Of a stretch of 64,000 bases of DNA, positions 1 through 64,000 are shown piece after piece. Position 1 is the first letter of the stretch. The number at the start of each line of letters is the position of its first letter. The notes beneath the pieces are model-generated. The model did not search any database, was not told the origin of the DNA, and saw nothing but the letters and a program-made list of their open reading frames with translations. Where the stretch lies: positions 124,001-188,000 of the forward strand of contig JAGCPN010000001.1 of NCBI GenBank assembly GCA_017965665.1, read 5' to 3'. This stretch comes from Aeriscardovia sp. Its GTDB lineage: Bacteria; Actinomycetota; Actinomycetes; Actinomycetales; Bifidobacteriaceae. A program made the translations under genes and the position numbers.

Positions 1-1875
1 TCCGGAAGGTCCTTCTTGAAGCGGATTTTGCGAGTTGCCCCCGGCAGGCTCCAAGTAGGCTTGCCCGTTTGAAAGCGTGTCTCCCGAACTCGGATTTGAA
101 CCGGGGCCAGTGTAGAGGGTGTCGGCCAGGGTGGCTACGGTAAATTTTGCTCCCTTTGTAACTTTTCCGTTGCAGCTTTCATTCGGAAATTCCTCTTTCC
201 ACCATAGCCCCGCATTCGTAGTTTGAGGGGTGGGAGATCCATAGGAATCTGCATTGTTTATGCCGTTTTCAGGATCCAAAGCAAAAGAGCTCCCTATCTG
301 CCCCGTGCCATTGGGGGTGCCGTTTGTGTAAACGGCCACAGAAGACTGAGGGGAGGTTTCCGGGTAGTTAAAGGGGGCTTCTCCCGTAATGGTAGCGCCA
401 AGGGAAACTCCGTCCGAGGTGTCTACAACATCGCGGTTCAAGTAGCCTATAAAGTCCAAGGCAAAAGACGATCCGTTATAAATGCTCAAGGTACCGTAAC
501 CTGTAGAAGATCCGTTGCTCGTGTTTATCCCTGCGCCATTCCACCTAAGGTAATGAAGCGCGGGGTGGTTAAGCGCGACCCGGAGCTGGGTTTTCCCGTT
601 GCCTTCTACAGTTTGGTTCAGATTGTTTATTTCATTTCCATCCCAGCTCACCGTAACTGCCCCGGATCCCTCTTCGCTGTTGATGGTTGAAGGAGTTTCG
701 CCTCCCACCTGAATGGTATTTAGCATTATAGACTCCCCCGCTCCGGGCGTTACCGTGAAGTCAAAGGTAGATCCGTAAAACCAGAGCGTAGCCATTTGCC
801 CAGACTGGGGAAATTCCGTTCCCACTTGGTAGGAAATGGGATTCATTTCCCCTACGGAAAATGACATATCCTCCGGATTTGTAATCCATGTTCCAGTCTC
901 GGCCCAGAGGTAGTCCGGAGAGTGCATACCGGTGTTTAAGACGTGCACCATGGGGGCGGAGGTGTCGATCAAGTTTGACGTCTTTATCGCCTGCAGATAC
1001 TCCTGCTTTTTCAGGGACTTTGTTTCCTTTGCCCCGGATTTTGTCTTTAAAGCAGCCTTTGCTTTCTTGGCCTTGACGGCCGTTTGGTCTGCCTTTTTTG
1101 TCTTTTTATCCGCTTTGCTATTCTTCGATGCAGACTTCAGCGATGTCTTTTCTTTTTCAGCATCTTTGGAGGAAACGGGGTTTAATTTCACAAAGTCGCT
1201 TTGAAGCAAATTTTTTATTTTTGCGCCCGTGGAAAATACAACCTGAGGCAAAAAAGTGTTATTTTCCGAGTAGAAGAGGTAGCCTCCGGCCGGCAGGGCC
1301 GCGACAGCGGCGGGATGAGTGGGGGAATAGGTGAGAGGGAGAGGCAAAGAGGCTAATTTGTTTTTTGAACACAGTTTTTCAAGATAGGAGGCGAAAGACT
1401 GATCTGTCTTCAAAATCTTTGCCTTCTCCGCCTTTGCTTCAGAAGAACTTAAACTTGAAGGAACCTTCGAAAAGATAAATCCCTGCGATCCTAATTCAGA
1501 CTGCAGGGGCAGGGTCTTGTTGAAATTTTTATACCCTTCCTTTGAAAGGTACTGGGAAATCAGCTTATTTAGTTCGGAGGTCGTTACGAGCTTTGCGCCG
1601 TTTTCGCCTTCCATGTACTGGGCAATCTGAACATATCGCATTTTTGAATTTTTAATGCTTTTTGGCGCGGCAAAGACCATAGATTCGTTTGTCTCAACTA
1701 TTTTGTCTGCAGCAATCTTTTTGCCCAGGTTTACCTGTTTTACGCTAACGCTTCCGTTCGTTTGATCTGCATGCGCCATGGGAAGGCAAAAGGTCTGAGC
1801 TCCTATGGCGCAGGCCAAGGACGCGATAATAGCGCCTGTTCGTTTGGCGTGGCCTCTTATAAAGTGAAAACTCAT
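1..1875 (-). CDS. Exported cell-surface protein, 5' part only (runs off the left edge)
   Basis: The reading frame is open from an ATG at 1875 to base 1 (625 codons) with no stop, so the C-terminus and any wall anchor lie outside the window. An AGGGGG ribosome site sits a few bases before the ATG. Residues 1-36 form a signal peptide: basic start (RGHAKR), hydrophobic core, cleavage after AHA. About residues 225-290 are rich in Lys and Ala and look like a flexible or cell-wall-binding segment. The rest is rich in Gly, Ser, Asn and Thr, as in beta-sandwich adhesins, and a KGAKFTVA stretch near the left edge resembles the start of a CnaB/SpaA-type fold. That family call is a guess; export is well supported. 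It is transcribed away from the gene at 2317. Confidence 0.75.
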   Translation of the reverse strand, partial: MSFHFIRGHAKRTGAIIASLACAIGAQTFCLPMAHADQTNGSVSVKQVNLGKKIAADKIVETNESMVFAAPKSIKNSKMRYVQIAQYMEGENGAKLVTTSELNKLISQYLSKEGYKNFNKTLPLQSELGSQGFIFSKVPSSLSSSEAKAEKAKILKTDQSFASYLEKLCSKNKLASLPLPLTYSPTHPAAVAALPAGGYLFYSENNTFLPQVVFSTGAKIKNLLQSDFVKLNPVSSKDAEKEKTSLKSASKNSKADKKTKKADQTAVKAKKAKAALKTKSGAKETKSLKKQEYLQAIKTSNLIDTSAPMVHVLNTGMHSPDYLWAETGTWITNPEDMSFSVGEMNPISYQVGTEFPQSGQMATLWFYGSTFDFTVTPGAGESIMLNTIQVGGETPSTINSEEGSGAVTVSWDGNEINNLNQTVEGNGKTQLRVALNHPALHYLRWNGAGINTSNGSSTGYGTLSIYNGSSFALDFIGYLNRDVVDTSDGVSLGATITGEAPFNYPETSPQSSVAVYTNGTPNGTGQIGSSFALDPENGINNADSYGSPTPQTTNAGLWWKEEFPNESCNGKVTKGAKFTVATLADTLYTGPGSNPSSGDTLSNGQAYLEPAGGNSQNPLQEGPSG

Positions 1876-2316
1876 TCATTCCCCCTGAGTTTATTTGTGA
1901 CTACAACAAAGCCTGAGTTTTAAATTGCCTATTTTCTAGTTTAAAACCTAAAGATGTACCGCGGGAAAATGATTAAGGAGATTAAATGGAAATCAAACGT
2001 CAAAAAAAGAGTAGGGAAAACTAAAAATCCAAACTTTAAAACTAAAACTCTTTAAAAATTCAAAGTTTGCGCGCACGAAAAATCACACTTAAAAATCTCC
2101 TCGAAAAAAGTATAACGATGCCAACTTCGGGAAACTTGTATTGAGTTTAAATCAAAATACGCCTCCGGGCTTGTAAATATTTATCCCGCAAATGGGTTTG
2201 GTTTTCTGTCCTTGCATTAGTTTTCAGCTTTTGGTTCGCTCTCAGAGGAAAATTAAAACCTTTTTAGAGGATTTTGGCTTTCAAATTTAAGTAGGCCGCA
2301 TGCTGGTATAAAAGCC
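1876..2316. other. AT-rich divergent intergenic region
   Basis: This 441-bp spacer separates two divergent genes and is much richer in A+T than its neighbours. It should carry promoters for both. The right end has a clear -10 just before the GTG of the next gene. I see no RNA gene or convincing ORF. Confidence 0.6.
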
Positions 2317-2317
2317 G
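2302..2317 (+). promoter_or_regulatory. -10 element giving a probable leaderless transcript
   Basis: TATAAA at 2307-2312 lies only four bases before the GTG start at 2317, and no Shine-Dalgarno sequence fits between. The transcription start would fall on or next to the start codon, so the mRNA is probably leaderless, a common arrangement in actinobacteria. Confidence 0.5.
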
Positions 2318-2988
2318 TGCAAAAGGATAACGTAACCAGTGAAGACAAGCTCAACGCCGTGCTTGCCACCAAGGATGGCGCCATACAGGTCCTGAGCGTG
2401 CTCTCGGATGCGAGTCACTACGTGGACGATTTAAAGGCAAAAGTCCACAATGGAAAGGCGAGGGTGGAAGGCTGGGCCGCATACAAAAAAACCGTGGCCG
2501 GAATATACATGGGACTGGGAATTGCCTCCGGAATAGTGGGAATTATTACGGGCTATTACGTGGGAATATTCTGCCTTTTCTTCATCGCCCTCTCGATAGT
2601 CTTCATTATCCTCATGAGCAGAAGCGCCTATGCGATATCTCTAAAGGATTACTACAACCGCCAAATAATCAGTGAAGTGAAGGAAGAAGAAACAAAGCTA
2701 GAGCCTGTCGAAAAAAACGTAGATCCCGTTTTAGATCTCCTTCCGGAAGGATATTCTTCTACAGCCGCGCTCGACTATATGCTTAAAATGCTTCGCATGG
2801 GCAGGGCTGAAAACTTTGTGCAGGCCACAAAGTGCTGGGATGAGGAAAGCCATAGAAGAAAAGTGGAAGCAATACAGCAGGCTCAGCTTCAGTCTCAGAT
2901 TAGAACCGAAAAGAATACGCGAGACATCCGGGATCTTGAGGCGGCTCTTTTGGTAAACGACTTATACCGCGACCTTAAGTACAGGTAA
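2317..2988 (+). CDS. Two-helix membrane protein with conserved cytoplasmic C-terminal domain (module copy A)
   Basis: I do not recognise a named family. The 223-residue protein has a soluble N-terminus (1-65), two adjacent transmembrane helices (about 66-88 and 90-110) and a charged helical C-terminal half. The C-terminal half is strongly conserved in the paralogue at 6851: LLPEGYSS, ALDYML, EESHRRKVE, LQSQ-RTE and RDLEAA. Both tails would be cytoplasmic, with the C-terminal part likely a coiled coil. The GTG start follows a -10 element directly. A zinc-ribbon gene begins 26 bp downstream, the same order as at 6851-8989, so the two products probably act together. Function unknown. Confidence 0.75.
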   Translation: MQKDNVTSEDKLNAVLATKDGAIQVLSVLSDASHYVDDLKAKVHNGKARVEGWAAYKKTVAGIYMGLGIASGIVGIITGYYVGIFCLFFIALSIVFIILMSRSAYAISLKDYYNRQIISEVKEEETKLEPVEKNVDPVLDLLPEGYSSTAALDYMLKMLRMGRAENFVQATKCWDEESHRRKVEAIQQAQLQSQIRTEKNTRDIRDLEAALLVNDLYRDLKYR

Positions 2989-3014
2989 ATCAAAAGCCCA
3001 AAGAAGGACAAAAA

Positions 3015-3849
3015 ATGGAATGCCCAAACTGTCACGCCCAGATCGAGGAAGGAAGCAATTTCTGTCCGCAGTGCGGTTATGATCTGAGGGCTGGAAAAGA
3101 AAAGTACGAGAAAAAGAATGCCTCTGGGAGGGTTGAAAAAAACCGGTCAAAACTTGCAAAACCCGGGGGAGGCCCAAAAGAAATCGGCCACCACTTCCGC
3201 TGCCCCCCCTTCCCTTTCCCCCGGCTCCCAATAAAAAATCCGTCTCTTATAAGGCAGCCCAGGCGGCAAAGCCAAAAGGAAGCATACCGGGAATTTATAT
3301 AGCGGGCATGGTGGTAATAATAATAATCTGCATTATCGCTTTAGTTTTGGGAATTGTCACAACCGTCAGCAATGCCCAGATTGCCCAGTCGGCCTCCCAG
3401 TCCCTTCAAAGCTCTTCGGGTTCCGGAAGTTCTACGGGCACTCTTCTTCTTCTTCCTCCTCCTCGAGTTCTTCTTCCCAGACAGATGCCCAGGTTTACCT
3501 GTCCGATGCCCAAAACTGCTCAAACATAAACAGCGCAAATACGCTAAACGAAACAAATGCTGACAATTCCTATGAATTTAGCGTGACAGGCACGGCGGGG
3601 TGGGAAGGCATCATGACGTGCGTGGCCCAGGACCTCTATATGCCCCTTCCTATCCAGGCAAAGATTAAAAATCTTATCAATGAGGATGTGACTTCCCAAA
3701 TCACTTCCTCCACCACTTCCACTATCAACCTGCAGGACGGTTCTTCCATTTTTGCCACTTTCTCCGCTCCCTTAAATGGAAACGGAGGATGGGCCATAAA
3801 CTTTAATGACGTCAGCCCTGCTCCCGCCTCTCTTTCAAGCAGCCAGTAA
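3015..3849 (+). pseudogene. Zinc-ribbon / TM / Ser-linker exported-domain protein, broken by frameshifts
   Basis: Pieces of one protein lie in three successive frames. From ATG 3015 (AAGGA site before it) comes a zinc ribbon with CPNC...CPQC in residues 3-21. The frame then shifts twice around 3170-3225, in G- and C-rich runs, to reach a transmembrane helix (VVIIIICIIALVLGIV, from 3311). After SSGSGSS near 3435 it shifts again into a poly-Ser linker and the ectodomain, with SDAQNCS, VTGTAGWEG and MTCVAQD, ending at 3849. The intact paralogue at 7592 has the same parts in one frame but two ectodomain repeats. At least three indels make a decayed gene most likely. Sequencing error in homopolymers is possible, although neighbouring core genes are intact. 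Confidence 0.75.
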
Positions 3850-4201
3850 AGAAGAAGACACAAAAAATAACCCCCGCTTTCCTGGCGCCTTTATGGCGCG
3901 GAAACGGGGGCGGAAATTAAAGCCCAGTACCGCTTTTTCTGCTCAAGGGTCTACCCGCGCCTGTAGAGGGGTACGGAGCCCACGAAAATAAAAGCGGGAA
4001 GTTCAGAGCTGGCAGTTTGAATGTTGGATATATGGCACATATTTCCCTCCTCGTCTTCGAGTAAGAGTCGGCCATTTCTCCGGTAAGATTTTGCCTTCCC
4101 CTTTTGAAGCCCGATGAACTTTGTTTAGGGAGCGCATTCGGAAGGTATAATCTCAAGGCAAAAGAAAAAGCAGATTTTGGATAACAAAAAAGGAAGAAAC
4201 G
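3850..4201. other. Intergenic region with hairpin and promoter
   Basis: It holds the strong hairpin at 3871-3910 and, near its right end, a TATAAT -10 box at 4146-4151 for the gene at 4202. That gives a leader of about 45 bases with an AAAGGAAG ribosome site. I see no coding sequence. Confidence 0.55.
3871..3910. terminator. Strong GC-rich hairpin, terminator-like
   Basis: The arms CCCCCG/CGGGGG, TTTCC/GGAAA and GCGCC/GGCGC give about 16 pairs around a short loop. The T-run that would make it an intrinsic terminator lies on the minus strand (AAAAAATAA at 3862-3870 on the plus strand). It sits just after the broken gene and may end plus-strand transcription less efficiently, or end a minus-strand transcript. 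Confidence 0.55.
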
Positions 4202-4501
4202 ATGGAACAGACAAACTCTTCCCCCTCTTGCGAGGGGACGGCTTCGGAACTGGATTCGGATCCGAATTGGACGCGCGTCAACTATGAAAACTGGCCTTCT
4301 GACTTTGTTCTGAGCGAAAACGGTCAGCCGGAAGCATGGGGAGCCGGAGAATTTGGGGTGAGCGAACAAATCATAAAGGATTTTCAAGGCGAACTTGAAA
4401 AATCGGGTTACGAGAGAAAAGAGGGGACGGACTGGTTTTTCATCCACCCAAAAAAGGCTAAAGCCGAGTGGGAAAAATTCAAGAAAAAGCACCGTTTTTA
4501 G
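4202..4501 (+). CDS. Small acidic/charged protein of unknown family
   Basis: A 99-residue cytoplasmic protein with no signal peptide or membrane helix. Its C-terminal two thirds match the tail of the frameshifted gene at 4839-5227. Shared motifs are WGAGE, a KDFQ-EL-SG helix, GTDWF-IHP and EW-KFKK. The pairing suggests a small domain that also occurs fused behind a zinc ribbon; here it stands alone. The ATG has an AAAGGAAG site and a TATAAT box about 50 bp upstream. I do not recognise the domain. Confidence 0.75.
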   Translation: MEQTNSSPSCEGTASELDSDPNWTRVNYENWPSDFVLSENGQPEAWGAGEFGVSEQIIKDFQGELEKSGYERKEGTDWFFIHPKKAKAEWEKFKKKHRF

Positions 4502-4838
4502 AAGGCAAAACTAAAAGTAGAAAAGCCCCTGTGCCAAAGCCAAAGGCCCTTCCGTAGGCCGTTAGGCGAAAGGCCCTCGCTTAAGCCCACCGCCCTGACT
4601 TAAAAAATAGGTCTAAAGCAAACTGAGGGCGTCCTCTTCATCCTTTTTTAAGGGGGAGTTTCCCTCTTCTTAATTCTTCAAATTTTTATTTAATCCCGAT
4701 TTCCTTTTTTGCATACGCGGCATAAGAAAACCGGTTATTTATAGCCATCCATTCTCTCAAATTAAACTTATACCTGTGCATAAGGCCCCGAGGGGCAAAA
4801 ACCGCGCCATAAAGCCGGCAGGAGGAAAAGGTGAAAAA

Positions 4839-5227
4839 ACGACATGCCCTAACTGCCACTCCCAGCTTGAAGAGGGAAGCAATTTCTGTCCTTATTGCGG
4901 CTACCCCATAAGAATGGCGGAAGACAACATGCAGTCCCATGCGGTCCAGGGGCCGTCTGCAAACCCGGAGGAAAGCCCCTCGTCTTCCCCGGCCTTTCCT
5001 CAACTTTCTCAGATGACTACCCTTCATCCTTCATTCCCAGCGAGGAGGGAGAAGTAGAAGACTGGGGGGCCGGGGAGTGGAGGATCACCCGGGACCTGGT
5101 CAAAGATTTTCAGGATGAATTGGAAGCCTCCGGATGCAGGCGGAGCCCCGGCACCGACTGGTTTAAAATACATCCCCTGGCTGCCCGCTCTGAATGGGAA
5201 GAATTTAAGAAACGCCATTCCCTCTGA
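4839..5227 (+). pseudogene. Zinc ribbon fused to WGAGE/TDWF domain; start codon lost and frame shifted
   Basis: The first part encodes a zinc ribbon (CPNC...CPYC) in one frame; the second part encodes the domain of the 4202 gene (DWGAGEW, KDFQDEL, GTDWFKIHP, EWEEFKKRHS) in another. The frames cross at about 4995-5015. Alignment with the zinc-ribbon gene at 6341 puts ACG (4839-4841) exactly where that gene has ATG, behind a similar purine-rich GGAAAAGGTG site. A GTG at 4776 is in frame and could serve as a start, but it extends the protein beyond all relatives. With start loss plus a frameshift I read it as decaying. A TTATACCT box before it is shared with the region upstream of 6341. Confidence 0.65.
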
Positions 5228-5272
5228 CAGGCTCGCTTTCAGCCTTATCCCATAAGGCCGCAGCGGGGATGT

Positions 5273-6127
5273 CTACGCCTCGGCCCAGGCCAGAAGGTAC
5301 TCCGCTTCCTCCGGGGCGACCTTTTCCGCGGCTATTTTCCCGTTGAGGTTTGTCAGCTCGAAGTTGCGCCTCACCTCGTTTTCCCTCGCTTTGGCCTCAG
5401 ATTCGTGTTCAAAGATGGATTCTAGCGAGTATCCGTATTGTTCCAGCCACATGCGGGCAGTTTTAGGCCAAATTCCGGTGGATGGGATGTGATCGCTTCC
5501 GTCCCCGGTAAACGCTGAAAGTTTCGGCCACTGTCTGCAGGGGAGGCCGAAATATTCATCTGCGTCTTTTTCGTTCCATACAAGGCTGGATTTGCACCCG
5601 GGGCTGTAGCGCACCTGAAGAACCCTTCTCCCTTCGAGGAGCTGAAGCCAGTCATGGTCGGAACTGACCAGCCATAGGCGAAGATTTGGCAGTGCGGCAA
5701 AGGAAGAGACGAGGAAGGCTGCAATGTCGTCAGCCTCCATATTATTAAACATCATCTCCTGCCACCTCATGGGGTCGCTTCTCACCAGGTTCTTAAAGTA
5801 AATTCTTCCGGCCTCCAAAAATTCCAGGAGTTCTTCAGACTTTTCCGGCCGGTCTCCTTTGTAATCCGGGAAGAGCCGGACCCGGTATTCGGAGTGGCCC
5901 AGATCGAACAGCATTATGGACTTTTGCGCCCCTACCTTGTCCTGAAGGTTTTCCAGATACATTCGGATACCTGCAAAAAGTTGTTGGACGCTGCCGGGTT
6001 TGATTCCTTTTTTAGCCTTTCGCGCCAACGCATCAAACCTCGCCCTGAGAAAACAGTTGCCGTCCACAATGAGGATTGCAGGAGAGCTTATGCTCTCAGA
6101 AGGCAAGTCTGAAACCGGAACCGTCAT
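5273..6127 (-). CDS. Stand-alone 5'-3' exonuclease (FEN/PIN-like nuclease)
   Basis: This is the nuclease fold of the DNA polymerase I N-terminal domain and T4 RNase H, without a polymerase. The expected landmarks occur in order: LIVDGNCFLR with the first metal-binding Asp, YRVRLFPDYKGDR with the arch basic residues, EADDIAAF, SSDHDWLQLL, and GDGSDHIPSTGIWPKTA, the helix-hairpin-helix metal/DNA motif (SDHIP where SDNIP is usual). ATG 6127 has an AGGGGG site at good spacing; a GTG at 6151 gives eight more residues but lacks a site. The likely role is removal of RNA primers or flap ends in replication and repair. It lies inside the zinc-ribbon cluster but on the opposite strand. Confidence 0.85.
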   Translation of the reverse strand: MTVPVSDLPSESISSPAILIVDGNCFLRARFDALARKAKKGIKPGSVQQLFAGIRMYLENLQDKVGAQKSIMLFDLGHSEYRVRLFPDYKGDRPEKSEELLEFLEAGRIYFKNLVRSDPMRWQEMMFNNMEADDIAAFLVSSFAALPNLRLWLVSSDHDWLQLLEGRRVLQVRYSPGCKSSLVWNEKDADEYFGLPCRQWPKLSAFTGDGSDHIPSTGIWPKTARMWLEQYGYSLESIFEHESEAKARENEVRRNFELTNLNGKIAAEKVAPEEAEYLLAWAEA

Positions 6128-6340
6128 AGAAGGACACCCCCTGTTCTGCACAACAGGTCCCCATTGGGCGCGAAGCTCTGAAGGGATTTAGTGTTTTATG
6201 GTGAAACTTAACGGATGGAGCGTGAGCTTTGCATCAAAGCTATACATCTTTCCAAACTAGAATTATACCTATAGCAATATGGCCCATGAGAAGCGAGATG
6301 CCGCAATATGCCGGCCCGGCGCGGCGGAAAAGGTGGAAAA

Positions 6341-6763
6341 ATGATATGCCCTAATTGCCATGCCCGAATTGGAGAAGGGTGCAGCTTCTGCCCAAATTGC
6401 GGATTTCCGCTGAGGCAGGCAGAAGGAAGTGCGGGGATTCAGCAGACGGCGCCTTCTCCCGCTTTTGAAGGCCAGCCCGAGGCAGCCGGACAGGCCACCC
6501 AACGCCCTCCGGAGGGGGCGGGAGCTCCCCCTCAATGCAATTCCGCTTTTGAAAGCGGCGAGCCCGCGCCGGGGGCACCTTTTGCACCCGCTCCTGCTCC
6601 GAAAAACCGCAGAAAATTGAGTGCGATAGAGATTTGGGTGATTGTCATCGGAGTTTGCGCCCTCATAGCCCTCATTATTTCCATCATCAATGCGGCGCAT
6701 ATCGAGACCATCAAAAATGCCCTTATAGAAGTGATTCAGAATCTGCAGGGGATGTCGAATTGA
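6341..6763 (+). CDS. Zinc-ribbon protein with one C-terminal transmembrane helix
   Basis: This 140-residue protein starts with a four-cysteine zinc ribbon (ICPNCH...CPNCGFPL, residues 2-22). A Pro/Ala/Gly/Gln-rich linker follows, then basic NRRK, one helix at about 88-110 (IWVIVIGVCALIALIISII) and a short tail. The zinc ribbon should be cytoplasmic and the tail outside. ATG 6341 follows GGAAAAGGTGG; an upstream in-frame ATG at 6308 lacks support. It is the only zinc-ribbon member of the cluster with neither a Ser-rich ectodomain nor the TDWF domain. Function unknown. Confidence 0.75.
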   Translation: MICPNCHARIGEGCSFCPNCGFPLRQAEGSAGIQQTAPSPAFEGQPEAAGQATQRPPEGAGAPPQCNSAFESGEPAPGAPFAPAPAPKNRRKLSAIEIWVIVIGVCALIALIISIINAAHIETIKNALIEVIQNLQGMSN

Positions 6764-6850
6764 GCCTGTCCGGCCCTGCGGAAAAACATATAGTATAAAT
6801 GCTGATGATTAAAATACCCCTTTTGGGGCGCTAGGCGTTAGGTGGGGAAG

Positions 6851-7543
6851 ATGGCTGAGGCGCAAGAGGATGCAGAGATAGAAGTTCCAACCCCTGTGCA
6901 GGCAGAAAAAGTGTTCAGCACCCAAGAGGGCACAGAGAGGGTGCTCGTCGCCATTTCAAATGCCGGCCACTATATAGATGATCGGCAAAAGGAAATAGCT
7001 TCCAATAAAGCGGAAATCAAAAAATGGGAATTCCATACCGGAGGGGTAGCGAAGATTTGCGCGGTCATCGGAATAATCTGCGCAGTCATATCCGTGCTCC
7101 TGGGGTGCTTTTGCGGAATGTATTGCCTCCTGTTTGCGATCCCGGCGGCGGTATGCGCCGTCTTTACTTTCGTGAGAGGGCGCGAAGCATCCTTGGACGG
7201 CTACTACAACAATGGCAGGCGGGAGGCCATAGCCAAAGATGAGAAAGAAGTGGGGATGGTTAAAGAAAAACTTAACCCCGTCCTCTCGCTCATTCCCGAA
7301 GACTACTCTTCCCTCGACGCCATAGACTACATGATCAAGGCGCTGGAGATGGGCTGGGCGCACGATTTTTCCGAAGCCGCCAAGGAATGGAACGAGGAAT
7401 CGCACCGCCGCAAAGTGGAGAATATGGAAAACCTCAGACTCCAGTCCCAGCTTCGAACCGAAAGCGCCGTGCGGGATCTGCGCGATCTCGAGATGGCGAA
7501 CTTGGCTTTCGACGTTTACCGGGACGTGAGGCGCCGGCGCTAA
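6851..7543 (+). CDS. Two-helix membrane protein (module copy B)
   Basis: Paralogue of the gene at 2317. It has a soluble acidic N-terminus, two transmembrane helices (about 73-95 and 97-115), and a helical C-terminal domain with LIPEDYSS, AIDYMIKALEMG, EESHRRKVE, LQSQLRTE and RDLRDLEMA. ATG 6851 has AGGTGG at proper distance; a GTG nine bases earlier is possible. The zinc-ribbon ectodomain gene follows after 48 bp, repeating the order seen at 2317-3849. The C-terminal half is better conserved than the helices, so it is probably the working part, perhaps binding the zinc ribbon of its partner (inference). Confidence 0.78.
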   Translation: MAEAQEDAEIEVPTPVQAEKVFSTQEGTERVLVAISNAGHYIDDRQKEIASNKAEIKKWEFHTGGVAKICAVIGIICAVISVLLGCFCGMYCLLFAIPAAVCAVFTFVRGREASLDGYYNNGRREAIAKDEKEVGMVKEKLNPVLSLIPEDYSSLDAIDYMIKALEMGWAHDFSEAAKEWNEESHRRKVENMENLRLQSQLRTESAVRDLRDLEMANLAFDVYRDVRRRR

Positions 7544-7591
7544 GGCACAGGGAGAGAGGACAAGACACAAAAAAAGGGTTCGGTTTCAAAG

Positions 7592-8989
7592 ATGAAGTGC
7601 CCCAAATGCAAAGCTGACGTGGAAGATGGGATCAACTTTTGCCCTCAGTGCGGAAGCGATCTCAAAAAGAGCGGAAATAAAGGGAAAAAGCCGGGCGGGC
7701 AGCAGAAGGATGAGGGAAGCGCCCCAAACGAGGAGCGGGCGGCCGCAAATCCGGACGGGCAGGGCGGCGTCGCCAATGAAAGCGGACCTGAAACCGGAAC
7801 GCAAGAGGCCAAATCTTCGGATCCGGAGGGGGGTGGCGACAAAGGAGGGGCCGGGCAGCCCCCGAAAGCCTCGACTTCAGGGCAGGCAGAGAAGGCGGCG
7901 GCTCCGCAGGGCAGGATCGGAGGGGGATTTTTGGCCGCGGTCATAGCAGTAGCAGCCCTGGCCGCCATAGGCGTGGGATGCGGCATTGTGCACACCGTCA
8001 TCGCCTCGGCCTCCGCCTCCTCAAGCCAGGAGAGCGGAAGCGATCTGGCTTCAGGAGGCTCTTCGGCCGGATCCTACGGCGGCGGGGAAGAAGGATCTCA
8101 GAGCTCTTCTTCGGGATCCTCTTCATCCTCCACTTCTTCTTCCTCTTCCCCTTCTTCGTCGGCAACGTCCTCTTCTTCCGGATCTTCGCAGGCCGCCTCC
8201 AGACAGGGGGAGACGGACGCAGTTTCCGATCTGGTATCCGCCCAAAATTGCTCGGGGGCGGGAGGGAGCGCCACTTTGCAGTCCAGCCCGTCCAGTCAGT
8301 CGGCTTTCACCGTCTCGGGGACTTCTGCTTGGGGGCCGATTCTTACCTGCGTGGCCCAGCAGACATCCATGCCGTCTTCAGAGGAGACGGAGATCCGCTC
8401 CTTTGTAAATCAGGCGGCCGCCAACTCGGAGTCGGGAAGCTCCTCCGCCTCTCCTCAGACCGTGAGTTGGGGCCTGGGGGACAAATCTGAGATTTATGCC
8501 ACTTTTGCCCCCTCCCCGGGCGGCCAAGGGGGGTGGAGCGTGGGCTTTGCCGACACCCGCTCCGCCTCCGCTGCCGATTTTCAGGATTTACAATCCGAAG
8601 ATCAGGGATCTGACGCGGCTTCCCAGGGAAGCGATGCCGTATCGGCCCTGCAAAATTCCGCGCAACAGTGCTCTGCGGATGCGGGCGAATCGGATCTGCA
8701 GTCCAACCCTTCCGGCCCCGATATGCTCATAATCAGCGGGCAAAACGACTGGGGGAGCGTCCTTGCATGCGTCGCCCGGCAGACTTCCATGCCCGCAGCC
8801 GATCAGGCCAAGATCAAATCATTTGTAGATGCCGTTTCCTCCGATCCGAATTCGGGGCAGAGCGGGGGAACTGTGAGCTGGAGCATGAAGGACGGATCCA
8901 AAATCTATACCTCTTACGACCCTGCGGCCAGCCAGCCGGGAGCCTGGATAGTAGACATGGGAGACGAGCCCTCGGGGGGCGCAAACTGA
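7592..8989 (+). CDS. Zinc-ribbon transmembrane protein with Ser-rich stalk and two ectodomain repeats
   Basis: 465 residues. Residues 3-21 are a zinc ribbon (CPKC...CPQC). A hydrophilic linker leads to one transmembrane helix (about 110-132). Outside follow a low-complexity Ser/Gly stalk (about 140-210) and two repeats of roughly 110 residues. Each repeat has an AQNC or AQQC motif, a W in SGTSAWG or SGQNDWG, a second cysteine in TCVA or ACVA, QTSMP, a VSW strand, and a closing GGW or GAW. The two conserved cysteines per repeat could form a disulphide. The design (cytoplasmic zinc ribbon, one helix, stalk, ectodomain) suggests a surface sensor or envelope factor. The intact gene defines what the broken copy at 3015 once was. 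Confidence 0.82.
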   Translation: MKCPKCKADVEDGINFCPQCGSDLKKSGNKGKKPGGQQKDEGSAPNEERAAANPDGQGGVANESGPETGTQEAKSSDPEGGGDKGGAGQPPKASTSGQAEKAAAPQGRIGGGFLAAVIAVAALAAIGVGCGIVHTVIASASASSSQESGSDLASGGSSAGSYGGGEEGSQSSSSGSSSSSTSSSSSPSSSATSSSSGSSQAASRQGETDAVSDLVSAQNCSGAGGSATLQSSPSSQSAFTVSGTSAWGPILTCVAQQTSMPSSEETEIRSFVNQAAANSESGSSSASPQTVSWGLGDKSEIYATFAPSPGGQGGWSVGFADTRSASAADFQDLQSEDQGSDAASQGSDAVSALQNSAQQCSADAGESDLQSNPSGPDMLIISGQNDWGSVLACVARQTSMPAADQAKIKSFVDAVSSDPNSGQSGGTVSWSMKDGSKIYTSYDPAASQPGAWIVDMGDEPSGGAN

Positions 8990-9217
8990 TCTGCGCCTTT
9001 CAGCAGGCCTTGCATTAAAAGCAGATATTTTCCGCAAATCCGTTTGGTGAAGATCTTTGCGGGGAAGCCTTTACGGCACCTGCCGCGGCCCTGCGGCTTT
9101 GGGCGAAGCGCCGGTCCCCCTTTTCAAAATTTTCGCCGCTTTCTTTGGTATCGGCCGTTCATCAAAGCCCGCGAGGGGCATAAAGCGTTTTTTTTAAAGC
9201 CTTTTTCGCCTGAAGGA

Positions 9218-9256
9218 GCCGCCTCATCCTGCGCAGGACCCAAGGCCCGAGGCGGC
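9218..9256. other. Inverted repeat after the SDR gene
   Basis: GCCGCCTC (9218-9225) pairs with GAGGCGGC (9249-9256), with an inner CCTGCGCAGG palindrome. It begins 7 bases after the SDR stop codon. There is no clean T-run, so termination is only possible. Confidence 0.4.
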
Positions 9257-9262
9257 AAAAGC

Positions 9263-10003
9263 CTAATGCACCTGGAGGGTCGGCCTTATAATCAGCTCGT
9301 CTACGCAGGCCTCAGGGGGCATGTCGATTGCAAAGTCGACGCATTTGGCCACGTCCGAAGCGGGAATGGCCGTGGAAGCGTAGAACTGTTCGTCGTCTCT
9401 GCGCGCGTCGGGATCGGTTATGGTGCCGAGAAGCTCGGTATCTACGGCTCCGGGGGCTATCAAAGTGACTCTGACGCCGCTCTTGGCCTGGGCCTCTTCC
9501 TTCCTCAATGCATCGCTTAAGGCCCTGACTGCAAATTTTGTGGCCGAGTACACGGCGGAGGCGGGGTTTGAGACGTGTCCGGCGACAGATCCCATATTGA
9601 TGATGTGCCCCTCTCCCTGCTCCCTCATGATTTTCAGGCAGGCGTGGATGCCGTAGAGGACGCCTTTCACGTTCACGTCCACCATCCTGTCCCACTCATC
9701 CACCTTGTCCTTGATGATTTCGGAGACCGGCATGAGTCCGGCATTGTTCACCCACACGTCGATCCTGCCGAACTCCGCCATTGCGGCCTGTGCTACTTCT
9801 TCCATCTGCATTATGGAGGTGACGTCGGCTTTGAGGAAGATGGCCTGTCCGCCCTTCTCCCTTATGGAGGCGGCCACCTTGCTGAGCCTGTCTTCGCGCC
9901 TGGCGCACAAAACAAGCCGGTGCCCCTTTTGCGCCAAAAGCCTGGCTGTCTCTTCCCCTATGCCGCTGGAGGCCCCGGTCACTACTACCACTTTGGATTT
10001 CAT
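9263..10003 (-). CDS. SDR-family oxidoreductase
   Basis: A 246-residue classical short-chain dehydrogenase/reductase. It has the cofactor motif TGASSGIG (residues 10-17), CARRED after the second strand (favours NADPH), NNAG, the catalytic Ser (NMGSVAGH) and YSATK with the catalytic Tyr and Lys, and PGAVDTEL. It resembles the YdfG/serine-dehydrogenase-like branch, but the substrate cannot be told from sequence. It is cytoplasmic, monocistronic, and divergent from ychF with about 50 bp between. Confidence 0.9.
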   Translation of the reverse strand: MKSKVVVVTGASSGIGEETARLLAQKGHRLVLCARREDRLSKVAASIREKGGQAIFLKADVTSIMQMEEVAQAAMAEFGRIDVWVNNAGLMPVSEIIKDKVDEWDRMVDVNVKGVLYGIHACLKIMREQGEGHIINMGSVAGHVSNPASAVYSATKFAVRALSDALRKEEAQAKSGVRVTLIAPGAVDTELLGTITDPDARRDDEQFYASTAIPASDVAKCVDFAIDMPPEACVDELIIRPTLQVH

Positions 10004-10055
10004 TTCCCTTTTCGCCCCTTTCAGGTGAAATAAGCGGAATATTAGACTTTAGTAT

Positions 10056-11120
10056 ATGAGTTTAACTATAGGAATAGTAGGTCTTCCCAATGTGGGCAAG
10101 AGCACGCTGTTCAACGCCCTGACTAAAAACGACGCCCTGGCCGCCAACTACCCCTTCGCCACGATAGATCCCAACGTGGGCGTGGTGCCCCTGAAAGACG
10201 ACAGGCTTGCAAAGCTCGCCAAAGTGGTCGGGACCGAGACTTTGATCCCGGCCACCGTGAAGTTTGTAGACATAGCGGGAATTGTAAAAGGTGCTTACAA
10301 GGGCGAGGGGCTGGGAAACCAATTTCTCTCCCACATACGAGAAGCCGACGCCATCTGCGAAGTCGTGAGGGTTTTCAAAGACGACGACATAGTGCACGTT
10401 GAAAACAAAGTCGATCCCAAAAGCGACATAGAGACCATAAATACCGAGCTCATACTGTCGGATATGCAGGTGCTCGAAAAAATGCTTCCCAAGATGGAAA
10501 AGGACGTGAGGGGGGGCAAAGAGGACAAAAAAAAGCTGGAGGAGGCCGAAAAGGTCTACGAAGCCCTCAAAGAAGGGAAAATCCTTTCAAACTGCGCAAA
10601 AGGGATAGATTACGAGCTTTTGAAAGGCATAAACCTTTTGACTTTAAAGCCCTTCATCTACGTCTTCAATGCAGATGACGCCTCGCTGGAAGACGAGGCC
10701 CTCAAAAAAGATCTTTCCGACTTCGTCTCCCCCGCCCCGGCGGTCTTTCTGAACGCCGAGCTCGAGCGGGAAGTCTCCCAGCTTCCGGATGAAGAAGCGG
10801 AGGAGTTTTTGGATCAGTCCGGCCTAGACAAGCTCGCTTCCGCAGGCTTTTCCCTCCTCGGCCTCCAGACTTTCCTCACGGCCGGGCCCAAGGAAGTGAG
10901 GGCGTGGACCATAAAGAAGGGGAGCTGCGCCCCTCAGGCGGCGGGCGTCATCCATTCCGACTTTGAGAGGGGATTTATCAAGGCGAGCGTGGTGTCGTGC
11001 GACGACCTTTTGGAAGCCGGGAGCTATGAAAACGCCAGGAAGGAAGGAAAAGTGCGGATTGAAGGTAAAGACTACGTGATGCAGGAAGGGGATGTGGTCG
11101 AATTTCGGTTCAACGTATGA
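10056..11120 (+). CDS. ychF: Redox-responsive ribosome-associated ATPase YchF (Obg family)
   Basis: Full-length, 354 residues. G1 is GLPNVGKST, the switch region YPFATIDPNVGVV, G3 VDIAGIVKGA, and the YchF-type base motif NADD replaces NKxD (ATP preference in this family). A helical coiled domain lies in the middle and the C-terminal TGS domain has KEVRAW, FERGFIKA and GDVVEFRFN. There is no clear ribosome site; TAGACT at 10043-10048 lies seven bases before the ATG, so the mRNA is probably leaderless. It is the first gene of a run with pth and mfd (ATGA overlap with pth). Confidence 0.95.
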   Translation: MSLTIGIVGLPNVGKSTLFNALTKNDALAANYPFATIDPNVGVVPLKDDRLAKLAKVVGTETLIPATVKFVDIAGIVKGAYKGEGLGNQFLSHIREADAICEVVRVFKDDDIVHVENKVDPKSDIETINTELILSDMQVLEKMLPKMEKDVRGGKEDKKKLEEAEKVYEALKEGKILSNCAKGIDYELLKGINLLTLKPFIYVFNADDASLEDEALKKDLSDFVSPAPAVFLNAELEREVSQLPDEEAEEFLDQSGLDKLASAGFSLLGLQTFLTAGPKEVRAWTIKKGSCAPQAAGVIHSDFERGFIKASVVSCDDLLEAGSYENARKEGKVRIEGKDYVMQEGDVVEFRFNV

Positions 11121-11695
11121 GCGAAAATAATATTTGGCTGGTAGCGGGGCTCGGAAACCCGGAGCCCCGCTACGATTCGACGCGGCATAACGCCGGGTTT
11201 GCGACCCTCGACCTCATGGCAAAGGAGGCCGGGGAGGCGTTCAAAGATTCAAAGCTCTCCTCAGTCGCCAGGATCTTCAGGGAGGGGGGGCCGAAAATCT
11301 TTCTGGACAAGCCTCTAACCTACATGAACTCCTCGGGGGCGAGCGTGCAGTCCATGCTCTCCTACTACAACATCCCTCCCTCGCGCCTCATAGTCGTACA
11401 CGACGACATGGATCTGGAAGTGGGGAGGGTGAAAGTGAAAATAGGCGGTTCGGCCGCCGGGCACAACGGGATAAAGTCCATAGACGCATACCTGGGAACC
11501 CCTGCCTACTACAGGGTGAGAATCGGAATAGGGAGGCCGTCCCGGCCCGGGGGATCCATTTCGTGGGTGCTGGGGAAGTTTTCGGCTGAAGAAAAGGAAA
11601 GGATGGCCGAAGGGGAGCGGAGGGCGGCGGAGGCGGTGCAGTCCATCATCTCCGAAGGCCTCGCAAGGACTCAGGAAAAATTCAATGCCAGGTAG
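11117..11695 (+). CDS. pth: Peptidyl-tRNA hydrolase
   Basis: 192 residues. It frees tRNA from stalled peptidyl-tRNA. The signatures are GLGNPEPRYDSTRHNAGF with the catalytic His, TYMNSSG, VHDDMDL with the catalytic Asp, and GGSAAGHNGIKS. It overlaps the ychF stop by 4 bp (ATGA) and the mfd start by 11 bp, so the three are translated from one message. Confidence 0.96.
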   Translation: MSENNIWLVAGLGNPEPRYDSTRHNAGFATLDLMAKEAGEAFKDSKLSSVARIFREGGPKIFLDKPLTYMNSSGASVQSMLSYYNIPPSRLIVVHDDMDLEVGRVKVKIGGSAAGHNGIKSIDAYLGTPAYYRVRIGIGRPSRPGGSISWVLGKFSAEEKERMAEGERRAAEAVQSIISEGLARTQEKFNAR

Positions 11696-14600
11696 TTTGT
11701 CGGCTTTTAAAAAAGATCTGGAGGGCAGCGGGGACTTTCAGCGGCTTCTCAGGGCCTCCGGGCATCTGCGCCTAAATTTCCCCTCTCCCGCGCTCATCGC
11801 CGCGAGCTGTATGGCCGATCGGGGCGCAGTACTGGTCCTGCCCACTCCGGGGGAAGCCGAAAAGGCCTATAAGGCCTGCCTCGACTGGTGGGGAGGCGAT
11901 CCTGGGCAAGTGGCGCTCCTGCCCACTCCCGAACCCCTGCCCTACGAGCAGCTCTCCCCCAGGCCCTCCACCGTAGCCGAGAGGTACAGGATCTTGAGGC
12001 GGCTGCGCTTTCCCGAAAAACGCGAAGGGTGGGGAGAGGTAAAGCTGGCGGTATGCGCGCTCAGATCCCTCCTCCAGCCCGTCTCCCCGCTCTTCCGCGA
12101 GCCCCCGCTTTTCATTCAGGCAGGCGAAGAGATAAGCCAGGAACATCTCAAATCCCGCCTGAAATTCCTGGGGTACCGCGAGGCGGAGGCGGTGTCTTCG
12201 AGGGGGGAGGCGGCCTTCAGAGATTCCCTTCTGGACGTCTTTGCTCCCAACATGGACAGTCCGGTGAGGATCGTCTGGGACGGGGGGAAGATAGGGAAGA
12301 TGAGAAAGTTTTCCGTCCTTTCCCAGCGCACCTTCGAAGAAGTGCAGGAGTGCCATCTGGGCCCCTGCCACGGGTTTTTGGTAACTGCGGAAGTTAGAGA
12401 GGCAGCTTTAGAGCTTTCCCACGCCTCCCCGTTCAGGGCCATGATGGAGAAGATAGCCGAGGGAGAAAGCGTTTCGGGAATGGAAGCCGCCCAATCCCTC
12501 CTCGTCCCCCTGACCCCCCTTTCCCGCCTCCTCTCCGGGCGCCTCTTCCTCTTTTCGGATACGGACGGCATGGAACGGATCGCCGCCCTTTTGAAAGAGG
12601 CCTCGGAGAAGTTTTTGGAAGCACAGAAGGGGGAGGGGAAGATCTCTTCCGCCTTTTCGGGCCCGGGGTTCTCTGACTTCAAGGATCTGGAGGCGCAAAT
12701 AAAAGCGGAGGACGCGGTCTTCGCCTGCAACGCCCCCACCCCCTCGCTTTCAGCCGCCCCCAAGTGCATGGGGGAAAGGGAGGCGATAAAGCGGGCTTTG
12801 GACCTTCCCGGGTTCACGGTCGTCCTCTCTTCCCCCGGGCAGAGTTTGGAGGAAATCCGCTCGCGCTTCCCCGGCCTGCGCCTGTTTACGGCCTCTTCCG
12901 ACATGCAGGAGGGGTTTGAAGAGGCGTCCTGCAAATTCGCCCTCATCACCGAAGCCGACCTTTTCAACAATTCTTCCCCCCTCCCCGCCTCCAAGTTCTC
13001 CTTCAGGGAGAAGAGCGTAGACATCCCGGACCTGGAGCCCGGAGACTTTGTAGTCCACCAACAGTTCGGGATAGGCAGGTTCGTCGGCCTGGAAAAGAGG
13101 GAGGAGGAGGAGGGGGGAGAAACCGACTACGTAGCCCTGGAGTACGCATCCTCTTCCGGAAGGGGGGCGGATATGCTGTACCTGCCCGCCTCCCAGCTCT
13201 CCCAGGTGAGCCGGTACCTCGGCTCCGACTCCCCCAAGCTCGACCGCCTGGGATCGCCCGCGTGGAAAAAGGAGAAGTCCAAGGCCAGAGAGCATGCGGC
13301 CCAGGTCTCGCAGGAACTCGTGAAGCTGTACTGCCAGAGGGGGAAGCTCGAGGGTCACGCCTTTCCCGCCGACACCCCCGAGCAGCGCGAAATGGAGGAG
13401 GACTTCCCTTACAGGGAGACCCCCGACCAGCTCAAAGCCATAGAGGAAGTCAAAAAAGACATGGAGGCGCCCTTCCCCATGGACAGGCTCATCACGGGAG
13501 ACGTGGGGTTCGGAAAGACCGAGATCGCCCTGAGGGCCGCCTTCAAAGCCGTCCAGGGGGGAAAACAGGTCGCGATCCTCGCCCCTACCACCCTCCTGAC
13601 CGAGCAGCACCTCGACACCTTCCGGGCCCGCTTCTCCCCCTTCGGGGTGAAAGTCGAAGGCCTCTCCCGCTTCAGGACGGCCAAAGAGGCCAAGGAAATC
13701 CTGCAGGGTGCGGCCTGCGGGGAAGTAAAAGTTCTGATAGGCACGCAAAAAATCCTCTCCAAATCCGTCTCCTTCAAAGATCTGGGACTGGTGATAGTGG
13801 ACGAAGAGCAGAGGTTCGGGGTCAAAGACAAGGAGTTTTTGAAAAAGCTGAGGCCCGACGTGGACGTCCTTTCGCTCTCGGCCACTCCTATACCCAGGAC
13901 TTTGGAGATGAGCCTGGTCGGGGTGAGGGCGGTTTCCACCCTCACCACCCCTCCCGAAGACAGGATTGACGTTCTGACGTACGTAGGAGAGTGGAAAGAG
14001 GAGCTCGTGGCGGCCGCCGTCTCCAGGGAGGTTCTCAGATCCGGGCAGGTGTTTTACGTGTGCGCAAGGATAGAGGATCTCGACACTGCCGCAGCCCGGA
14101 TCTCGTCTCTGGTTCCCGGCTGCAGGGTCGAAGTGGCGGACGGGAAGATGCCTCCCGCCAGGCTCGACAGGGTCATAAACGACTTTTGGAAGAGGAAGGT
14201 GGACGTTTTGGTCTCGACCTCGATAATTGAGACCGGCCTCGACATACCTTCCGCCAACACCCTGATAGTGGAGAGGGCGGACTGCTTCGGCCTGGCCCAG
14301 CTCCACCAGCTGCGGGGGAGGGTCGGAAGGTCCTCGCAGAGGGCTTACGCGTACTTCCTGCACCCCGAGAGCATCACTTCCGACGCCGAAGCGAGGCTGG
14401 AGACGATAGAAGAAAACGCGTCCCTCGGATCGGGATACAAAATAGCCCTCAAGGACCTGGAGCTGAGGGGGATAGGCAACCTGGTGGGGGAAGAGCAGAG
14501 CGGATTTATAAAGGGAGTGGGCTTCGACTACTTCGTGCGGATGATGAAGGAGGGGGTGGAAAAGGAGAGGGGGATCTTACAAAAGGAGGAAGAGAGGCCC

Positions 14601-15032
14601 AGAATCGATCTTCCCGGCAGATCCTTTATATCCAATTCCTTCATCCCCTCCCAAAAGCTCAGGATGGAAGCCTACTCCTCCATATTCGGCGCCGGAGGGG
14701 AAGGGGAACTGGAAGAAGTGCGGGGGGGCATCGAAGATCGCTACGGCAAAATTCCGGATCCGGTCCTCGCCCTCTTCTCCCAGCGCCGCCTCGAGTGGCA
14801 GGCTGAAAAGTGCGGGGTAAAGGAAATAAGCTGCAGGGCGGGCAAACTTTCCTTCCGCCTCTCTTCCCCGCTTCCTTACTCCAAGCAGTTGCGCCTCGAG
14901 AGGCTGTTTTCCGGCTCCTCCTACCTCAAATCTGAGCCGGGTTTTAAAATTCCTTTAGACGAAGGGCTCGGGGAAGGCGGGGCTTTGAAAGCCGCCTCCT
15001 CCGTCCTCTCCCAACTTTTTGCAAACTTATAA
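11685..15032 (+). CDS. mfd: Transcription-repair coupling factor Mfd
   Basis: 1115 residues, normal length. The protein removes stalled RNA polymerase and recruits UvrA. The N-terminal UvrB-like region covers about 1-350. The CarD-like RNA polymerase interaction domain starts at about 447 (GDFVVHQQFGIGRFVGL). The RecG-like translocase follows, with TGDVGFGKTE (Walker A, about 604), DEEQRFG (Walker B, about 706), SATPIPRTL and the QLRGRVGR motif. The C-terminal TRCF domain covers the last 150 residues. The ATG lies inside the end of pth. Confidence 0.96.
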   Translation: MPGSLSAFKKDLEGSGDFQRLLRASGHLRLNFPSPALIAASCMADRGAVLVLPTPGEAEKAYKACLDWWGGDPGQVALLPTPEPLPYEQLSPRPSTVAERYRILRRLRFPEKREGWGEVKLAVCALRSLLQPVSPLFREPPLFIQAGEEISQEHLKSRLKFLGYREAEAVSSRGEAAFRDSLLDVFAPNMDSPVRIVWDGGKIGKMRKFSVLSQRTFEEVQECHLGPCHGFLVTAEVREAALELSHASPFRAMMEKIAEGESVSGMEAAQSLLVPLTPLSRLLSGRLFLFSDTDGMERIAALLKEASEKFLEAQKGEGKISSAFSGPGFSDFKDLEAQIKAEDAVFACNAPTPSLSAAPKCMGEREAIKRALDLPGFTVVLSSPGQSLEEIRSRFPGLRLFTASSDMQEGFEEASCKFALITEADLFNNSSPLPASKFSFREKSVDIPDLEPGDFVVHQQFGIGRFVGLEKREEEEGGETDYVALEYASSSGRGADMLYLPASQLSQVSRYLGSDSPKLDRLGSPAWKKEKSKAREHAAQVSQELVKLYCQRGKLEGHAFPADTPEQREMEEDFPYRETPDQLKAIEEVKKDMEAPFPMDRLITGDVGFGKTEIALRAAFKAVQGGKQVAILAPTTLLTEQHLDTFRARFSPFGVKVEGLSRFRTAKEAKEILQGAACGEVKVLIGTQKILSKSVSFKDLGLVIVDEEQRFGVKDKEFLKKLRPDVDVLSLSATPIPRTLEMSLVGVRAVSTLTTPPEDRIDVLTYVGEWKEELVAAAVSREVLRSGQVFYVCARIEDLDTAAARISSLVPGCRVEVADGKMPPARLDRVINDFWKRKVDVLVSTSIIETGLDIPSANTLIVERADCFGLAQLHQLRGRVGRSSQRAYAYFLHPESITSDAEARLETIEENASLGSGYKIALKDLELRGIGNLVGEEQSGFIKGVGFDYFVRMMKEGVEKERGILQKEEERPRIDLPGRSFISNSFIPSQKLRMEAYSSIFGAGGEGELEEVRGGIEDRYGKIPDPVLALFSQRRLEWQAEKCGVKEISCRAGKLSFRLSSPLPYSKQLRLERLFSGSSYLKSEPGFKIPLDEGLGEGGALKAASSVLSQLFANL

Positions 15033-15041
15033 GGGGGAATC

Positions 15042-16331
15042 GTGGCAGCGATAGAGAGAATAAACGCCAGGCAGATTTTGGATTCAAGGGGAAACCCCAC
15101 CCTGGAAGTGACCCTCGAAACCGACGACGGGGCGGAAGGGGTGGCCTGCGTCCCCTCCGGAGCCTCCACGGGGATCTATGAGGCCGTGGAAAAGAGGGAC
15201 GGAGATGCGAAGCACTTCAACGGCAAAGGCGTCCAGGGCGCCATCAGGGCCGTCAAAGACGTCATCGCCCCCTCCCTCCTCGGGCTGGATTCCATCGACC
15301 AGCGCGGAATAGACGAGCGCATGATCGATCTCGACGGGACCAAGAACAAGTCCAAACTCGGCGCCAACGCGATCCTGGGGGTGTCTATGGCAAACCTGCG
15401 CGCCGCGGCCCAGAGCGCGGATCTGGCGCTCTTCAGGTATCTGGGAGGGGTGAACGGCTACATCCTCCCCGTCCCCTGCATGAACATCCTCAACGGGGGA
15501 GTCCACGCCGACAACAACATCGACATTCAGGAGTTCATGATCATCCCCTACGGCTTCGACTCTTTTAAAGAGGCTCTGGAAGCCGGCTGCGAGACCTACG
15601 CCAGCCTGAAGTCCATTCTGAAGGAAGAGGGGCTTTCCTCCTCCGTAGGCGACGAGGGAGGGTTTGCCCCCAACCTCGAAAGCAACGCCCACGCCATCGA
15701 TCTCCTGCTCAAAGCCATGAGAAACGCGGGGTTCGAGCCCGGAAAAGAGATCGGAATCGGAATAGACGCCGCCAGCAGCGAGTTCTTCGATGAAGATTCC
15801 AAGACATACATGTTCGAGGGATCCGCCCGCAGCGGGGAGTGGATGATGGACTACTGGCAGAGGCTCGCGGAGGCCTACCCCGTGGTCTCCATCGAAGATC
15901 CCTTCGCCCAGGACGACTGGGAGAAGTGGAGCGAAATGGAAGAGAAGCTGGGAGGGGAGATCCAGATCGTGGGAGACGACCTTCTGACCACCAACCCCTC
16001 CAGAATCTCCAAGGCGATCGAGCTCAAAGCCTGCAACGCCCTCCTCGTCAAGCCCAACCAGATCGGAACCGTCTCCGAGACCCTCGACGCCATGCGCATA
16101 GCCTTCAGGCACGGTTTTGCCACCATGGTCTCCCACAGGTCCGGAGAAACCATGGACACCTTCATAGCCGACCTCGCCGTAGCCAGGAACGCCTGCCAGA
16201 TTAAGACCGGAGCCCCCGCCAGGGGCGAGAGGGTGGCAAAGTACAACAGGCTCCTGAAGATCGAGATGATGCTGGGCGAGAGCGGGATGTATGCAGGCAA
16301 ATCCGCCTTCAAGCGCGCTTCCAAGTTCTGA
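15042..16331 (+). CDS. eno: Enolase
   Basis: 429 residues. It converts 2-phosphoglycerate to phosphoenolpyruvate in glycolysis. The substrate loop [16 protein letters not shown] with the acid/base Glu, the metal ligands in [11 protein letters not shown] and GDDLLTTNP, the catalytic Lys in LVKPNQIG, and [17 protein letters not shown] are all present (Met-Asp where Glu-Asp is usual). The start is GTG with AAGGGGG before it, 9 bp after mfd. The next gene starts inside its 3' end. Confidence 0.96.
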
Positions 16332-16854
16332 GCTCTGCGCCCGGGACGCCGCATTTTGCCGGGATTTGGCCCGCAGCCTCCTGTCGCACCCCGCCACGGC
16401 CGAAGAAAAAGAGGAGGCCGCAAGGGGCCTTGGCCGGGAGCCCGATGGCATGGCGGCCGTGGGCGCCCGGGGATGGGGGAGGGTCCTGGCGGCGGTAGTC
16501 AGCCCGAGCGTGCGCTCCCACCCCTTCCCCACGGTCTTCTATCTGGTAGACAGAGACCTTTCCCGCAGGGCCTCCCAGCTGGAGTCCGCCGGCGCCATGA
16601 GGGGGTGGAACCTGAGGCTGGAAAAGGAGAGCGATCTCAAAAGCGACTACCTCAGGGCGCATCTGATGTACCTGTGTTTCAGGGATGAAGTGGGGAGGAT
16701 CTTAGGCGCTCCGCCGTTTCCGTCCCGGATTTCGGCCGGAGGTATGCCGGATAGGGTCAAGTGCCTGCACGCGCTTTTGGCACAGAGCCTCGTAATGGGG
16801 CCCGGGATCAACCCCATAGGAGACGAGACGGCGAGGGAAGTTGGAGCATGGTGA
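16291..16854 (+). CDS. DUF501 family protein
   Basis: 187 residues. The family is typical of actinobacteria and its function is not established. The diagnostic tail [20 protein letters not shown]...[10 protein letters not shown] is complete, and [16 protein letters not shown] matches the central family motif. The ATG used here overlaps eno by 41 bp; a later start is possible because the first 25 residues are not conserved in my memory of the family. The usual actinobacterial neighbour between eno and DUF501, an FtsB/DivIC-like septum protein, is missing here. Confidence 0.9.
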
Positions 16855-17771
16855 GGATAGCAGGGATAGACTGCGGGACAAACTCGGTAAAGATGGAGGT
16901 TGGGGACGTCTTTTTGACCCCCGCCGGACTGCAGATGAAGACCGTCATACCCAGGAAGGTGTGGACGATAAGGCTGGGGGAAGGGGTTGAAAAGACGCAC
17001 CGCCTCTCTTTCAACGCCCTTAAAAAGCTGCGCCCGTCCCTGGAAGGCTTTAAATCCGAGATCCTCTCCTGCGGGGCTGAGCATCTGCGCTTTGTGGCCA
17101 CGAGCGCCGTGCGCGATGCGGAAAACGCCGAAGAGTTCAGGAAGATAGTCTGGGACGTGTTCAAAACGGAACCCGAGATCCTCACCGGAGAGCAGGAGGG
17201 CAAACTCGGGTTTGAGGCCGCCTGCAGGGGCGAAGGGGGAGGGGTCAAGCTCCTTGTGGATCTGGGAGGGGGATCTACCGAGTTCGCGCTCGGAGAGGGC
17301 TTCACTCCCTCTTTCGTCAGATCCCTGAACATCGGCTGCGTGAGAATGGCGGAGAAGTTCGGGTTCGGCTCCGGCCCCCTGTCCCCCGCGGCCATGGAAA
17401 GCGCAGGGGGCTTTATAAGGGAGGCGATTTGCGACATCCCGATCTCCCGCGCCCAGCGGCTCATCGGCATCTCGGGCACCATAGCCGTGGTGAGCTTTAT
17501 GGCCGCCGGAGAGAAGGAGTTTTCCCCCTACAGGAAATTTGAGATCGAAAGATCGAAGGGGATGGAAGTGTGCGAAAAGCTGATGGGGATGAGCGAGGAA
17601 GAGATGGAGAGATACCCCATCATCCCTCCGCTGCGCCGCCGGGTAATCCGGGCAGGAGCTCTGATATGGAGGGAGATCCTGGCGGCATCGGCTTTGGATT
17701 GCTACCTCTTCTCCGACGCCGCCCTGCTGGACGGGGTGATACTCGACGAGGCCGGAAAGCTCCTTCTCTAA
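16848..17771 (+). CDS. ppx: Exopolyphosphatase / guanosine pentaphosphatase family protein
   Basis: 307 residues. It has the actin-like ATPase fold of Ppx/GppA enzymes, which hydrolyse polyphosphate or pppGpp. It has the phosphate loop GIDCGTNSVK at the start, ATSAVRDAENAEEF, the catalytic Glu region LTGEQEGKLGFEAA, the second loop VDLGGGSTEFALG and a closing GISGT motif. The ATG at 16848 overlaps the DUF501 stop by 7 bp; an upstream in-frame ATG (16761) would add a non-conserved tail. It is of the short, single-domain type found in actinobacteria. Which substrate is preferred cannot be said. Confidence 0.93.
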   Translation: MVRIAGIDCGTNSVKMEVGDVFLTPAGLQMKTVIPRKVWTIRLGEGVEKTHRLSFNALKKLRPSLEGFKSEILSCGAEHLRFVATSAVRDAENAEEFRKIVWDVFKTEPEILTGEQEGKLGFEAACRGEGGGVKLLVDLGGGSTEFALGEGFTPSFVRSLNIGCVRMAEKFGFGSGPLSPAAMESAGGFIREAICDIPISRAQRLIGISGTIAVVSFMAAGEKEFSPYRKFEIERSKGMEVCEKLMGMSEEEMERYPIIPPLRRRVIRAGALIWREILAASALDCYLFSDAALLDGVILDEAGKLLL

Positions 17772-17788
17772 TGCTATATTTGTAGCGG

Positions 17789-17869
17789 GCCCCCGTGGCG
17801 AAACGGTAGACGCAGTGGACTTAAAATCCATCGCCTTTTGGCGTGCGGGTTCGAGTCCCGCCGGGGGTA
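17789..17869 (+). tRNA. tRNA-Leu (anticodon TAA)
   Basis: Acceptor arms GCCCCCG and CGGGGGT enclose a D-arm (GTGGCGAAACGGTAGACGC), an anticodon loop CTTAAAA with TAA, a long variable arm (CGCCTTTTGGCG) as in class II tRNAs, and a T-arm GCGGGTTCGAGTCCCGC. The discriminator is A; the first pair is G-U; CCA is not encoded. A short T-run follows. Confidence 0.95.
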
Positions 17870-17875
17870 CTGTTT

Positions 17876-18652
17876 TTATCTAAATCCTCCGCTGGCCCAG
17901 GTTATCAGGAGCGCTATCGCGATCACGCACAGGATTATCAGCGCGCTCCAGGCCGCGAGCTTTTTTTGCGCCTTCCCCCTCTTGTAGCTTTTAAGCATCT
18001 CCTTGGGGGTCTCCTGCCTTACCTGCTCCAGATACGCCTTCGCCGCCTCCACCGACTGGGTGGAGGCCCTGTCCTGGGCCAGGGAGGACTGGGCCATGTC
18101 TATGGCGTGGGTGTTGGCTATGGCTTCGTCTACCCCTTTTGAGAGCAGGGCCACGTTCTTTTCGTACTCTTCTTTTGCCCTCAGGCAGTCCTTGGCGGCC
18201 GCGCCGACCGCGTTTGCAAATGCGTGGGCCTCTTTTTCTTCAGAGTAGGGGACGGAAAGGTCGATCTGGCCTGAAGGGGAATAGAAGTGCAGATCCAGGG
18301 TCCTTGTGTCCTTGGCCTCCCCCTCACCGGAGGGCGGGGTGTAGAGGCCGCCCTTCATTTCAATTTCGCACCCCAGGGCCGGGTCGAGCTTGAGGGAGGC
18401 TCCGGAAAAGTCCAGATGGGTCTTGTACAGGACGGCCCCGTCGAAAGAATCTACGGGGGCGGCAAAGGAGGCTTTCTCCCCCTCCAGCTCCGCTTTAGCG
18501 CTCTCAACCGCTTTTTCGTGGGCCCTCTGAGCCTGCTTTAGCTGCTTTTCGCCCTGCCTCACCCTCTGGTTGTAGGCATTTTGAGCCGCATTGAAGGCCT
18601 TTTCGGCCTCCCTGAGCCTGATGATCTCAGCCGGCTCCCTGTTTCTTGACAA
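17876..18652 (-). CDS. Coiled-coil protein with C-terminal membrane anchor
   Basis: 258 residues, family not recognised. Residues 1-65 form a charged coiled coil. A beta-rich middle part follows (about 66-140: a DGAVLYKTHLDF strand, LDLHFYSPSG and DLSVPYSEE), as in DUF4429/PH-like lipid- or protein-binding domains. A second helical stretch leads to one C-terminal helix (about 233-254, WSALIILCVIAIALLITWA) and a three-residue tail. This is a tail-anchored topology, with nearly the whole protein in the cytoplasm. The start codon is TTG at a strong AGGAGGA site. It is divergent from the FKBP gene, with 83 bp for both promoters. Confidence 0.75.
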   Translation of the reverse strand: MSRNREPAEIIRLREAEKAFNAAQNAYNQRVRQGEKQLKQAQRAHEKAVESAKAELEGEKASFAAPVDSFDGAVLYKTHLDFSGASLKLDPALGCEIEMKGGLYTPPSGEGEAKDTRTLDLHFYSPSGQIDLSVPYSEEKEAHAFANAVGAAAKDCLRAKEEYEKNVALLSKGVDEAIANTHAIDMAQSSLAQDRASTQSVEAAKAYLEQVRQETPKEMLKSYKRGKAQKKLAAWSALIILCVIAIALLITWASGGFR

Positions 18653-18735
18653 AAAATCCTCCTCTTATACGCTATAGTTATATATTTACACGCCTCTTTC
18701 CATTTTTAAAAACTTTTCATCGACAAGGAGGAAGT

Positions 18736-19152
18736 ATGCAGGAAGGAATGCCGAAAGTAGAAGCCAAATTCGGCGGATCGGCCGATATAACTTTTGAAGG
18801 GAAGGGCCAGCCCGAAAATCCCGAACTCGTGTGCCAGGTGCTGGTCGAGGGCGACGGGGCAAAGGTGGAAAAGGGAGATACCGTCACCGTGAACTACAGC
18901 GGGGTCGTCTGGGGCCAGCACACCCCCTTTGATTCGAGCTTTGCAAGGCGGGAACCGGCGAGCTTCCCCATAGGGGAGGGGATGCTGATACGCGCGTGGG
19001 ACGAGACTCTCGTAGGAAAGAACGTGGGATCCAGGCTCCTCATCGTCGCGCCTTCCGACTATGCCTACGGAAAGAGAGGCGTGCCCCAGGCCGGCATCCG
19101 CGGAGGGGACACCCTCGTATTTGTCGTAGACATCATCTCTGCCAGAAAGTAG
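18736..19152 (+). CDS. FKBP-type peptidyl-prolyl cis-trans isomerase
   Basis: 138 residues, cytoplasmic, no signal peptide. It speeds proline isomerisation in folding proteins. Typical FKBP motifs are present: GDTVTVNYSGVVW, the PFDSSF strand, FPIGEGMLIRAWDE, VGSRLLIVAPSDYAYG and GDTLVFVVDII. ATG 18736 has an AAGGAGG site; the 6-bp gap to greA makes an operon likely. A TATAGT/TATATA-rich promoter region lies at about 18670-18690. Confidence 0.93.
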   Translation: MQEGMPKVEAKFGGSADITFEGKGQPENPELVCQVLVEGDGAKVEKGDTVTVNYSGVVWGQHTPFDSSFARREPASFPIGEGMLIRAWDETLVGKNVGSRLLIVAPSDYAYGKRGVPQAGIRGGDTLVFVVDIISARK

Positions 19153-19158
19153 GCTGCC

Positions 19159-19644
19159 ATGGCAGAACAGGAAACCGTTCTCCTCACCCAGGGCGCCTAC
19201 GACAAGATGAAAAAAGAGCTCGAACAGCGCGAAGGCGAAATGAGGAGAGAGATAACCCAAAAAATAAAAGAGGCAAGGGCCGAGGGGGATCTGAGCGAAA
19301 ACGGCGGATACCAGGCCGCCAAAGAGGAGCAGGGCCGAAACGAGGGGAGGATAGTCGAGCTGACCCAGAAGCTGAGATCGGCTAAGATTCTCTCGATTCC
19401 CGACGACGGAAGAGTGCACGTGGGAAGCGTGGTCAGGCTCAAAGTCGCAAACCAGGAAGTTGAATTTCTCGTGGGCAGCAGGGATCTGGCCTGCGCCAAT
19501 GACAAAAAGGGCGTGAGCCCCGACAGCCCCATGGGGGCTGCGATACTGGATCACAAGGCGGGAGACGTCGTCTCCTACCGCGCCCCGGGGGGAAGGGAGA
19601 TGAAGGCCGAGATCCTACAGGTCTCGCCTCTTGACGAAGAGTAG
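19159..19644 (+). CDS. greA: Transcription elongation factor GreA
   Basis: 161 residues, full length. It enters the secondary channel of RNA polymerase and stimulates transcript cleavage in backtracked complexes. The N-terminal coiled coil carries the acidic tip GDLSENGGYQAAKEEQ; the C-terminal FKBP-like domain has VGSVVRLK and the closing MKAEILQV. It follows the FKBP gene by 6 bp. Its TAG stop is directly followed, base to base, by the stop of the convergent gene. Confidence 0.95.
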   Translation: MAEQETVLLTQGAYDKMKKELEQREGEMRREITQKIKEARAEGDLSENGGYQAAKEEQGRNEGRIVELTQKLRSAKILSIPDDGRVHVGSVVRLKVANQEVEFLVGSRDLACANDKKGVSPDSPMGAAILDHKAGDVVSYRAPGGREMKAEILQVSPLDEE

Positions 19645-20364
19645 TCACCTCATCTTGCAGATGACCAGAAACACCGCCGCGATCTCCAAAGTGTAGCCGA
19701 GCACGGTGAGGGTGTGAAAGACCTCGTGGAACCCGAAGGCTTTGGGCCAGGGGTCGGGCCGCTTGGCCCCGTACACAATTCCCCCCGCGACGTACAGCAG
19801 GCCTCCGCAGGCCGCAAGTATCACCACCACGTACCCTGCCTCAGCTGACATCCACAAGAAGGGCATCACGGCCGCCCCGGAGACTCCTATGACGATGTAG
19901 GTGGCGGTGTAGAGCCACCTGGGCGCCGAGATCCAAACCACGTTTATCAGCAGCGCTATCGCCACCGTGCCCCACATCACCGAAATCACTATCACCCTCC
20001 CTATGAAGGGGAGGGCGAAGGAGAAGGGGGTGTAGGTGCCGGCTATGAGCAGGAATATATTGGCGTGGTCGATTCGGCGCAAGATCCCCGTCAGGCGCCG
20101 CCCCCAGTTGCCTATGTGGTAGCAGGCCGAATTTATAAACAGCATGCAGGTGGAGGCCAGGTATACGCTGCAGGCGGCCTTCAGCCCTTTTGTGGGCGCA
20201 AGGCAGATCGCCACTATGCATGCCGCCACGGCCGCCGGCGAGAAGGCGGCATGTATCCACCCCCGCGCCGCGGGCTTTTCCCTTCCGTGCACATCCAGCC
20301 GTGCTTTCCTACCTGATGGGGCGCGGAGCCTTTCCGCCTTCCCCGCCCTGGCTGCGGCCTGCAT
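19645..20364 (-). CDS. Hemolysin III / PAQR-family membrane protein
   Basis: 239 residues from the ATG at 20364, which has AAAGGAG at proper distance; the longer frame to 20397 has none. Seven hydrophobic helices and the family's polar signature residues are seen: S-CYH in helix 2 (NSACYHIG), RIDHANIFLLIAGTYTPF with D, H and T-P-F, and FGFHEVFHTLTVLG with two His. In this superfamily those His and Asp residues bind zinc. Hydrolase or membrane-homeostasis roles are proposed for bacterial members; true haemolysis is not established. The basic N-terminus is cytoplasmic. Confidence 0.9.
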   Translation of the reverse strand: MQAAARAGKAERLRAPSGRKARLDVHGREKPAARGWIHAAFSPAAVAACIVAICLAPTKGLKAACSVYLASTCMLFINSACYHIGNWGRRLTGILRRIDHANIFLLIAGTYTPFSFALPFIGRVIVISVMWGTVAIALLINVVWISAPRWLYTATYIVIGVSGAAVMPFLWMSAEAGYVVVILAACGGLLYVAGGIVYGAKRPDPWPKAFGFHEVFHTLTVLGYTLEIAAVFLVICKMR

Positions 20365-20427
20365 CGCCTCTCCTTTCGCATGTCTTACTACAATCAAATT
20401 TACTTGTTTTGCATTAGGATTGGAAAA

Positions 20428-21891
20428 ATGAACGAATGCGGCAATTTGAAGGATCCGGACAAAATCCTGGCCTGTTCAAACCTCACCGACGGGGCCCGCC
20501 ACCTCCTGCACTCCCTCATAGCCGACTGGGGGATAATAGCGGATCTCGGGTACTGCGATCTCCAGCTGGCAGTAAAAGACAGAGGGGGGGGATTTATCTG
20601 CGCGGCCCAGGTGCGACCCGCCACGGCCCCCTCCTGCCGCCCCAAAGACATGGTGGGGCAAAAGTTCCCCCCTTCCCTCTCCCCCTTCCTCTCTTCCGCC
20701 CTCTCTTCCGATCGCGCCCTGTGCTGCGCAAACCCCGAGTTCAGGCCGATGAGCGCGGTGAGCGTGAACTGGGAGGGCGAAAAGGCGGGAGTGGTGCTGC
20801 GCATGGCCTACCCTTCGGCCCACACGGGAGAGTACGAGCAGATGGGGATAGATTCCTCCTGGAAGCTCTTTTCCATGATTCCCCTGGGCCGCTTCCCATA
20901 CAGGGTGCCGGTCAACACCCAGAGGCACAACGCCCACGTGCCGGACGGGTTTGTGACTTTAAATTCCGCAACCCTCGTAACCGACGCTTCTCCCAACGCC
21001 ATAAGCTGCTTTAAGCGCCTGGGGTTCCGAGGGCCCCTGATAGGGCAGAACCTCGCAGACGTGGTGGAATCTCTGGCCGGACGCGAGGTGCAGGACGGGG
21101 AGATGAGGGCCCTGCTCTCCGGGGAGCGCCCCCTCGACGCGGTGCTGACCATAAACAACATCTCGGCCACTTTGAGGTCGCTTCCCCTTTGGAGCGAGAG
21201 GGACTACTGCGGGGCCGTGGTGCTCTGCAGGGAGATAACCGAGATCCGGCGCCGCGACAACGAGCTCAAGATCAAAGACGCCACCATAGCCGAAATCAAC
21301 CACCGCATCAAAAACAACCTCCAGTCTGTCGCATCCCTTCTGGCCCTGCAGATCAGAGATTCTGAAAACGAGGAAGTGAAAAAGGCGCTGCAGACCGCAA
21401 AGAGGAGGGTCCAGGCCATCTCCATCCTCCACGACGCCCTCTCCCAGAGCCAGGACGAGATGATCGACTTCGATTCGGCGCTCACAAAGCTCCTGCAGAC
21501 CAATGTGGACATAATGCGGGAGGGGGATCAGAAGATCTCCATCTGCCGCGAGGGGTCATTCGGCTTTCTGGCCCCCCGGGACGCCACCCCGCTCGCCCTC
21601 ATCCTCTCGGAACTTGTCGCAAATGCCGTCGAACACGGATTTGCCGGAGAAAAGGAGGGGCGGATCTGCATCCGGGCCCTGAGGGAAGGAGCGGACCTGA
21701 AAGTGTCAATCACAGACGACGGGATAGGCCTGGGCAAGCTTCCCCCTTCCGGCGGGAGCCTGGGAATGAAGATAGTGGAGACTTTCGTAAAGGTGGACTT
21801 TCAGGGCTCCATCCTCTGGTCGGCGGCCCCCTGCGGGGGGACGAAGGTCGAACTTTCCATAAAGCTCAACGGGGCCATGGAAGGGGCATGA
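20428..21891 (+). CDS. PdtaS-type sensor histidine kinase
   Basis: 487 residues, soluble. The N-terminal half (about 20-150) resembles the GAF-like H_kinase_N sensor domain and is followed by a PAS-like segment (about 160-275). The HisKA_2 dimerisation box is EINHRIKNNLQSVASLL with the phospho-acceptor His at about 292. The ATPase domain has ELVANAVEHGF (N box) and DDGIGLG, then GGSLGMKIV. In mycobacteria PdtaS phosphorylates PdtaR, an RNA-binding antiterminator. No response regulator is adjacent here, so the partner must lie elsewhere. ATG 20428 follows AGGATTGG; an earlier in-frame ATG has none. The downstream gene overlaps by 4 bp. Confidence 0.9.
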   Translation: MNECGNLKDPDKILACSNLTDGARHLLHSLIADWGIIADLGYCDLQLAVKDRGGGFICAAQVRPATAPSCRPKDMVGQKFPPSLSPFLSSALSSDRALCCANPEFRPMSAVSVNWEGEKAGVVLRMAYPSAHTGEYEQMGIDSSWKLFSMIPLGRFPYRVPVNTQRHNAHVPDGFVTLNSATLVTDASPNAISCFKRLGFRGPLIGQNLADVVESLAGREVQDGEMRALLSGERPLDAVLTINNISATLRSLPLWSERDYCGAVVLCREITEIRRRDNELKIKDATIAEINHRIKNNLQSVASLLALQIRDSENEEVKKALQTAKRRVQAISILHDALSQSQDEMIDFDSALTKLLQTNVDIMREGDQKISICREGSFGFLAPRDATPLALILSELVANAVEHGFAGEKEGRICIRALREGADLKVSITDDGIGLGKLPPSGGSLGMKIVETFVKVDFQGSILWSAAPCGGTKVELSIKLNGAMEGA

Positions 21892-22985
21892 CCTTTCTGG
21901 CCTTCGCCCTGACCTTTCTGGCCGGGGCGGCGGAAGGGGGATGGAGGTTTCTAAAGTCCTGCGGAAAACCCGGCCGCCGCCTCCTTTTTGCCTCCCCTCC
22001 GCTCTTTCTCCCTCTTGCCGCCCTCTCCCTCTTCACCGCCCTGGGGGCCTTCCCCTCCCCTTCGCCCCTTGCAAACTGTTCCGTGGCCTTTTCCCTCCTG
22101 TGCCTCCTTTTTTTGGGTGGGAAGGCCTCTTTGGCCCTGTCGGGGGCGAAAAAAAGGGGGGAGGGCGCTCCGGGCGCCCTTTCAAAGAGGGAAGTTAAGA
22201 AGATGGCCGAAAAGTACTCCATCCCGAGGTCTTTTTCGCGCCCCGCCTTTTTCGGCTTCAGGGAGGAGGCGGATGCCTCCAGGGGCGAAGCCGACCCCAA
22301 TTTCGCCTTTGCCGCCTCCTACCCCTACTGGAAGCTGGCAAAGGAGGGGAGGATTGTGGGAGAACCCGGAGCGGGGCTCTCTTCTGCCCCGTTTTCCGCC
22401 TCCCTCTCCATGGCCGGAGCGAAGGGGGAAAAGCTTTTGGCCAAGTTTTTTGCCCTTTTTTGCCCGGGCGTGCGCGTCTACGCCAGCCTTTACGGCCTCA
22501 AAAAGGGAATGAAAACCCCCTCCGACATCGATCTGGTCCTCGCCGGGGTAGACGGCGAGGGGAGGGTGAGGATGTGGATGGTGGACGCGAAAAACTACCG
22601 CGGCGGCCGGAGCGTGGTCTACGACCGGCCGGCCCCGGGGGTGCTCGTCCGGGTGGATTTGGAAAGGCGCGCCTTCCTGGCAGGCTCCGGCGCAGGTCCG
22701 GCCCTCAAGATGGGAGGCAACATGGGCAGGCAGAAGGAGGAGTGGGAGAGGGCGCTCTCGCGCCTCGCCGGGGGAAGGTGGGAAATTGCGGACGCATGGA
22801 GGGTGTGCATAATCTCCGCTTCGGGGGGAGGGCAGCCAAAAGTGGCGCCCGGAGTCGAATGGCCGGGAGGGATAAAGGCCCGCTCCCCCTACCAGATCTG
22901 CCGCGAAGTGGCGAAGGCCGGCCCGCTTTCGCCCAATATCCCCCCCGCCCTGCACGCTTTTCTCGCCTCCATGCTCAAGTCCTAG
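21888..22985 (+). CDS. Membrane-anchored NERD-domain protein
   Basis: 365 residues. The first 85 residues hold two or three hydrophobic helices. A linker leads to a nuclease-related NERD domain (about 175-290) with GAKGEKLLAKF, VRVYASLYGL, SDIDLVL and MWMVDAKNYRGG; the Asp-Ile-Asp and Asp-Ala-Lys pattern is that of the restriction-endonuclease-like core. The function of NERD proteins is poorly known; DNA processing is assumed from the fold. ATGA overlap with the kinase gene indicates translational coupling, an odd partnership. The last 60 residues (KARSPYQICREVAK) are of unclear role. Confidence 0.82.
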   Translation: MTFLAFALTFLAGAAEGGWRFLKSCGKPGRRLLFASPPLFLPLAALSLFTALGAFPSPSPLANCSVAFSLLCLLFLGGKASLALSGAKKRGEGAPGALSKREVKKMAEKYSIPRSFSRPAFFGFREEADASRGEADPNFAFAASYPYWKLAKEGRIVGEPGAGLSSAPFSASLSMAGAKGEKLLAKFFALFCPGVRVYASLYGLKKGMKTPSDIDLVLAGVDGEGRVRMWMVDAKNYRGGRSVVYDRPAPGVLVRVDLERRAFLAGSGAGPALKMGGNMGRQKEEWERALSRLAGGRWEIADAWRVCIISASGGGQPKVAPGVEWPGGIKARSPYQICREVAKAGPLSPNIPPALHAFLASMLKS

Positions 22986-23066
22986 CCGAGGCCCGAGGTG
23001 GTAGCATTTTAGAGATCAAAGATGATCCGTTTGCGCCTGAATTCTATTTTCACATCTGGAGGAAAA

Positions 23067-24713
23067 GTGGCATTCTCACCTCAAAACCCCAGGCTCCTTC
23101 CCGCCTGGGAAAAGCTGGAGCGGCGTTTTGAAAGCATAAAGGGCAAAAACCTCTCTTCGTGGTTCGAAGACCCGGGGAGGACTGAAAAACTTTCTTTCGC
23201 CGTCGGCGATTTCAACGTGGATCTTTCAAAAAACCTGATCGATTCGGACATGACTTCCGTCTTCGCCGAGCTCGCCACCCAGGCCGGGATTCCCGAGAGG
23301 GCGAGCGCCATGGTGAGGGGGGAAGCCATCAACGCCACCGAGGGCAGGGCGGTCCTCCACACTTTCCTGCGCGCCCCCAAGGGGATGGCCAGCGGCGCCG
23401 GGGAAGGGGCCGAAGAGGCGCTTGAGAGCATCCAGGGCGTTTTGGAGAGGATGAACTCCTTCGCCCGGGCCGTGAGGAGCGGCAAAATCCGCATGGAAGG
23501 CGCCAAGCGGGTCAAGACCGTGGTCAACATCGGCATAGGCGGATCGGATCTGGGGCCCGAGATGGTGTACAGCGCCCTGCAGTCCAGGACCGACGGATCC
23601 CTGCAGGCGAGGTTTGTCTCCAACGTCGACCCCTCCAGCTTCATCGAGGCCGTCAAAGGGCTGGATCCGGCTTCCACCTTCTTCGTCGTGGCTTCAAAGT
23701 CCTTCGGCACCCAGGAGACCCTCTCAAACGCCCAGGAGGCAAAGAGGTGGCTTCTCAGGGGCCTGGGCGAGAAAGATCTTCTGGACGGCGAAAGAGAGGC
23801 CGTTTCCAGGCACTTTGCGGCGGTTTGCAGCGCGGAAAAGGCGGCCAAGGCCGAGGAGTTCGGGGTCAGGCCCGAAAACGTCTTCGAGATGTTCCCGTTC
23901 ATAGGGGGCAGGTACTCTGTCGACAGCGCCGTAGGCCTGTCTCTGGTGCTCTCGCTGGGGCCTGAGATTTTCGAAAGGTTCCTCGAGGGGCTGAGGACCA
24001 TAGACGAGTACTTCTTCTCCACCTGCGCAGAAGAGAACGCCATAGTGCAGATGGCCATGCTGAACGTCTGGTACGCCGACTTCTTCGGCGCCGAGACCCA
24101 TGCGGTCCTCCCTTACAACGACTACCTGCGCCGCCTCCCCGACTACCTCCAGCAGCTGACGATGGAATCCAACGGGAAAAGGGTGGACCTTTCGGGCAGG
24201 CAGGTGGAGCTGTCTACAGGGGAAATCTACTGGGGAGGGGTCGGGACCAACTCCCAGCACTCCTTCTTCCAGCTCCTCCACCAGGGCACCCACCTCATCC
24301 CGGCCGACTTCATAGCTTTTGCCAACAACTCCAACGCGCTGGACGAAAATGAGGAAGAGATGCAGGAAAAGCTCATCTCCAACTTCATCGCCCAGACCGC
24401 AGCCCTGGCCTTCGGGACGGACCCCGGAACCCCGGAAGAGAGGAGGTGCCCCGGAAACCGCCCCTCCACTTCCATCTTCGGCCGAACCCTCAGCGCCTAC
24501 ACTTTGGGGGAGCTCATAGCCATGTACGAGCACATAGTGTTCTGCCAAGGGGTGGTGTGGGGGATAAACTCCTTTGACCAGTTCGGGGTGGAGCTGGGAA
24601 AGAAGCTGAGCCAAAAGGTGTTCTCCCTCGTGTCCCGGGCGGGATCGGACCTTTCCGGCGTGGACGCTTCCACCCGCCGCCTCATAGAGTGGTACTGGGA
24701 GCACAGGTCCTGA
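23067..24713 (+). CDS. pgi: Glucose-6-phosphate isomerase
   Basis: 548 residues from a GTG start. GGAGG stands four bases before the GTG at 23067, while the ATG at 23022 has no site and would add 15 odd residues. The protein interconverts glucose-6-P and fructose-6-P. Seen are the phosphate-binding IGIGGSDLGPEM, SKSFGTQET, the family signature FIGGRYSVDSAVGLSL, the catalytic Glu/His region GGVGTNSQHSFFQLLHQGT, and QGVVWGINSFDQFGVELGK with the catalytic Lys at the C-terminus. It is a single gene between the NERD gene and rho. Confidence 0.95.
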   Translation: MAFSPQNPRLLPAWEKLERRFESIKGKNLSSWFEDPGRTEKLSFAVGDFNVDLSKNLIDSDMTSVFAELATQAGIPERASAMVRGEAINATEGRAVLHTFLRAPKGMASGAGEGAEEALESIQGVLERMNSFARAVRSGKIRMEGAKRVKTVVNIGIGGSDLGPEMVYSALQSRTDGSLQARFVSNVDPSSFIEAVKGLDPASTFFVVASKSFGTQETLSNAQEAKRWLLRGLGEKDLLDGEREAVSRHFAAVCSAEKAAKAEEFGVRPENVFEMFPFIGGRYSVDSAVGLSLVLSLGPEIFERFLEGLRTIDEYFFSTCAEENAIVQMAMLNVWYADFFGAETHAVLPYNDYLRRLPDYLQQLTMESNGKRVDLSGRQVELSTGEIYWGGVGTNSQHSFFQLLHQGTHLIPADFIAFANNSNALDENEEEMQEKLISNFIAQTAALAFGTDPGTPEERRCPGNRPSTSIFGRTLSAYTLGELIAMYEHIVFCQGVVWGINSFDQFGVELGKKLSQKVFSLVSRAGSDLSGVDASTRRLIEWYWEHRS

Positions 24714-24742
24714 TTGAATAGGTTTGGGCGCAATAGTAGAAT
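24714..24742 (+). promoter_or_regulatory. Promoter of rho with long 5' leader
   Basis: TTGAAT (24714-24719), a 17-bp spacer and TAGAAT (24737-24742) form a good sigma-70-type promoter starting right after the pgi stop. It predicts a leader of about 85 bases before the GTG of rho. The leader holds a perfect palindrome TTAAGATCTTAA (24783-24794) and a T-rich stretch. Confidence 0.55.
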
Positions 24743-24833
24743 ACTGAATTAAAATTGTCTGAAATTTCAAGATCGCCCATTTTTAAGATCTTAATCTGAT
24801 TTTTTCTTTGGTTATCTGAGAGGTTCTCAATCC

Positions 24834-26402
24834 GTGTTGAATGACGATAGCGATGCGCTTGCTACAAAAAAGCTCGTCGAATTGCAAGATATGGCTAAAA
24901 AACTAGGGGTCAAAGGGGTGTCTGCGATGCGGAAGCCCGCGCTCGTGGGCGTCCTGGCCCAGGCTCTGGCAAAGGCGCCAGGGCCTGGGCCAGATCCTGC
25001 GCCCGCCCCTGGCGAAGAAGAAAGCCACACTTCCCATCCGGACCGCAGGATTCAGGAAGAAGAGGAGCGCAGTTCGGCCTTCAGGGCCGTCATGGAGTCT
25101 CTGCCCTCCAAAAGGCCGAATTTACAGAAAGTTAGCACAGTGGAAGATTCTTACGACATGAACAGGTACAGGCCGGAAGGCGATCGGAGGTACTACGCCA
25201 AGAGCCAGGGGTCCTACAGGAACTTCAAGTCCCAGAGGTACTCGCGCCCCGAGGAGGGCGAGAGGGAAGAAGAAGCCGTCCCGATTTCCGGCATCGTAGA
25301 CATCCTCGACAGCTACGCCTTCATAAGGACCAGCGGATACCTTCCGGGGGTCAGCGACATCTACATCTCCCTTTCCATGGTCAAGCACTACGGCCTGAGG
25401 AAGGGCGACGCCGTCACCGGCCTCGTCCAGCCCGAAAGAGCGGACATGCGCGCCGGGAGGGGGAAGAAGTTCATACCCTTAAAGAGCATTGAGACCATAA
25501 ACGGCCTGAGCGTGGAAGAGAGCCAGAACCGGCCCCACTTCTCCCAGCTCACCCCCCTCTACCCCAACGAGCGGCTGCAGATGGAGACCGTCCCTTCCAA
25601 TCTCGAGGGCCGCGTCATCGACCTCATTTCCCCTATAGGCAAGGGGCAGAGGGGCCTCATCGTGGCGCCCCCCAAGGCGGGAAAGACCATAATGCTGCAG
25701 AGGATCGCCAACGCCATCCACGTCAACAACCCCGAGTGCCACCTCATGGTGGTTCTAATCGACGAGAGGCCTGAGGAAGTCACCGACATGCAGCGGACGG
25801 TACAGGGCGAGATCATCGCCTCCACCTTCGACAAGCCCGCCTCCGACCACACCATAGTGGCGGAACTGGCGATAGAGAGGGCCAAGAGGCTGGTGGAGCT
25901 GGGCAAGGACGTGGTGGTCCTTTTGGACTCCATAACCCGCCTCGCCCGGGCCTACAACCTCTCCATCCCCCTCTCGGGCAAAGTCCTCTCCGGCGGGGTG
26001 GATTCTCAGGCGCTCTACCCTCCCAAGAAGTTTTTCGGAGCCGCCAGGAACATAGAAAACGGCGGATCTTTGACCATAATCGCCACGGCCCTGGTGGAGA
26101 CGGGTTCGAAAATGGACGAGGTGATTTTCGAAGAGTTCAAGGGCACGGGGAATATGGAGCTCAAACTCTCCAGGGAGCTGGCAGAAAAGAGGATGTTCCC
26201 TGCCATAGACATCAACGCCTCCGGAACCAGGAGGGAAGAACTTTTGATTCCGCCAAGCGACCTGTCTGTCATCTACAGGCTCAGGCGCGCCCTGGGAGGC
26301 CTGGACGTGGAGGAGGCGTACCAGACTCTGATACCCCGCCTTCGCCAGACTTCCTCCAACAGGGAGTTTCTGAACATCATCGCCAAGTCCGTAAAGGACT
26401 AA
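24834..26402 (+). CDS. rho: Transcription termination factor Rho
   Basis: 522 residues. A hexameric RNA-dependent ATPase that ends transcription. An N-terminal SAP-like Rho_N domain (1-50) precedes a short hydrophilic linker (about 50-140). The cold-shock RNA-binding domain starts at about 145 (SGIVDILDSYAFIRTSGYLPG). Walker A is APPKAGKT (about 279), then LIDERPEEVTDMQR, Walker B VVVLLDSITRLARAYN (about 360), and the Q-loop/R-loop GGVDSQALYPPKKFFGAAR. The linker is far shorter than the long Arg/Asp-rich insert of many actinobacterial Rho proteins. The start is GTG. Its TAA overlaps the stop of convergent valS. Confidence 0.95.
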   Translation: MLNDDSDALATKKLVELQDMAKKLGVKGVSAMRKPALVGVLAQALAKAPGPGPDPAPAPGEEESHTSHPDRRIQEEEERSSAFRAVMESLPSKRPNLQKVSTVEDSYDMNRYRPEGDRRYYAKSQGSYRNFKSQRYSRPEEGEREEEAVPISGIVDILDSYAFIRTSGYLPGVSDIYISLSMVKHYGLRKGDAVTGLVQPERADMRAGRGKKFIPLKSIETINGLSVEESQNRPHFSQLTPLYPNERLQMETVPSNLEGRVIDLISPIGKGQRGLIVAPPKAGKTIMLQRIANAIHVNNPECHLMVVLIDERPEEVTDMQRTVQGEIIASTFDKPASDHTIVAELAIERAKRLVELGKDVVVLLDSITRLARAYNLSIPLSGKVLSGGVDSQALYPPKKFFGAARNIENGGSLTIIATALVETGSKMDEVIFEEFKGTGNMELKLSRELAEKRMFPAIDINASGTRREELLIPPSDLSVIYRLRRALGGLDVEEAYQTLIPRLRQTSSNREFLNIIAKSVKD

Positions 26403-28933
26403 AACTCCACTTTTGCCCCGGTCTCCCCTTCTCCCGGGGCAAATTCCATATTTTTGGCGTGTACGGCGGCCTTGAGGTCGCAGGCTGCGATCGAGGCGGC
26501 CGCGGCGCCCCGCCCGAAGATCTTCGCGCTCTCAACTTCCGTCTTCAGGGACGCCTTCTTTTCGCTCTTCTGCTTCCTAATCATCGACAGGCACAGCGCC
26601 GCCTGCCTGTACCCTTCCGGGCTTTCGCCGGTCGGGACGGGTTCGGGCCAGGCCGAGAGGTGCACTGAGAGCCCCTCCGGATGCGCCCAGTGCCACGCCT
26701 CCTCGGTGACGAAGGGGAGGAACGGGGCAAAGAGGGCGAGGATGGCATCGATTGCGATCCTGAGGGCGTTCCTCGCGCTCTCATCCCCTCTGTAGGCCCT
26801 GTCTTTGACCAGCTCTATGTAGTCGTCGCAAAAGCTCCAGAAGAAGGTCTCTATCTCCTGAAGGGCCGAGGCGTGGTCAAAGGCCTCGAGGGCCTGCGTG
26901 GCCCTCTTTTCGCTCTCTGCCAGGGCGGAGAGGAGGGAGAGATCCAGCCGGGAAGTGACGCGGCCGATCTCCCCCTCGCCGCTTCCGAGTTCGAGTACGA
27001 AGTTTGAGGCGTTGAGGATTTTGTTGGCCAGGCGCCTTCCTATCTTCATCTCCCCCTCGTCGTAGGCGGTGTCTACCCCCAGCTTCGCCGAAGCCGCCCA
27101 ATACCTCACGGCGTCCGGGCCGTAGGCCTCTATGGGCTCTTTGGGCACGACCACGTTCCCCTTGGACTTGCTCATCTTCTTGTGGTCGGGATCCAGGATC
27201 CAGCCCGAGAGCGCCACGTCCTTCCACGGCAGCTTTTCAAACTCCATCCAGGTCCTCAGGACCGTGTCGAAGAGCCAGGTGCGGATGATGTCCTGGCCCT
27301 GGGGGCGAAGGTCCATTGGGAAGGTCTTTTCAAACAGGCCTTCGTCCCTCTTCCAGCCCGAGGCCAGCAGGGGGGTAAGGGAGCTCCCGGCCCAGGTGTC
27401 CATGACGTCGGGCTCTGCTACAAATCCACCGGGCTTCCCCCTCATCTCCTCTTTAAAGCCTCTGGGGGCCTGGGAGGAGGGATCTACCGGGAGATCTTCC
27501 GGAGAAGGGAGGAGGGGGGAAGAGTAGTCCGCATCCCCCTCTTTTGTCACCCTGTACCAGACGGGGAAGGGGATGCCGAAGAACCTCTGGCGGGAAATCA
27601 GCCAGTCCTGGCTGAGCCCCTCCACCCAGTTTTCGTACCTCTTCTCCATAAAGGCCGGATGGAAGGAGAGGGCGCGCCCGCACTCCAGCATTTTCTCTCT
27701 CAGCTTTTCGTCGTGCGAGCCGTTGACTATGTACCACTGGCGGGAGGGGAGGATCTCTATGGGCTTCGACCCCTTCTCGTAGAAGTTGGCCATCCTGGAA
27801 GTGGGGACGGGCTCCCCCTCCATTTCCCCGCTCTCCTTGAGGAGGGCGGCTATCTCTTTTCTGGCGCTGAAAGCCGTGAGGTTTTCGAGCTTTTCAAAGG
27901 CCCTCTTCCCCTCTTCGCTTTCTATCCACTCAGGCACCTGGGGGCAGATCCTGCCCGATTTGGTCAGGATTGGGCGCAGGGGCAGGTCCATCTCCCTCCA
28001 CCACTGCACGTCCGTCGCATCCCCGAATGTGCAGCACATGGCGATCCCGGCCCCCTTGTCCATCTCGGCCGCCTCGTGGAAGAGGACGGGCACCTGCACT
28101 CCGAAGAGCGGGGTGCGCACGCTTTTCCCCTTTAGGCGGGCATAGCGGGGGTCCTTGGGGTTGGCTATGAGCGCCACGCAGGCCGCCAAAAGCTCGGGCC
28201 TCGTGGTCTCTATCGCCACATCCCCCCCTTCCCCGTGGAACAGGAGCTTGTGGTAGAAGCCGGGATACTCCCTTCCCTCCAGCTCCGCCTGCGAGACCGC
28301 GGTTTGGAAAGTGGTGTCCCAGAGGACTGGGGCCATCTTCTGGTAGGCCTGCCCCCTCTCCAGGTTTCTCAAAAACTCCAGCTGGGAAATCCTCCTGCAC
28401 TCCCTTCCTATGGTGTGGTAGGTCCTGGACCAGTCGACGCTCAGCCCCAGCTTTACCCACAGGTCCTTGAACTGCTCTTCATCCTTTTGGCTCAGTTTTT
28501 CGCACAGCTCTATGAAGTTCTGCCTGGAGCAGGGGACGGCCCTGAAGTCTTTGGGGGCTTTTCCGCCCTCCAGGGGGGGCTTGAAGGAGGGGTCGAATTT
28601 CAGGGAAGTGTCGACAAACACCCCGAAGTAGTTTTGCACCCTCCTCTCGGTGGGCAGCCCGTTGTCGTCCCAGCCCATGGGGTAGAAGACGTCAAAGCCC
28701 CTCATCCTCTTGTAGCGGGCGATGATGTCGGTGTGGGTGTAGCTGAACACGTGCCCCACGTGCAGGTGCCCCGAAACCGTCGGAGGGGGGGTGTCTATGG
28801 AGTAGGTTCCCGGCCGCCCCTCCCCCCTGTACTCGTAAATTTTCTTTTCTGACCACCAACGGGTCCACTTTTCTTCAAGGCCGTCTACGGTCTTGGCCCT
28901 TTCGGGCTGCTCTTGGTTGCCCTCTTCTGACAT
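26399..28933 (-). CDS. valS: Valyl-tRNA synthetase
   Basis: 844 residues. It charges tRNA-Val. Class I motifs are GHLHVGHVFSYTHTD (HIGH) and KKMSKSKGN (KMSKS); the editing domain lies between (EGREYPGFYHKL and ETTRPELLAACVALIANP). A tRNA anticodon-binding helical domain and a short C-terminal part follow; the long C-terminal coiled coil of E. coli ValS is not evident. The MSEEGNQEQPERAKTVDGLE start fits the actinobacterial type. The stop shares bases with that of rho, so no terminator separates the two convergent messages. Confidence 0.95.
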   Translation of the reverse strand: MSEEGNQEQPERAKTVDGLEEKWTRWWSEKKIYEYRGEGRPGTYSIDTPPPTVSGHLHVGHVFSYTHTDIIARYKRMRGFDVFYPMGWDDNGLPTERRVQNYFGVFVDTSLKFDPSFKPPLEGGKAPKDFRAVPCSRQNFIELCEKLSQKDEEQFKDLWVKLGLSVDWSRTYHTIGRECRRISQLEFLRNLERGQAYQKMAPVLWDTTFQTAVSQAELEGREYPGFYHKLLFHGEGGDVAIETTRPELLAACVALIANPKDPRYARLKGKSVRTPLFGVQVPVLFHEAAEMDKGAGIAMCCTFGDATDVQWWREMDLPLRPILTKSGRICPQVPEWIESEEGKRAFEKLENLTAFSARKEIAALLKESGEMEGEPVPTSRMANFYEKGSKPIEILPSRQWYIVNGSHDEKLREKMLECGRALSFHPAFMEKRYENWVEGLSQDWLISRQRFFGIPFPVWYRVTKEGDADYSSPLLPSPEDLPVDPSSQAPRGFKEEMRGKPGGFVAEPDVMDTWAGSSLTPLLASGWKRDEGLFEKTFPMDLRPQGQDIIRTWLFDTVLRTWMEFEKLPWKDVALSGWILDPDHKKMSKSKGNVVVPKEPIEAYGPDAVRYWAASAKLGVDTAYDEGEMKIGRRLANKILNASNFVLELGSGEGEIGRVTSRLDLSLLSALAESEKRATQALEAFDHASALQEIETFFWSFCDDYIELVKDRAYRGDESARNALRIAIDAILALFAPFLPFVTEEAWHWAHPEGLSVHLSAWPEPVPTGESPEGYRQAALCLSMIRKQKSEKKASLKTEVESAKIFGRGAAAASIAACDLKAAVHAKNMEFAPGEGETGAKVEF

Positions 28934-28952
28934 ACTTGCTAGTTTAACAGTT

Positions 28953-30440
28953 TCACCCTTTCAGCCCGAAGACGGGTATGCAGTAGTCGGTGAGGTTCTC
29001 GGGGACCCCGCTTATCCCCTTGCTCCAGGCGCTAAGCACCTGCATCTGGTAGAGCCAGTCGGCAGGCTGCCCCTCGGCTACCAGCTGGGCGGTCTTGGCC
29101 ATGCCCTCCGTGTAGGTGCTGTAGTTGGGGGAGGTTATGGACTGGCGGTAGAGCGTGTCGGCCGCAGGCGAATCCCATCCCCACCACGTGTCTCCGCTCA
29201 CCCACGTCCCCAGGGTGTGGCTCCCCCCGCTGATATAGAGGACCATGTCGTACTTTGTGGAGGAAACCACGTCGTTGTTCCACTGGTCGGCAGTGAGCTT
29301 ATAGATGTTGACGGTCAGCCCGTCTTGGGCCAGCTGGCTCTTTATGGACTGGGCCACGGGCTCGACGAGGGAGTTTCGGTAGGCCAGGGTGAAGGTCTTG
29401 TTGTAGTAGTAGTCCATGCTCGCCTGCCCCTCCTTTCGGTTGTAGGGGAACTGGGAAGTCAGGTCCTCGTAGCCGGGATCCAGCATGGGCACCGGGCCCG
29501 CCACTTCGACTCCCAGCCCTCCCGCGGCGGCTATCGCCTGCTGCTTGTCGATAAGCAGCCTCATAGACTGCCTTGCCTTCAGGTCGCTCATGAGGCTGGA
29601 GGGGTGGTCGTTGAATACGAGGGTCACAATCTTGCTGCTCAGGCCCCTGTAGGCGGTAAAGGAAGAGGGGAGGCCGGAAGAGGAGGTGAGGTCGCAGGCC
29701 CCCTGGATCTGTCCTGCCTTGAGGGCGGAAACTTCGGCGGAAGAGGAGGAAAAGTACCTGAAGACCACGGTTGAGTAGTAGGGCTTGGACCAGTAGTACG
29801 GGTTTCTTGTCAGGGTGATGGACTGGGGGCCCTGGGAGGAGACCACGTACGGGCCGGCCCCTACGGGGAGGCCCTGGTAGTTGTACTTGTCCGGCTCGAT
29901 GATGATGGAGGAGGGGCCCGCCAGGTACCAGAGGAGCTCGGGATTGGGATGGGAGAGGTGGATTTGGAGGGTGTAGGGGTTGGGATCGCTAAACGAGCTC
30001 ACCCCTGCAAAGTCTAGGTAGCCCGGATATTTTTCGCTCACCAAAGTCTTTATGGACCATATGACGTCCTGGGCCACTACCCTTTTTCCGTCGGAAAAGT
30101 AGGTCTTGCGCAGCTGGAAAGTGTAGAGGAGCCCCCCTTCGCTCTCGTTCCACCCCGAAGCCAGGCCCGGAGACACTTCGTTTTGATCGTTTCTAATCAG
30201 CAGGCCCTGATAGACGTTTTGCAAAAGTATCCTCTGGGCGTTTGGATTCCACGTGGTGCGCATGTCGAGAGAAGTGGGCATGTCCTGCAGGCCGATCGTA
30301 ATCTGGCGGCCGCTGTCGGAAATCTTGTCCGCGCCCGCCCAGACGCCCCAGCAAATCAGGGACAGGATCACTACAAGGGAGGAAAATGTAATCCACTTTT
30401 TGGCGCTGTAGTCCCCTGTTGGGGCTTCTCTTTTTTTCAT
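28953..30440 (-). CDS. Oligopeptide ABC transporter substrate-binding protein (SBP family 5), membrane-anchored
   Basis: 495 residues. One N-terminal hydrophobic segment (about 17-35, ITFSSLVVILSLICWGVWAG) is followed by a type II periplasmic-binding fold: LDMRTTWNPNAQRILLQNVYQGLL, LASGWNESEGGLLYTFQLRK, FSDGKRVVAQDVIWS and VGAGPYVV, all typical of OppA/DppA-like proteins. No clean lipobox Cys occurs, so it is probably anchored by an uncleaved helix. No permease or ATPase genes are near; it must work with a transporter elsewhere or in another role. It is divergent from nth with 42 bp between. Confidence 0.9.
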   Translation of the reverse strand: MKKREAPTGDYSAKKWITFSSLVVILSLICWGVWAGADKISDSGRQITIGLQDMPTSLDMRTTWNPNAQRILLQNVYQGLLIRNDQNEVSPGLASGWNESEGGLLYTFQLRKTYFSDGKRVVAQDVIWSIKTLVSEKYPGYLDFAGVSSFSDPNPYTLQIHLSHPNPELLWYLAGPSSIIIEPDKYNYQGLPVGAGPYVVSSQGPQSITLTRNPYYWSKPYYSTVVFRYFSSSSAEVSALKAGQIQGACDLTSSSGLPSSFTAYRGLSSKIVTLVFNDHPSSLMSDLKARQSMRLLIDKQQAIAAAGGLGVEVAGPVPMLDPGYEDLTSQFPYNRKEGQASMDYYYNKTFTLAYRNSLVEPVAQSIKSQLAQDGLTVNIYKLTADQWNNDVVSSTKYDMVLYISGGSHTLGTWVSGDTWWGWDSPAADTLYRQSITSPNYSTYTEGMAKTAQLVAEGQPADWLYQMQVLSAWSKGISGVPENLTDYCIPVFGLKG

Positions 30441-30482
30441 ACTTTAGACTTTATAAAATCGGCCCAACAAATTGGAGGGAAG

Positions 30483-31133
30483 ATGGAGAAGGCTCCTAAG
30501 GAAAAAATTTTAAAGGAAGCTGCGATCCTGAGGGAGAGTTTCCCGAACGCCAGGTGCACGCTGGATTTTAAAAACAGATTCGAGCTTCTGGTCTGCACGG
30601 TCCTGAGCGCCCAGACCACCGACCGGAGGGTGAATCTCGTCTCCCCCGCCCTCTTTGCGTCCTTCCCCACTCCCGCCTCCATGGCCCGGGCAGGGGAAGG
30701 GGAGATAGAAAAAATAATAAGGCCCCTGGGGATGTACAGGGCGAAGGGGGAGAGCCTGAGGGAGCTCTCGCGCCAGATAGAGGAGGGGGGAGGGGAAGTT
30801 CCCGGAACCATGGAAGCCCTCACCCGCCTGCGGGGCGTGGGGAGGAAAACCGCGAACGTGGTTTTGGCGGAGGGTTTTGCCGTTCCGGGCTTTCCCGTAG
30901 ACACCCACGTGACCCGCGTGACTTCGCGCCTGCGCTGGCACAGCCAGTGGAACAGGCCCCACCCGGACCCGGTAGAGATAGAAAAAGAGCTGTGCGCCAC
31001 TTTCCCGCCGAAAGAGTGGATAACGATGTCCCACACCCTGATAGCCTTCGGCAGGAAGGTGTGCCATGCCAAGTCCCCCGATTGCGCAGTTTGCCCCCTA
31101 AAGGATCTGTGCCCCTTTGTGAAGCGCGGTTAA
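30483..31133 (+). CDS. nth: Endonuclease III (DNA glycosylase/AP lyase)
   Basis: 216 residues. It removes oxidised pyrimidines from DNA and cleaves the abasic site. The helix-hairpin-helix LTRLRGVGRKTANVVLAEGF carries the catalytic Lys, and FPVDTHVTRV the catalytic Asp. The [4Fe-4S] loop is C-x6-C-x2-C-x5-C at the C-terminus (CHAKSPDCAVCPLKDLC). ATG 30483 follows TTGGAGGGAAG; the frame is open far upstream but without a start site and over the divergent gene. Confidence 0.95.
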   Translation: MEKAPKEKILKEAAILRESFPNARCTLDFKNRFELLVCTVLSAQTTDRRVNLVSPALFASFPTPASMARAGEGEIEKIIRPLGMYRAKGESLRELSRQIEEGGGEVPGTMEALTRLRGVGRKTANVVLAEGFAVPGFPVDTHVTRVTSRLRWHSQWNRPHPDPVEIEKELCATFPPKEWITMSHTLIAFGRKVCHAKSPDCAVCPLKDLCPFVKRG

Positions 31134-31183
31134 AGTACTAGATTTACATAGTCGTATTTGTAAATTGCAAAAGGCGGGGGTCG

Positions 31184-31867
31184 ATGAAATCTGCCAAAAG
31201 GTTTCTGAGAATGTCTTTGGCATGGGCCGCGCTCATGGCCATCCTGTTTTTCCTGCCCGCGCTCTGGGATCGGGCCGGGGAAGGGGGGCTCTGGACAGGC
31301 CGCGTAATCGCCCTCGCCATCGAGGTGTTTTTAAGCGTCCTCCTGAACGCCACCTTCCCGAGGGTGGATGCCATAGCCCCGCATCTTCCGGCGGGAGTCG
31401 GATTGGCCTGCGGCGGGGTTTCCCTCGTCCTGAGCGCCGCCTTCCTCTACCTGCCCTTCCCTTCCCCCGCGAGGGCCTGGTTCAAATCGGCGTTCTTCCT
31501 TCTGCTCTGCGCCCTGGCCTTCTCCTTTTTGTTCCAGATTTTTAGAAAGAGGCGCGTCAACGCCCTCTGGTCCATGGCCTCCCTCTCGGCCCACGCCTTC
31601 CTGTCTATAAGCCTCATGGGATGGGTGTTTGTCCCGGAGCTGTGGATGGCCAACAGGGGATGGGACAGAGGAGCCCTGATGATTATCGGGATTTTGTGCG
31701 AGATTTTGCTCTTCTGCCTGGGGTTCTTTATAGCGGTAAAGTCTGCAAATGAGGATTTTCCCCCGGGCAAATCAAAACTGCGCTCGGCGGCGTTCGCTCC
31801 GGCGCTCCTTATGCCGGTGGCGCTGGGGGCGCTGGTTCCGGCCCTCTTTTGCGCCCTGGGGATTTAA
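31184..31867 (+). CDS. Polytopic membrane protein of unknown function
   Basis: 227 residues with about six transmembrane helices (roughly 12-30, 39-55, 69-90, 100-118, 133-155 and 162-182) plus a hydrophobic C-terminus. I see no motif that names a family. A GGGGG ribosome site precedes the ATG. It overlaps the 3' end of convergent ppa by 4 bp. Confidence 0.7.
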
Positions 31868-32358
31868 AGGGATTCTTTAAGCCTGGCCTGGGCCGCCTTC
31901 AGGCACTCCATGGCGTGGGCCTTGTTTTCCATGTGGGCTCCGGGCATCACTTTCTTTCCGGGCTCGAGAGCCTTGTACTGCTCAAAGAAGTGGCAGATCT
32001 CGTCCTTGTGGAACCTTTCGATGTCGTCTATGTCCCTTATGGCGTCATATCTGACGTCGTTGGGGACGAGGATGATCTTGTCGTCCCCGCCCTCCTCGTC
32101 GACCATGTGGTACATGCCGACCACCCTGCACTCTATAAGGCAGCCGGGGAAGACCGGGATTACGTCCATCACAAGCGCATCCAGGGGATCGCCGTCTTCG
32201 CCCAGCGTCCCCTCTATGAACCCGTAGTCGTCGGGGTAGCCCATGGCCGTAAACAGGGTCCTGTCCAGCTTTATCCTTCCCCTCTTGGGATCCAGTTCGT
32301 ACTTGTTCCGGGAGCCTCTGGGGATCTCCACGAGGACTGTGACTATATCGTCCTTCAT
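31864..32358 (-). CDS. ppa: Inorganic pyrophosphatase
   Basis: 164 residues, soluble family I type. It splits pyrophosphate and so drives biosynthesis. The active-site string is complete: [33 protein letters not shown] with the metal-binding Asp triad, DDKIILVP, and [20 protein letters not shown]. The ATG at 32358 has AGGAG at five bases; a GTG six bases earlier sits directly on that site and is less likely. Confidence 0.95.
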
Positions 32359-32369
32359 TTCCACTCCTA

Positions 32370-32396
32370 ACTTGTAAGGTGCTTACTTTAACAAGT
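32370..32396. promoter_or_regulatory. Nested inverted repeat between ppa and hsp20
   Basis: ACTTGT (32370-32375) and ACAAGT (32391-32396) are inverted, with an inner TAAG-GTG-CTTA. It lies just upstream of ppa and 100 bp upstream of hsp20, a place where an operator could act on either. It resembles but does not match the HspR box (CTTGAGT-N7-ACTCAAG). Confidence 0.35.
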
Positions 32397-32495
32397 ATGA
32401 ACCGGAAACCGGATTTTTCTCTGGGTAAAAATGAATAATTTCTATTTATTTGCTGTTGAACCGCATAGAAAAAGGTAAACGAAAGGAATGAGACT

Positions 32496-32918
32496 ATGGC
32501 ACTTTTGCCCGATGTGATAAACGATTTGGCAGACACTCCCTGGGGCGCGATTTTGGGCCGCGCGCAAAGCGGCCCCATGGCCTCCCTCATGCGCACCGAC
32601 GTCTCCGAGACCCCCGACGACTACCGCCTGGAGATAGAGCTTCCCGGCTTCACCAAGAAGGAGATCCACCTCCAGCTCAAGGACGGCTACCTGATAGTGT
32701 CCGCAAAGAAGGGCGAAAAGGAAGAGGAAGGCAAGGCAGGCAGGCAGTACCTGCGCCGCGAGCGCTCCGTGGAAGCGTGCTCCCGCACCTTCTACGTGGG
32801 CAAAGACCTCCTGTCTTCCGACATCAAGGCCCGCCTCGCCGACGGCATCCTCACCCTCACCATCCCCAAGGAGATTGAGACCCCCAAGGGCGAGGAATTT
32901 ATAGAAATTGCCGACTGA
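32496..32918 (+). CDS. Small heat-shock protein (Hsp20 / alpha-crystallin family)
   Basis: 140 residues. An ATP-independent holdase that keeps unfolding proteins soluble. The alpha-crystallin domain (about 34-130) has YRLEIELPGFTKKEIHLQL, RRERSVEACSRTFYVGKDL and the A-x-x-x-n-G-I-L-T-L-T-I-P motif (ADGILTLTIPK), followed by a short C-terminal tail. AAAGGA precedes the ATG. The oxalate module begins directly downstream with its own promoter. Confidence 0.93.
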   Translation: MALLPDVINDLADTPWGAILGRAQSGPMASLMRTDVSETPDDYRLEIELPGFTKKEIHLQLKDGYLIVSAKKGEKEEEGKAGRQYLRRERSVEACSRTFYVGKDLLSSDIKARLADGILTLTIPKEIETPKGEEFIEIAD

Positions 32919-32919
32919 C

Positions 32920-32947
32920 TTGCAAACTTGGCAAGGCCTCCTATAAT
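32920..32947 (+). promoter_or_regulatory. Promoter of oxc
   Basis: TTGCAA (32920-32925), a 16-bp spacer and a perfect TATAAT (32942-32947) form a strong promoter. The transcript would start about 20 bases before the leader hairpin, which places that hairpin inside the oxc 5' UTR rather than only at the end of hsp20. Confidence 0.65.
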
Positions 32948-32965
32948 GGGGGCAAGATTAAATTT

Positions 32966-33035
32966 TTAATCATTGCGGGCGCTTTTCCCAACGCGAGTGC
33001 GTGAGGAAAGGCGCCCGCTTTTCTTAATTAGCTTT
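32966..33035 (+). promoter_or_regulatory. Oxalate-gene leader element, copy 1 (terminator-like hairpin upstream of oxc)
   Basis: A 14-bp stem pairs 32975-32988 with 33005-33018 (GCGGGCGC/GCGCCCGC at the base). An inner ACGC/GCGT stem with a GAGT loop tops it, and TTTTCTTAATTAGCTTTT follows. The first 44 bases are identical to copy 2 before frc. The pair U-G in this copy is U-A in copy 2, so pairing is kept. It sits between promoter and ribosome site (AAGGAG), so it could be an attenuator; it might also merely terminate hsp20 transcription. Confidence 0.6.
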
Positions 33036-33055
33036 TTGTGATGCAAGGAGCAATT

Positions 33056-34777
33056 ATGACTGTAAAAATGAACGGCGCAGATCTCCTGGTCGAAGCGCTC
33101 AAGGCCAACGGCGTCAAGAATGTCTACGGCCTCGTGGGCATTCCGGTAACCGACGTCTCCCGACTCATGGAAATGGAAGGAATCCACTTCTACGCCTTCC
33201 GCAGGGAAGATGCCGCGGTTGAAGCCGCCGCCGCCGCCGGATACCTCACCGGGCGCCCCGGAATCGCTCTCACCGTCTCCGCGCCCGGCTTCCTCAACGG
33301 CCTGGTGGCCCTCAAGGAAGCTACCGAAAACTGCTGGCCCGTCATCATGATCTCGGGCTCTTCCGACCGCGCCCTGGTCGACATGGACAGGGGCGAATAC
33401 GAAGGAATGGACCAGTACAACGCCGCCAAGCCCTTCTGCAAGGCGGCCTTCAGGATTGACAAGCCCGAAGACGTGGGCCTGGGCGTGGCAAGGGCCATCA
33501 GGGCCGCCATCGGCGGCAGGCCCGGAGGGGTATACCTCGACGTCCCCGGCGAAATGCTCGGCCAGATGCTCGATCCCTCCATCGATCCCGCTTCCACCAT
33601 CCACGTCCCCGTAGATCCCGCCCCTGCGCAATTCCCGAGCGACGAGGCGGTTAAGAGGGCCGTAGACATCCTCACTTCCGCAAAGCGCCCCGCGATCCTG
33701 CTCGGAAAGGGCGCGGCCTATGCCAAGGCCGAAGACCAGATACGCGACCTCGTCTCTTCCACCTCCATCCCGTTCCTGCCCATGAGCATGGCCAAGGGGA
33801 TTATCCCCGACGGAGACAAGAACAGCGCCGCCGCCGCAAGGTCCCTGTCTTTGGGAAGCGCGGACGTGATCCTGCTTTTGGGCTGCAGGCTCAACTGGCT
33901 CCTGAGCAACGGGGCCTCCCCCAAGCCCTTCTCCGAGGACGTCAAGTTCATCCAGGTTGACATCGACGGCCAGGAGATAGATTCCAACCGCCACATCGCC
34001 GCCCCGCTCGTGGGCGACATGGTGTCGGTCCTCAGCAAGTTCGTCCCCGCCGTCAAGGCCGCAGGATACAAGGCTCCGCAGGACTGGCTCGACAAGATCG
34101 CCGAAAAGAAGGCCTCCAACGTGGAGAAGATGAGCAAGGCCGAGGAGGCCGGCAAGGGCAAGGAGCCCATGGGCTTCTACGGAGCCATGCTCCCCATCCG
34201 CGACCTCATCGCCGACAACCCCGACACCTACCTGGTCTCCGAGGGGGCCAACACCCTCGACATCGGCAGGGACGTCATCGACATCTTCCAGCCCCGCCAC
34301 CGCCTCGACACCGGCACCTGGGGCGTCATGGGCGTGGGGCTCCCCTATGCCATAGCCACCGCCGTGGAGACCGGAAGGCCCGTGATCGACCTCGCCGGCG
34401 ATTCCGCCTTCGGGTTCGACGGGATGGAGACCGAGACCGTCTGCCGCTACCACCTGCCCGTGATAGTCGTGGTGTGCAACAACGGCGGCATTTACAACGG
34501 CAAGGATCCCGAGATTGACGGAATGGTCTCCCCCACCTATCTGGATCCCAGCGGCCAGTACGATCTGCTCTCCCGCGCCTTCGGCGGAAGGGCGTACTGC
34601 GTGCGCACCTACCAGGAGATGGAGGACGCCCTCAAAGAGGCTTACGCCTCCAAGGAACCCACCGTCATCAACGCCGTCCTGGACCCCAACATGGGCAAAG
34701 AGAGCGGCCACATAGGCCACCTCAACCCCGTCATCTTCCACCAAGACGGGCCCGTCGATTTGCCCAGCGAGAAATAG
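33056..34777 (+). CDS. oxc: Oxalyl-CoA decarboxylase
   Basis: 573 residues. A thiamine-diphosphate enzyme that turns oxalyl-CoA into formyl-CoA and CO2. The N-terminal PYR domain has FRREDAAVEAAAAAGYLTG with the ThDP-activating Glu. VSAPGFLNGLVAL and MISGSSDR are close to the Oxalobacter enzyme. The central domain has LLLGCRLNWLL; the C-terminal PP domain has GDSAFGFDGMETE to CNNGGIYNG, the metal/ThDP motif. ATG 33056 has AAGGAG at six bases. Codons are strongly biased to GC-ending forms, with few AGG or ATA, as expected for high expression. With frc it forms the core oxalate cycle. Confidence 0.96.
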   Translation: MTVKMNGADLLVEALKANGVKNVYGLVGIPVTDVSRLMEMEGIHFYAFRREDAAVEAAAAAGYLTGRPGIALTVSAPGFLNGLVALKEATENCWPVIMISGSSDRALVDMDRGEYEGMDQYNAAKPFCKAAFRIDKPEDVGLGVARAIRAAIGGRPGGVYLDVPGEMLGQMLDPSIDPASTIHVPVDPAPAQFPSDEAVKRAVDILTSAKRPAILLGKGAAYAKAEDQIRDLVSSTSIPFLPMSMAKGIIPDGDKNSAAAARSLSLGSADVILLLGCRLNWLLSNGASPKPFSEDVKFIQVDIDGQEIDSNRHIAAPLVGDMVSVLSKFVPAVKAAGYKAPQDWLDKIAEKKASNVEKMSKAEEAGKGKEPMGFYGAMLPIRDLIADNPDTYLVSEGANTLDIGRDVIDIFQPRHRLDTGTWGVMGVGLPYAIATAVETGRPVIDLAGDSAFGFDGMETETVCRYHLPVIVVVCNNGGIYNGKDPEIDGMVSPTYLDPSGQYDLLSRAFGGRAYCVRTYQEMEDALKEAYASKEPTVINAVLDPNMGKESGHIGHLNPVIFHQDGPVDLPSEK

Positions 34778-34784
34778 TGTTTCG

Positions 34785-34793
34785 TGATACAAT
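34785..34793 (+). promoter_or_regulatory. Extended -10 promoter upstream of frc
   Basis: TGaTACAAT lies 8 bases after the oxc stop codon and about 25 bases before the leader hairpin. It suggests frc has its own start, so that oxc and frc have parallel promoter-hairpin-gene units. Confidence 0.45.
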
Positions 34794-34809
34794 AAGTCAC
34801 GATTAAGCA

Positions 34810-34879
34810 TTAATCATTGCGGGCGCTTTTCCCAACGCGAGTGCGTGAGGAAAAGCGCCCGCATTTTTAATTAGCTTTT
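34810..34879 (+). promoter_or_regulatory. Oxalate-gene leader element, copy 2 (terminator-like hairpin upstream of frc)
   Basis: A perfect 14-bp stem pairs 34819-34832 with 34849-34862, and is topped by the same ACGC/GCGT inner stem-loop. ATTTTTAATTAGCTTTTA follows. About 70 bp are near-identical to copy 1, a similarity that stops before each gene starts. The stem plus T-run can terminate transcription of oxc, of the frc leader, or both. Confidence 0.6.
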
Positions 34880-34903
34880 ACAGCAAGTGAAAGGTGTTTA
34901 TTT

Positions 34904-36232
34904 ATGAATGAATTTGCACCGCTGAAGGGAATTACCGTAGTCGACTGGACCCAGGTTCAGTCCGGCCCGTCCTGCACCCAGATCCTGGCTTGGCTCGGCG
35001 CAGACGTAATCAAGATCGAAAAGCCCGGTTCAGGCGATCCCACCCGCAACCAGCTCCTCGACATCGCCGATTCCTGGGGCCTCTACTTCTTGCAGCTCAA
35101 CGCCAACAAGAAGTCTCTGACCCTGGACGTCAGGACCGAGGAGGGCAAGAAGGTCCTTACCGAGCTCCTCAAGAAGGCCGATATCTTTGTCGAGAACATC
35201 AAGCCCGGCGGAGTGGACAAGCTCGGGTTCGGCTGGGAAGACGTGCACAAGCTCAACCCCAGCCTCATCATGGGCAGCATCAAGGGCTTCAACAAGGGCT
35301 CCCGCTTTGAGAACGTGAAGGCCTACGAGCCCGTGGCCCAGAGCGCTGGAGGCGCCGCCTCCGCCACCGGCTGGAACGAAGGAAAGTTCAACGTTCCCAC
35401 CCAGTCCGCCGCCGCCCTCGGCGACTCCAACTCCGGCATGCATCTCGTCATGGGCCTCCTGGCCGCCCTGGTCCAGCGCGACCACGATCCCAAGCACGAG
35501 GGCTGCTTCGTTTACCAGTCCATGGTCAACGCCACCATCAACCTCTGCCGCATCAAGCTGCGCGACCAGATCATGCTCGACAACCTGGGCGCCCTTCCTC
35601 ACTACGCCGTCTACAATACCGACTTCAAGTGGGGCAAGGCCATCCCCAGGGCCGAGAACACCGAAGGCGGACAGGTCATCGGCTGGTGCTACAAGGCCAA
35701 GGGCTGGGACACGGACCCCAACGACTACGTCTACATCGTCATCCAGGATCCCAAGTCCAGCTGGGAGGCCATGTGCAACGCCATAGGCAAGCCCCAGCTC
35801 ATCGACGACCCCCGCTTCGACACCTGGCAGCACCGCCAGCTGCACAAAGAGGAGCTCTACGCCGAAATCGAGGACTACACCAAGAACTACGACAAGTTCG
35901 AGCTCACCGACCACTTCAGCAAGGCAGGCCTGCCCTGCGGGCCCATCATGGACTGGTACGAGCTGGAGAACGATCCTGACCTCAACTCCGACGGGACCAT
36001 CGTCACCATCGACGAGGGAGGCAACCGCGGCAACTACAAGACCATCGGCCTTCCCTTCACCATGTCCAACTACAAGCCCGACTACAAGCGCGCCCCCGAT
36101 CTTGGCGAAAACAACGTCGAGATCCTCAAGGGGCTGGGCTTTAGCGACAGCGACATCAAGGGCATGGTTGCCAACGGAACGATTTCAGAGGCCCGCGGAC
36201 CGAAGAACGCTGCTCCGGAAGTAATTAAGTAA
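34904..36232 (+). CDS. frc: Formyl-CoA:oxalate CoA-transferase
   Basis: 442 residues, class III CoA-transferase. It moves CoA from formyl-CoA to oxalate, so making oxalyl-CoA for oxc and releasing formate. Seen are VVDWTQVQSGPSCTQILAWLGADVIKIEKPG at the start, NANKKSLTLD, KPGGVDKLGF, the catalytic Asp in LGDSNSGMHLVMGL (Asp169 in Oxalobacter FRC) and the glycine-rich loop EGGQVIGWCYKAKGW. Length and motifs fit true FRC more closely than the generic CaiB branch. It shows the same biased codon use as oxc. Confidence 0.95.
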   Translation: MNEFAPLKGITVVDWTQVQSGPSCTQILAWLGADVIKIEKPGSGDPTRNQLLDIADSWGLYFLQLNANKKSLTLDVRTEEGKKVLTELLKKADIFVENIKPGGVDKLGFGWEDVHKLNPSLIMGSIKGFNKGSRFENVKAYEPVAQSAGGAASATGWNEGKFNVPTQSAAALGDSNSGMHLVMGLLAALVQRDHDPKHEGCFVYQSMVNATINLCRIKLRDQIMLDNLGALPHYAVYNTDFKWGKAIPRAENTEGGQVIGWCYKAKGWDTDPNDYVYIVIQDPKSSWEAMCNAIGKPQLIDDPRFDTWQHRQLHKEELYAEIEDYTKNYDKFELTDHFSKAGLPCGPIMDWYELENDPDLNSDGTIVTIDEGGNRGNYKTIGLPFTMSNYKPDYKRAPDLGENNVEILKGLGFSDSDIKGMVANGTISEARGPKNAAPEVIK

Positions 36233-36260
36233 GCAGTTAATGGAGTTGTAAAGAGAAAAG

Positions 36261-36293
36261 AGGGGAAGGCGAAACGTCACATCGTCTTCCCCT
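36261..36293 (+). promoter_or_regulatory. Hairpin between frc and the AEC carrier gene
   Basis: AGGGGAAG (36261-36268) pairs with CTTCCCCT (36286-36293), extended inward by GCGA/TCGT to 12 pairs. It is followed by AAGTTTTCCCTTTTGTC, then the TTTAGGA site of the next gene. Its sequence is unrelated to the oxc/frc leader. It may attenuate between frc and the carrier gene or protect the frc 3' end. Confidence 0.5.
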
Positions 36294-36323
36294 AAGTTTT
36301 CCCTTTTGTCTTTAGGACTTCCA

Positions 36324-37364
36324 ATGGATATAGGAAAAATTATTGTCGATGACCTGATCCCAATTCTGGTCATCATGGCCCTGGGCTGGTGCCTGGGCTG
36401 GAAATGGAAGGGTCAAAAGAAGCCATTCATAGACGATGCAGGTCGTCAGGCCCTGAACTACTTCGTGTTGGACATAGCCCTTCCGGCCGCATTGTTCGCG
36501 TCCATAGCCAAAGCCTCCAGGAAGCTGTTCGTCCAAGACGGCGTTTTGACCCTCATTTCCTTTATCGGCGTTACGGCGCTCTTCATGCTTTGCTACTACC
36601 TGGACAAGTGGCTGTTCAAGCGCAATAAGGCCGAAGCCGCCATCTGCGCGCTGATTGCAGGATCCCCGACCATCGGGTTCCTGGGATTTGCAGTGCTTGA
36701 CCCGATTTTCGGCGACACTACCAATACCAACCTCGTGATAGGGATCATATCCATCGTAGTAAACGCCATCACGATTCCGATAGGTGTTTCGCTTGTCGAG
36801 TCCTGGCAAAACGAACAGGCCGCCAAGAGCGGCACCCTTAAGGAATTCAACGACAAGGGCAAGAAGATCCACCGCGGGGCCGGATGGTCCATCCTCCGCG
36901 CCTGCCGCAAGCCTGTCGCTGCGGCCCCTATCCTCGCCGTCATTTGGGTCCTTATCGGCATTCCGTGGCCTTCCTGGTTCACCCCGAACTTCGAGCTGAT
37001 AGCCAAGGCTAACTCCGGCGTCGCCGTTCTCGCGGCAGGCGTCGCGCTGGCCGCCACGGGAACTTTCGCCTTCAGCTGGGAAATCATCTGGAACGTGTTC
37101 TACCGCCTGCTCCTCATGCCCGGCATCCTGATCTTCGTGGCCTTCCTGTGCGGAATGTGGAGGAACCCCACCCAGTTCACCCTGCTCGAGATGCTCGCCC
37201 TCGGCACCGGCCTGCCCCCTGCCATGAGCGGCGTCATAATTTCCAGCCAAAACAACATCTACGTCAAGGAAGGCACAAGTACGCTGGCTATTTCCACAGT
37301 CTGTTTCGCAGGTACATGCGTGCTGTGGATTTGGCTGCTGCCACTCATCGCCCACGCCCTGTAG
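36324..37364 (+). CDS. yfdV: Auxin-efflux-carrier (AEC) family transporter, probable oxalate/formate carrier
   Basis: 346 residues with about ten transmembrane helices in two halves, as in the AEC (bile/arsenite/riboflavin transporter) superfamily. Seen are a first helix at DDLIPILVIMALGWCLGW, NYFVLDIALPAALFASIAK, the family break LIAGSPTIGFLGFAVLDPIFG, and the late GTGLPPAMSGVIISSQ. The place between frc and a second CoA-transferase matches E. coli yfdV, so transport of oxalate or formate is likely, but substrate is inferred from context only. ATG 36324 has TTTAGGA; a TTG 18 bases earlier is in frame. Confidence 0.85.
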   Translation: MDIGKIIVDDLIPILVIMALGWCLGWKWKGQKKPFIDDAGRQALNYFVLDIALPAALFASIAKASRKLFVQDGVLTLISFIGVTALFMLCYYLDKWLFKRNKAEAAICALIAGSPTIGFLGFAVLDPIFGDTTNTNLVIGIISIVVNAITIPIGVSLVESWQNEQAAKSGTLKEFNDKGKKIHRGAGWSILRACRKPVAAAPILAVIWVLIGIPWPSWFTPNFELIAKANSGVAVLAAGVALAATGTFAFSWEIIWNVFYRLLLMPGILIFVAFLCGMWRNPTQFTLLEMLALGTGLPPAMSGVIISSQNNIYVKEGTSTLAISTVCFAGTCVLWIWLLPLIAHAL

Positions 37365-37606
37365 AGCGCAGGCGAAGCTTGTGCCGCCGATTTGAGTGGC
37401 AAAACTGTCTTTTCGTTCCGATCTGTTGGAAGGCGGGACTCCTAGCGTCCCGCAGATCCTGAAGAAGGGCCGGCTCCTCAGCCCGGGACGAAGGCCCCCG
37501 GCAAAAGGCCCGGCCTTGGGGGATTTGAAGACGTGCGGGAGCTTCCGGCGTGCAAACGCCGGAGGCGCCCGCTTTTTTAATGGGCAGCTTTTGCGAAAGG
37601 AAGAAA
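37365..37606 (+). promoter_or_regulatory. Structured 5' leader of the second CoA-transferase gene, with intrinsic terminator (leader element, copy 3)
   Basis: Within this 242-bp gap the first clear hairpin is GCGGGAC (37433-37439) with GTCCCGC (37447-37453). A G/C-rich region at 37465-37517 has several mutually exclusive pairings (GGGCC/GGCCC, CCGGG/CCCGG). The last is a 16-pair hairpin, 37535-37551 with 37556-37572, capped by a GCAA tetraloop and followed by six T (37573-37578), a textbook intrinsic terminator. Its basal GCGGG.GC/GC.CCCGC and tail TTTTTTAAT..GCAGCTTTT recall the oxc and frc elements, while the inner stem differs. Fold-then-terminator before an AAAGGAAG site is the layout of a riboswitch or attenuator. 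Confidence 0.55.
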
Positions 37607-38818
37607 ATGGAGGAGATACAAAATCCCGACTATAAGAAGGCGGCGCAGGAGAACCCGCGCCTCGATCCCAACAAGCCCTACCCCCTCGAGGGCGTGCTGG
37701 TAGTGGACCTCACCCGGGTGCTGTCGGGGCCGACATGCACCAGGATGCTGGCAGACGCGGGAGCCAGGGTGATACACGTGGAAAGGCCCCCCAAAGGGGA
37801 CGACACCAGGAGCATGGGGCCGTACGTCTCTGACGGATCTTCAGACTACTTCCGGATCGCCAACGTCGGAAAAGAATCCATAGCGCTGAACTTTGCCGAT
37901 CCCGGCGATCACGCCTTCCTCATGAAGATGATCGCGAAGGCGGATGTGGTGGTTGAAAACTTCCGTCCGGGAGTCATGGCCAAAAACGGCCTGGATCCCG
38001 AAGAGCTCGTCAAGAAATTCCCCCGCCTCATCGTCTGCTCCATTTCAGGGTTCGGCCAGTGGGGGCCCATGGCCAGGGATGCGGCCTACGACACCGTGGT
38101 CCAGGCCTGGAGCGGGCTTATGGATCTTACGGGTCAGCCCGCCGACGAAGGGGGACTGCCTACCCGCGTGGGCACCTCCATTTCCGACATTGTCGCCGGC
38201 ATCCACGGCTACGCGGGGATTGTGACCGCGCTGTACGCCAGGGAGAAGACCGGAAAGGGCACCACAGTCGACATCTCCATGCTCGACACTTCCTTCTCCC
38301 TTATGGCTCAGGGCCTCATGAGCTCTCTGGGGCTCTCGCAGAAGCCCAAGAGGATAGGGAACCGCCACCCCTACATGTATCCTTTCGACACCTTCATGTG
38401 CGCAGACGAAATGGTGGCGATCTGTTGCGGCAACGACAGGCTGTGGGGGCTGTTAAGCTCCTGCCTGGGCCACCCCGAGTGGGCCTCGGATCCTGATATG
38501 GCCACAAACGACCTGAGGGAGAAGAACTGGAAAAAGGTCAAGGGTCTCATGGAAGGGGTGCTCTCCTCAGCTCCGGCAAAGGAATGGCAGGAGAAGATTT
38601 CCAAAGCCGGAGTCCCCTGCGGGCTTTGCCTCAACGTGGACGACACCCGCCGCATGCCCCAGATAATCTCCAGGGGCATGGTAAAAGAAATGCCCGACGG
38701 GCAGCTCGTACTGGGAGATCCCTTCAAGTTCGGGACCTGGAACTCTTACGGGGCCCAAAAGGACGCCCCCGGGTACAACGAGAACGGGGACGCGATTAGG
38801 AAGGAATTCGGAGAATAG
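37607..38818 (+). CDS. yfdE: CaiB/BaiF-family CoA transferase, probable acetyl-CoA:oxalate CoA-transferase
   Basis: 403 residues from ATG 37607 (AAAGGAAG site). Class III fold: VLVVDLTRVLSGPTCTRMLADAGARVIHVERP, ENFRPGVMAKNGLD, ISGFGQWGP, and the catalytic Asp in TSISDIVAGIHGYAGI. It is shorter than frc and differs in the glycine loop, so it is not a second FRC of the same kind. In E. coli the gene in this place, yfdE, makes oxalyl-CoA from acetyl-CoA and oxalate and can prime the cycle; that role is inferred from the same neighbourhood (oxc, frc, AEC carrier). Confidence 0.85.
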   Translation: MEEIQNPDYKKAAQENPRLDPNKPYPLEGVLVVDLTRVLSGPTCTRMLADAGARVIHVERPPKGDDTRSMGPYVSDGSSDYFRIANVGKESIALNFADPGDHAFLMKMIAKADVVVENFRPGVMAKNGLDPEELVKKFPRLIVCSISGFGQWGPMARDAAYDTVVQAWSGLMDLTGQPADEGGLPTRVGTSISDIVAGIHGYAGIVTALYAREKTGKGTTVDISMLDTSFSLMAQGLMSSLGLSQKPKRIGNRHPYMYPFDTFMCADEMVAICCGNDRLWGLLSSCLGHPEWASDPDMATNDLREKNWKKVKGLMEGVLSSAPAKEWQEKISKAGVPCGLCLNVDDTRRMPQIISRGMVKEMPDGQLVLGDPFKFGTWNSYGAQKDAPGYNENGDAIRKEFGE

Positions 38819-38904
38819 GGAAAGCCGCCCCTCGCAGGCGCTCTTCCTTTTTTCGGAGATCGGTATCCGGATCAAAAAAAAGCCCCCAAAAGGGAGCCGA
38901 TTCG

Positions 38905-38978
38905 TAGCGGGGTCAGGATTTGAACCTGAGACCTCTGGGTTATGAGCCCAGCGAGCTACCGAGCTGCTCCACCCCGCG
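38905..38978 (-). tRNA. Initiator tRNA-Met (CAT)
   Basis: The cloverleaf reads CGCGGGG...CCCCGCT-A. The anticodon stem has three G-C pairs (GGGCTCATAACCC), the mark of initiators, and the 1-72 position is not a Watson-Crick pair (C-U here rather than the usual C-A), which also fits. The T-arm is CAGGTTCAAATCCTG. CCA is not encoded. It lies on the opposite strand between the oxalate module and the ATP synthase operon. Confidence 0.93.
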
Positions 38979-39151
38979 TCGTGCGATCTATTGTAACAGG
39001 GAAAAGCGGGGCGCGCAACAGGCGCAAAAAGGCGGGTGTTGTCTGACGATACCTATAAATTAAAGGGGTGGAACGCCGATTTTACTTTTGAATCGCGCGC
39101 AATCGACGATACAACCGAGTAGAAGGCGAGGGATAATGCTCATCCTAGAAA

Positions 39152-40265
<1,114 letters not shown>

Positions 40266-40283
40266 TCCCCCCGGGAGGTCCCG

Positions 40284-40814
40284 ATGGTTGTGTTAGCAGC
40301 GGGCTCAGGATCCGATCTGTTTTTCCCCAAAGTCTACGATCTCATCTGGTCTTCAGTCGTGCTCGTAGTGCTCCTCATAGTCTTTGCCAAGTTCGTCATG
40401 CCCAAGTTCAACAAGGCGATGGACGAGCGGGCGAAAAAAATAAAGGGGCAGATAGAAGATGCCACGGCCATGAAGCAGGACGCCCAAAAGCTCAAAGAAG
40501 AGTACGAGGCACTCGTGGGTTCGGCGAAGATGGAGGCCGAAAAGATCCGCCAGGACGCCAGGGCCCAGGCCGACCAGATCGTGGCCGAGGCCGAGAGCCG
40601 GGCCGCCGCGGAGGCCGAAAAGATCCGCCGGGAGGCTAAAGCCGATCTCGAGGCCCAGAAAGCCAAAGCCCTTTCCGACCTCAGCGCCGAAGTGGGGAGC
40701 CTGGCCGTCTCCATGGCCTCCAAGATCCTGGGATCCGAGCTGAGAAACCCGGCCGCCCAGGCCTCCATGTCGGATTCGGCCATTTCAAAGATCGGCTCCG
40801 GGGAGGAAAAGTGA
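40284..40814 (+). CDS. atpF: ATP synthase Fo subunit b
   Basis: 176 residues. One N-terminal helix (about 16-37, VYDLIWSSVVLVVLLIVFAKFVMPKF) and a long Ala/Glu/Lys-rich coiled coil that forms the peripheral stalk and binds delta. GGGAGG precedes the ATG. It overlaps atpH by 4 bp (GTGA). Confidence 0.95.
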   Translation: MVVLAAGSGSDLFFPKVYDLIWSSVVLVVLLIVFAKFVMPKFNKAMDERAKKIKGQIEDATAMKQDAQKLKEEYEALVGSAKMEAEKIRQDARAQADQIVAEAESRAAAEAEKIRREAKADLEAQKAKALSDLSAEVGSLAVSMASKILGSELRNPAAQASMSDSAISKIGSGEEK

Positions 40815-41644
40815 ATCCGGGGGGCCAGACTTCCCGGCTTTCCCTGAAGAGGGCCGAAAAAGAAGCAGGGCAGTTTGCCCTTTCCGGGGGGGCGCAGGCC
40901 GCCGGGGCCCTTTTCGCCCTCTCCTCCCTCCTCTCCTCCCACGACAAAATTCTCGAGGCATTTTTGGACTCCTCCCACACCCCTTCCGAAAAGGAGGCCC
41001 TGGCTTCTTCGCTTACCTTGGGCTCTTCCCCCGTGGCGGCAAAGCTGGCCGCGCTCCTGTGCTCCCTGCCGTGGAGCCGGAGGGAGGATCTGGCGTGGGC
41101 CACGGAAAAGATGGGCAAAGATCTCCTGATTTTGGGCGCCGCCGCCCGCGGGGCCGCGGGGAAGGTGAGAGAAGAGCTGGAGATCTTCCAGCAGGCCGCC
41201 TCGGGCTACCCGCTCTTGGACCGCTGCCTTTCCGACAAGCTTTCCTCCGGGGAAAAGAGGAGGGAGCTGTGCGAAAAGCTCATTCCGGAAGGGTTTGAAG
41301 AAGAGAGCCGGGCCCTGGCAGCCAGGTGCGCGCAAGAGGGGGAGGGGAGGTACTCCTCCCGCCTCGGAGAAGACATAGAGGCCATAACCGCCTGCCTCGG
41401 GGAAGCGGGGATTGAAGTCCGATCCGCATCCCCCCTCTCTGCCGCCCAGGCAGAGGCTTTGAAAGACGTTTTCTCCAAAAAGCTCGGCAGGCCCGTGCAC
41501 CTTCGCCAGATTGGAGACCCTTCGCTTGTCGGGGGATTTACCGTCCGCTGCGGCGCCGAGGTTACAGACATGAGCGCCGGATCGCAGCTCAGGGCACTGA
41601 AATCGGCCATGGAGGAAAAAATGGCCTTTTGCGCAAAAATTTAA
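40811..41644 (+). CDS. atpH: ATP synthase F1 subunit delta
   Basis: 277 residues, long as in other actinobacteria. It joins the stalk to the top of the alpha3beta3 head. The N-terminal helical domain is divergent and Ala/Leu/Ser-rich; the C-terminal beta-rich domain keeps VHLRQIGDPSLVGGFTVRCG and the final helix. The GTG start overlaps the end of atpF. Weak conservation is normal for this subunit; the place in the operon settles the call. Confidence 0.92.
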   Translation: MNPGGQTSRLSLKRAEKEAGQFALSGGAQAAGALFALSSLLSSHDKILEAFLDSSHTPSEKEALASSLTLGSSPVAAKLAALLCSLPWSRREDLAWATEKMGKDLLILGAAARGAAGKVREELEIFQQAASGYPLLDRCLSDKLSSGEKRRELCEKLIPEGFEEESRALAARCAQEGEGRYSSRLGEDIEAITACLGEAGIEVRSASPLSAAQAEALKDVFSKKLGRPVHLRQIGDPSLVGGFTVRCGAEVTDMSAGSQLRALKSAMEEKMAFCAKI

Positions 41645-41656
41645 GGAAACCAACAA

Positions 41657-43275
41657 ATGACGGATTTGAAAATAGATCCGGAAAGGATACGGCAGGCCCT
41701 CGAGGAGTTTGCCGGATCCTACTCGCCATCCCTGCCTCCCAGCGAGCAGGTGGGCAGGGTCGTAAACGCCGGCGACGGCATAGCCAGGGTGGCAGGGCTG
41801 CCCGGGTGCATGTCAAACGAGCTGCTCTCGTTCGAGGGAGGGGTTCAGGGGCTGGCCTTCAACCTGGACGAGCAGGAGATAGGCGCCGTGATCCTTGGAG
41901 ACTTTTCCGGAATTGAAGAGGGACAGCCCGTCAAAAGGACGGGCAAGGTCCTCTCCGTCCCCGTAGGCGACGCCTATCTGGGAAGGGTGGTTGACCCCCT
42001 CGGCCGGCCCATAGACGGCCTGGGCGAAATCCGCTGCCAAGAGAGCAGGATTCTCGAGGCCCAGGCTCCGGACGTCATACACAGAAAGTCTGTCCACGAG
42101 CCTATGGAGACGGGGATAAAGGCCATAGACGCCATGGTCCCGATAGGCCGCGGGCAGAGGCAGCTGATAATCGGAGACAGGCAGACCGGCAAGACCGCGA
42201 TCGCGCTCGATGCCATAATCAACCAGGGGGCGAACTGGGAGAGCGGGGACCCTTCAAAACAGGTGCGCTGCATCTACGTGGCCGTGGGCCAGAAAGGCTC
42301 CACCATAGCCGGCGTGAAGGCCTCCCTGGAAGAGAACGGGGCCATGCGCTACACGACCATCGTGGCCGCCTCGGCCTCCGACTCGGCGGGCTTTAAGTAC
42401 ATAGCCCCCTATACGGGCTCGGCCATAGGCCAGCACTGGATGTACTCCGGAAAGCACGTCCTCATCGTCTTCGACGACCTCTCCAAGCAGGCCGAGGCCT
42501 ACAGGGCCATCTCCCTCCTGCTTCGCCGCCCGCCGGGGAGGGAGGCCTACCCCGGCGACGTCTTCTACCTCCACTCCCGCCTCCTCGAGCGCTGCGCCAA
42601 GCTCTCCGAAGACAAGGGCTCGGGCTCCATGACGGGGCTTCCGATAGTGGAGACCAAGGCCAACGACATCTCCGCCTACATCCCCACCAACGTCATCTCC
42701 ATAACCGACGGCCAGATCTTTTTGCAGTCCGATCTGTTCAACTCCGGACAGAGGCCCGCGATAGACGTGGGAAGGTCGGTGTCCAGGGTCGGCGGCGCCG
42801 CCCAGACCAAGGCCCTCAAGAAGGTCTCGGGGACCCTCAAGATCTCCCTGGCCCGCTACAGGGACCTGCAGGGCTTCGCCATGTTCTCTTCCGACCTCGA
42901 CCCCGCCACGAAGGCGGAGCTCACCCGGGGATCTCGCCTCATGGAGCTTTTAAAGCAGCCCCAGTTCCACCCGGTGTCCATGGAGAGGCAGGTGGTGCAG
43001 GTGTGGAGCGGGACGCACGGAAAGTACGACGACCTGGATCTCGAAGACGTGCTGAGGTTTGCAAACGAGCTGTGCGACTGGCTGGAAGACGAGACCGGGA
43101 TCCTGGGAGAAATCCGCTCCTCCAGGGACTTTTCCAAGCAGACGGAGGCGGAGCTAGAAAAAGCGGTGGAAGAGTTCCGCTCGAGGTTTATCACCCACAC
43201 CGGAGAGCCCCTTGTAAAGGAGGCGGGGCCCGTGGGGGAGGTTGAGCAGGAGAAGATGGTAGTGGGCCGGGCCTG

Positions 43276-43276
<1 letters not shown>
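41657..43276 (+). CDS. atpA: ATP synthase F1 subunit alpha
   Basis: 539 residues. The non-catalytic nucleotide-binding subunit. Walker A is [13 protein letters not shown], followed by the alpha-specific [43 protein letters not shown], and [17 protein letters not shown] (Arg finger region). It overlaps the ATG of atpG by one base (TGATG). Confidence 0.97.
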
Positions 43277-45624
<2,348 letters not shown>

Positions 45625-45625
<1 letters not shown>

Positions 45626-45885
45626 TGGCCGCTAAGTCTTTTGAGCTCACTTTGGCCTCCAAAGAGGGGCCCCTGTGGGAAGGCGAGGCCTCGCAGGTGG
45701 AGGTCCCTGCCCTGGGCGGGGGGCTCACCTTCCTTCCCGGCCACGCCTCGATGCTGGTGCTTTTGGCCAAGGGAGAGATGAAAGTGAAGGCCGGAAAGGA
45801 CCTCTCCTTTGCGATCGAGGGGGGGATTGCCTCATTTGACCGCGACCGGATGGTCGTCGCCGTCGACAGCGGCCGCTCCGAATAG
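45625..45885 (+). CDS. atpC: ATP synthase F1 subunit epsilon (short form)
   Basis: 86 residues. Only the N-terminal beta-sandwich is present (FELTLASKEGPLWEGEASQVEVPALGG, LPGHASMLVLLAKGEMKVK, FAIEGGIASF). The C-terminal helical hairpin that can block rotation in E. coli is absent. Short epsilon subunits are known in actinobacteria. It is the last gene of the operon, ended by the terminator at 45892-45924. Confidence 0.92.
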
Positions 45886-45891
45886 GCCCCC

Positions 45892-45924
45892 AAAAAAATC
45901 CGCCCGAAAGGGCGGAATTTTTTT
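45892..45924. terminator. Bidirectional intrinsic terminator
   Basis: TCCGCCC and GGGCGGA pair around a GAAA tetraloop, with seven A before and seven T after. It ends the atp operon on the plus strand and the FKBP lipoprotein gene on the minus strand. Confidence 0.92.
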
Positions 45925-45932
45925 ATCTGCCG

Positions 45933-46916
45933 TCAGTTTCCCGTGCCCAGGATGTCTACGACGAAGACCAGGGTGGAGTTGGCGGGAATGCCGCTTTGGG
46001 CGTTGCTTCCGTACCCCATGCTGGGCGGGATTATCAAAAGGACCTGAGAGCCCACGGTCTGGCCTGAAAGCCCCTTCTGGAAGCCCTCAATAGTGTTTGC
46101 CAGAGAGAAGGAGGCGGTGGTGTTTCCCTCGTTCCAGGTGGATTGGAAGAGCTTCTTTGTGCTGAGCACCCATCCGCTGTACTTGACTACGACCGAACCC
46201 GAAGAGGAGACCACGGGGCCCGATCCTTTGATGATGGTCTGGGCCACGAACTGTCCGTCGGACTTGTAGTTGTTAAAGTCCACGCTGGGCTCCCCGGTGG
46301 AGGAATTGCTCGTCACTTTGGGAAGATCCGAGGGTATGTTTTCAACTTGCGTTCCCTCGGCCTTGGAGAGCGTCTTTACTACGCTTATCAGAGTCATGAC
46401 GGAAATGTAGGCGTCCCCGCTGTTGGCAGCTCCGGATGCAGAGGAGTTTTCCTGGCTTCCCGGAGTCCCGAATGCGACGGAAGCTCCGACTTTTTGCGAA
46501 GAGAGCACCTGATCGAAATCCGAATCCATGGAGCTGTTGAGGGTGAGGGTGCAGGAGGGGGCGTCTTTCCATGTCGAATCTATCTGGGAGCCCGTCCGGG
46601 CGTTGTAGACCATGTACTGGTAGCAGACGGTGTCCCCCTCTTTGATCTTGGCCCCGGTGCCGTCAATCAGGACGGCGTAGGACTTTTGCGAAATAGTCAT
46701 CGGGGTTTTGAAGTGGACCTGGGGCTCCTGGCCGCTCTCTCCCGTGGCGCTCACCCCTTCGAGCTTTGCCAAAGAAGAGGAAGCCTGAGAGGAGGCGGAA
46801 GAAGAAGACGAGGAGGAGTTGCCGCAGGCGGCCAGGGCCGCCAACATCCCGGCCGCCGCCAGAGCGGCCAAAATCAGCTTTGCGGCCTTGGACCTGTGAA
46901 AATGCACGTTAAACAT
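45933..46916 (-). CDS. FKBP-type peptidyl-prolyl isomerase lipoprotein
   Basis: 327 residues from the ATG at 46916. TATAAA stands five bases before it, so the mRNA is probably leaderless, and upstream in-frame codons would spoil the signal peptide. Signal and lipobox are LAALAAC with the lipidated Cys at about 31, then a Ser-rich tether. Two FKBP-like halves follow: about 100-190 (KEGDTVCYQYMVYNARTG) is degenerate; about 235-327 (VVVKYSGWVL, FQKGLSGQTVGSQVLLIIPPSMGYG, STLVFVVDILG) looks complete. It should act outside the membrane in folding exported proteins. Confidence 0.9.
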   Translation of the reverse strand: MFNVHFHRSKAAKLILAALAAAGMLAALAACGNSSSSSSSASSQASSSLAKLEGVSATGESGQEPQVHFKTPMTISQKSYAVLIDGTGAKIKEGDTVCYQYMVYNARTGSQIDSTWKDAPSCTLTLNSSMDSDFDQVLSSQKVGASVAFGTPGSQENSSASGAANSGDAYISVMTLISVVKTLSKAEGTQVENIPSDLPKVTSNSSTGEPSVDFNNYKSDGQFVAQTIIKGSGPVVSSSGSVVVKYSGWVLSTKKLFQSTWNEGNTTASFSLANTIEGFQKGLSGQTVGSQVLLIIPPSMGYGSNAQSGIPANSTLVFVVDILGTGN

Positions 46917-46946
46917 CTGATTTATAATAAGCTGTAATGTAAACTT

Positions 46947-48143
46947 TTGAGAGCGAAGGCGGCCGTGGACAGACATTCCCCCCCATCTGGCAACAATTCT
47001 CCGTCCGGGGGGAAGAAGCTGAGGGCTGTGAGATTCGCCCTCGCCTCAGCCTTCTGCCTGGCCGCGATCGCATTTTTCATCCTCTCCATCCTTTCCTCCG
47101 CCCTTTGGAAGCCCAAGAGCGAAATCTCAGCATCCCTCTCGTCGTCGAGCAGGTATATGGCCTCGGTCCCGGGGCTTTTGTCCCTCACGGGAAGCGAAGT
47201 GTCGGTGAAGGCATCTTCGGGCCAGCCTGTATGCGTAGCCATAGGGCAGAGCGGGGACGTCGAAGGATGGATAGGATCTTCCCCTTACACCCAGATAAGC
47301 GGACTGTCTTCCTGGACGGCCCTGGCATCCTCCCCCGCCACCGGTTCCCAGAGCTGGCCGGAAAGCCCCTCTGTCCCTTTCCAGGACAGCGACATGTGGG
47401 AGAAGGCGGAGTGCGGGCGCGCCATGGGCTTTCAGTGGGAGCCCTCAGCAGATCAGTCCCTGATCCTCTTCAACCCGGCAGGGGCCCCCGTGGATCTCTC
47501 TTTGGGGTGGAAAAGGGTGAAAGTTGTCAACCTCACCGGCCCCTACGCCTTCCTGGGGTGCGTGTGCGCCCTGATGGCCGGGGTGGCCCTCGAGTTTGAG
47601 AGGCTGCGCAAAAAGGGGATCCCGAAGGCCGAAAAGGCGGAAGGGGGAGAAGAAAAAGAAGAGGAGGGACGGCCCAGGTGGGCCGAAGATCAGGCGGCCG
47701 AGGATCAGCGCCGCGGACACGCCCGCCCCAGAACGGTCAGAAGCACCAAGGTGTTTAGGATCCGGGAAAAGAGCGAAGAGGACGAGGTGAGCACGCAGGT
47801 CATGGACCTGTCCGCCCTGAGGCATATGGATTTCGGGGGGTCGCAGGATCCCATGGCGCAAAAGCCCTCCCTGTTCGGATCCGAGCCTCCCTCCTTCCCG
47901 GCGGCGTTTTCGGCGCTCGCGGCCGGCACAGCCTTCTCCGTGGAATCCTCGAAAGAGTCGGATCCCCGATCCAAAAACAAAGGCCCCGCCATAGTCGACA
48001 AGCGCAGCGTGAACCTTTTGGCAAAGTCCGGGTCTTCCGAGCCTGTGCAGCTGCACCCCGAAAGCGGGGATCTGAGCGCCTACTTTAAGAGGCTGAGGGA
48101 AGAAAAGAGGGAGGAGGAGAGAAAGCATGAAAAGAAAGGTTAA
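46947..48143 (+). CDS. Membrane protein with two TM helices and long charged C-terminal tail
   Basis: 398 residues, not recognised. A helix at about 28-50 (FALASAFCLAAIAFFILSIL) leads to an external Ser/Trp-rich domain (about 52-180); a second helix (about 192-212, YAFLGCVCALMAGVALEF) returns to the cytoplasm. A charged, probably disordered tail follows. The tail has Arg/Glu-rich stretches and RSTKVFRIREKSEEDE. The start is uncertain: TTG 46947 lies right behind a TAATGT box (leaderless style), GTG 46965 has a weak GAAGGCGG. It overlaps the next gene by 17 bp. Confidence 0.7.
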   Translation: MRAKAAVDRHSPPSGNNSPSGGKKLRAVRFALASAFCLAAIAFFILSILSSALWKPKSEISASLSSSSRYMASVPGLLSLTGSEVSVKASSGQPVCVAIGQSGDVEGWIGSSPYTQISGLSSWTALASSPATGSQSWPESPSVPFQDSDMWEKAECGRAMGFQWEPSADQSLILFNPAGAPVDLSLGWKRVKVVNLTGPYAFLGCVCALMAGVALEFERLRKKGIPKAEKAEGGEEKEEEGRPRWAEDQAAEDQRRGHARPRTVRSTKVFRIREKSEEDEVSTQVMDLSALRHMDFGGSQDPMAQKPSLFGSEPPSFPAAFSALAAGTAFSVESSKESDPRSKNKGPAIVDKRSVNLLAKSGSSEPVQLHPESGDLSAYFKRLREEKREEERKHEKKG

Positions 48144-49116
48144 GTCCCTCCTCGCCTTCTCTTTGGCCCTGGCCCTCCCCCTCCTTCTGGCCGGATGCGG
48201 CGACCCCCTCATGGAGCCCGTGCCGCCCAAGGCGGACGCCGCCGCCTGCGCCACGCAAACCACCAGGCAGAACGCCGAAAAGCGCATACTGGCGGCCCTT
48301 TCGTCAGCCGGAAATTCGGATTTTTCCTCCCTGCCCTCGATTCTGTCGGGGCCGGAGCTCCCAATCAGGGAGAGCCAGATGAAGGTGGCGGCCAAAACCG
48401 GGCAGCCCAACGCCGACATGCAGATCCCCTACCCCGCATCCGCGGTCTTCCTCCCCTCTTCATGCTCATGGCCAAGGAGCATCACGGTCATCACCGAGCC
48501 CACGCAGGACCAGTATTCCCAGAGGATTTTGACATTTACCCAGCAAGATCCCCGATCCAACTACACCCTTTGGTCGGAAATCGTGCTCTACCCCGGCGCT
48601 CAGCTCCCCTTCAATGCCGCGGGCGTGCAGAGGGTGGAATACGGCGACCAGCCGGCCGCCGGGCTCATGGCCACCCCCGCGGAGGCCGTCTCCTGGTACG
48701 CCGACGTCCTGGAGAACGGAGAGAAGTCGGCTCACTGGAGCTCTTTTGAAACAGGCGATCTCTACCTGAACCTCCAAGAGCTCAGATCCGATCTCGCGTC
48801 GGCCCTCGCCACTTCCAAGGGGAGCCAGAGCGAGACCTTCTCCCCCGACTACTCTTCGGCCAAGATACTGAAGCTGTCGGCAGGGGACCTTGTAATAGCG
48901 CAGATAAACTCGACCTGGGTGAGGAACGCGGGTCCGGGGGGGCAGGCCACGCCGGCCACGGCGGCCGAAAAGGCGCTCTTTACATCCAAACCCTCCCAAA
49001 CCCTCACCGTGAAGTACGTAAACGCGGTGGCTTTATTCATCCCTTCTTCTTCAAAAGGTACGAAAATTGAAGTGTTGGGGGCAGAGAGAGAGCCTGTCTC
49101 CGTAAAAGCGAGCTGA
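48127..49116 (+). CDS. Lipoprotein of unknown function
   Basis: 329 residues. Signal MKRKVKSLLAFSLALALPLLLAGC in parts: basic start, hydrophobic core and a perfect lipobox LLAGC with Cys at 24. The mature part is Ser/Ala/Pro-rich with about 150 residues of mixed alpha/beta character and no motif I know. Its start lies inside the preceding membrane-protein gene, so the two are likely co-translated and may act together at the membrane. Confidence 0.75.
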   Translation: MKRKVKSLLAFSLALALPLLLAGCGDPLMEPVPPKADAAACATQTTRQNAEKRILAALSSAGNSDFSSLPSILSGPELPIRESQMKVAAKTGQPNADMQIPYPASAVFLPSSCSWPRSITVITEPTQDQYSQRILTFTQQDPRSNYTLWSEIVLYPGAQLPFNAAGVQRVEYGDQPAAGLMATPAEAVSWYADVLENGEKSAHWSSFETGDLYLNLQELRSDLASALATSKGSQSETFSPDYSSAKILKLSAGDLVIAQINSTWVRNAGPGGQATPATAAEKALFTSKPSQTLTVKYVNAVALFIPSSSKGTKIEVLGAEREPVSVKAS

Positions 49117-49126
49117 AGGGGACTTT

Positions 49127-50086
49127 ATGAATGAAAGCGAAGAAAACAGGAATGAGCGAATAGGGATTTCTTTGGCGGGAGCCGTGGACCTTTCGGGACT
49201 GAAGGCCAAAAGCGGCAAAGCCCGCGGGGACGGGGAGGAGGAAAAAGGCAGGGACTTTTCCTACGTTCTGGACGTCTCCTTTGCATCCTTAGAATCATAC
49301 GCGCCGGCGTCCGCCACATACCCCATACTGCTTCTGATTTACGGGGCCGAAAGCGTGGGCTTTGCAGGAGAACTCGCCCGGGCGGTGGAAGAAGAGAAGG
49401 GCAAGCTCCAGCTTTTGAGGATAGACGCCTCGAAGGATCCCGACGAGGCCGCCGCCGTGGATCCCTCTTCCCTCCCGGCGCTTTTCGCCATGATTAAAGG
49501 CAAGCTCCTGCCGCTCTTTGAGGGGCCTTTGGACGTCACCCGGGCTCAGGAGGAGGAACTTGCGCGGGGGAGCGTGGAAGCTGCCCTTGAAGCCGCCGCC
49601 GAAGACGGGGTGACGGGGACGGCGCCCAAGATGGGGAAAGCCAAAGAGCCTGAAGCCGGGGGCGGGGAAGCTGAGGAAGACGGCCTTTACCGTGCCGCGG
49701 AAAAGTTCGCAAAAGAAGGGGAGTTTGACAGGGCCGCAGAAGAGTTCAAAAAGATCGCAGAGGAGAATCCGGGAGACCGGGGGGCCGAGGCCAAGGCGGC
49801 GGAGGCAGCATTGATAGCGAGGGTGAAAAAGACGGATCCCGCCTCAGTCAGAGAGAGGGCCGCAAAGGACAGCGCCAATCTCTCCTCCCAGCTCGAGGTT
49901 GCAGACCTCGACGTTTATGAGGGGCATGTGGAGGACGCAATCGGCAGGCTTTTGGACTGCATTGCCTCCGGAATAGATAAAGAGGGGAAAGCCCGGGAGC
50001 GGATCCTTTCCTACATTTCCATGCTCCCTGCGGCAGATCCCAGGGCGAAGAGCGCCAGGACGAAGCTCGCCTGCCTGCTGTATTAA
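49127..50086 (+). CDS. YbbN/CnoX-like protein: thioredoxin fold plus TPR-like region
   Basis: 319 residues, cytoplasmic. An N-terminal tail of about 45 residues leads to a thioredoxin-like domain (about 46-150; YPILLLIYGAESVGFAGELARAV, LRIDASKDPDEAAAVD, LPALFAMIKGKLLPLFEG with the cis-Pro). The CxxC active site is replaced (AESVG), so it is not a disulphide reductase. The C-terminal half (about 190-319) is helical, like the TPR-like part of YbbN, a chaperone-linked protein that binds substrates of DnaK and GroEL. Ten bp after the lipoprotein gene; terminator downstream. Confidence 0.85.
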   Translation: MNESEENRNERIGISLAGAVDLSGLKAKSGKARGDGEEEKGRDFSYVLDVSFASLESYAPASATYPILLLIYGAESVGFAGELARAVEEEKGKLQLLRIDASKDPDEAAAVDPSSLPALFAMIKGKLLPLFEGPLDVTRAQEEELARGSVEAALEAAAEDGVTGTAPKMGKAKEPEAGGGEAEEDGLYRAAEKFAKEGEFDRAAEEFKKIAEENPGDRGAEAKAAEAALIARVKKTDPASVRERAAKDSANLSSQLEVADLDVYEGHVEDAIGRLLDCIASGIDKEGKARERILSYISMLPAADPRAKSARTKLACLLY

Positions 50087-50140
50087 AGGTCGCAATTTAA
50101 AAGGCGGTCCGCCCCGGAGTTTAAAGGCCGGGGCGCCTGA

Positions 50141-50174
50141 AAGGTCGGGGGATTGTACTCTCCCGACCTTTTTT
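50141..50174 (+). terminator. Intrinsic terminator after the YbbN-like gene
   Basis: AAGGTCGGG (50141-50149) pairs with CCCGACCTT (50162-50170), loop of 12, and a T-run to 50174. Confidence 0.85.
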
Positions 50175-50214
50175 AAGTTTTTACGCCTCCAAATCCGGGC
50201 CGGAGGCGGTTGAA

Positions 50215-50239
50215 ACAAAAAAACCGGCCGCAGGGCCGG
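50215..50239 (-). terminator. Intrinsic terminator of the LAxTG surface protein gene
   Basis: CCGGCC (50224-50229), loop GCAG, GGCCGG (50234-50239); on the minus strand the stem is followed by seven T. It ends the gene at 50256-52868. Confidence 0.85.
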
Positions 50240-50255
50240 CCGGAAAGGTAAGATC

Positions 50256-52868
50256 CTACTTTTCCCTCTTCAGACCCTTCTTTTTGAGAAGCTCGGCCGC
50301 AACTCCTGCGGCAAGGAGCGTGGCTGCGCCGATTGCCGCGGCCACGGCGTCAGATCCGGTGGAGGCGAGGTCGTCTGCAGGCTTTGCGGACTGGACATGG
50401 ACCGCGCCGCCGGAAGGCATGCCGGTCATCGCGCCCTGTGAAGAGCCCATGGCACTGAGGACCTGGAAGGGCAGCGCAAGTATCTTCTGGGCCGTTCCGG
50501 GCTCGCTTCCCTGGCCTATGAGGGCGTGGATAGTGGGCTCGAGGTTGGTAAGTCCTACCACAATCGGGTGGGCGAAGTTGTAGTCGTTTCCGTTGACGAT
50601 GGCCTTCTGAATGGGATTGGAGGCATTGGAAGCGGAGGCGAGGGGCAGAGCGGAAGTCAGGGGAGTCTGGGCATCGGAGATGTCGCTTTGGCTGTAGGGG
50701 GCCGCAAGCCCCAGGCCCTGAATTGTCTGGTTTCCGTTCTGCATGCCGCTTACGGCGCTTTGGGTGTCGTTAATCAGGGGGGTGAGATCGCTTTGCAGCT
50801 TGTTTAGGCTGTTGATGGCGGCTCCCGGATTGGCGGCCGACTCTACGTTCTTCAAATCCTGCTGGACGCCTTGGATGGCATTGTAAGCCTTTTGAGCATC
50901 GTTAAAGACGCCCTGGGTGACGATGGCTTTTTGCCATGCCGTAGCATCGCCCAGCAGACCTCCGGTCCCTGTTCCGGAGTCGGATCCGGAAAGCAGATTG
51001 TTGGCCTGCTTTACGTAGTTGCTAAAATCGCTGTTTATCGCACCCATGTCCGAGGAGGAGTAGAGGGGGTCCTCATTGGTAGCCTCGGGCAGGGTTACGG
51101 TCTGTCCGTCGATCGTGACGGTAGGAGTCGAACCCGTGGCGTCGGAATACTGGGTGGCGGCGCTGCTCATAGCTGTTTTTATTGCCTCTCCCGCGCTGTT
51201 TGCGGCAGCGACGTCTTGCAGGGCGGACTGAATATCGGCCTTGGCCTGGGCTGCGGCAGCGGCATCGGAAGCGGAGTCTCCGGTATTTTGATCCGCCAGC
51301 CGCTTAGCGGCAGCAATCTCGTTTGCGGCGTCCTGAGCCTTGCTCAGCGCCGTCTGGGCTTCACTGGCAATCGTCTGGGCGTAGGGCTGCACGGACTGCA
51401 GGTACTTGTAGTTGGCATAGTCCTGAACCCACTGCTTCTCTGTAGCTTCCCATTTGGTTTTAGACCCAATTTCCGGCAGAGCGCTGTCGTATGTACCAAA
51501 AAGGGTGTCGTGGATCGTATGCCATATACTCGTGCCTTCAGTTCCGGTGAAGGGATTGGTAGCAGGCAAGGGGTCTACAGTCTGGCCGCCGTAATTTGGC
51601 ACGCACGAAGGAACGGTCCCGGATCCCCCTCCAAGGCCGGTCATATTCAGTATGAATGCCACCAACTGGCTCAGATCGCTCTCAGCCCCCATCTGGTTGT
51701 TGCCAAAGACGCGCGAGGTAGCCTGGGAAAGCGCCTCGTCAGGAGACTGGGAAGCCAGATCGGAATTTTCCGTTATGCTCTGCAGCTCTTCTACGCAGGC
51801 TTCCATTATCTTAAGATTTTTCAGCACGGTTGCGGCATCTGCGCTGTTGGATGTGCTGTCGGAACTTATCGCGCTGCTTACTTCGGTGATCGACTGCTTT
51901 ATCATGGGCAGAAATGTTTGAGTGTACCCATAGGGGCTGCCGCCGGGGTTGTTGTCGCCGTTAACGCCGTCCGGTGCGCGCTGGCTCCACCAGGTTTGAA
52001 GCCAGGTGTCCAAATTCTTGGCATCTGTAACCAGGGTGCCGGTGGCGGGAGAGGCGCTGTCGTTGTAGTAGCTCTTAATCTCGGTATTGATATTGTTTAG
52101 CTGGTTTTCCGCGTTCTGCTGCAAAGCCTCGGCCTTGCCAAGGATGGTAGAAGAATCGGAAGTGCTTCCGGCCGTATTTGAGGCGGTGCCGGCATTGGTG
52201 GAGAAAGTGTTGTTGGCACTGGCAAGATCGGGGTTATTTGCCGTATTTGCCGTGTTGTAGACGCTCTGGGCGGCCTTGATGGCGTCGTTTACCCCCGCTT
52301 CCGTGGCGGGGAGGTTGGTCTTGTTGTAATCGTCTACCGCGTTCTTTAGCTCGGTGCCGTACTGGGCGGAAGCGTCATTTATTATGCTCTGGAGCTGCTT
52401 TACCAGGTCCTGGAGCTGCCCCTGGGTCTTTGTGGCCCCCTGCAGGTCGGAGTTTGGAAGGTTGGGGGTCTTGAGGGTGTTTTCAACGCCGTCAAGGCCG
52501 CTTTGAACCGCCGTCAGCTTCGACATATAAGGGGTGTCGTGAAGTATCCCTTCCAAATTCTTGGTCAGGTTCGAAAGATTTTCAGCCACGGCCTGCTGCT
52601 TGGCCTGAGTCTGGTATCCCGTGGTCTGCAAGGCCAAAGATCCTAGGGCAGAGCTCGCCGCATCCAGCGAGATCTGCGCCCCTTGAAGCCCACTCAGCTT
52701 CACAGCCGAGCTCGTGGTGTTTTGGCTTTCATTGTTTGAGGGCAGGGTATCTGCAAACGATGCGGGAACCATTGAGAACATGGTCCCCAGGCCGGTCACT
52801 CCGGCAATTACCCCCACGCTTAGCTTTTGATTCACTTTGCTAGGTTTGGCATGGCGTCCTCGTGTCAT
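50256..52868 (-). CDS. Large helical LAxTG-anchored surface protein
   Basis: 870 residues. Signal peptide about 1-39 (GVIAGVTGLGTMFSMVPASFA). The mature part is almost wholly alpha-helical, rich in Ala, Ser, Asn, Gln and Thr with long coiled-coil stretches (such as AAAAAQAKADIQSALQDVAA), interrupted by a Gly/Pro/Trp-rich segment at about 290-310. The C-terminus is a sortase signal: LASTG, a hydrophobic helix (AAAIGAATLLAAGVAAELL) and KKKGLKREK. LAxTG is used by class E sortases of GC-rich actinobacteria. A TATAAT box and GGAGGAGG precede the ATG. A role in adhesion or cell contact is plausible but not shown. A decayed paralogue lies at 53660-56318. Confidence 0.9.
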   Translation of the reverse strand: MTRGRHAKPSKVNQKLSVGVIAGVTGLGTMFSMVPASFADTLPSNNESQNTTSSAVKLSGLQGAQISLDAASSALGSLALQTTGYQTQAKQQAVAENLSNLTKNLEGILHDTPYMSKLTAVQSGLDGVENTLKTPNLPNSDLQGATKTQGQLQDLVKQLQSIINDASAQYGTELKNAVDDYNKTNLPATEAGVNDAIKAAQSVYNTANTANNPDLASANNTFSTNAGTASNTAGSTSDSSTILGKAEALQQNAENQLNNINTEIKSYYNDSASPATGTLVTDAKNLDTWLQTWWSQRAPDGVNGDNNPGGSPYGYTQTFLPMIKQSITEVSSAISSDSTSNSADAATVLKNLKIMEACVEELQSITENSDLASQSPDEALSQATSRVFGNNQMGAESDLSQLVAFILNMTGLGGGSGTVPSCVPNYGGQTVDPLPATNPFTGTEGTSIWHTIHDTLFGTYDSALPEIGSKTKWEATEKQWVQDYANYKYLQSVQPYAQTIASEAQTALSKAQDAANEIAAAKRLADQNTGDSASDAAAAAQAKADIQSALQDVAAANSAGEAIKTAMSSAATQYSDATGSTPTVTIDGQTVTLPEATNEDPLYSSSDMGAINSDFSNYVKQANNLLSGSDSGTGTGGLLGDATAWQKAIVTQGVFNDAQKAYNAIQGVQQDLKNVESAANPGAAINSLNKLQSDLTPLINDTQSAVSGMQNGNQTIQGLGLAAPYSQSDISDAQTPLTSALPLASASNASNPIQKAIVNGNDYNFAHPIVVGLTNLEPTIHALIGQGSEPGTAQKILALPFQVLSAMGSSQGAMTGMPSGGAVHVQSAKPADDLASTGSDAVAAAIGAATLLAAGVAAELLKKKGLKREK
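50275..50370 (-). repeat. 96-bp block identical to the decayed paralogue, copy 1
   Basis: The stretch coding for the LASTG signal, hydrophobic helix and start of the basic tail is the same, base for base, as 53674-53769. The flanks differ, which suggests recent gene conversion or strong sequence constraint. Confidence 0.8.
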
Positions 52869-53474
52869 TCCATCCTCCTCCTAGATTTCATAAATTGAAA
52901 TTATACCTATTTATGATATCCTGTCACTTCCCAACTGATAATAGATTTGCTCCAAAGATAAAAGAAGCCGGAATTTTGCTAAACTCTGTCCTCTGCATTG
53001 GTTTTTGGATTAAAATTCGGGTTTTCCGCTCCCCAGTGGGATGCAGCTTTTTCCGCGGGCAGATGGTGCAATCCTGCACGCCTTTGGAAAGCCTCACCGA
53101 TCTCAAAATTTGAGCATGATCCAGGTATATTGAGCGTAAAGGGGCAATTTTCATCTGTTTTTGCTTCCTTTCGCGCAAAAGCCGAATTGAGGCAAAAGGG
53201 AAATTTAAGGATGTACTTCCCTCCCGGAGATTTCCGGTCCCCGGTCCTTTTTCTTGTTCCCGTCTAAAAGTTTTAGAGAGGCGAAAGTCAAATCCAGGAT
53301 GAGACAATCCCGGTGCGTCGCCCCCAGGCCGGCCATTGGCATTTCCAATACGCCAGAAGCCTTTGCAGGGAGCAAAACCAAAGTGGAAATTTCCGCATTC
53401 CGGATCCCGGCAGAAGGGGAAAGGAAATGTTTGCTGCCCTGTTGCTGTATCAACCGTGTTAAAATGGCATAAAC
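52869..53474. other. Intergenic region without a recognisable gene
   Basis: The left end carries the promoter (TATAAT on the minus strand, about 52902) and ribosome site of the surface-protein gene. The remaining 550 bp hold only short ORFs without ribosome sites or recognisable products. The right end runs into tRNA-Arg. Confidence 0.5.
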
Positions 53475-53547
53475 GGACTCGTAGCTCAAAGGATAGAGCG
53501 TCTGTCTCCGGAACAGGAGGTTGGGGGTTCAATTCCCCTCGAGCCCA
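53475..53547 (+). tRNA. tRNA-Arg (anticodon CCG)
   Basis: GGACTCG...CGAGCCC-A acceptor, D-arm TAGCTCAAAGGATAGAGCG, anticodon loop CTCCGGA with CCG, and T-arm GGGGGTTCAATTCCCCT. One acceptor position (3-70) is an A-C mismatch. CCA is not encoded. It separates the intact surface-protein gene from its decayed paralogue. Confidence 0.92.
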
Positions 53548-53616
53548 CAGGTTTGCTATTTTAGGGCCGCTGGTCCCCTCTTGAAGCGGGCGCTTTTCAA
53601 ATTTGTTTGATGGAAC

Positions 53617-53644
53617 GCAAAAAAAGCCGGCCGCAGGCCGGCTT
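53617..53644 (-). terminator. Intrinsic terminator of the decayed surface-protein gene
   Basis: AAGCCGGCC (53624-53632), loop GCA, GGCCGGCTT (53636-53644); the minus strand has a T-run after the stem. It is related in place and sequence to the one at 50215-50239. Confidence 0.8.
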
Positions 53645-53659
53645 GAAGATTTAAACTAT

Positions 53660-56318
53660 TTACTTTCTGTTTTCCTTCTTTTTGAGAAGCTCGGCCGCAA
53701 CTCCTGCGGCAAGGAGCGTGGCTGCGCCGATTGCCGCGGCCACGGCGTCAGATCCGGTGGAGGCGAGGGCGGACTTTGCCGCAGGTTTTGAGGCCTTAGC
53801 GTGAGCCTTTCCTTCAGAAGGCTTCAACTCTCCGGCCGGCATCGGGGTCAGCGGGGATTTCTCAGTGGCAGATGCAGGACTTGCATGGCCTTGGGCAGCT
53901 TCGGGAGCCGCAGAAGGTGCAGCTTTCGGAGAGAGGGACACGGCGGAAGCCGTTTTGAAGGGGAGAAATAAGGCTTTCTGGGCCTCCCCGTGCTCGCTTC
54001 CCTGCCCGATGAGCGTTCGGGCCGCGGGTTCAAGTGCGCTCACGCCTGCTGCAATCGGATGCTCTGCGTCGTAGGTGCTGCCGTCTTTGACAGCCTTCTG
54101 TATGGGGTTGGAGGCATTGGAAGCGGAAGCGAATGGCATGGCGGCAGTCAGAGGGGTCTGGGCGTCGGAGATGTCGGAATCCGAATAGGGCTCGGATTGC
54201 CCGAGGGCACGGAGCGCCTGGTTTCCGCCCGTCATGCCGTTTACGGCATCCTGAGCGCTGTTTATCAGGGGGGTGAGGTCGCTTTGCAGCCGGTTTAGGC
54301 TGTCGATGGCAGCCCCGGGGTTGGAGGCGGTCTCAACGTTATCCAGATTCTTCTCTACCTTCTGGATGTCGTTATAGGCGTTTTGTGCGTTATTGAATAC
54401 GCCCTGGGTGACGATGGCCCTTTGCCAGGATGCGGCGCCTCCCAGGAGCCCTCCGTCGCCGTTGCCGGAGGAAGATCCTGAAAGGCTCTCGCAGAGCTGC
54501 GCCATGGCGCCGTCAAAGCCGTCCTCTGCCTGGGTCACCTGCGAATGGGAGTAGAGGGCCGGCTCGGTGGTCCGGGCCGGCAGGTCTGCCGTTACTGTGA
54601 CGGATTTCCCGCCGGGGGCCAGGGGCTTTAGCACTGTGACGGTGGGATCGGAGCTCGTGGCGGTAACATACTGCGAATAGGTTCCCGCCATTTCATCTGT
54701 CACTGAAGTTCCGTAGTTGTCCGCATTTTCCAGGTCCGCCAGGGCTGCCTGGATATCCGCCAGCGCCTGCGCCGCGGCGAGGGCGTCCGAGGCGGCGCCC
54801 CGTGTTCTGCTGCGCCAGCTGCCTGGCATCCGCAATTTTTGCCTTCGCTTCCTAGGCCAGGGAGAGGACCTGGCGGGCATCGTACAAAAGCACTTCCATG
54901 TAAGGGTGAAGCGCCTGGAGGTACTCGTAGTTGGCCAAGTCGCGCGCCCAGGCCGTGCGCATGGAAGTCATACTTGAGGTTTGCAAATCCATGGAAGGAA
55001 GGCGTCCCAGGGCCTTTGTCTGAAGGGAGCTGAGATCGGCCCACAGTTTTTCCGCATTCGATCCGCTGAAGGGGTTGCCGAGAGGCTATGCCGCCCAGTC
55101 GCCGTCCCCCTCAACCTCTTAAAGGGGCTTTGCCGGCTTTCCCGCCTTGCGACTGGGGGTTATAGGTTAGGCGCCCTGTATGAAGCTAGAAAGAGAGAGG
55201 AAGGCGGAAGAACTGCTGCCGCTCAGGGCGTCATTTGTCGCTTCCCGGAAAGCTTGCTGGGGAGCCAGGGAGGCCGTAGAGCAAAACCCCCATAAGATTT
55301 TGAAGTGTTTGCACGGCCGATTTCATTATCTTAAGGTTGGCTACCACTGTTGCGGCATCGCCGGAGTTTTCAACTTTCAAGCTGTCTTCGCCCTCCCAGC
55401 TGGAAATATCGCTGAGCGCAGCGTTGATGTCTGCCAGGAACTCTGTATACCCCATGTCGTTTTCGGACCCCTTGTCGGCATCCGCAATCCATGTTTGAGC
55501 CCAGATGTCAAAATTCTTGGCCTGGGAGACGAGCGAACCGGAGGCAGCGGATGAAGAGCCGTCGTAAAGGTCGGCTGATTCATCTTGGATGTCGGTGAGC
55601 TGGGCATTCGCATTTTGAGCCGCGATCTGCGCGCTGCCTATCAGGCTGGAAGCGTCGGAGGCGCTCCCCGCCGCACTGGATGCGGTCCCCGCGTCAGTCG
55701 AGAAGGCCCCGTTTGCCGCGGAAAGGCCAGGGCTGTTTGCCGCGTTCGCCGTGTTGTAAACGCTCTTGGCGGCCTTGACGGCGTTGGCCACCCCCGCCTC
55801 AGTGGCAGGGAGGTTGGTCCTGTTGTAGTCATTTACGGCGTTCTTAAGTTCGGTGCCGTATTGGGCGGAAGCGTCGTTTATTATGCTCCGGAGCTGCCTG
55901 ACCAGATCCTGAAGCTGCCCCTGGGTCTTTGTGGCCCCCTGCAGGTCGGAGTTTGCAAGGTTGGGGGTCTTGAGGGGGTGTTTTCAACGCCGTCAAAGCC
56001 GCTTTGAACCGCCGCCAGCTTCGACATATACGGAGTGGCGTGCAGTATCCCTTCCAAATCCTTGGTCGGGGCCTGCAGACTTTCAGCTACTTCCTTCTGG
56101 GAAGACTGGCTTTGGTAAGCTTGGAGGAGCGAGGAATTTGCTGACACTGAGAGCGCCTCCAAAGAGATCCGGCACTTCTGCAGGGCCGTCAGTCCCAAGC
56201 CCGGGCCTGCTATTCTGCTTGCAGCTGTTTGGGTTTCATTGTTGGCAGGCAGGTTGTCTGCAAACGATAAGGGGACCATGGAAAACATGGTCCCCAGTCC
56301 TGTTATGCCCGCAATCAC
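53660..56318 (-). pseudogene. Decayed paralogue of the LAxTG surface protein
   Basis: The order of segments follows the intact gene at 50256: N-terminal GITGLGTMFSMVPLSFADNLPANNE, a helical part with LEGILHATPYMSKLAAVQSG, KSVYNTANAANSPG, ... AIVTQGVFNNAQNAYNDIQ, ... and the end LASTGSDAVAAAIGAATLL. They are spread over at least three frames, with breaks near 55970-55985, between 55045 and 55230 (where a central part is also missing or scrambled) and near 54800. The full N-terminal MTRGRHAK-like start is not found in frame; the first usable codon is GTG 56318. The 1220-bp 3' part is still open, and a 96-bp block at its end is identical to the intact gene. Confidence 0.85.
53674..53769 (-). repeat. 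96-bp block identical to the intact paralogue, copy 2
   Basis: Same bases as 50275-50370, coding for the LASTG signal and membrane helix. In a decayed gene such identity is unexpected unless the block was copied recently. Confidence 0.8.
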
Positions 56319-56890
56319 TGCCGTGCTTATTTTGTAAGTTTTACTAAAGCGCCTCTTTATCGAAGCACCGCTACCTCTATTTCGCGTATGAAAAAGATGT
56401 TTATATCCATGATATCCGGCATTATTCCCAGAGATGAATGAGAGAGCGCATTCCGCTTCAAATCACGCAAGGAGGATTATGGTTTTTCGCGCTTTTCCGG
56501 AAATTTCGGTTTTGTCGGGAAAATCCGGGCGCGCAGCATTTGGGGGCCTCTTCGGTTTCCCGGCGCCTTTTGAAGGATATTTAAGAGGTTACTTGATTTT
56601 GAGACAAAGGCTGCATAGGGGGAGGCAATTTGGTCCAAAGGCGGGGACATGCAAATTGCATCTTAGGAAAAACAAACCGCAAAGGAGGAAGGAAAAAGTT
56701 TGGGCCCCATCTCAAGGCGTCAATTTCTTGCAGTGCCTTCCATGGCAGACTTAGATCCCAAATTGGCAAACGACTTTTAAAATAAACAGGACAGGTCTTC
56801 AAAGCACGCAAAGATGCTTGCAAAAGGATCAATTTGAAGAAATAGGCATATACTCCTCTGCTTGCGGCCGCACTCTTTACAGTTTCCGGA
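56319..56890. other. Intergenic region between the decayed gene and hsdR
   Basis: The left end contains the old 5' region of the decayed gene (minus strand). The remainder is about average to low in GC. I see no tRNA, terminator hairpin or gene in it. Confidence 0.45.
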
Positions 56891-59803
56891 TCAGCCCAGG
56901 ATTGCGTACTTCTGTGCCCAATCCCAAAACTCTTTTCGGACCTTCGCTTTTTTTCTCTCCCTTTCTTCGCCTTCCTTTCCGAAAAACGACATAGCGGGGA
57001 GTATGTCTGCAAAGCTTCTTCCTGTAAAAGGATCGGGGTTTTTGGTGCGGATCCACTCTTTGCAAAACTCCCGGGCCTTTTCAGGCTTCAAGTTATTGTT
57101 CTTTATGAGTTGATCCAGCTCTTTTTCCCTCTCTTTTCGACGGAAATCCTCAAAGGCCTCTTTTCCGGAAGGGCTTCCCAGATCATTTAGGTACTTTAAA
57201 ATGATTTCCTTTTGGCGCCGCAGATCGGGACTGGAATCTATGACTCTGTCGATATCATCCCTCGTGGCGCCTTTTAGATTTAAGTCCAGAATATAGTCGA
57301 CGTCGATCTCCTTTTGACTTAAAAGCTTGTCTTCCCATTCCACTCCTTTGAAAGCGGCATCTTCTTCTGTGATATTGGATTTGAATTGCTCGCGAATGTC
57401 GAGGTAGGTTCCGCTATAGGTCTGAACGTCTCGGGGGGAAATCGGGTTTTCGTCTTCAAAGTCAGGGAAGGTGGACAGAAGGTTTGATTTTTTAAGCAGT
57501 TCGTTCCAATCATCCACAAACTTCCTCTTTGCCTTCTCACCCACGATTTCCTCTCCCGCAGGAAATTCACCCTGAAACTTTTGCGCAATTGCCCTGTATC
57601 CCTCACGCCTCCCTTCCTTATCCGTCCATCCGTCCATGAGCTCCCTATATGTGCGCCCGAAAATCAGGCCTTTATCTGTTTTGCCGTCAGCTCCGTAGAT
57701 GCGCAGGGATTCGTCCAATTCTCCTTCCAAATCCCTAAATGAGACGATAATGCCCCTGTCCTTTGCAGAATCCAGAATTCGGTTAGTCCTTGAAAAGGCC
57801 TGGATGAGGTTGTGTTTTCTCAGGTTTTTGTCGACCCACAGGGTGTTTAGGCGTTTGGAATCAAATCCCGTAAGGAACATGTTCACCACTATCAGAAGAT
57901 CCAGCACTCGCGCTTTCATCTTTTCCGAAACATCTCTGTAGTAGTCCTGGAAGCTTTGGGCGTCTTGCATGGAAAAGCTGCAGTTAAACCTCCGGTTGTA
58001 TTCCGAAACGGCTTCTGCCAGGAAGGCCCTGTTTTCCGGCTTGTCGGCATCCAAATCCATGTCGTCGCCGTCCTCGCCCGCAGAGGAGTAGACGATGGCG
58101 ATGGCCATTTTGGAGTTTTCCGGCCATTCCGCCTGCGCGTCCTTAAGGGCCTCCCAATATTCCTTTGCAGCCGGGATGCTCTCTGTGGCGAGGATGGAAT
58201 TGTAACGGCCCTTATGGGTGTAGGCTTTGAAGTTTTTGACGATATATTCCACATTCGCTTTTATCCGGGCCTGTGAAGGGGCGGAGGACCCCCCGGCTCC
58301 GGGGCCTACATGCGAATATTGGAAGGGGAGGACCGTGCCGTCATTGATTGCGTGTACCACGGTGTACTCGTGCAGGCGCTCTCCGAATATGTTGGGAGTT
58401 GTGGCTTCAATTTCCCTGCCTTCGCTGGAAGTCTTTTTGTCGGATTCGAAAATAGGAGTCCCCGTGAAACCGAAAAGCAGGTATTTTTTGAAGTTGTTTA
58501 CGATGTTTGAGTGCATCTTTCCGAACTGCGATCTGTGGCACTCGTCGAATATGAATACAGTGTTGAGGTTTTTCACCTTTTCCAAAGCTTCTTTCCTTCG
58601 GCACAGCGCATTGAGCTTTTGGATGGTTGTGACGATAAGCCTCCGGTTCCCGTCCTCCATCTGTGCTTTCAAGCGGCTTGAATTGGACGTGAAGTCGACG
58701 CACCCTTCTTCGTAGCTGTTGTATTCCTTTATGGTCTGGTAATCGAGGTCCTGCCTGTCTACTACGACAAGGACCTTGTCTACGCCCTCCATGCGCGAGG
58801 CCAGAGTCGCGGCTTTAAAAGAAGTCAGGGTTTTGCCGGATCCGGTGGTGTGCCAGACGTATCCTCCCTGCCTTTCCTTCCCGAAGTTGCCGTTCAGGCG
58901 CGCCTGGTTTATTTTTTCCAGGACTTTTTCCGCGGCAGCTACCTGGTAGGGGCGCATTACCAAAAGCCGCCTCCCGCCTTTTTCGTCTTTGGCCGTAAAT
59001 ACGCAGTAGCGGGTAAGGAGGCTGAGAAGCGTGTGCTTGTTGAAAAAAGCCTCCGCAAATTCGTCCAGATCGCTTATATGCCTGTTTTTCCGATCCGTCC
59101 ATCTGCAGGCAAATTTGAAGTCGTCTTCGTCCGCCCTGCGGTTTTGCTCCACGGTGTTGGAATAGTACCTTGTGTCTGCGCCGTTACTTATTACAAAGAT
59201 TTGGATGAAGTTGAAAAGCCCCATTCCGTCGGAGAAGGATCGCGCCTTGTACCTGTCTATCTGGTTGAAGGCGTTCTTCAGTCGGACGTCCCTTTTTTTC
59301 AACTCGCAGTGCACGAGCGGCAGGCCGTTTACAAGGATTGTGACGTCATACCTGTTTTTCTGCCTTCCGTCATCCGTATCGTCTATGAACTGCTCGATTA
59401 CCTGGCAGGAATTGCGGAAGAGATTTTCCTTGTCGATGAGCTTTATATTGTGAAGCTCACCCCTCTCATCGGTAAAATCTTTAACGCTGTTTTCCTGGAT
59501 GATCGAAGTAGCCTTTTCGCGGTCGAGATTGGAAAAAACTTCGTTGCAGAACCTGTCCCAATCGGCATCCGAAAAACGGTACCCGTTCAGCCTTTCGATC
59601 TGTCCTCTCAGGTTTCGTTCCAGGCCTTTTTCGTCGTGAAAGTCCATGTAGTCATAGCCGAGATCGCAGAGGGAATCAATAAATTCCTTTTCAAGTTGGC
59701 TTTCGGATTGGTACTCTCGACTCTTCGGCCTCTTTTTCAACTCGTCTTTGTTGGCCAGAACAGTGGAAAAGTCTCCCTGGCTCACAAGATTGAAGGAGCC
59801 CAT
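56891..59803 (-). CDS. hsdR: Type I restriction enzyme, R subunit
   Basis: 970 residues. It translocates and cleaves unmodified DNA together with HsdM and HsdS. The N-terminal nuclease domain has RYDVTILVNGLPLVHCELKKRD (the D...ExK core, about 150-172). The helicase has HTTGSGKTLTSFKA (Walker A), VVVDRQDLDYQ, FDECHRSQFG (DEAH-like box), LLFGFTGTPIF, and a late FLTGFDSKRLNTLWVDKNLRKHNLIQAFSRTNR. The C-terminal helical part is complete to the stop. Its ATG overlaps the hsdS stop by one base (TAATG). Confidence 0.95.
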   Translation of the reverse strand: MGSFNLVSQGDFSTVLANKDELKKRPKSREYQSESQLEKEFIDSLCDLGYDYMDFHDEKGLERNLRGQIERLNGYRFSDADWDRFCNEVFSNLDREKATSIIQENSVKDFTDERGELHNIKLIDKENLFRNSCQVIEQFIDDTDDGRQKNRYDVTILVNGLPLVHCELKKRDVRLKNAFNQIDRYKARSFSDGMGLFNFIQIFVISNGADTRYYSNTVEQNRRADEDDFKFACRWTDRKNRHISDLDEFAEAFFNKHTLLSLLTRYCVFTAKDEKGGRRLLVMRPYQVAAAEKVLEKINQARLNGNFGKERQGGYVWHTTGSGKTLTSFKAATLASRMEGVDKVLVVVDRQDLDYQTIKEYNSYEEGCVDFTSNSSRLKAQMEDGNRRLIVTTIQKLNALCRRKEALEKVKNLNTVFIFDECHRSQFGKMHSNIVNNFKKYLLFGFTGTPIFESDKKTSSEGREIEATTPNIFGERLHEYTVVHAINDGTVLPFQYSHVGPGAGGSSAPSQARIKANVEYIVKNFKAYTHKGRYNSILATESIPAAKEYWEALKDAQAEWPENSKMAIAIVYSSAGEDGDDMDLDADKPENRAFLAEAVSEYNRRFNCSFSMQDAQSFQDYYRDVSEKMKARVLDLLIVVNMFLTGFDSKRLNTLWVDKNLRKHNLIQAFSRTNRILDSAKDRGIIVSFRDLEGELDESLRIYGADGKTDKGLIFGRTYRELMDGWTDKEGRREGYRAIAQKFQGEFPAGEEIVGEKAKRKFVDDWNELLKKSNLLSTFPDFEDENPISPRDVQTYSGTYLDIREQFKSNITEEDAAFKGVEWEDKLLSQKEIDVDYILDLNLKGATRDDIDRVIDSSPDLRRQKEIILKYLNDLGSPSGKEAFEDFRRKEREKELDQLIKNNNLKPEKAREFCKEWIRTKNPDPFTGRSFADILPAMSFFGKEGEERERKKAKVRKEFWDWAQKYAILG

Positions 59804-60963
59804 TACTTTTCGCCCCTCCCTGAAAGAGCATTGAACATCGCATCCCTGTACCAGGCTATTTGTTCGCGCCTGAGGAAAATCTCGGCAGGAAGGCCCTCCT
59901 GCATGGAAGAAGTGAGAGAAGTGAACTTGTCCAGGGTAGTCGCGATCTTCTTTTGCACATCAAGCGGAGGAAGGGGCATACGGAGCGAGAGTATTGCAGA
60001 GGCATGAAGATGGGTAATTGCAGGCCCCTGTCCCTTGGACTGGAGCAAAGGCTGGTTTTCTTTGAGGAAATAATACAGGTACTTGTCGCTTAGCTTTCCT
60101 CGATCATAATCGCTTATCACAAAGCATCCGCTGCTGGCCCAAAATGATGATGGCTGCCAATTTACAAATCCGGAAGCCCCGCCTTCGGCAATCGTAGTTT
60201 TACCTCCGTCAAAGTTGCATTCGCTCCAATATCCCGAAGGCTGCATCCCGCCGTTGATCACGGGAACAGGACTTTTCGCGGTTGGAATTTTTGAGCACAA
60301 TTCCTTGTTGAGCTGTTTTCCTTTAACGATTGTGACAAGATCTTTGAGGAGGACTTCCGGGGCCCCGTTTTGAATAAGCTTCGCCCTGTAAAAGCCGTAT
60401 TGCCTGTTTCTTTCCTCCAGCTCCGTCTCCAGCTCCGTCTCCAGCTCCGTCTCCAGCTCCGTGAACTTGTCCAAAGTGCCTGCGATCCTTTTCTGCACTT
60501 CGAGGGGCGGAAGGGGAATAGCAAGTGAGTCTGTATCAAATGTACTGATCTGAGGCATGCTGGGGCGCATTGCGGCAATTTGATTGAGGTACGGAAGCTG
60601 GGTTCTGAGGTAGTAATACAGATACTTGATGTCTATATTCCGATTTTTGGAAGTATAAGCCCACATCTCATTTTTAAATGTGAACTTTCCGTCGCAATAA
60701 ATACAATCGATAATTCCGCGGGACTGAACTAGGACGGAAGGTACCGTTATCACATTGGCATTTGGAATTGCATTTTCAAATGCCTTTACATGAGTTTTAC
60801 CGCCGGCAAATATATCTGTATCTCCCAAAGGATTTGCTATTTGCTTCATAAGAGCAGCTGTAATTCCGGGAGTTCCCTTAAGCTTTCTGCAGATAGTTCC
60901 CAATTTGTATTGCTCTACCCCATGGGGGCACTGTTTTTTCAGCAGCTCTTCGAATGTTTCCAT
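59803..60963 (-). CDS. hsdS: Type I restriction-modification specificity subunit
   Basis: 386 residues with two target-recognition domains (about 1-145 and 195-330), each followed by a conserved helical region: IPLPPLEVQKRIAGTLDKFTELE (about 150-172) and MPLPPLDVQKKIATTLDKFTSL (about 333-355). The first helix contains a run of TELE repeats coded by a 12-bp tandem repeat, like the TAEL repeats of EcoR124-type enzymes that set the gap between half-sites. Start and stop overlap hsdM and hsdR by one base each. Confidence 0.93.
   Translation of the reverse strand: METFEELLKKQCPHGVEQYKLGTICRKLKGTPGITAALMKQIANPLGDTDIFAGGKTHVKAFENAIPNANVITVPSVLVQSRGIIDCIYCDGKFTFKNEMWAYTSKNRNIDIKYLYYYLRTQLPYLNQIAAMRPSMPQISTFDTDSLAIPLPPLEVQKRIAGTLDKFTELETELETELETELEERNRQYGFYRAKLIQNGAPEVLLKDLVTIVKGKQLNKELCSKIPTAKSPVPVINGGMQPSGYWSECNFDGGKTTIAEGGASGFVNWQPSSFWASSGCFVISDYDRGKLSDKYLYYFLKENQPLLQSKGQGPAITHLHASAILSLRMPLPPLDVQKKIATTLDKFTSLTSSMQEGLPAEIFLRREQIAWYRDAMFNALSGRGEK
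60416..60463 (-). repeat. 12-bp tandem repeat in hsdS (spacer helix)
   Basis: The unit CAGCTCCGTCTC (plus strand) occurs about four times with no change, coding (TELE)n. The number of units can change by slippage without breaking the frame, and would lengthen or shorten the spacer of the recognition site. Confidence 0.85.
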
Positions 60964-62564
60964 TAAAACCCCAGCCCCTTTATAAGTTCATCCAGTTCGG
61001 CTCTGGTTTTTTCCTCCCGTTCTACGGTCTGCGATATTTCCCGGTTGAGGGCCCTTATGTCTACCTCTTCTTTGCCGTTTTCCTTTTGCACGTACAGGTT
61101 TACGGCAAGGCTCCAGTTTTGAGTTTCAATTTCTTTCATGGAGGCTAAATAGGACTTCTCAGATTTTGTTTCCCTCTCCTGCAGCAAGGCGAGGATATGG
61201 CCTATATTTTCATCGGTGAGTTTATTTTTGTTTCCCTCGTGCTTAAATTCATCCGAAGCGTCCACAAAGAGCACTTTGGAATCTTTCTTGTTTTTTCTGA
61301 GCACCAGAATGCAGGTCGAAATGGAAGTTCCGAAGAAGAGGTTTTCCGGAAGGGATATTACCGAATCTACGTAGTTGTTTTCCGTCATCCACTTTCTAAT
61401 CTGCCCTTCGGCTCCGGCCCTGTAGAAGATGCCGGGGAAGCAGACTATGGCGGCGCACCCCTTGTCTTTCAGATAATAAAGGGCATGCTCTGCAAAGGAC
61501 CAGTCGGCCTTGCCCTTCGGGGCGAGTTTGCCTGCCCTGCTGAAGCGGGGATCGTTTATAAGCGTGGGATCCGCATCGCCCTTCCAGCTGATGGAGTAAG
61601 GCGGATTTGAAACTATGCACTCAAACCTGTCGTCTACCGAATCTTGGGAAGAGGGGAGGAAGGCAGGCTTTAAAAGCGTATCTTCACAGTAGATGTCGAA
61701 TTTTTTAAAGGGTATTTCGTGCAGAATCATGTTCATGCGAGAAAGGTTGTAAACCGTGAGGTTTACGTCTTGGCCGTAAAAGCCATCTACGTTTTCTGCG
61801 CCCAGTATCTTTGCGAATTTCAGGAGCAGGCCTCCGCTCCCGCAGGTGGGATCATATACGCTCCCCACCCTCTCTTTGTACCCGCTTTCGCGAGCCGGAT
61901 CCTGCAGGGCAATTTTAGCCAGGAGCTTTCCCACCTCCGGAGGGGTGAAGAATTCCCCTCCGCTTTTTCCGGCTTTCGAAGCGTACATCGTTATAAGAAA
62001 TTCGTAGGCGTCTCCGAAAGTATCTCTTGAAGAGCCGGGGACATCTGAAACCTGGAAGCTTTCAATTCCTAAAAGCAGCGTTCGCAGGGTCTCGCACTTT
62101 TTTTCAAGAGTGCTTCCCAATTTGTTGCTGGATACGTCAAAGTCATCGAAGAGGCCCTTAAAGGCTTTTTCGGAGGGCCGTCCTACGGTGGAATCAATGA
62201 TTTGTCTGAAAACCCGTTCGAGTTTGATGTTGAGGTCCCGGCAATTTTTCTTCGCATCTTCTGCCACATTGCAGAAAAGCTGGCTGGGAAGGATGCAAAA
62301 ACCGTTTTCCTCTATAAGTCCTTCCCTTATTTCCGTGCCTACCTGGCTGTCTTCCAGGTCCCTGTAGCGAAAGCCTTCATTGCCTGCCGCACGCTCGTTT
62401 GAATTTATCCGGTCTTCAAGGCTTTCGGAGAGGAACCGGTAGAAAAGCGCTCCCAGCACATATTGCTTGAAGTCCCATCCGTCTACCGTTCCGCGCAGAT
62501 CATCAGCTATCTTCCAGATGGAAGAATTGACTCTCTCTCTCTCTCTCTCTTGAGGACTTTCCAT
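60963..62564 (-). CDS. hsdM: Type I restriction-modification methyltransferase subunit
   Basis: 533 residues. It methylates adenine with S-adenosylmethionine. The N-terminal helical domain (IWKIADDLRGTVDGWDFKQYVLGALFYRFLSE) is followed by the AdoMet motif DPTCGSGGLLLKFAK and the catalytic NPPYS. The coding start has an unusual run ERERER written by a (GA)10 tract at codons 5-12. An AAAGGA site precedes the ATG. First gene of the hsdM-hsdS-hsdR operon. Confidence 0.95.
   Translation of the reverse strand: MESPQERERERVNSSIWKIADDLRGTVDGWDFKQYVLGALFYRFLSESLEDRINSNERAAGNEGFRYRDLEDSQVGTEIREGLIEENGFCILPSQLFCNVAEDAKKNCRDLNIKLERVFRQIIDSTVGRPSEKAFKGLFDDFDVSSNKLGSTLEKKCETLRTLLLGIESFQVSDVPGSSRDTFGDAYEFLITMYASKAGKSGGEFFTPPEVGKLLAKIALQDPARESGYKERVGSVYDPTCGSGGLLLKFAKILGAENVDGFYGQDVNLTVYNLSRMNMILHEIPFKKFDIYCEDTLLKPAFLPSSQDSVDDRFECIVSNPPYSISWKGDADPTLINDPRFSRAGKLAPKGKADWSFAEHALYYLKDKGCAAIVCFPGIFYRAGAEGQIRKWMTENNYVDSVISLPENLFFGTSISTCILVLRKNKKDSKVLFVDASDEFKHEGNKNKLTDENIGHILALLQERETKSEKSYLASMKEIETQNWSLAVNLYVQKENGKEEVDIRALNREISQTVEREEKTRAELDELIKGLGF
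62531..62550 (-). repeat. (GA)10 dinucleotide tract at the start of hsdM
   Basis: Twenty bases of perfect CT repeat on the plus strand, 14 bases inside the hsdM coding start. Change by one or two units would shift the frame, so hsdM may be phase-variable. Confidence 0.9.
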
Positions 62565-62799
62565 ATGCGTCCTTTCAAATCGACAATTAAATACTGACTA
62601 TATGCTAGAGCTGATAATGAAGTTTATGCAAGTATAATTTACGGAAATGTAAATCAGATATTTGTCCCGCCTGCAGCCCCGCAATGCTCCGGCAGAGGCG
62701 GTCTCAAAATTGGAAAAAGTTTTTTCCCTCAAATTTATAATTGATAAATAATACGGGCTGCGGCCAGGGCCGCAGAGGTTTACTAGGACGGGAAAAAAG

Positions 62800-64000
62800 A
62801 TGAGCCCTGAACTGCTAGGGGAAAAAATACATGATATATGCGTAAATCTGGCCTCCAAAGGCGAGCTGGGAAAGCTTGAGGCGGACCAGGTTCCTTCATA
62901 CGACAAGATCGCGGTCAAGAGGCCTAAGAACTCCGCTTTCGGGACCTGGGCCACGCCGATTGCCATGCAACTGGCATCCAAGGCGCAGCTCCCTGCTGCC
63001 GAGATAGCCGACAGGATTGCAAAGGAGCTTAAGGAGGTCAAAGGCGTCGAAGACGCCGTCGCTGCCGGCAAGGGTTTTGTAAATATAACCCTCAGCCCCG
63101 ATTCCGCTACCGAAGTCGTAGACAAGATTCTCGAAGAGAAAAAGAACTTCGGACGAAACGGGCATCTCAAGGGAACGACTATAAATCTCGAGTACGTTTC
63201 GGCCAATCCTACGGGCCCCATTCACATCGGCGGCGCCAGATGGGCTGCCATAGGGGATTCGCTTTCCAGGATTTTGACGGCCAACGGGGCCAAGGTAGTG
63301 AGGGAGTACTATTTCAATGATCACGGAAAGCAGATAGACCGCTTTGCCAATTCCCTCATGGCCTGGGCCAACGGAGATCCCACCCCTGAAGACGGGTACA
63401 AGGGGGCATACATAGGCGAGATCGCGTCCAAAGTAATAGATCAGGCAAAGAAGGATGGGGTCAACATCCTTTCCCTGCCCAAAATTGAGGGCGAAGGCGG
63501 GCAGCTTGAGGAGTTCCGCAAGAGAGCCGTGCCCATGATGTTTGATGAGATCAAAGATTCCCTGCATAACTTCGGATCCGACTTCGACGTCTGGTTCCAT
63601 GAGCAGAGCCTGCATGACAGCGGCTCCACCCAGAAGGCAATAGACGTCCTCAGAGACAAGGGGGACATCTACGAGAAGGACGGCGCCACCTGGTTCGCAT
63701 CCACCAAGTACGGGGATGACAAGGACAGAGTGATAATAAAATCCGACGGCAACCTTACCTATTTTGCCCCGGACGTCGCCTATTACTTTAACAAGCGCCA
63801 CAGGGCCGAAGATCCTGCAGATGTGGCGATCTACATGCTGGGGGCCGACCACTCCGGCTATATCGGCAGGCTGATGGCTGTCTGCGCGGCTTACGGGGAT
63901 GAACCGCAGAAGGCGGCGCAGGTCCTCCTAGGCCAGATGGTCACAGTCTCCTCCAATGGCAAGCCCGTCAGGATGAGCAAGAGAGCCGGCACCGTCGTCA
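62800..64000 (+). CDS. argS: Arginyl-tRNA synthetase, 5' part (runs off the right edge)
   Basis: The first 400 residues are present; no stop occurs before the window ends. It charges tRNA-Arg. The N-terminal additional domain (about 1-110) is followed by the class I motif ANPTGPIHIGGARWAAIGDSL (HIGH type, in parts), REYYFNDHGKQIDRF, YFAPDVAYYFNKRHR and MLGADHSGYIGRL, then PVRMSKRAGTVV at the edge (KMSK-like). GGACGGG precedes the ATG. It is divergent from hsdM with 235 bp of AT-rich DNA between, holding the promoters of both. Confidence 0.95.
   Translation, partial: MSPELLGEKIHDICVNLASKGELGKLEADQVPSYDKIAVKRPKNSAFGTWATPIAMQLASKAQLPAAEIADRIAKELKEVKGVEDAVAAGKGFVNITLSPDSATEVVDKILEEKKNFGRNGHLKGTTINLEYVSANPTGPIHIGGARWAAIGDSLSRILTANGAKVVREYYFNDHGKQIDRFANSLMAWANGDPTPEDGYKGAYIGEIASKVIDQAKKDGVNILSLPKIEGEGGQLEEFRKRAVPMMFDEIKDSLHNFGSDFDVWFHEQSLHDSGSTQKAIDVLRDKGDIYEKDGATWFASTKYGDDKDRVIIKSDGNLTYFAPDVAYYFNKRHRAEDPADVAIYMLGADHSGYIGRLMAVCAAYGDEPQKAAQVLLGQMVTVSSNGKPVRMSKRAGTVV

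Follow-up and report, generated by a model that had tools for sequence, protein, structure and literature searches.

Near-identical terminator-type leaders upstream of oxc and frc in an Aeriscardovia genome: candidate copies of one shared attenuator

The window analysed here is a stretch of 64,000 nucleotides from a small (785 kb) Bifidobacteriaceae metagenome-assembled genome, whose nearest named relatives are labelled Aeriscardovia and come from the acidic ruminant abomasum. It carries a cluster of oxalate genes downstream of hsp20 (Table 1). Each of the two core genes, oxc and frc, is preceded by a leader composed of a small AT stem (P1), a terminator-type hairpin (P2) and a T-run, and a third hairpin of this type precedes the yfdE-like gene. 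A gadC-like gene is preceded by a different conserved terminator leader.

Table 1. Features of the oxalate locus (positions within the window)
Feature	Position	Strand	Basis or remark
hsp20, small heat-shock protein gene, upstream neighbour	32496..32918	+	PF00011; synteny kept in every congener with a contig spanning the region
oxc promoter, TTGCAA-16-TATAAT	32920..32947	+	sigma-70 type; hexamers kept in 7/7 genomes, spacer varies
oxc leader P1, GATTAA-ATTT-TTAATC, small AT stem / DNA palindrome	32956..32971	+	folding; adjoins inferred transcription start
oxc leader P2, terminator-type hairpin with invariant apical motif	32975..33018	+	repeat search, folding, alignment of relatives, hairpin survey
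T-run TTTTCTT of oxc leader terminator	33019..33025	+	sequence; T-rich in 14/14 copies
oxc leader P3, GCTTTTTGT-GAT-GCAAGGAGC, predicted to sequester Shine-Dalgarno AAGGAG (33045-33050)	33031..33051	+	folding; absent from the earlier note
oxc, oxalyl-CoA decarboxylase	33056..34777	+	TIGR03254, 836 bits against a cut-off of 739
Probable frc promoter, extended -10 TGaTACAAT	34785..34793	+	sequence; -10-like hexamer at similar P1 distance in relatives
frc leader P1, GATTAA-GCA-TTAATC	34801..34815	+	folding
frc leader P2, terminator-type hairpin, second copy	34818..34863	+	repeat search, folding, alignment of relatives, hairpin survey
T-run TTTTT of frc leader terminator	34864..34868	+	sequence
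frc, formyl-CoA:oxalate CoA-transferase	34904..36232	+	TIGR03253, 655 bits against a cut-off of 504
YfdV-like transporter gene	36324..37364	+	PF03547; best NCBIfam match YfdV, 281 bits, under its 404 cut-off
Third terminator-type hairpin, related but not identical, variable loop, 34 nt before yfdE-like gene	37535..37572	+	sequence comparison, survey
YfdE-like CoA:oxalate CoA-transferase gene	37607..38818	+	PF02515; best NCBIfam match PRK11430, 367 bits, under its 522 cut-off

Positions 32966-33036 and 34810-34879 form a near-duplicate direct repeat with 96% identity, built of a first block of 57 nt (32966-33022 and 34810-34866, 96% identity) and a second block (33021-33036 and 34864-34879, 94% identity). 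A search of the whole 785-kb genome returned these two copies only, which bears out the near-identical units of about 70 bp that the earlier note had placed before oxc and frc. The fold it described was also recovered: each P2 consists of a 14-bp GC-rich stem (15 bp in the frc copy if the flanking T-A is counted), a 2x2 internal loop, a 4-bp inner stem and a GAGU loop, followed by the T-rich tail, and the lone stem difference between the copies, U-G in oxc and U-A in frc, keeps the pairing. Compared with dinucleotide shuffles, the two copies fold with z = -5.9 and -7.8, and none of 200 shuffles folded equally well. Separated by 3 nt from the 5' side of each P2 is P1 (GATTAA...TTAATC), which the note had not recorded; in a genome-wide motif count, the GATTA[A/G]-TTAATC palindrome was found only at these two leaders, and an extended P1 (GCAA/UUGC) was confined to that of oxc. 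A mobile or REP-like repeat was ruled out by the presence of two copies only, always at the same two genes, and a bidirectional hairpin element by the T-run, which follows P2 on the oxc/frc-sense side and is missing from the reverse strand.

By sequence, P2 has the anatomy of an intrinsic terminator, with a predicted stability of -29 to -37 kcal/mol and a T-rich tail in all 14 copies from the seven genomes of the genus. Among 275 intergenic hairpin+T sites surveyed, the frc copy ranked first in stability, the oxc copy third and the yfdE hairpin fourth. The distances from this survey are approximate, since genes were called with a simple codon-bias caller: the oxc and frc hairpins lie 37-40 nt before the start codons (34-40 nt when the yfdE hairpin is included) and all three are 40-170 nt after the preceding stop codons, while the distance from stop codon to ordinary terminator in this genome (e.g. 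C1:37641, C3:77516, C8:110536) is about 6-20 nt, and the loops of those terminators are free.

At oxc the hairpin is placed as in an attenuator, with the promoter upstream of it and the start codon downstream. The oxc promoter (TTGCAAAC/TATAAT) is conserved in 7/7 genomes and is the sole match to TTG[AC][AC][AT]-N15-18-TATAAT in the 785-kb genome; P2 begins 28 bp past it, about 20 nt from the inferred transcription start. For frc, a good -35 was not found in this genome and the promoter appears weaker than that of oxc; two relatives have TTGAAA-17-CATAAT. The promoter-like sequence proposed before each copy is thus well supported at oxc, and reduced at frc to an extended -10 lacking a good -35. 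Transcription starts downstream of the hairpins, which the note had named as evidence against its reading, are not suggested by the sequence: the 25-50 nt remaining beyond P2 contain no conserved -10/-35, nor any credible promoter before the start codon.

The oxc leader has a further hairpin, P3, with folding z = -2.5 and -3.3 in two examples; the predicted folds give the Shine-Dalgarno a pairing probability of about 1.0 in 7/7 oxc leaders. P3 was rejected as a feature common to both leaders, as it is conserved in oxc only and most frc Shine-Dalgarnos are largely open; the 3' segments of frc and yfdE in one congener (G005) fold no better than shuffles.

Exactly two copies of the element, at oxc and frc, are present in each of the seven genus genomes (this one and six congeners), and it is absent from all 182 other family members examined, including a sister genus that has oxc and frc. 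Relatives without the element, the other finding that the note had held to speak against it, therefore appear only outside the genus. A weak BLAST match in another genus (G016, locus L012) was dropped, as it lies within a coding region, and two Lactobacillaceae oxc loci inspected (L056, L059) have no P2-like leader upstream. Being absent from the sister genus and from the other oxc/frc bacteria checked, the element would not be a general regulator of oxalate genes. Between species the core is 89-100% identical (0-6 differences in about 54 positions), and the fourfold sites of oxc/frc are 43-87% identical. The apical CCAACGCGAGTGCGTGAG is invariant in 14/14 copies, as are the apical 18 nt of P2; TTAATCATTGCGGGCGC is invariant too, and the distances between invariant blocks shift by 1 bp between species. 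All 246 pair cells of P2 are standard, with two pairs changed on both sides, and the length of the oxc copy of G006 changes on both sides; the covariation signal was reached by 38/500 shuffles, and it is thin because the P2 sequences are so similar. Three variable columns of the 5' arm are the same in both copies within each of the 7/7 genomes and differ between genomes, even between the close relatives G002 and G005, which shows that the two copies undergo concerted evolution.

A fold search over the 14 copies found no competing fold within about 25 kcal/mol of P2, the best fold without its outer stem being 25-35 kcal/mol weaker in every copy, and an intramolecular antiterminator was thus set aside. 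Likewise, no aptamer-sized domain was found in the leaders, so that a terminator/antiterminator riboswitch is not supported. Strict and permissive Rfam searches gave nothing credible in the leaders, with no family at gathering threshold there and three tRNAs only in the window. There is no leader-peptide ORF, the approximately 20 nt between the inferred start and P2 having neither ATG nor GTG. The suggestion that the RNA itself senses oxalate or a CoA ester is accordingly not upheld, and our literature search found no paper on an oxalate-related riboswitch or leader. With no competing fold, the candidate regulator is a trans-acting factor. A CAT_RBD protein was found in 0/7 genomes (controls were positive in 4/14), and a second NusG was not found, with a single match in six genomes and none in the draft G004. 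Each of the seven genomes encodes one ANTAR protein, from a gene flanked by a tRNA gene and a polA-like gene; the canonical ANTAR loop is not seen in the leaders, where the P2 tip CGAGUG has G4 without A1 (C in all 14) and the P1 loops lack G4.

Taking these observations together, we consider that the two repeats are copies of one shared 5'-leader attenuator for oxc and frc, a reading to which we give a probability of about 0.5. Of the transcription attenuation proposed in the earlier note, the conserved terminator-type hairpin in both leaders and the oxc promoter stand, ligand sensing by the RNA is not supported, and a protein or other trans factor is possible. Transcripts of both genes would start just upstream, at or before P1; RNA polymerase would then make the very stable P2 and its U-run, an intrinsic terminator, so that much transcription would end after about 70 nt. 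A factor recognising the invariant part of the leader (TTAATCATTGCGGGCGC and the apical CCAACGCGAGUGCGUGAG) would prevent or bypass termination and turn on oxc and frc together, and in oxc P3 may act as a second gate that also hides the Shine-Dalgarno. The hairpin thus looks like a common on/off gate on the two genes; we infer actual termination, its regulation and a regulator acting in trans, and can only guess at the signal (acid, oxalate or growth state). Against an attenuator, the frc copy occupies the place expected of a terminator for oxc, and a similar hairpin follows oxc in the sister genus; no CAT_RBD protein or second NusG was found and the loop canonical for ANTAR proteins is missing here; covariation is thin, and a DNA operator could explain the conserved 5' segment just as well. 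It is rather improbable that this is a trans-acting antitermination system of a new type, in which a factor would read the invariant tip of an intact terminator, disarm it and so coordinate the oxalate genes within an abomasal acid response; such a factor, co-evolving with its two targets, would explain the concerted 5' arms.

One alternative, which we consider unlikely, is that the two hairpins merely terminate the genes before them, hsp20 and oxc, as ordinary terminators, that recombination produced the second copy, and that neither hairpin regulates the gene that follows it. The T-runs are conserved, no terminator-like structure other than the frc copy lies between oxc and frc, and just after oxc in the sister genus lies a GCGGGCGC...GCGCCCGCTTTT hairpin that is the best match of our covariance model outside the genus. 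However, the oxc copy, 28 bp past a promoter in 7/7 genomes, would block its own gene; ordinary terminators here have another placement and free loops; and the 18 apical nt invariant in 14 copies are not needed for termination, the tip of the yfdE hairpin in the same cluster being variable. This alternative, raised in the earlier note, is weakened, though it keeps some weight for the frc copy, which may also end oxc transcription.

It is also doubtful that the conserved segment serves chiefly as a DNA operator, bound by a transcription factor at GATTAA...TTAATC and/or at the ACGC-GAGT-GCGT palindrome, with the hairpin incidental. Such an operator would fit the invariance of TTAATCATTGCGGGCGC and the restriction of the P1 palindrome to the two leaders, where it overlaps the inferred start; however, RNA pairing is preserved in every cell of the stem variants, the G006 oxc copy changes length on both sides, the invariant blocks shift by 1 bp and the T-run is conserved. 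About as doubtful is a role of P2 as a 5' stability or processing element, which would shield the mRNA or be cut by RNase III, keeping a pair of highly expressed genes coordinated. In its favour, the pathway has oxc and frc at its core, P2 is a near-20-bp stem about 20 nt from the inferred start, and its build (14 + 4 bp and a conserved internal loop) resembles an RNase III substrate; but the T-run, conserved 14/14, would lower expression and is required neither for stability nor for cutting by RNase III. That promoter, hairpin and T-run produce, at two near-identical loci, a small RNA of about 70 nt with other transcripts as its targets, fits the anatomy of an sRNA gene and, as siblings, the twin copies with concerted 5' arms, but is highly improbable, as the conserved core has neither a further match nor a complementary stretch elsewhere in the genome and the element always lies directly before the oxc and frc start codons.

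How bacteria regulate their oxalate genes is poorly understood beyond E. coli (EvgA) and the low-pH induction of L. acidophilus. If the attenuators work as proposed, a 785-kb genome would coordinate a two-enzyme pathway by a duplicated RNA gate and not by a one-off operator. A loop that stays invariant on a stem drifting in step at both loci speaks for a specific binding partner, which can be searched for directly. Judging from the related leader of gadC, such control may be common to acid-resistance genes of the genus.

Attenuators under the control of RNA-binding proteins, of the BglG/LicT, ANTAR/EutV and PyrR types, resemble these leaders in having a U-run terminator between promoter and gene and one conserved motif before functionally linked genes; here, however, no antiterminator stem overlaps the terminator. 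From the BglG/LicT RAT, the leaders also differ in that no CAT_RBD protein is present in any of the seven genomes. ANTAR-target RNAs have two hexaloops with A1 and G4 (PMC8164766), whereas the tip here is C-GAGU-G, without A1. The dual-hexaloop ANTAR RNAs of Actinobacteria (PMC8164766, PMC8934654) share the two neighbouring stem-loops 3 nt apart, the G at position 4 of the P2 hexaloop and one ANTAR response regulator per genome; in contrast, position 1 is C in all 14 copies, P1 lacks G4 and is not a constant hexaloop, and P2 is the terminator itself and not its competitor. The E. coli yfdXWUVE operon, which serves oxalate and acid tolerance and is activated by EvgA (PMC3720670), relies on a DNA-binding response regulator at inverted repeats, and such a leader hairpin is not described there (PMC3720670); it has the same gene set (oxc, frc, YfdV-like, YfdE-like) and plausibly the same acid-related role. 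In L. acidophilus, oxc and frc are induced by low pH (reviewed in PMC9498451); unlike here, the two Lactobacillaceae oxc loci inspected show no P2-like leader upstream, but the co-regulation of oxc and frc, there by pH, is the same.

The earlier note's near-identical repeat before oxc and frc was borne out, at 96% identity over 57 nt, and the 16 nt directly 3' of it are 94% identical between the copies. In both copies, a 6-bp AT stem (P1) stands immediately 5' of a terminator-type hairpin (P2), in which a 2x2 internal loop separates the 14-bp stem from a 4-bp inner stem closed by a GAGU loop, and a T-run comes after the hairpin; the 111-nt leaders have fold z-scores of -5.9 and -7.8. The identities of oxc and frc come from NCBIfam equivalog models, and downstream lie genes for a YfdV-like transporter and then a YfdE-like CoA-transferase. 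A 614-aa minus-strand open frame, antisense to oxc and with both ends inside the two repeats, is probably a by-product of codon composition.

Coordinates of the features discussed (window positions unless a contig or locus is named)
Feature	Position	Strand
Repeat copy before oxc	32966-33022	
Repeat copy before frc	34810-34866	
Predicted oxc transcription start	about 32954	
oxc (oxalyl-CoA decarboxylase)	33056..34777	+
frc (formyl-CoA:oxalate CoA-transferase)	34904..36232	+
Antisense open frame	32966-34810	-
Conserved noncoding block	37370-37400	
yfdE hairpin	37535..37572	+
YfdE-like gene	37607..38818	+
yfdE-like matches, sister-genus loci	L054 about 6298-7352; L055 about 6930-7190	
gadC-like leader, genome G000	contig C8:78082-78488 (locus L167 about 18080-18488)	
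gadC-like leader, aligned loci	L173, L174, L177, L178, L179, L185	

The genome containing the window (784,903 bases, estimated 99.85% complete) belongs to Aeriscardovia, a genus in Bifidobacteriaceae; among named relatives, those nearest in oxc are MAGs under that label, recovered from yak, goat and water buffalo abomasum. When 59 genomes were searched at the DNA level, all seven genus members had both copies, and every copy, once read out, lies upstream of oxc or frc. A covariance model made from the 14 copies and searched against 189 Bifidobacteriaceae genomes gave two strong matches (81-100 bits) per genome in these seven and none above 28 bits outside the genus, the top one there being a hairpin 3' of oxc in the sister-genus genome G016. 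In the sister genus, identity is 76% for oxc and about 85-90% for frc, and neither of the two loci inspected there has such an element upstream of either gene; it was also absent from the inspected oxc loci of Bifidobacterium, Lactobacillaceae and others. The earlier note's refuting case, related loci that lack the element, is thus not seen within the genus but is seen just outside, which makes the element a genus-level innovation. From position and stem sequence, its ancestor may be the post-oxc terminator of the sister genus. There, a yfdE-like gene lies between oxc and frc, and its only matches are pieces that are short or broken in frame, as though it were in decay.

The whole case is built on comparing seven closely related MAGs. 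Between species the core shows 0-6 differences in about 54 positions, where fourfold sites of oxc and frc are merely 43-87% identical, and neither TTAATCATTGCGGGCGC nor the apical CCAACGCGAGTGCGTGAG varies in any of the 14 copies. Stem positions form standard pairs throughout, two pairs showing U-G/U-A/C-G exchanges, and the oxc copy of one genome (G006) has a stem one pair longer, added on both sides. The covariation signal was modest, being reached by 38 of 500 shuffles, because most stem pairs never vary. The variable 5'-arm positions (columns 18, 19 and 22 of the leader alignment) take four forms among genomes, and the oxc and frc copies agree in 7/7. Even the close relatives G002 and G005 (fourfold identity 0.85-0.87) differ at two of these columns, alike in both copies. 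The P1 left arm, 3' arm and distal leader are not homogenised in that way. The agreement could come from gene conversion or from a binding partner common to both copies; each would explain it.

Among 275 intergenic hairpin+T sites across the genome, the frc hairpin ranks first, the oxc hairpin third and the yfdE hairpin fourth; the second-ranked site is followed by no gene on its own strand within 900 bp. The frc, oxc and yfdE hairpins lie 40, 56 and 170 nt from the preceding stop, unlike many typical terminators of the genome (6-20 nt), and 40, 37 and 34 nt before the next start. The yfdE hairpin has, in 7/7 genomes, an outer stem similar to P2 (GCGGG...CCCGC) and a T-run; its tip is variable and covarying, whereas the oxc/frc tip is invariant, which supports a role for the latter beyond that of a terminator loop. 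In the same intergenic region, right 3' of the YfdV-like gene, a noncoding block GAAGCTTGTGCC...TTTTGAGTGGYA is kept in 7/7, other parts not.

All seven oxc leaders keep TTGCAAAC...TATAAT...GCAAGATTAA, with a varying spacer between hexamers, and this promoter is the genome's sole match to a strict sigma-70 pattern. Transcription would begin some 20 nt 5' of P2. For frc, a -10-like hexamer occupies about the same place, the full promoter being clear only in G001 and G004. The stretches from P2 to the start codons hold no conserved promoter-like sequence.

No other fold rivals P2: in 14/14 leaders, folds that exclude its outer stem are 25-35 kcal/mol weaker, and there is no space for a leader peptide 5' of it. 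On these grounds a classical attenuator, or a self-contained riboswitch, is unlikely, and the natural explanation would be a factor acting in trans or termination that is simply leaky. Of the known kinds of factor looked for, the seven genomes contain no CAT_RBD protein and no second NusG; each has one ANTAR response regulator, whose gene is flanked by a tRNA gene and a polA-like gene. For oxc only, a predicted 9-bp stem pairs the Shine-Dalgarno (probability about 1.0, 7/7), possibly a second, translational gate. In Bifidobacterium gallicum and B. dolichotidis (loci L101, L108), an upstream CCUCCA/CUCCAU segment can pair with the oxc Shine-Dalgarno, possibly a different translational gate.

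Elsewhere in the genome, a GadC-like Glu/GABA antiporter gene, with a glutamate decarboxylase gene nearby, has a long conserved leader of about 370-420 nt, counted from TACATATAAT to ATG. At the end of this leader stands a terminator-type hairpin with seven pairs altered on both sides, and sequence 3' of the hairpin can pair with the Shine-Dalgarno. The leader has no Rfam match and may be a new cis-regulatory RNA involved in acid resistance.

Hexaloop G4 is the main contact of ANTAR proteins (PMC8934654). The P2 tip, CGAGUG, shares it but has C at position 1 where ANTAR targets have A, and P1 does not match, so the ANTAR protein is a candidate factor and not a fit. The habitat, the set of genes and the way oxc/frc behave in other species (PMC3720670, PMC9498451) suggest a possible link of the oxc/frc leaders to acid: the E. 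coli oxalate acid-tolerance operon has the same gene set, namely oxc, frc, YfdV-like and YfdE-like (PMC3720670).

What the first reader, a model, noticed from the sequence alone, without database searches (positions are those of the whole stretch)
62531..62564. Phase-variable type I methyltransferase: (GA)10 tract in the first codons of hsdM
A perfect 20-base dinucleotide repeat encodes ERERER near the N-terminus. Slippage by one unit would shift the frame and silence hsdM, and through it restriction and modification. Dinucleotide tracts of this length are rare in coding DNA and are a hallmark of phase variation.
Basis: partly seen in the sequence, partly recalled or inferred. Interest (0 to 1): 0.7.

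Follow-up and report, generated by a model that had tools for sequence, protein, structure and literature searches.

The report
AG-repeat switch on DNA-methylating defence gene
A run of ten AG repeats at the start of a bacterial DNA-defence (restriction-modification) gene very probably acts as a random on/off switch: it is in the 'on' length here and in an 'off' length in five related genomes, and in this small-genome relative of the bifidobacteria such long AG repeats were found only in DNA-defence genes.

Summary
In detail: (AG)10 lies on the coding strand of hsdM, codons 6-11 (ERERER), and is the only AG run of 7 or more units in the 785-kb genome. The gene heads a complete EcoR124-like (Type IC) hsdM-hsdS-hsdR operon. 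hsdM is open only when the repeat number is 1 modulo 3 (7, 10); other lengths tested hit a stop by codon 34. In 5 of 6 congeneric genomes the same tract, with the same ATG and spacing, has 8 units, so hsdM is out of frame, yet it stays intact under purifying selection (dN/dS 0.05-0.19). The window genome is the ON exception; n=8 looks ancestral. Across the seven genus genomes all 11 AG tracts of 7 or more units lie in restriction-modification genes (Type I hsdM, Type II methylase, Type III mod, a Type ISP-like fusion): 3 in open frame, 8 broken. hsdS carries a second variable repeat (12 bp, 3-7 copies), as in EcoR124I/II. Phase variation by slippage is well supported by anatomy and comparison, but no reads or within-species data were available, and the identical n=8 in five species is an unexplained stability. 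It is a new member of a known kind.

The parts
62531..62550 (-). (AG)10 tract, codons 6-11 of hsdM (ERERER); proposed slippage switch
   Evidence: orthologous tract at n=8 in 5 congeners
62562..62576 (-). ATG start (62562-62564) and GAAAGGA ribosome-binding-like site (62570-62576) of hsdM
   Evidence: read from sequence; same ATG, ATG-to-tract spacing and GAAAGG in all six genomes
60963..62564 (-). hsdM, Type I methyltransferase subunit, 533 aa, ON frame
   Evidence: TIGR00497, PF02384, PF12161; nearest solved structure EcoR124 M, 7bst_D
59803..60963 (-). hsdS, specificity subunit, 386 aa; start overlaps the hsdM stop by one base
   Evidence: PF01420, PADLOC Specificity_I, 7bst_A
60415..60462 (-). 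four perfect 12-bp repeats (Thr-Glu-Leu-Glu x4) in the spacer of hsdS; copy number 3, 3, 4, 4, 7 in five genomes
   Evidence: TRF score 96; relatives
56891..59803 (-). hsdR, restriction subunit, 970 aa; start overlaps the hsdS stop by one base
   Evidence: TIGR00348, PF04313, PF12008 EcoR124_C; PADLOC REase_I 915 bits

Best explanation
This is a phase-variable Type IC restriction-modification operon. The (AG)n tract just inside hsdM gains or loses units by slipped-strand mispairing at replication. Lengths of 7 or 10 units keep hsdM open (ON); other lengths end translation within about 35 codons (OFF). OFF removes HsdM, and because both the methylase (M2S) and the nuclease (R2M2S) need HsdM, modification and restriction go off together, which avoids cutting the cell's own DNA. 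The tract lies in a weakly conserved leader before the HsdM fold, so 7 or 10 units should both give a working protein. A second repeat, 12 bp in the hsdS spacer, can change the spacing of the recognition site in the ON state. Shown: the tract, the frame consequences, the length difference between species, purifying selection on hsdM, and confinement of long AG tracts in this genus to R-M genes. Inferred: slippage in living populations, loss of activity when OFF, the effect of hsdS repeats, any effect on gene expression.
For: Of the lengths 6 to 12, only 7 and 10 are open in all six genomes. The window has n=10 (ON); G001, G002, G003, G005 and G006 have n=8 (OFF) with identical ATG-to-tract spacing, and no ATG, GTG or TTG stands between the upstream stop and the tract in the hsdM frame. 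hsdM is otherwise intact: 522-523 aa after the tract in the four complete n=8 copies, open to the contig end (112 aa) in G003; dN/dS is 0.05-0.19 over 15 pairs. All 11 (AG)>=7 tracts in 7 genomes lie in R-M genes. At the Type II methylase two species differ (n=8, n=7), both frame-broken, both open at n=6 or 9. (AC)6 and (GC)6 are absent from all 7 genomes. 0 of 103 non-genus hsdM relatives has a dinucleotide run of 5 or more units around the start. Precedents: Mycoplasma mycoides mod, AG10 active and AG12 inactive (PMC3498834, passages); H. influenzae hsdM switching by repeats (PMC7394358, passages); slippage measured in Bifidobacterium breve G-tracts (PMC9187656, passages).
Against: All five relatives carry exactly n=8 although dS between pairs of them runs from about 0.3 to over 2; a fast-slipping tract should differ in length. 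One genome per species, mostly draft assemblies, no reads: variation within a species was not seen. The one viral-collection scan for further copies found none. The n=10 length rests on one assembly.
Confidence: 0.85

Rival explanations
1. Programmed slippage: n=8 is held by selection, and a small, steady share of in-frame HsdM is made from the out-of-frame gene by transcriptional or ribosomal slippage on the AG run. The locus is a fixed low-expression device, and n=10 in the window is a full-strength variant.
For: n=8 in 5 of 6 congeners despite high dS; hsdM under purifying selection although OFF in the assembled sequence.
Against: The other AG tracts of the genus are 7, 8, 9, 9 and 10 units long, in both open and broken frames, as random switching gives; no slippage signal beyond the repeat itself was seen; the known AG-repeat precedent is read as replication slippage by its authors (PMC3498834).
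Confidence: 0.08
2. A chance ER-rich leader with no switching: the repeat is only how these residues happen to be coded.
For: The aligned EcoR124 M leader is also polar (QQRAELHRQ).
Against: n=8 in five relatives puts the start codon out of frame, which a mere coding quirk would not survive; the chance of all three ER pairs being GAG-AGA from local codon use is 2.5e-4 (codon counts of five window genes); AG tracts of 7 or more units are confined to R-M genes in the genus.
Confidence: 0.04
3. Assembly or sequencing error: the true length is 8 (or another number) everywhere.
For: Repeats are error-prone and the window genome is the only one of six with n=10 at this locus.
Against: A dinucleotide run of 20 bases fits inside one short read (general knowledge); the held assemblies give 7, 8, 9 and 10 at different loci. 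An error would make the window OFF, not abolish the switch.
Confidence: 0.03

Closest known systems
Phase-variable hsdM of nontypeable Haemophilus influenzae (described in passages of PMC7394358)
   Same: Type I hsdM switched ON/OFF by a simple repeat inside the reading frame
   Different: Different repeat unit (a pentanucleotide, as I recall; not seen in a call) and a different phylum
MmyCI mod of Mycoplasma mycoides subsp. capri (PMC3498834)
   Same: AG dinucleotide repeat in a methylase gene, ON at 10 and OFF at 12 units, position conserved with varying length among relatives
   Different: Type III mod, repeat beginning at nucleotide 320 of the gene rather than at codon 6
EcoR124I/EcoR124II (Type IC)
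   Same: Nearest solved M and S chains; a 12-bp, 4-residue repeat in hsdS that differs in copy number (TAEL x2 or x3; PMC3874165, passages)
   Different: The EcoR124 M leader aligned has no ER repeat; the hsdS repeat here is TELE/SELE with 3-7 copies
G-tract slippage switch of Bifidobacterium breve pili (PMC9187656, passages)
   Same: Replication-slippage ON/OFF switch in the same family of bacteria
   Different: Homopolymer in pilus genes, not a dinucleotide in R-M genes

Membership tests
Type IC (EcoR124-like) restriction-modification system | hsdM, hsdS and hsdR in one operon | tested here: met
   three adjacent ORFs, one-base overlaps, family matches
Type IC (EcoR124-like) restriction-modification system | subunits closest to EcoR124 (HsdR with EcoR124_C domain, M and S nearest 7bst) | tested here: met
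   PF12008 3.4e-37; 7bst_D 2.3e-149, 7bst_A 2.3e-21
Type IC (EcoR124-like) restriction-modification system | short in-frame repeat in the S-subunit spacer with variable copy number | tested here: met
   TELE/SELE repeats 4, 7, 3, 3, 4 copies in G000, G001, G002, G005, G006
Type IC (EcoR124-like) restriction-modification system | m6A methylation of a bipartite site and ATP-dependent cleavage | not testable with these tools
   needs methylome and enzyme assay
Repeat-driven phase-variable methyltransferase | simple repeat in the reading frame whose unit is not a multiple of three | tested here: met
   (AG)10 in codons 6-11
Repeat-driven phase-variable methyltransferase | both ON and OFF lengths occur in nature | tested here: met
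   n=10 in 1, n=8 in 5 genomes of the genus, one genome per species
Repeat-driven phase-variable methyltransferase | gene kept functional although often OFF | tested here: met
   no inactivating change in the copies read; dN/dS 0.05-0.19
Repeat-driven phase-variable methyltransferase | length changes within a clone or species | not testable with these tools
   no reads, one genome per species
Phasevarion | switching alters expression of a set of genes | not testable with these tools
   needs ON/OFF transcriptomes

The most novel reading that the evidence does not exclude
Small-genome relatives of the bifidobacteria keep many of their restriction-modification genes under repeat switches, AG runs and G runs that arose independently in Type I, II, III and ISP-like genes. 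For hsdM the OFF length of 8 units is itself conserved by selection across species: a standing OFF state one lost unit away from ON (n=7), or a leaky slippage state, so that rare immune cells are held in reserve within a mostly unprotected population.
Probability: 0.3. Interest if true: 0.7.

Novelty: new member of a known kind. Interest (0 to 1): 0.5.

Why it matters
Phase-variable R-M systems have mostly been studied in pathogens (general knowledge). Here the same trick is seen at several unrelated R-M genes in Bifidobacteriaceae with genomes under 1 Mb, with AG tracts of 7 or more units found in no other kind of gene in the seven genomes. If confirmed, it would make these bacteria a compact test of why immunity is gambled on at random, and it warns that R-M content read from one assembly can misstate the defences of the population.

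Tried and rejected
Alternative start codon for the n=8 copies: rejected, since no ATG, GTG or TTG lies between the upstream stop and the tract in the hsdM frame. Dead gene: rejected on intact frames and low dN/dS. Recent transfer of the 5' end between species: judged unlikely because the bases next to the tract differ between genomes; not tested formally. A tract common to all hsdM genes: rejected, 0 of 103 non-genus loci with a dinucleotide run of 5 or more units within -150..+60; 8 of 103 had some other short run (seven with A or T homopolymers, one (AAC)4, L093). Further copies in the viral collection: none. No structure prediction was run, because the nearest solved chain already places the tract at the very start of the alignment. 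The 2020 survey of repeats in Type I systems, recalled by its DOI, is not held; its 10% figure is taken from PMC7394358.

Full report
What is there. On the minus strand, 56891-62564 holds a three-gene operon hsdM (60963-62564), hsdS (59803-60963) and hsdR (56891-59803), each start overlapping the previous stop by one base. Family models name all three, and EcoR124 is the nearest solved structure for M and S. Divergent from it is argS at 62800 onward. The (AG)10 tract at 62531-62550 covers hsdM codons 6-11; it is the only (AG)>=7 tract of the 785-kb genome, and 0 of 100 shuffles of the window contain one.

Where it comes from. One congener's contig (G006:C22) has the same length, 13,165 bases, as the named record JAFYJT010000015.1, 'Aeriscardovia sp. 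isolate RGIG7154', and the same sequence around the hsdM start. I therefore call the genus Aeriscardovia-like. The cultured A. aeriphila has a 1.63-Mb genome (PMC5540593, passages), about twice as large, so the genus name is tentative.

Frame logic. With the ATG that follows the GAAAGG site, hsdM is open at n=7 and 10 (and 13 in the window sequence) and closed at the other lengths tested; for n=6 to 12 in the six genomes the stop falls at codon 11 to 34. The tract aligns with the leader of EcoR124 M (QQRAELHRQ) just before the conserved segment that follows, so two extra residues should be harmless (inference).

Comparison. Of the 6 other genomes held for the genus, 5 have this hsdM with a tract at the same place; G004 has no match. 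All five have n=8 and the same ATG and spacing, hence OFF. No other start codon is available upstream in the hsdM frame. hsdM after the tract runs 523, 522, 522 and 522 codons in G001, G002, G005 and G006, and to the contig end in G003. Pairwise dN/dS over the 15 pairs is 0.05 to 0.19 and dS 0.15 to 2.5, the high values being near saturation; pairs with G003 rest on 112 codons. The nearest relative, G003 (dS 0.15), has n=8, so n=8 is probably ancestral and n=10 derived in the window's lineage (parsimony; no tree was built). So hsdM has been kept working over a long time although the assembled sequence is OFF in five of six genomes: either it is ON often enough, or the OFF frame leaks.

AG tracts in the genus. 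A scan for (AG)6 or longer in the 7 genomes gives 12 tracts. One of exactly six units is in a ribosomal-protein-like ORF of G005 (named by eye). The other 11, of 7 or more units, are all in R-M genes: hsdM in six genomes; a Type II methylase (PADLOC PDLC03375) in G001 (n=8, broken), G004 (n=7, broken) and G003 (n=9, open, at a contig edge and at a different site in the protein); a Type ISP/IIG-like fusion in G002 (n=9, broken just after its GTGKT segment); a Type III mod in G005 (n=10, open). The frame is open in 3 of 11 (G000 hsdM, G003 methylase, G005 mod) and broken in 8 of 11. Random frames would give about a third open; the five n=8 hsdM copies are not independent draws. (AC)6 and (GC)6 occur in 0 of 7 genomes; (AT)6 in 2 of 7, genes not examined. 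In the rest of the family (AG)7 occurs in 9 of 144 genomes. ORFs with the two methylase domains plus hsdS and hsdR make up roughly 2% of the window genome by my own sum of ORF lengths, so five separate tract sites all falling in R-M genes is far beyond chance, even if the R-M share were several times larger.

Second repeat. hsdS carries TELE or SELE repeats in the spacer between its two recognition domains: 4, 7, 3, 3 and 4 copies in G000, G001, G002, G005 and G006 (in G000 four perfect 12-bp copies); G003's contig ends before hsdS. In EcoR124I/II two or three TAEL copies set the gap of the recognition site (PMC3874165, passages). The same effect here is inference.

Mechanism. Best reading: slippage in the tract toggles hsdM; OFF removes both activities, because HsdM is shared; the one-base gene overlaps suggest that an early stop would also lower hsdS and hsdR translation (inference). 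Slippage switching has been measured in the same family for pilus G-tracts (PMC9187656, passages), and an AG10/AG12 ON/OFF pair is described for a Mycoplasma mod gene (PMC3498834, abstract and passages).

What does not fit. Five species share exactly n=8. If the tract slipped fast and length were neutral, lengths should differ. Selection for OFF, slow slippage at eight units, or a programmed leak could each explain it; I cannot separate them. No read-level or within-species evidence was available.

Novelty. Repeat-switched Type I and Type III systems are well known; almost 10% of Type I systems are said to carry such repeats (PMC7394358, passages). Searches for Aeriscardovia with restriction-modification (1 paper, on family genomics), Aeriscardovia with phase variation (0 papers), and Bifidobacteriaceae with phase-variable and methyltransferase (1 paper, on pili) found no description of this one (open-licence papers only). 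It is a new member of a known kind; the spread of tracts over R-M types within one genus is the more interesting part.

Noticed in passing
L223 (G000:C8:1-2500), G run at 282-290: The window's own genome has a second candidate switch: a G9 run inside a Type III mod gene, open frame here; relatives have G9 open in G005 (L232) and G10 broken in G004 (L248, matched to the others by eye).
   Followed up: partly
L237 (G006:C31), L230 (G005:C12), L234 (G006:C8), L255 (G002:C9): G9-G10 runs in Type II methylase genes, all four frame-broken. In G006:C31 the run lies a few codons from where G001 and G004 carry the AG tract. Of 35 distinct G>=9 sites in the 7 genomes, 7 are in methylase genes by family match or likeness to one; others lie in or near surface-protein-like or unnamed ORFs.
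   Followed up: partly
L231 (G005:C12), L238, L242, L254; L224 (G005:C3): C runs near the start of similar genes in four genomes, weakly REase-like in the one tested (L231, 1.3e-5), and a G11 run in the leader of an ORF with a GAPGTGKT motif that matches Type II REase models.
   Followed up: partly
L158 (G009:C23), L161 (G103:C4), L157 (G007:C19): (AG)7 runs inside ORFs that look like hsdS (by eye; no family search done) in two other genera of the family; G007 has AG13 at the 5' end of a secreted-looking ORF.
   Followed up: no
window 50256-52868 and 53660-56318 (-): A large surface-protein-like ORF with an LASTG-type end lies near a second, frame-broken relative of it just downstream of hsdR, possibly a silent or decayed copy.
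   Followed up: no
G000:C1:115888-115901: (AT)7 run in the window's genome, outside the window.
   Followed up: no
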